From contig CAIZHO010000602.1 in assembly GCA_903932805.1 (NCBI GenBank), forward strand, positions 1 to 10,254: a stretch of 10,254 nt of DNA, given 5' to 3'. Positions 1 to 10,254 of the stretch are shown piece by piece. The notes under the pieces were generated by a model. That model saw nothing but the letters and a program-made list of their open reading frames with translations, was not told the origin of the DNA and did no database searches. The position numbers and the translations under genes are program-made. This stretch comes from an uncultured Roseiflexaceae bacterium (GTDB lineage Bacteria > Chloroflexota > Chloroflexia > Chloroflexales > Roseiflexaceae). The first letter of the stretch is position 1, and each line of letters begins with the position of its first letter.

Positions 1-619
1 ACCCTGCCGTCCAATGACCGCGATTATCCTTCAGTCGTTCGGGGATCTCTGCCCAACGTTCGACAAAGTACGGTTGGAGCAGTCCAGCGTCTTGTGCTTG
101 CTGCCCATATGCAAAACTCACATCAACCACATCCGGCGCAATCGCATCACGTGACAAAGCTGCGAGATTCATTGCAGCAAGCACACCATCCGAGCTCACA
201 TCAGGGGTCAACTCATTTACTTGTATCCCATATTGCAAGGTAAAAGATTCGATAATAGCACCGTAATTCAACCAATCCTGAGGCAGCCCGATGACAGTCA
301 GTTCCCCTTCTGCTTGGGCTTTCGCAATAAGCATTTGGCGCCCACCTGCATCTTGCATCGTACGTGGCCCGGCTGCAGGTGCAACGGGCAAAAGCGGCAC
401 GGCTGTCGGCTGCGCATTTGTTGCAGGAGTCGGCGTCGCGGGGGCTGGAGCAACCGTCGGTGTGAGCAGTAGATCATTGAGCTGCGCCACGGTTGGCGCA
501 ACGGACGGTGCGGTGGGTGCCTGCACGGTACACGCCGCCAGCACCGATTGCATACCTACCAGTGCACAATTGCGCAAAAAAATCCGCCGGGATTGACTGT
601 GTCTCGTATCCGCCACCAT
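1..619 (-). CDS. Tat-exported lipoprotein, ABC transporter substrate-binding protein (C-terminus beyond window)
   Basis: The frame is open from an ATG at 619 to the window edge, giving the first 206 residues. Residues 9-16 carry the twin-arginine motif SRRIFLR, a match to the Tat consensus. A modest hydrophobic stretch and a lipobox LAAC follow, with the lipid-accepting Cys at 30. Residues 31-86 are a Pro/Thr/Ala-rich tether typical of surface lipoproteins. From about residue 104 the segment EGELTVIGLPQDWLNYG, then a conserved helix, looks like the first lobe of bacterial extracellular solute-binding proteins (iron(III)/spermidine/thiamine-like group). It would deliver solute to an ABC importer outside the membrane, but the ligand cannot be named from this part. 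AAGGGG lies 4 nt before the ATG; a GTG three bases further in is an alternative start. It is divergent from the trans-sulfuration gene, with 88 bp between them. Export and lipidation are confidently read; ligand is unknown. Confidence 0.85.
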   Translation of the reverse strand, partial: MVADTRHSQSRRIFLRNCALVGMQSVLAACTVQAPTAPSVAPTVAQLNDLLLTPTVAPAPATPTPATNAQPTAVPLLPVAPAAGPRTMQDAGGRQMLIAKAQAEGELTVIGLPQDWLNYGAIIESFTLQYGIQVNELTPDVSSDGVLAAMNLAALSRDAIAPDVVDVSFAYGQQAQDAGLLQPYFVERWAEIPERLKDNRGHWTAG

Positions 620-667
620 GCATCCCCTTTTGTCCTACGGCACGTACAGAAGCGCGTCTATCTCACA

Positions 668-676
668 TGCTATACT
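668..676 (+). promoter_or_regulatory. Extended -10 promoter for the trans-sulfuration gene
   Basis: TGC-TATACT is an extended -10 element. It predicts transcription starting near 683 and a leader of about 25 nt before the ATG at 708. There is no good -35 hexamer at the right distance, which extended -10 promoters tolerate. It lies in the 88-bp divergent interval shared with the lipoprotein gene. Confidence 0.5.
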
Positions 677-707
677 ATTTTCGCACTATTACAGGCGGAG
701 TGTATCC

Positions 708-1907
708 ATGCCTTCAGAATTTGATCCGATGTGGGAGTACAGCACACAACTTGTACACGCTGGTGAACGGCTTGTGCACCCTCCAGGCCGGCCGACAACC
801 ACTCCGCTCTATTCGTCCTCGACCTACTACCATGATTCACTCGATGCATTCAACGATGCGCTTGCGGGTCATGGGTATGCATATGGCCGCAACGGCAACC
901 CGACCAATGTCGCGTTCGAACGAGCAGCTGCAATTGCCGAAGCCGGTACCGCCGCGGTGAGCACAGGGTCTGGGATGGCAGCGATTTACACCGCGTTATT
1001 GGCAGCCGGCCGGGTACATGGGGGAGCGCTCCGTACGATTGTGGCACCACGGGACGTGTATGGTGCGACGACGGTCATGTTGCGAGATTTTTTTGCACCC
1101 AATGGCATCCAAATACTCACCTGTGACATGACAGATCTCGATGCCCTCGATGCACTGTTGGCGGCGCACACCGTAGATGTTGTGTATGTCGAACAGTTGT
1201 CGAATCCGTTGTTCCGTGTCGTGGATATGCACGCTATTTGTTCGCGGGCGCATGCACACGGAGCGCGCATCGTGGTCGACAACACAATTGCAACGCCGAT
1301 TGTACAAAAGCCATTAATACTCGGCGCTGATTTCGTCTGTCACAGTGCAACGAAGTATTTTGCTGGGCATGGCGATGTTTCGGGTGGAATAGTTGTCGTA
1401 CGAGACGACGCTGCAGCTGCTGCCCTTGCACACAACAACGCAACCCTCGGGATGGTGCTCGGACCCTACGAGGCACAACAAATCTTGCGTGGAATAAAAA
1501 CAATGCCGCTCCGTGTAGAGCGCCAAAATGCCAGCGCGACCACGGTTGCACAGTGGCTAGCGACACATCCAAACGTCGCCCGTGTGCATTATCCTGGGCT
1601 GCCCACGCATCCCGATCATGCGACGGCACTGCGTACATTAGGTGGCCGTTTTGGTGCGATGTTTGCCTTCGAGTTAGCACCGTCTGTCGTCTTGGAGCAA
1701 TTCGTTGAACGGTTACGGATGATATTAATGGTAAGCACGTTAGGTGACATCTACACCATGGTATCCATTCCTGCACTAGCGTCCCATCGTGGCCTCACAC
1801 CAGACGAGCGTGCAGCTCGCGGTATTTCGGACCAGCTTATCCGGGTGTCCATTGGAATTGAAGCGGTCGATGATATTATTGCTGATTTTGCACATGCATT
1901 GGGATAA
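708..1907 (+). CDS. PLP-dependent trans-sulfuration enzyme (cystathionine gamma-synthase/lyase family)
   Basis: A 399-aa fold-type I PLP enzyme of the Cys/Met metabolism family, at the usual family length. Visible cofactor residues are YAYGRNGNPT (57-66; Tyr and Arg contact the phosphate of the partner subunit), SGM (88-90), Tyr118 in DVYGAT (ring stacking), Asp191 in VVDN (pyridine nitrogen), the Schiff-base Lys216 in SATKY, and Arg379 in LIRVSIG (substrate carboxylate). Family members interconvert homocysteine, cystathionine, cysteine and methionine in the cytosol. The reaction is not resolved: STLGD (343-347) resembles O-acetylhomoserine sulfhydrylase or methionine gamma-lyase, but the cysteine expected in a methionine gamma-lyase is replaced by Ala120, and IPALASHR stands where HPASxTH is usual. 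The start at 708 is chosen because GGCGGAG lies 7 nt upstream; a longer frame from 618 would run through the promoter. The walJ gene follows after 9 bp. Confidence 0.93.
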   Translation: MPSEFDPMWEYSTQLVHAGERLVHPPGRPTTTPLYSSSTYYHDSLDAFNDALAGHGYAYGRNGNPTNVAFERAAAIAEAGTAAVSTGSGMAAIYTALLAAGRVHGGALRTIVAPRDVYGATTVMLRDFFAPNGIQILTCDMTDLDALDALLAAHTVDVVYVEQLSNPLFRVVDMHAICSRAHAHGARIVVDNTIATPIVQKPLILGADFVCHSATKYFAGHGDVSGGIVVVRDDAAAAALAHNNATLGMVLGPYEAQQILRGIKTMPLRVERQNASATTVAQWLATHPNVARVHYPGLPTHPDHATALRTLGGRFGAMFAFELAPSVVLEQFVERLRMILMVSTLGDIYTMVSIPALASHRGLTPDERAARGISDQLIRVSIGIEAVDDIIADFAHALG

Positions 1908-1916
1908 GGGGCAACC

Positions 1917-2735
1917 ATGCGGGTAGCAGCGTTTGCTTCGGGGAGCACAGGGAACGCAACGCTCATCACCACCCCCGATGGCGCATTGCTCTACGACGCA
2001 GGGCTCCCACAGCGAGCGATTGCTGCACAGTGCGCAAGCCTCGGTGTCGCAATGAGTGCCATACGTGGGGTTTTTGTGTCACATGAACACACCGATCACA
2101 CCACGAGCGCAGTCGCACTCGCCCGACGCTATCACATCCCGTTGATTGCAACTATGGGTACCCTACGCGCTCTCAATATCCCAGCAGAGGTCGAAACCAT
2201 CGTCTGTCGAGCAGGTGACATGCTTGCATTGGGTGCATTTTCGATTCTCCCGATCCGCGTGAGTCACGATGCCCAAGAACCGGTCGGTATGACCCTCCGC
2301 TACGCTGAACGGACCGTGTCAATCGCAACGGACTTAGGTGAGTGGGATAACACACTGCTCGATGCCTGTCGCGACGCCGAGCTCATCATCATCGAATCGA
2401 ATCACGAACGTGAACACCTGATGCAATGCGGGTACACTGCCGCACTCAAGCAACGCATCGCGAGTCGAACGGGTCATCTCGACAACGTACAAGCGGGTAC
2501 TTTTCTGGCGAATCTGGCTGCAGATGGCAAACAACGTACGGCATGGTTGGCACACCTGTCACAAGAAGCAAATACTGCCACGGTTGCACTCCGCAGTGTC
2601 TCAGCCGTCCTGAAGTTTCATCAGTGTGAAGCACAGTATCGATCGATTGTCGCCTTGCCACGTCAAAAAACCATTGTGTGGGGTGATGCACAACGAAGTT
2701 ATCAACTCGATATGTGGTCGCAAATCCAAGAATAG
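1917..2735 (+). CDS. walJ: WalJ/YycJ-type metallo-beta-lactamase-fold nuclease
   Basis: A 272-aa MBL-fold hydrolase. The N-terminal FASGSTGNATL matches the SLASGSSGN start of the YycJ/WalJ family. The metal motif is HEHTDH (56-61), with His117 in SHD, Asp139 in ATDLG, His163 in SNHE and His213 in LAHLSQEANT as further metal or family-specific positions. KQRI (178-181), GHLDN (186-190) and LSQEANT are signatures that separate this family from beta-lactamases and RNase Z. Characterised members are reported as 5'-3' exonucleases linked to DNA repair; in Firmicutes the gene lies by walRK, which is not seen here. No signal peptide, so cytosolic. Its Shine-Dalgarno AAGGGG (1906-1911) overlaps the stop codon of the upstream gene, implying translational coupling with the trans-sulfuration enzyme. 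Family assignment is confident; the biological role here is inferred. Confidence 0.9.
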   Translation: MRVAAFASGSTGNATLITTPDGALLYDAGLPQRAIAAQCASLGVAMSAIRGVFVSHEHTDHTTSAVALARRYHIPLIATMGTLRALNIPAEVETIVCRAGDMLALGAFSILPIRVSHDAQEPVGMTLRYAERTVSIATDLGEWDNTLLDACRDAELIIIESNHEREHLMQCGYTAALKQRIASRTGHLDNVQAGTFLANLAADGKQRTAWLAHLSQEANTATVALRSVSAVLKFHQCEAQYRSIVALPRQKTIVWGDAQRSYQLDMWSQIQE

Positions 2736-2748
2736 AACATTTGTTCTA
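2733..2748. promoter_or_regulatory. Putative LexA (SOS) operator
   Basis: TAGAACATTTGTTCTA is a perfect 6-bp inverted repeat around 4 bases. Its core is GAAC-N4-GTTC, the Gram-positive LexA operator (Bacillus consensus CGAACRNRYGTTYG). It begins at the walJ stop codon and lies just before a TATACT -10 element, covering the -35 and spacer region where a repressor would block RNA polymerase. The gene controlled would be the UvdE-like endonuclease, a fitting SOS target. LexA itself is not in the window. Confidence 0.75.
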
Positions 2749-2756
2749 ATTTGTAG

Positions 2757-2762
2757 TATACT
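2757..2762 (+). promoter_or_regulatory. -10 element for the uvdE-like gene
   Basis: TATACT lies 37 bp before the start codon and predicts transcription from about 2769. No clear -35 hexamer is visible; the position at 17-bp spacing falls inside the LexA-like palindrome. The promoter suggests that the uvdE-like and downstream genes can be expressed independently of walJ. Confidence 0.5.
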
Positions 2763-2798
2763 CCTCCCATCGAGCACGTAGCTTGTAATGGGGGGAAA

Positions 2799-3638
2799 AT
2801 GATTCGCTTCGGAGTCAGCACACACGACTATCGGCCGCGACAGACAACGATGTTATCGTTGCATGCGCTGCTATTGCACGCTGTTCACGAAGGGTTGGGT
2901 GTCTGCCGCATCCCCGCAGCATATATTGCGCCCCTCGCAGAGGCAAGCGCCCAACCGCTCCGCACCCTCGTGCAACAGTACGAACTTCGATTGGTGGTGC
3001 ACGCACCGATTGTTGCACCACATCGGCTCGAAGAATGGTTTGCGACGGTTATAGGGTTCTTTGCACAACTCGACGCTGCGGATGCAGTGATCATCTGCCA
3101 TCTGCCACATCTTCATCGTGCCGACCGCGCTCTGTTCGAACGGCTCCCTGCATGGATCGTGCATCACCTCGCTGTCGAACTAACACATCAGCCTGCTGCT
3201 GAACTAATCACCCAACTGTCTGAATATGGGGTTCCGGTGGTTTTCGACACCCTCCACTACGATAGCCAACTGCCGTGGCCGTACCATCCCATCGAGACGA
3301 TGTTTCTCTGCATGGCGAGCTGGCAGGGACGCAGGCCACTCATCCATCTCAGCACACAAGCAACCGAAGTGGGTGTCAGAAGCACACCCCCGCCGCGCGG
3401 GCAACACAGCGACGTACTTGCGCCGATGGCGGCTGTCTGGGTGGTACGGTCATTGATTGACGCGGGGCACAGCTCGGATATCGAAATCGAGGCAGACAGC
3501 GGAATCATCGCATATCGACACCTCAACGAAACACTCTCGCGCTACATCCCCGATCTTACGCCGTCAAGCACCCACAGGAGGAAGCATGCTCCAAACCCCG
3601 CACACCCTTTTGGCACTATTGAAGCGACCCCGCGATGA
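2799..3638 (+). CDS. Divergent UvdE-like TIM-barrel endonuclease
   Basis: A 279-aa protein whose motif order follows the UV damage endonuclease (UvdE/UVDE) family, which nicks DNA 5' of UV photoproducts and other lesions. Candidate metal ligands, in family order, are His68 (LVVHAP), His101 (IICHLP), Glu127 (AVEL), Asp150 and His153 (VVFDTLHY), His183 (LIHLS), His203 (GQHSD) and Glu231 (IEIEAD). LGVCRIPAAYIAP (33-45) corresponds to the GxRxSSxxxP segment. Two family features are missing. The lysine two residues before the HxS histidine, carboxylated in the Thermus enzyme, is Leu181. The Gln-Tyr damage-probing pair after the first histidine is replaced in VHAPIVAPH. Lesion range or activity may therefore differ. 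The last 28 residues are basic, low in structure, and encoded in DNA shared with the next gene. GGGGG ends 4 nt before the ATG. The upstream LexA-like box supports a damage-response role. Fold assignment is good; the exact activity is inferred. Confidence 0.75.
   Translation: MIRFGVSTHDYRPRQTTMLSLHALLLHAVHEGLGVCRIPAAYIAPLAEASAQPLRTLVQQYELRLVVHAPIVAPHRLEEWFATVIGFFAQLDAADAVIICHLPHLHRADRALFERLPAWIVHHLAVELTHQPAAELITQLSEYGVPVVFDTLHYDSQLPWPYHPIETMFLCMASWQGRRPLIHLSTQATEVGVRSTPPPRGQHSDVLAPMAAVWVVRSLIDAGHSSDIEIEADSGIIAYRHLNETLSRYIPDLTPSSTHRRKHAPNPAHPFGTIEATPR
3576..3581 (+). promoter_or_regulatory. Strong Shine-Dalgarno inside the uvdE-like coding region
   Basis: AGGAGG, the best ribosome-binding match in the window, lies 4 nt before the ATG at 3586 while the uvdE-like frame is still being read. 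It fixes the start of the 147-aa protein and implies that both proteins come from one message. Confidence 0.75.
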
Positions 3639-4029
3639 ACAACGGTTAGTCGACTCGTTGACCTACCACATCCCGCTCGCGCAAGCCAAACACTTCCATG
3701 GGACGCAAGAGATTGCGTTTTATGTGGGCAATTGGCATCCGCTGTCGCCGCATTGCGTGCGCTACCGCGCTACCATCGTTGATGCCGTCATTTGTGCACG
3801 CGCTGCGTACATCGTCGACGAACCCACCCATCCCCGTGCGGCTGAGCAGTATATGGTACTGACCGTCTGCGATCTCACCACGCTCGATCCACTCATCCCC
3901 AGTCAGCGTTGGCGCCGTATCACGCTCCACCGCATCAATACTGAAGTACTGCATCGTACACCCGAGCTCGGGCAGATCCAACGCATTGCACGGCGCATGC
4001 CAAGCACGACCGAACGCTGGGAGTGGTAG
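3586..4029 (+). CDS. Conserved-looking 147-aa protein of unknown function
   Basis: I do not recognise a named family. The protein is soluble, without signal peptide or membrane segment, and basic, rich in Arg and His. Features to search with are EIAFYVGNWHP (42-52), VRYRATIVDA (58-67), DEPTHPRA (78-85), IPSQRWRRITLHR (104-116) and an Arg-rich end. The DEPxHPRA followed by IPSxRWRRI arrangement reminds me of hypothetical proteins in Chloroflexota and Actinomycetota, from memory and not checked. The start at 3586 is chosen for the AGGAGG just upstream; the same frame is open from 3457, but that would lie deep in the uvdE-like gene. It overlaps that gene by 53 bp, so the two are probably co-translated and under the same LexA-like control. 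It ends 3 bp from the convergent hydrolase gene. A nucleic-acid-related role is a guess from context and charge. Confidence 0.75.
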   Translation: MLQTPHTLLALLKRPRDEQRLVDSLTYHIPLAQAKHFHGTQEIAFYVGNWHPLSPHCVRYRATIVDAVICARAAYIVDEPTHPRAAEQYMVLTVCDLTTLDPLIPSQRWRRITLHRINTEVLHRTPELGQIQRIARRMPSTTERWEW

Positions 4030-4032
4030 TCT

Positions 4033-4944
4033 CTATGGGCACTGATTGGCAAAGGTCGTGACATCAGTGATTAACCGACCAGGATCCTCGGTCAAGGCAT
4101 GGAACAAGAGCTCCGAATGCCCTCGGCCAGGATATGGGTTAAACGTCACGGGGACGGTAGCAGCAGCCAGGGCATCTGCATACTGCTGCGACATGCTGAT
4201 GTCTACGGTGTCATCCGCATCACCATGAATCAATAATGTGCGGGGGAACACCGCTAACGACTGCAGACGCGGCGATGTCTCGGCAAAGCGTTCGACACCA
4301 CCCATCACCGCCGTCATCACCGGGGCCGTCCGCCCGTTTGCATATTCGTAGGCATATTGTTCGGCGATGTCATAGACACCACTTATCCCAAAATACCCGC
4401 AGAGCTTCGGTTCGGACATCGTCAGCTGCTGGACATCTGGATCAAGCAATGCCATGGCACTCAATTGTGCACCGGCAGATTGACCACCCACGACAATGCG
4501 GGCTGGATCGCCGTTGTACGACGAGATATTTTGCTTCGTCCAGGCAATTGCATTGGCGACATCGTCTACCATGCTGGGGTAGCTGGCATCTGGGTAGAGT
4601 TGATAGGCAGGTACGACGACAATCATGCCCTGCGGTACCAGCTTCTGGGCAACGAGTGCATACAATTCTTTGTTGCCGGAATTCCAACTGCCGCCATAGA
4701 TATACACCACCACGGGGTGTTTCTCATTATCGTCAGGTCGATACACATCGAGCAACTGATGTGTCTTCGGCCCGTACCTGACGTTCTTGGTGAGGTACGG
4801 ATATTCTTCGTAATACGCTCTCCCTACCCGTACGACATTCATCAGGCGAGCATTGAACACGATTTCTTCGCGAAAATAGACCCCTGCAACGGTGATGACC
4901 AGCAAGAATCCCACAAGGATGCGCTTCCATATTGACGAAAACAT
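4033..4944 (-). CDS. Membrane-anchored alpha/beta hydrolase (carboxylesterase/BD-FAE-like)
   Basis: A 303-aa alpha/beta-hydrolase. Residues 7-24 form one hydrophobic segment after a short basic N-terminus, so the enzyme is likely anchored with its catalytic domain outside the membrane. The oxyanion-hole motif is YGGSW (83-87), a variant of HGGxW, and the nucleophile is Ser156 in GQSAG. The acid is probably Asp244 in HGDADDTVD and the base His276 in GRGHSE. PAYQLYPDASYP (112-123) is typical of the HSL/BD-FAE group that hydrolyses carboxyl or acyl esters, including ester decorations on sugars; the substrate is not readable. AGAGGA lies 5-6 nt before the ATG. It is last in the minus-strand sugar operon, 39 bp behind the kinase, which fits, but does not prove, de-esterification of a sugar or glycan. 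Confidence 0.88.
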   Translation of the reverse strand: MFSSIWKRILVGFLLVITVAGVYFREEIVFNARLMNVVRVGRAYYEEYPYLTKNVRYGPKTHQLLDVYRPDDNEKHPVVVYIYGGSWNSGNKELYALVAQKLVPQGMIVVVPAYQLYPDASYPSMVDDVANAIAWTKQNISSYNGDPARIVVGGQSAGAQLSAMALLDPDVQQLTMSEPKLCGYFGISGVYDIAEQYAYEYANGRTAPVMTAVMGGVERFAETSPRLQSLAVFPRTLLIHGDADDTVDISMSQQYADALAAATVPVTFNPYPGRGHSELLFHALTEDPGRLITDVTTFANQCP

Positions 4945-4983
4945 CGAGTCCTCTTTCTTCCGACAAAGCCGACTGCGTCTGCC

Positions 4984-6360
4984 TCATCGACCAATTGATT
5001 CCCATCGCATCACCGGGCTGCGCGCAGCGCCGTCACTCGAACCATGCATGACGAGTCCGCTTCCAAGGTGCGTCGCTATTTCGTGGACGGTATCTGCAGC
5101 ACGCGCGCTCCCGAGGATTGCGACCGTCCCACCGCTCCCCCCTCCGGTGATTTTGGCACCGAAGAGTCCGTGGCGTGCGCCACGTCTGCGGACTGCAGCA
5201 ACAATTGCATCAGTAGCGTCAGAGCCAAGCCCACATGTACTGTAACTTTGATGGGATTGGTACATCAACTCGCCGAGGAGTGTCGCAGTGGACTCATCTT
5301 GATACCCCTGCACGAGCTGCGCAAAGAGTTGTACCCGATGATGCTCAGCAATGGGATGCGTCGCAGACGACCGCACCTGATAAAGCCGTGCAGCGTCTAT
5401 GGTGGTCACCGAATCGCCATGTGATCCGTAGCGGATCATGAAGTCCGCCCCTGTCATGGTGACGGGTAAGACGTCAGCGAAGGAAGCAGCGTATTCTGAT
5501 GGGGTAATATTGGCCAGATAGCCGTTCCAATGCTCGTGAGGGATGTTCTGTTGTTGTGCATACGATTCGAGTATGCGTAACCCCATAAATGCACCGACCC
5601 GCACCGACCCATAATCTGCACCGCCGACCGAATGTCGCACGCCGGAGTCGATGCCCCAGACATGTACATCGCTTGGAAGCGAAATCCCCGGGAGCAGCTG
5701 CGCAGGTTGGCAGCGTAATGCAAGCAACGTGTCTGCCTCGCCGCAGGCTGCAGTCATCTGGTCCATCAGACCACAGGGTGCGCCGACAATCAGATTTTCT
5801 ACCATTTGACACCACAGTGCCAGTGTCGTCGCCTCGATGTCGCGTCCACAGGCAGCTGCCAGCGCACGCATGGTAGCGACTTCGATGGCAGCCGAAGAGC
5901 TCACACCCTTGCCCAATGGCACATCCGAATCGACGACTATGGTCATCCCGCCGCTCACATTGACACCAGTGTGATGCACCAACACCGTCAATGCGCCCAC
6001 GATATACCCAGCCCACGCAGTTGCGGGGTCTGCCTGTACGACGGCTCGCACTGCGTCGATTGTCACGCCCAGTTCACACACATCTCGGGTTGCGTAGGCT
6101 GCACGTTGGTTGCCCAAGATTGCTGCGTCGGCACGGCTTTCGATCAGGACGCGCCCATCATTGCGGTGCTGCACATATGCAACAGCCGCTACCGCAAGCG
6201 GTAACTGGAGCACCAACGAACCAGAATAGTCGGCAATCCCACCCATCACATCGAGGCGTCCCGGCGCACGGGCAACCCATACTGGTGCTGCCGGATCGAA
6301 TACCGTGGAGAGTGTCTGTTGGACAGCAGACACGTCAATGGTTGGGGAGAGTACCGTCAT
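4984..6360 (-). CDS. GHMP sugar-1-kinase, L-arabinokinase-like (galactokinase superfamily)
   Basis: A 458-aa cytosolic kinase with all three GHMP motifs: GRLDVMGGIADYSG (34-47), PLGKGVSSSAA (148-158, ATP loop) and KITGGGSGGTV (403-413). The likely catalytic pair is Arg35 and Asp200 in CGLMDQ. Much of the sequence follows the kinase domain of plant L-arabinokinase (ARA1): GGIADYSGSLVLQ, ENLIVGAPCGLMDQMTAACG, WGIDSGVRHSVGGADY and SYSTCGLGSDATD. The classic galactokinase sugar-binding GEHTDY reads GGIADY here, losing the Glu and His while keeping Asp44. The reaction is ATP-dependent phosphorylation of a sugar at C1; L-arabinose is as plausible as galactose. Start: the ATG at 6360, one base after the phosphatase stop, since the frame upstream to 6690 lies inside that gene. 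GalT upstream would pass the sugar-1-phosphate to a nucleotide. Family is certain; substrate is not. Confidence 0.92.
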   Translation of the reverse strand: MTVLSPTIDVSAVQQTLSTVFDPAAPVWVARAPGRLDVMGGIADYSGSLVLQLPLAVAAVAYVQHRNDGRVLIESRADAAILGNQRAAYATRDVCELGVTIDAVRAVVQADPATAWAGYIVGALTVLVHHTGVNVSGGMTIVVDSDVPLGKGVSSSAAIEVATMRALAAACGRDIEATTLALWCQMVENLIVGAPCGLMDQMTAACGEADTLLALRCQPAQLLPGISLPSDVHVWGIDSGVRHSVGGADYGSVRVGAFMGLRILESYAQQQNIPHEHWNGYLANITPSEYAASFADVLPVTMTGADFMIRYGSHGDSVTTIDAARLYQVRSSATHPIAEHHRVQLFAQLVQGYQDESTATLLGELMYQSHQSYSTCGLGSDATDAIVAAVRRRGARHGLFGAKITGGGSGGTVAILGSARAADTVHEIATHLGSGLVMHGSSDGAARSPVMRWESIGR

Positions 6361-6361
6361 A

Positions 6362-7396
6362 TTACGCCAAGGCATGGTGGTCCTCCAGTGGCATATCGTG
6401 GTGACGCAGCGCTTCTTGGAGGGCTGGCAACACGGTAGCAGCGAGCGCTTCATTGGCAAATGCGACCCACGAGACCGGCGAACCGACGTCGAGCGGCGCA
6501 TCGAGGGGAGTTCCGTTTGCTTTACAGACGATAATACCCGCTTCACGAGCAATAAGCTCGGTACAGACATCGTACGGGTGACAACACAACATGGCGGTGT
6601 GTGCGTGTCGCGCTGATGGGGCGAGTAACAACGGCCGGACATCTGCAAGCCAGCGATCATGCCCAGCCAGCAACTCCGCAAACTGCCCACCGGTCGATAT
6701 ATATTGATCTTCGAAGCAGAGCGCTCGGCCGGCCGGCGGCGCGCCCAGAAGTGTCGTCACAACCATATCATCAACAGCTGCCAGGCGGGCACGTTCGCCG
6801 GGGAAGAAGCGAGCAACATTGCCGAAGCCTTGCAAAATAGTCGTCGCCTGAGACGGCCGTACCGGCAAGACAATTTCGTCACCCGCAAGACGGTTGGTGC
6901 GTCGGGCGTGTACCCCTTGCCCGCGCATCGCCCAGTACTGGTCTGAGAGATGTTGCTTGACGAGTGGAATTTCGGTCATGACTGCAATCGTGATGTCAGA
7001 CAGATTGGTCGCAGGCCCACGATATGGCGCAACCCCCGTCAAAATCCATGCAGAGCGCTTTTGGTACATCAACCCACGCGTTCCATCAATAGGGTCAACG
7101 ATGATGACATACGCCAGTTCATCGTGAGGTGTCCCGGCGGGGAAGTCGCGTATGCCCGATTCACCCAATCCTTCTGCAACCAACCGAAACGGCACCGTAG
7201 CGCCTAGTGCAGAGAATTGTTCGATCAGAACAGCCTCTGAGACACGATCAATTGCAAAAATCGTATCTCCGCCTTCTTCGGCGTCTACATGTGCCAATTG
7301 TTCGAGCGCACTGTCCTCGCACGCACGGACCACTGCATCGCGAATATGTGCATGGATCTGCTGGATGTGTTCGCAGAGTAGACGTTCGATGCTCAC
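6362..7396 (-). CDS. Inositol-monophosphatase-family phosphatase
   Basis: A 344-aa member of the Mg2+-dependent, Li+-sensitive phosphatase superfamily (inositol monophosphatase, fructose-1,6-bisphosphatase, PAP phosphatase). Metal-site residues are GGDTIFAID (42-50), Glu75 in VAEG, DPIDGT (101-106) and a C-terminal Asp276 in HPYDVCTELIAREAG, which replaces the usual WDxAAG. The second Glu of the common EE pair is Gly76. It is longer than a typical inositol monophosphatase (about 260-270 aa), with inserts around 80-95 and 190-260. The sugar operon suggests that it dephosphorylates a sugar phosphate, perhaps a pathway by-product, but inositol phosphate or another substrate is possible. The start is GTG at 7396, overlapping the galT stop in GTGA; an ATG four bases further upstream is out of frame. 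Its stop lies one base before the kinase ATG, so the three genes are surely co-translated. Confidence 0.88.
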   Translation of the reverse strand: MSIERLLCEHIQQIHAHIRDAVVRACEDSALEQLAHVDAEEGGDTIFAIDRVSEAVLIEQFSALGATVPFRLVAEGLGESGIRDFPAGTPHDELAYVIIVDPIDGTRGLMYQKRSAWILTGVAPYRGPATNLSDITIAVMTEIPLVKQHLSDQYWAMRGQGVHARRTNRLAGDEIVLPVRPSQATTILQGFGNVARFFPGERARLAAVDDMVVTTLLGAPPAGRALCFEDQYISTGGQFAELLAGHDRWLADVRPLLLAPSARHAHTAMLCCHPYDVCTELIAREAGIIVCKANGTPLDAPLDVGSPVSWVAFANEALAATVLPALQEALRHHDMPLEDHHALA

Positions 7397-8442
7397 TCAT
7401 TCGCTCCTTCGCTCAGATAGTGGTGGCTACTGACGGCACGCAGTGCCTGTGCACTTGCTTCTGGCGATGTGTCATTCAGAAAGTTGCCGCCGCCAACTTC
7501 CGGTCCGGCGAGATATTTGAGTAATCCTGGCTGCCGCAACGGGGGGTGAAAGGTGATGTATGCATGAAAGTCTTCATAGGTACTCCCATCCGTTGGTGCT
7601 TGGTGCAACGGCATGACATACGGGAACGACTGCTGCCAGAGATTATCAAACCGTACAGTAACCGCTTTGATTGCATCCGCGAGGGACGCTGATTCGCTGT
7701 CATTGAGTAAATGAAAATGCGACACTTTTCGCTTCGGTACGATATAGACTTCATAGGCATAACGGGCAAAATACGGCACGAATGCAATCGTGTGCGCATC
7801 CTCATACAGAATCCGACGACCATCTCGGTGCTCTGCCGTGATGATGTCTGCCATAAGCCCACGCCCTTCGGAGCGCGCATACTGCGTCATCGCCTCGAGT
7901 GCCGTTTGGATCGTTTTGAAAACAAAATTCGTCGCATAAATTTGACCGTGCGGATGCGGATTCGATACGCCGACCACGGCTCCTTTGTTCTCAAAGCAGA
8001 GCACATGATTGACCTGTGCAAGTGTACCGAGGTCGAACGTCTGTTGCTGCCATGCAGCCACAACACGCTGGATATGCCCGACCGGGAGCTCTGCAAGCGT
8101 AACATTGTGGATCGGGCTAAAACAGAGCACGCGGGCAATCCCGTCGGCCCGCCGGGTTTGATAGGGTGGCACTGGTGCGATTGGCTCGGGGGCAAGGGGC
8201 CCGACACACGGGTGGTCGTTATCAAACACAAACACATCGGTGTATGGCGGATTGTGCGTGCCGTGGATACGCGGATTACCGGGGCACAAATAACATGTGG
8301 GATCGTATGCTGGTACATCGGGGAGCGGTGTACTAACGCGCTGCCCTACCCACGGCCGATGTTGACGGTGGGCAGCGATAACAACCCATTCTTGGCGAAG
8401 CGGATGCCAGCGCTCTTCCCACATCCCAGCTGCTTCTTGCAT
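7393..8442 (-). CDS. galT: Galactose-1-phosphate uridylyltransferase (class I)
   Basis: A 349-aa enzyme at normal GalT length. It exchanges UMP between UDP-glucose and galactose-1-phosphate through a uridylyl-histidine intermediate (Leloir pathway, cytosol). Zinc ligands are visible at Cys50 and Cys53 (CYLCPGNPR), His112 (SPIHN) and His163. The nucleophile is His165 in NPHPHGQIYA (161-170), matching HPHGQ of E. coli GalT. DVFVFDND (69-76) and the C-terminal HFHLLN and YEDFHAYITFHPPLR segments are also family-like. The start at 8442 is preceded by AAAGGA; a second ATG six codons in is less well placed. It is the first gene of the operon and overlaps the phosphatase by 4 bp. GalE is not in the window. 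Because the partner kinase is arabinokinase-like, a pentose-1-phosphate acceptor cannot be excluded. Confidence 0.95.
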   Translation of the reverse strand: MQEAAGMWEERWHPLRQEWVVIAAHRQHRPWVGQRVSTPLPDVPAYDPTCYLCPGNPRIHGTHNPPYTDVFVFDNDHPCVGPLAPEPIAPVPPYQTRRADGIARVLCFSPIHNVTLAELPVGHIQRVVAAWQQQTFDLGTLAQVNHVLCFENKGAVVGVSNPHPHGQIYATNFVFKTIQTALEAMTQYARSEGRGLMADIITAEHRDGRRILYEDAHTIAFVPYFARYAYEVYIVPKRKVSHFHLLNDSESASLADAIKAVTVRFDNLWQQSFPYVMPLHQAPTDGSTYEDFHAYITFHPPLRQPGLLKYLAGPEVGGGNFLNDTSPEASAQALRAVSSHHYLSEGANE

Positions 8443-8595
8443 CTCGATTCCTTTTGCGACCTACACTGCGTCTATTGTAAATTGAAAACAACGAAATGTG
8501 GCATTTTCTGCGTATTCAAAACTCCCAACTGACGAAACAGACCGAACGACCCGACCATTCACCGGTACAATACATACGAACATGAGGAGAGTGAC
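8443..8595. promoter_or_regulatory. Divergent promoter region between galT and thiN
   Basis: This 153-bp AT-richer interval contains no gene. For thiN, TACAAT at 8566-8571 is a reasonable -10 with a leader near 18 nt, but no -35 stands out. For galT, TACAAT on the minus strand (8474-8479) is a candidate -10 with a leader near 25 nt. It too lacks a good -35 at 17 bp. I see no convincing operator or riboswitch, notably no TPP riboswitch before thiN. Confidence 0.4.
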
Positions 8596-9234
8596 GTGCG
8601 TATTGTCATTGTAGCCAACGCCCCAGTCATCCCTGACCGACGCCTTGTTGGGTGCATCGATGATGCAGATTACCTCATTGCTGCAGATGGGGGCGGTCTG
8701 GTATTGACCGCGATAGGCAGGGCTCCGCAACTGTTAATCGGTGATCTTGATTCGATTGATGATGCGAGTTTGTCCTTCTTTACGGCTTCGAAAACCGATA
8801 TACGACGCTTCCCTCGAGAAAAAGACGAAACAGATCTCGAGTTGGCACTCCAGGCAGCGGTGTCGCTGGGTGCACATGCGATCGATTTATTTTGCGTGCT
8901 GGGTGGACGTTGGGATCACACACTCGCGACCATTGCAATGCTGAGTATGCCGATGCTTGCGCACCTACGCGTGCGGATTTATGCAGAACACCAGCGCATC
9001 GAATTGATCCGAACGGCAGCAGTCATTCAGGGCACTGTTGGTGATGTGGTGTCGCTCCTGCCGTTGACACAGACGGTCAATGGCATCACGACCATCGGAT
9101 TGGAATATCCGTTAACCGACGCAACATTGTATATGGAGCAATCCCGTGGGGTGAGTAACGTGCTCACTGAGCCTGAGGCGCGCGTTACTATCGCAGATGG
9201 ATTGCTGCTCGTCATCCACACCGAGTCCAGCTGA
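8596..9234 (+). CDS. thiN: Thiamine pyrophosphokinase
   Basis: A 212-aa enzyme at usual length. It transfers pyrophosphate from ATP to thiamine, giving the cofactor thiamine diphosphate in one step (salvage route), in the cytosol. Motifs in order are AADGG (29-33), IGDLDSI (48-54), KDETDLELAL (76-85, metal/ATP), LGGRWDH (102-108), the C-terminal LLPL (154-157), GLEYPL (168-173) and GVSN (185-188, thiamine side). These match the TPK catalytic domain and the vitamin-B1-binding domain. The start is GTG at 8596 with AGGAG (8585-8589) 6 nt upstream. It appears monocistronic: the next plus-strand gene is 286 bp away behind its own promoter. No other thi genes are near. Confidence 0.93.
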   Translation: MRIVIVANAPVIPDRRLVGCIDDADYLIAADGGGLVLTAIGRAPQLLIGDLDSIDDASLSFFTASKTDIRRFPREKDETDLELALQAAVSLGAHAIDLFCVLGGRWDHTLATIAMLSMPMLAHLRVRIYAEHQRIELIRTAAVIQGTVGDVVSLLPLTQTVNGITTIGLEYPLTDATLYMEQSRGVSNVLTEPEARVTIADGLLLVIHTESS

Positions 9235-9310
9235 CATATCGCAGCACACGTGAACGAACAGTTGCACAACAGCATGTAAACAATTAACGGTATGTATCTT
9301 TTGTCACAAT

Positions 9311-9324
9311 GCAACAATTGTTGC
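9311..9324. promoter_or_regulatory. Perfect 14-bp palindrome, candidate operator
   Basis: GCAACAATTGTTGC is its own reverse complement over all 14 bases and ends 17 bp before the -35 hexamer of the zinc-ribbon promoter. A dimeric regulator bound here would be placed for activation or for modest repression. The protein partner is unknown. Confidence 0.5.
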
Positions 9325-9341
9325 GTAGATGAAAGACACTA

Positions 9342-9370
9342 TTGCAAATCATTAAAAGCTATGCTACACT
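9342..9370 (+). promoter_or_regulatory. Strong sigma-70-type promoter for the zinc-ribbon gene
   Basis: TTGCAA (9342-9347) and TACACT (9365-9370) are separated by exactly 17 bp. A TGC just before the -10 makes it an extended -10 promoter, the most complete in the window. The predicted start of transcription is about 9376-9378, leaving a leader near 144 nt. Confidence 0.7.
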
Positions 9371-9376
9371 GCTCAT

Positions 9377-9520
9377 ATGAGCTGGGTGTTACTCAATACG
9401 TCCAAGTGTTTATCCCCTCGGGGCTTCATTTGTTGCGTACAGGACAAACCACTCCCTGGTCCGCGCATACCAGATATCCCATTGGAAGTACCAACCTTGG
9501 AGACAAGAGGAGAGCTAGCG
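9377..9520 (+). promoter_or_regulatory. Possible structured 5' leader of the zinc-ribbon mRNA
   Basis: About 144 nt separate the predicted transcription start from the zinc-ribbon ATG. Visible hairpins are CCC-CTCG-GGG near 9416-9425, TTTGT pairing with ACAAA near 9428-9447, and CTGGT-N8-ACCAG near 9457-9474. Near 9482-9500, TTGG-AAGTA-CCAA competes with a CCAA/TTGG pairing that shares the CCAA, an alternation that could be regulatory. GAGGAG ends about 9 nt before the ATG. I do not recognise a known riboswitch. An ATG at 9377 opens the same frame, so a leaderless 160-aa product is a less likely alternative. Confidence 0.4.
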
Positions 9521-9859
9521 ATGAGCTACGCTGACAAGACACTGAATTGTCGCGATTGTGGTGAACCATTTGTATTCACCGCCGGCGAACAAGAATTCTA
9601 CGCCCAGAAGGGCTTCACCAACGAGCCAACTCGTTGTCTGCCATGCCGGCAGTCACGCAAGTCCCAGATGAATGGGCGCGGCGACAGCATGGGTGGCGGG
9701 TACCGCGATCGTTCCGCAAGCAGCGGACCCCGCGAACAATACGCAACCGTATGCGCAGGTTGTGGCAAAGAAGCAACTGTTCCATTCGTACCCCGCAATA
9801 ACAAGCCCGTTTACTGCGATGATTGCTTTCAGAATCAGCGCCGTGGATCACGCGCCTAG
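9521..9859 (+). CDS. Small double zinc-ribbon protein
   Basis: A 112-aa protein with two four-cysteine zinc sites. The first is Cys10, Cys13, Cys39 and Cys42, in a segment with EQEFYAQKGF (23-32) between the pairs. This is the pattern of the small probable zinc-ribbon family known from many environmental bacteria. The second is Cys78, Cys81, Cys99 and Cys102, in a CxxCGKEATVPFVPR block followed by KPVYCDDCF. A Gly/Ser/Arg-rich linker (51-72) joins them, and the C-terminus is basic. It has no enzyme motif. Nucleic-acid or protein binding is a plausible role, but no function is established that I know of. The start at 9521 is supported by GAGGAG upstream and by MSYADKTLNC, the typical beginning of this family. 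It is monocistronic, with a strong promoter and a terminator of its own, suggesting high or regulated expression. Confidence 0.85.
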   Translation: MSYADKTLNCRDCGEPFVFTAGEQEFYAQKGFTNEPTRCLPCRQSRKSQMNGRGDSMGGGYRDRSASSGPREQYATVCAGCGKEATVPFVPRNNKPVYCDDCFQNQRRGSRA

Positions 9860-9894
9860 GGTTTTTCCCGACGCTGTGTTTTCGTAACAACACT

Positions 9895-9928
9895 CTCCCC
9901 AAGCAGATGGCGCGATGTGCTTGGGGAG
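9895..9928. repeat. Stem-loop downstream of the zinc-ribbon gene
   Basis: CTCCCCAAGCA pairs with TGCTTGGGGAG, a perfect 11-bp stem with a 12-nt loop, 35 bp after the stop codon. No T run follows on either strand, so it is not a classical terminator. It could protect the mRNA end or help the hairpin just downstream. Confidence 0.6.
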
Positions 9929-9930
9929 TA

Positions 9931-9965
9931 AAAAATCCCGGTCGACGATGTCGACCGGGATTTTT
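9931..9965. terminator. Bidirectional rho-independent terminator
   Basis: AAAAATCCCGGTCGAC and its exact complement form a 16-bp arm pair around the 3-nt loop GAT. The outer five pairs are A-T, so each strand reads a GC-rich stem followed by a T run. It would stop the zinc-ribbon transcript (+) and the pyrophosphatase transcript (-). It lies 5 bp from the pyrophosphatase stop codon. Confidence 0.92.
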
Positions 9966-9970
9966 GTGCG

Positions 9971-10254
9971 TTATGCCATCTGTGTTGGTTGTTTCGAGCG
10001 CCAGATTGACCACACAAGCCCACACATGCTGAGCGCCAGCAGCGCAATCAGCGACGGAGTCAACGGTGCATCCATCGGTCGGGTCGAGACTATGATGGGG
10101 GCGATGATCAACGATACCAAGTTCATGACTTTGACCATCGGATTGAGCGCGGGACCAGCCGTGTCTTTGAGGGGGTCACCAACGGTATCACCGACCACTG
10201 CGGCCTTATGCGGCTCGGAGTGCTTGCCTCCATGGTGGCCTTCTTCGATATGCT
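9971..10254 (-). CDS. hppA: Membrane-bound proton-translocating pyrophosphatase, C-terminal part
   Basis: The last 94 codons of an integral-membrane H+-PPase, which couples hydrolysis of pyrophosphate to ion pumping across the cytoplasmic membrane; the N-terminus lies beyond the window. Family-specific residues are [19 protein letters not shown], directly followed by DPLKDTAGP, the highly conserved cytoplasmic pyrophosphate/Mg-binding loop. A transmembrane segment follows ([12 protein letters not shown]), then a short polar loop, a last transmembrane segment ([17 protein letters not shown]) and a basic tail. The residue that separates K+-dependent from K+-independent enzymes is in the missing part, so proton pumping and subtype are assumed from the family. 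It ends at the bidirectional terminator and faces the zinc-ribbon gene. The promoter is outside the window. Confidence 0.95.

Follow-up and report, generated by a model that had tools for sequence, protein, structure and literature searches.

UvdE, which incises DNA 5′ of UV photoproducts, is a single-protein alternative to nucleotide excision. In the T. thermophilus enzyme (UVDE; PDB 2j6v), a set of eight His, Glu and Asp residues is taken here to be the metal ligands, Gln104 and Tyr105 are taken to be the lesion probe, and Lys229 is presumably carboxylated. The second described system of relevance is the LexA/SOS regulon, whose box of the Gram-positive type we take to be GAAC-N4-GTTC. Among the matches listed in a literature search, none of the titles and abstract openings concerned a UvdE pair, or UvdE under LexA in Chloroflexota. 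One article presents UvdE as a photoproduct endonuclease that serves as a backup to excision repair in Deinococcus, and reports three metagenome clusters of UvdE free of marked truncation (PMC10140301). From these clusters, the group described below differs by a loop deletion.

This group is exemplified by a locus within a 10,254-nucleotide stretch (the window) of DNA from an uncultured Roseiflexaceae bacterium. Judged by its residues, the window nuclease, here termed UvdE2, is a member of a UvdE paralogue group that is new here and has a full predicted metal site but no Gln-Tyr/Phe pair. It shares with UvdE/UVDE/UvsE (PF03851; 2j6v) the profile family and all eight metal ligands; unlike canonical UvdE, it lacks Gln104-Tyr105, falls outside the canonical clade, is paired with a second protein, and has a LexA-type box. 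A first-pass annotation had described a LexA-boxed module of a UvdE-like nuclease and an obligate small partner, with a WalJ-type gene upstream. The UvdE family, the LexA-type box, the conserved pairing, and the orphan status of the partner have stood, but not the obligate neighborhood or, beyond the window's genus, the WalJ-like gene. A UvdE branch that has the metals but not the probe pair, together with an orphan protein, would provide a test of whether damage reading and cutting are separable. The pairing is, in addition, a clue to the function of an orphan family whose relatives number at least 1742 (E ≤ 1e-3), and UvdE2 provides a case of a repair gene with an apparent change of regulator between related genera. 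Genomes are designated by G numbers and the four families of the order by f1 to f4, where f1 is the window's family, which holds Roseiflexus (genus g8), and f2 is taken to be Chloroflexaceae (holding Oscillochloris, G062, and Viridilinea, G066).

Organization of the Locus

The palindrome GAACATTTGTTC (positions 2735–2746, without strand) is a perfect LexA-type operator and the sole perfect GAACN4GTTC found in a scan of the window; at up to one mismatch there are seven matches against 3.8 expected from shuffles, so the loose motif taken alone is of little weight. Its first base is also the final base of the stop codon of the upstream MBL-fold gene (1917–2735, + strand; Lactamase_B_2, E 2.2e-14), which is presumably WalJ/YycJ-like. 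Ten bases 3′ of the box lies a −10-like hexamer, TATACT (2757–2762, + strand), recognized from the sequence, and the −35 position of this promoter is covered by the box. The same arrangement is seen in G019, G024, and G025; a simple sigma-70 scan returned no promoter at the TATACT site.

The UvdE2 gene (2799–3638, + strand; 279 aa) follows, and a perfect palindrome does stand at the putative promoter of the UvdE-like gene as annotated. The second gene (3586–4029, + strand) starts with ATG, encodes the 147-aa partner, and overlaps the end of UvdE2 by 53 bases. Its Shine-Dalgarno sequence, AGGAGG (3576–3581, + strand), lies within the UvdE2 frame, at a position maintained in G019 and G024; the start of one gene inside the other was thus verified. 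In comparisons with G024 and G019, dN is 0.13 against a dS of 1.05–1.18 for UvdE2, and 0.14–0.16 against 1.0–1.2 for the partner, rates by which both genes are under purifying selection. The placement of a WalJ-type nuclease directly upstream holds in the window's genus, where the MBL-fold gene adjoins the pair; in other genera the gene is absent from this position (by eye), and the box is located after it, leaving it a neighbor outside the module.

A UvdE Paralogue Without the Lesion Probe

The window protein had no match in Pfam, and among the 11 genomes in the window's genus PF03851 recovers the UvdE2 gene in just one. Its membership of the UvdE family, as first annotated, is nevertheless borne out by matches to T. 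thermophilus UVDE (2j6v, E 6.8e-4) and to the variant 3bzj (E 1.1e-4, the best PDB match), and by matches of four paired orthologues to PF03851 above the cut-off (E 1.2e-12 to 1.1e-38). A profile of 20 rows (A2), two of them canonical UvdE, matched 2j6v with an E of 1.7e-42.

Residues were mapped onto T. thermophilus UVDE as PDB number minus 21, and the labels canonical and UvdE2 were set from PF03851 score and pairing before any residue was read. Window residues H68, H101, E127, D150, H153, H183, H203, and E231 correspond to UVDE H101, H143, E175, D200, H203, H231, H244, and E269. These eight ligands are complete in 64/64 UvdE2 (18 from f1, 28 from f2, 5 from f3, 6 from f4, and 7 from outside the order) and in 21 of the 22 readable canonical UvdE. 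Gln104 with Tyr/Phe105, present in 21 of the same 22, is found in none of the 64 UvdE2, where partial remnants are limited to two proteins with Gln + His and three with an aromatic but no Gln. At the position of Lys229, at which the window has L181, all eight UvdE2 read from the window's genus carry Leu, which is also the residue of the solved variant 3bzj and differs from T. thermophilus UVDE, and other UvdE2 carry Lys or Glu. The residue table includes 28 of the 38 f2 UvdE2. The UvdE2 of G020 (on two contigs) was excluded from alignments, tree, and residue table, and that of G042 (frame in two pieces) from the latter two; a fragmentary canonical UvdE in G077 is outside the tree and the counts. 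In the tree, canonical UvdE (11 copies) form one clade (99/98) and f2 UvdE2 another (100/100), and since the root is a midpoint root the tree does not show branch order.

Outside the order, PF03851 matched 27 of the sampled genomes, and the residues were read in every one, including G153 (Gln-Tyr, no partner), which is outside the 22 canonical UvdE. With the cases split by probe position, a division chosen after the residues had been seen, both positions are lost in G092, G200, G245, G393, G411, and G429, and 6/6 have a partner-family gene, against 3/21 where the aromatic is retained. The latter comprise 17 genomes with Gln and the aromatic, three of which have the gene (G143, G164, and G439), and four with the aromatic but no Gln (G100, G108, G301, and the fragment in G224), none of which has it; loss of Gln alone is therefore not tied to the partner. 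UvdE2 and partner distances also covary more than RecA and LexA account for (r 0.85, p 0.0002), mostly through one stem branch, with a partial r of 0.69 (10 pairs) inside and 0.57 (21 pairs) outside the window's genus. The controls given RecA were 0.20 (p 0.20) for UvdE2 with LexA and 0.45 (p 0.02) for the partner with LexA.

Distribution of the Pair and of the Partner Family

Family f1 (26 genomes) has UvdE-like matches in 20 genomes and the partner in 20. Both genes are present in 19, a count in which the canonical UvdE of G007 is set aside and the G002 partner was recovered by profile, and they are adjacent in all 19. The same holds for every genome with both genes in f3 (7/7) and f4 (5/5), giving 31/31 adjacent pairs with UvdE2 first, and the neighbors around the f1 pair vary between genomes. 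Together with two adjacent pairs outside the order (G245 and G393), this shows the pair to be conserved; a further pair is on the named contig L149. Canonical UvdE, apart from the partner, coexists with the UvdE2 pair in G006, G075–G079, and G081.

The idea of an obligate small partner as neighbor fails in f2, where 35 of the 41 genomes have both genes and in 0/35 are these adjacent. No common co-directional gene that might be another small partner of f2 UvdE2 was seen in the 7 of 18 loci that extend >1 kb downstream. Across the order (82 genomes), both genes are found in 66, UvdE2 only in four (G043, G061, G065, and G080), the partner only in three, one with its partner at a contig edge, and neither in nine; the nine include G008, in which a 114-aa stretch of PF03851 lies at the edge of a contig, and G012, whose partner match (E 9.3e-4) was missed by profile A3. 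The corresponding Fisher p of 5e-7 overstates the co-occurrence because the genomes are related.

In a phylum sample of 400 genomes (≥80% complete), the partner family is present in 94 and PF03851 in 62. A profile search of genome contigs yielded 56 partner loci, of which 55 bear Chloroflexota names and the other is labeled Gracilibacteria. UvdE is beside the partner in 6/56, an amidohydrolase gene (PF01979, one member tested) is found in 25/56, and thiamin pyrophosphokinase genes recur in 10/56 (one member tested). Anaerolineae-type partner proteins share with the window's partner the orphan family (profile A3) and the HPRA motif; they differ in forming their own clade (28 rows; 100/96), in their amidohydrolase-type neighbor, and in having no adjoining UvdE in any of the 30 loci L153–L182. 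Since this subfamily occurs in other settings, the partner family has no fixed tie to UvdE; by these distributions the pairing characterizes one partner subfamily, and no operon is seen in f2.

The partner is basic, with a pI of 9.3 in the window and 7.8–9.8 in four relatives, and its HPRA and RR motifs are invariant in 19 family members and almost so in 76. An ASCH/EVE/PUA-like domain had been suspected from its look, and no significant match of any kind emerged from PDB (best E 0.36 with alignment A1; none up to E 10 with A4), Pfam (76 members; best, a PIN match in one member, E 0.0079), NCBIfam (best E 0.18), PHROGs (best E 0.27), or PADLOC (0/19 members at E ≤ 1), in agreement with its annotation as a protein of no recognized family.

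Possible Functions of the Pair

The reading that we put forward, tentatively and as one that may well be wrong, is that the pair forms a damage-inducible operon of a split repair nuclease, with the partner reading the DNA or the lesion. LexA on the box at 2735–2746 would block the promoter until released by RecA-dependent cleavage. UvdE2, as a UvdE-fold endonuclease with a full metal site, would then nick DNA but would be without the Gln-Tyr loop by which canonical UvdE probes the lesion; the small basic partner might bind UvdE2 or adjoining DNA and do the reading, or else complete the active groove, so that the pair would nick at damage caused by UV or at another lesion. This reading draws on the box class common to recA, lexA, and a UvrD-type gene and on the perfect boxes at 7/19 orthologous promoters (see below). 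It draws further on the 31/31 adjacency, the pairs outside the order, and the co-occurrence in 66/82 genomes; on the metal ligands (64/64), the missing probe pair (0/64), and the uneven partner presence (6/6 against 3/21); and on the separate clade of canonical copies (99/98) and the covariation (r 0.85). Against it stand the separation of the genes in 35/35 f2 genomes, where partner promoters are without the UvdE2 operator, the f3 and f4 UvdE2 promoters, in families where the pair is adjacent, without either operator save a site in G080, the UvdE2 of G043, G061, G065, and G080 with no partner found, the degenerate boxes of G016, G020, and G021, and the leaning of the covariation on one stem branch. 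A broader scenario, in which lesion probing in Chloroflexota was handed over from the UvdE loop to a distinct small protein, of a new family, with the two genes since kept mostly together or at least in the same genome, is doubtful.

The main rival to the split nuclease is that UvdE2, as an endonuclease induced in the SOS response, needs no partner and has a different substrate (e.g., abasic sites or oxidized bases, like other TIM-barrel relatives), the small protein being a co-transcribed neighbor with its own role. It is a possibility to be taken seriously: the metal site is complete although the probe pair is missing, partner-family genes are unlinked to UvdE in f2, in Anaerolineae a sister subfamily adjoins an amidohydrolase-type gene, and no operator is common to the two genes where they are unlinked. 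A mere neighbor would nevertheless hardly be expected to stay adjacent in 31/31 genomes of three families while the f1 surroundings change, to be paired again outside the order, and to co-occur when unlinked (35/41 f2 genomes).

That UvdE2 is instead a non-catalytic protein with a binding or regulatory role is improbable. Its fast evolution in the window's genus, the replacement of Lys229 by Leu or Glu in 34/64, and the short N-terminus and short loop of the window protein would fit such a role, but the retention of 8/8 metal ligands in 64/64 and a dN far below dS argue against it. Small readers combined with nucleases are a common layout in defense, and a chromosomal defense module, in which the partner would recognize base modifications of foreign DNA and UvdE2 would do the cutting, might be envisaged on this likeness and on the second operator that also lies 5′ of a C5-cytosine methyltransferase gene in two g8 genomes. 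Such a module is scarcely probable given its presence in most genomes of the order, its LexA-type box, the 0/19 partner members matching PADLOC, and the finding of no partner relatives in viral contigs, phages, or plasmids.

The Box Class in the Window's Genome

The genome of the window (2.79 Mb in 635 contigs) has one LexA-domain match and one RecA match. It contains 31 perfect GAACN4GTTC sites against 20 for a reversed control pattern, 27 of them within reading frames. The four outside frames lie at recA, where the perfect box is located behind TTGACA, at UvdE2, at a UvrD-type helicase, and on contig C39 in the gap between a MATE gene (230 bases off) and a short frame. A box on contig C116, considered as a fifth non-coding site, was ruled out because it lies inside a 318-aa frame. 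The UvrD-type helicase gene, truncated where the contig ends (33 residues match PF00580, E 1.2e-8), is preceded by a 12-mer identical to the UvdE2 box, and lexA has two boxes with one mismatch each. On the strength of the perfect recA box, the two lexA boxes, and the identical UvrD-type 12-mer, the box at 2735–2746 is a putative LexA box, and the pair appears, on this sequence evidence, to be damage-inducible in the window's bacterium. The LexA-type reading had been staked on recA and lexA not carrying a different box and on the pair being conserved in relatives; the same box class was found at recA, lexA, and the UvrD-type gene, and the pair is conserved. That the box is a chance match before a constitutive pair is very hard to credit. 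A perfect palindrome as such is no rarity (the reversed control occurs 20 times in the genome), but one stands at 7/19 orthologous promoters against 0.05 expected, and the same class recurs at recA, lexA, and the UvrD-type gene.

Operators in Related Genera

Perfect boxes within 150 bases of the UvdE2 start are present in 7 of 19 family orthologues (G000, G019, G024, G025, G018, G004, and G003) against 0.05 expected from base shuffles, a count that contains close relatives such as G019 and G024. A variant, GCACN4GTTC, is found in G022 and G002, and the box is degenerate in G021, G016, and G020. For recA, the 330 bases preceding the Pfam match contain a box with no more than one mismatch in all 23 family loci; four of these boxes are perfect and most of the others are GAACN4GTGC. 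By the same measure, 13/21 lexA loci have a box (14 counting a remote site in G014), and apart from that remote site lexA of g8, g5, g9, and g2 has none at up to one mismatch. The pair resembles the LexA/SOS regulon in box class, and departs from it in that perfect boxes 5′ of UvdE2 were seen only in the window's genus (g1), g3, and g4, with another operator in Roseiflexus (g8) and others.

ACACG-N4-CGTGT-like sites were recognized by eye around the −10 of UvdE2 in G009, G010, and G013 (g8) and in G001, G005, G006, and G015; all four promoters tested have one when two mismatches are allowed (0.23 expected). In f2, with a single mismatch allowed, 12/38 UvdE2 promoters carry this palindrome (0.18 expected), and with two allowed, 21/38 (2.1 expected); partner promoters carry it in 0/37 (0.19 expected) and 2/37, respectively. 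The f3 and f4 UvdE2 promoters had neither this palindrome nor a LexA box, save one LexA-like site with one mismatch in G080. At orthologous loci, the GAAC-N4-GTTC palindrome is perfect in seven promoters within the family; other promoters are mismatched or have another operator, and f3 and f4 have almost none. As far as promoter sequences tell, LexA-type boxes at UvdE2 are lineage-bound, a different palindrome is present in Roseiflexus and in many Chloroflexaceae, and UvdE2 seems to have changed regulator between related genera. The second operator was also considered as a form of LexA box and rejected: g8 recA retains GAACN4GTGC while g8 UvdE2 has ACACG-N4-CGTGT-like sites, and it is accordingly taken for another regulator's, for which small XRE proteins (L301 and L318) are the leading candidates.

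A search of seven genomes for HYACGNAANCGTGT gave 29 matches, and its reversed control gave 32. The motif is thus not enriched across the genomes, and weight is given only to sites by their placement. Such sites lie at UvdE2 in six of the seven genomes and, in two genomes of genus g8, 5′ of a gene for a C5-cytosine methyltransferase (G009 and G010; L317 and L309; PF00145 tested for one). Sites of HYACGNAANCGTGT were also observed beside small XRE genes (HTH_3) in G010 and G054 (L318 and L301).

Putative operators at UvdE2 and other genes

In many Chloroflexales the UvdE paralogue UvdE2 is preceded by a non-LexA palindrome, ACACG-N4-CGTGT, noted at the promoters of genomes G005, G009, G010, G044, G054, and G056. 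The same palindrome lies in front of a C5-cytosine methyltransferase gene (loci L317 and L309 of G009 and G010), and further copies adjoin small XRE genes (L318 and L301, of G010 and G054). Relative to the reversed control, no genome-wide excess of the palindrome was found in the seven genomes searched. At three loci, a pair of copies spaced by approximately 70 bases lies 5' of a small HTH-like frame (L299, 1501-1584; L318, 1501-1584; L298, 1501-1585), and each pair perhaps flanks an attenuator or small RNA. In L299, the two copies are separated by a short GC-rich inverted repeat.

Within the window's own genome, a LexA-type 12-mer with the same letters as the UvdE2 box, GAACATTTGTTC, is located 5' of a UvrD-type helicase gene that is incomplete, running off the end of contig C606 (L019, 1-128). 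Another perfect LexA-type box, on contig C39 (L004, 1501-1512), has a MATE efflux gene on one side and on the other a short unassigned frame, which starts 17 bases downstream of the box.

Partner relatives and a further window gene

A sister subfamily of the 147-aa partner is present in Anaerolineae (loci L153-L182), close to an amidohydrolase-type gene (its cluster spans 25 loci, and the single member tested matches PF01979) and often near a PLP-dependent enzyme gene (its cluster numbers 21, and the single member tested matches PF00291). Elsewhere in the window, the protein encoded at positions 9521-9859 is 112 aa long and carries a pair of treble-clef zinc-finger domains, one matching zf_Tbcl at 7.9e-24 and the other zf_Tbcl_2 at 1.5e-17.
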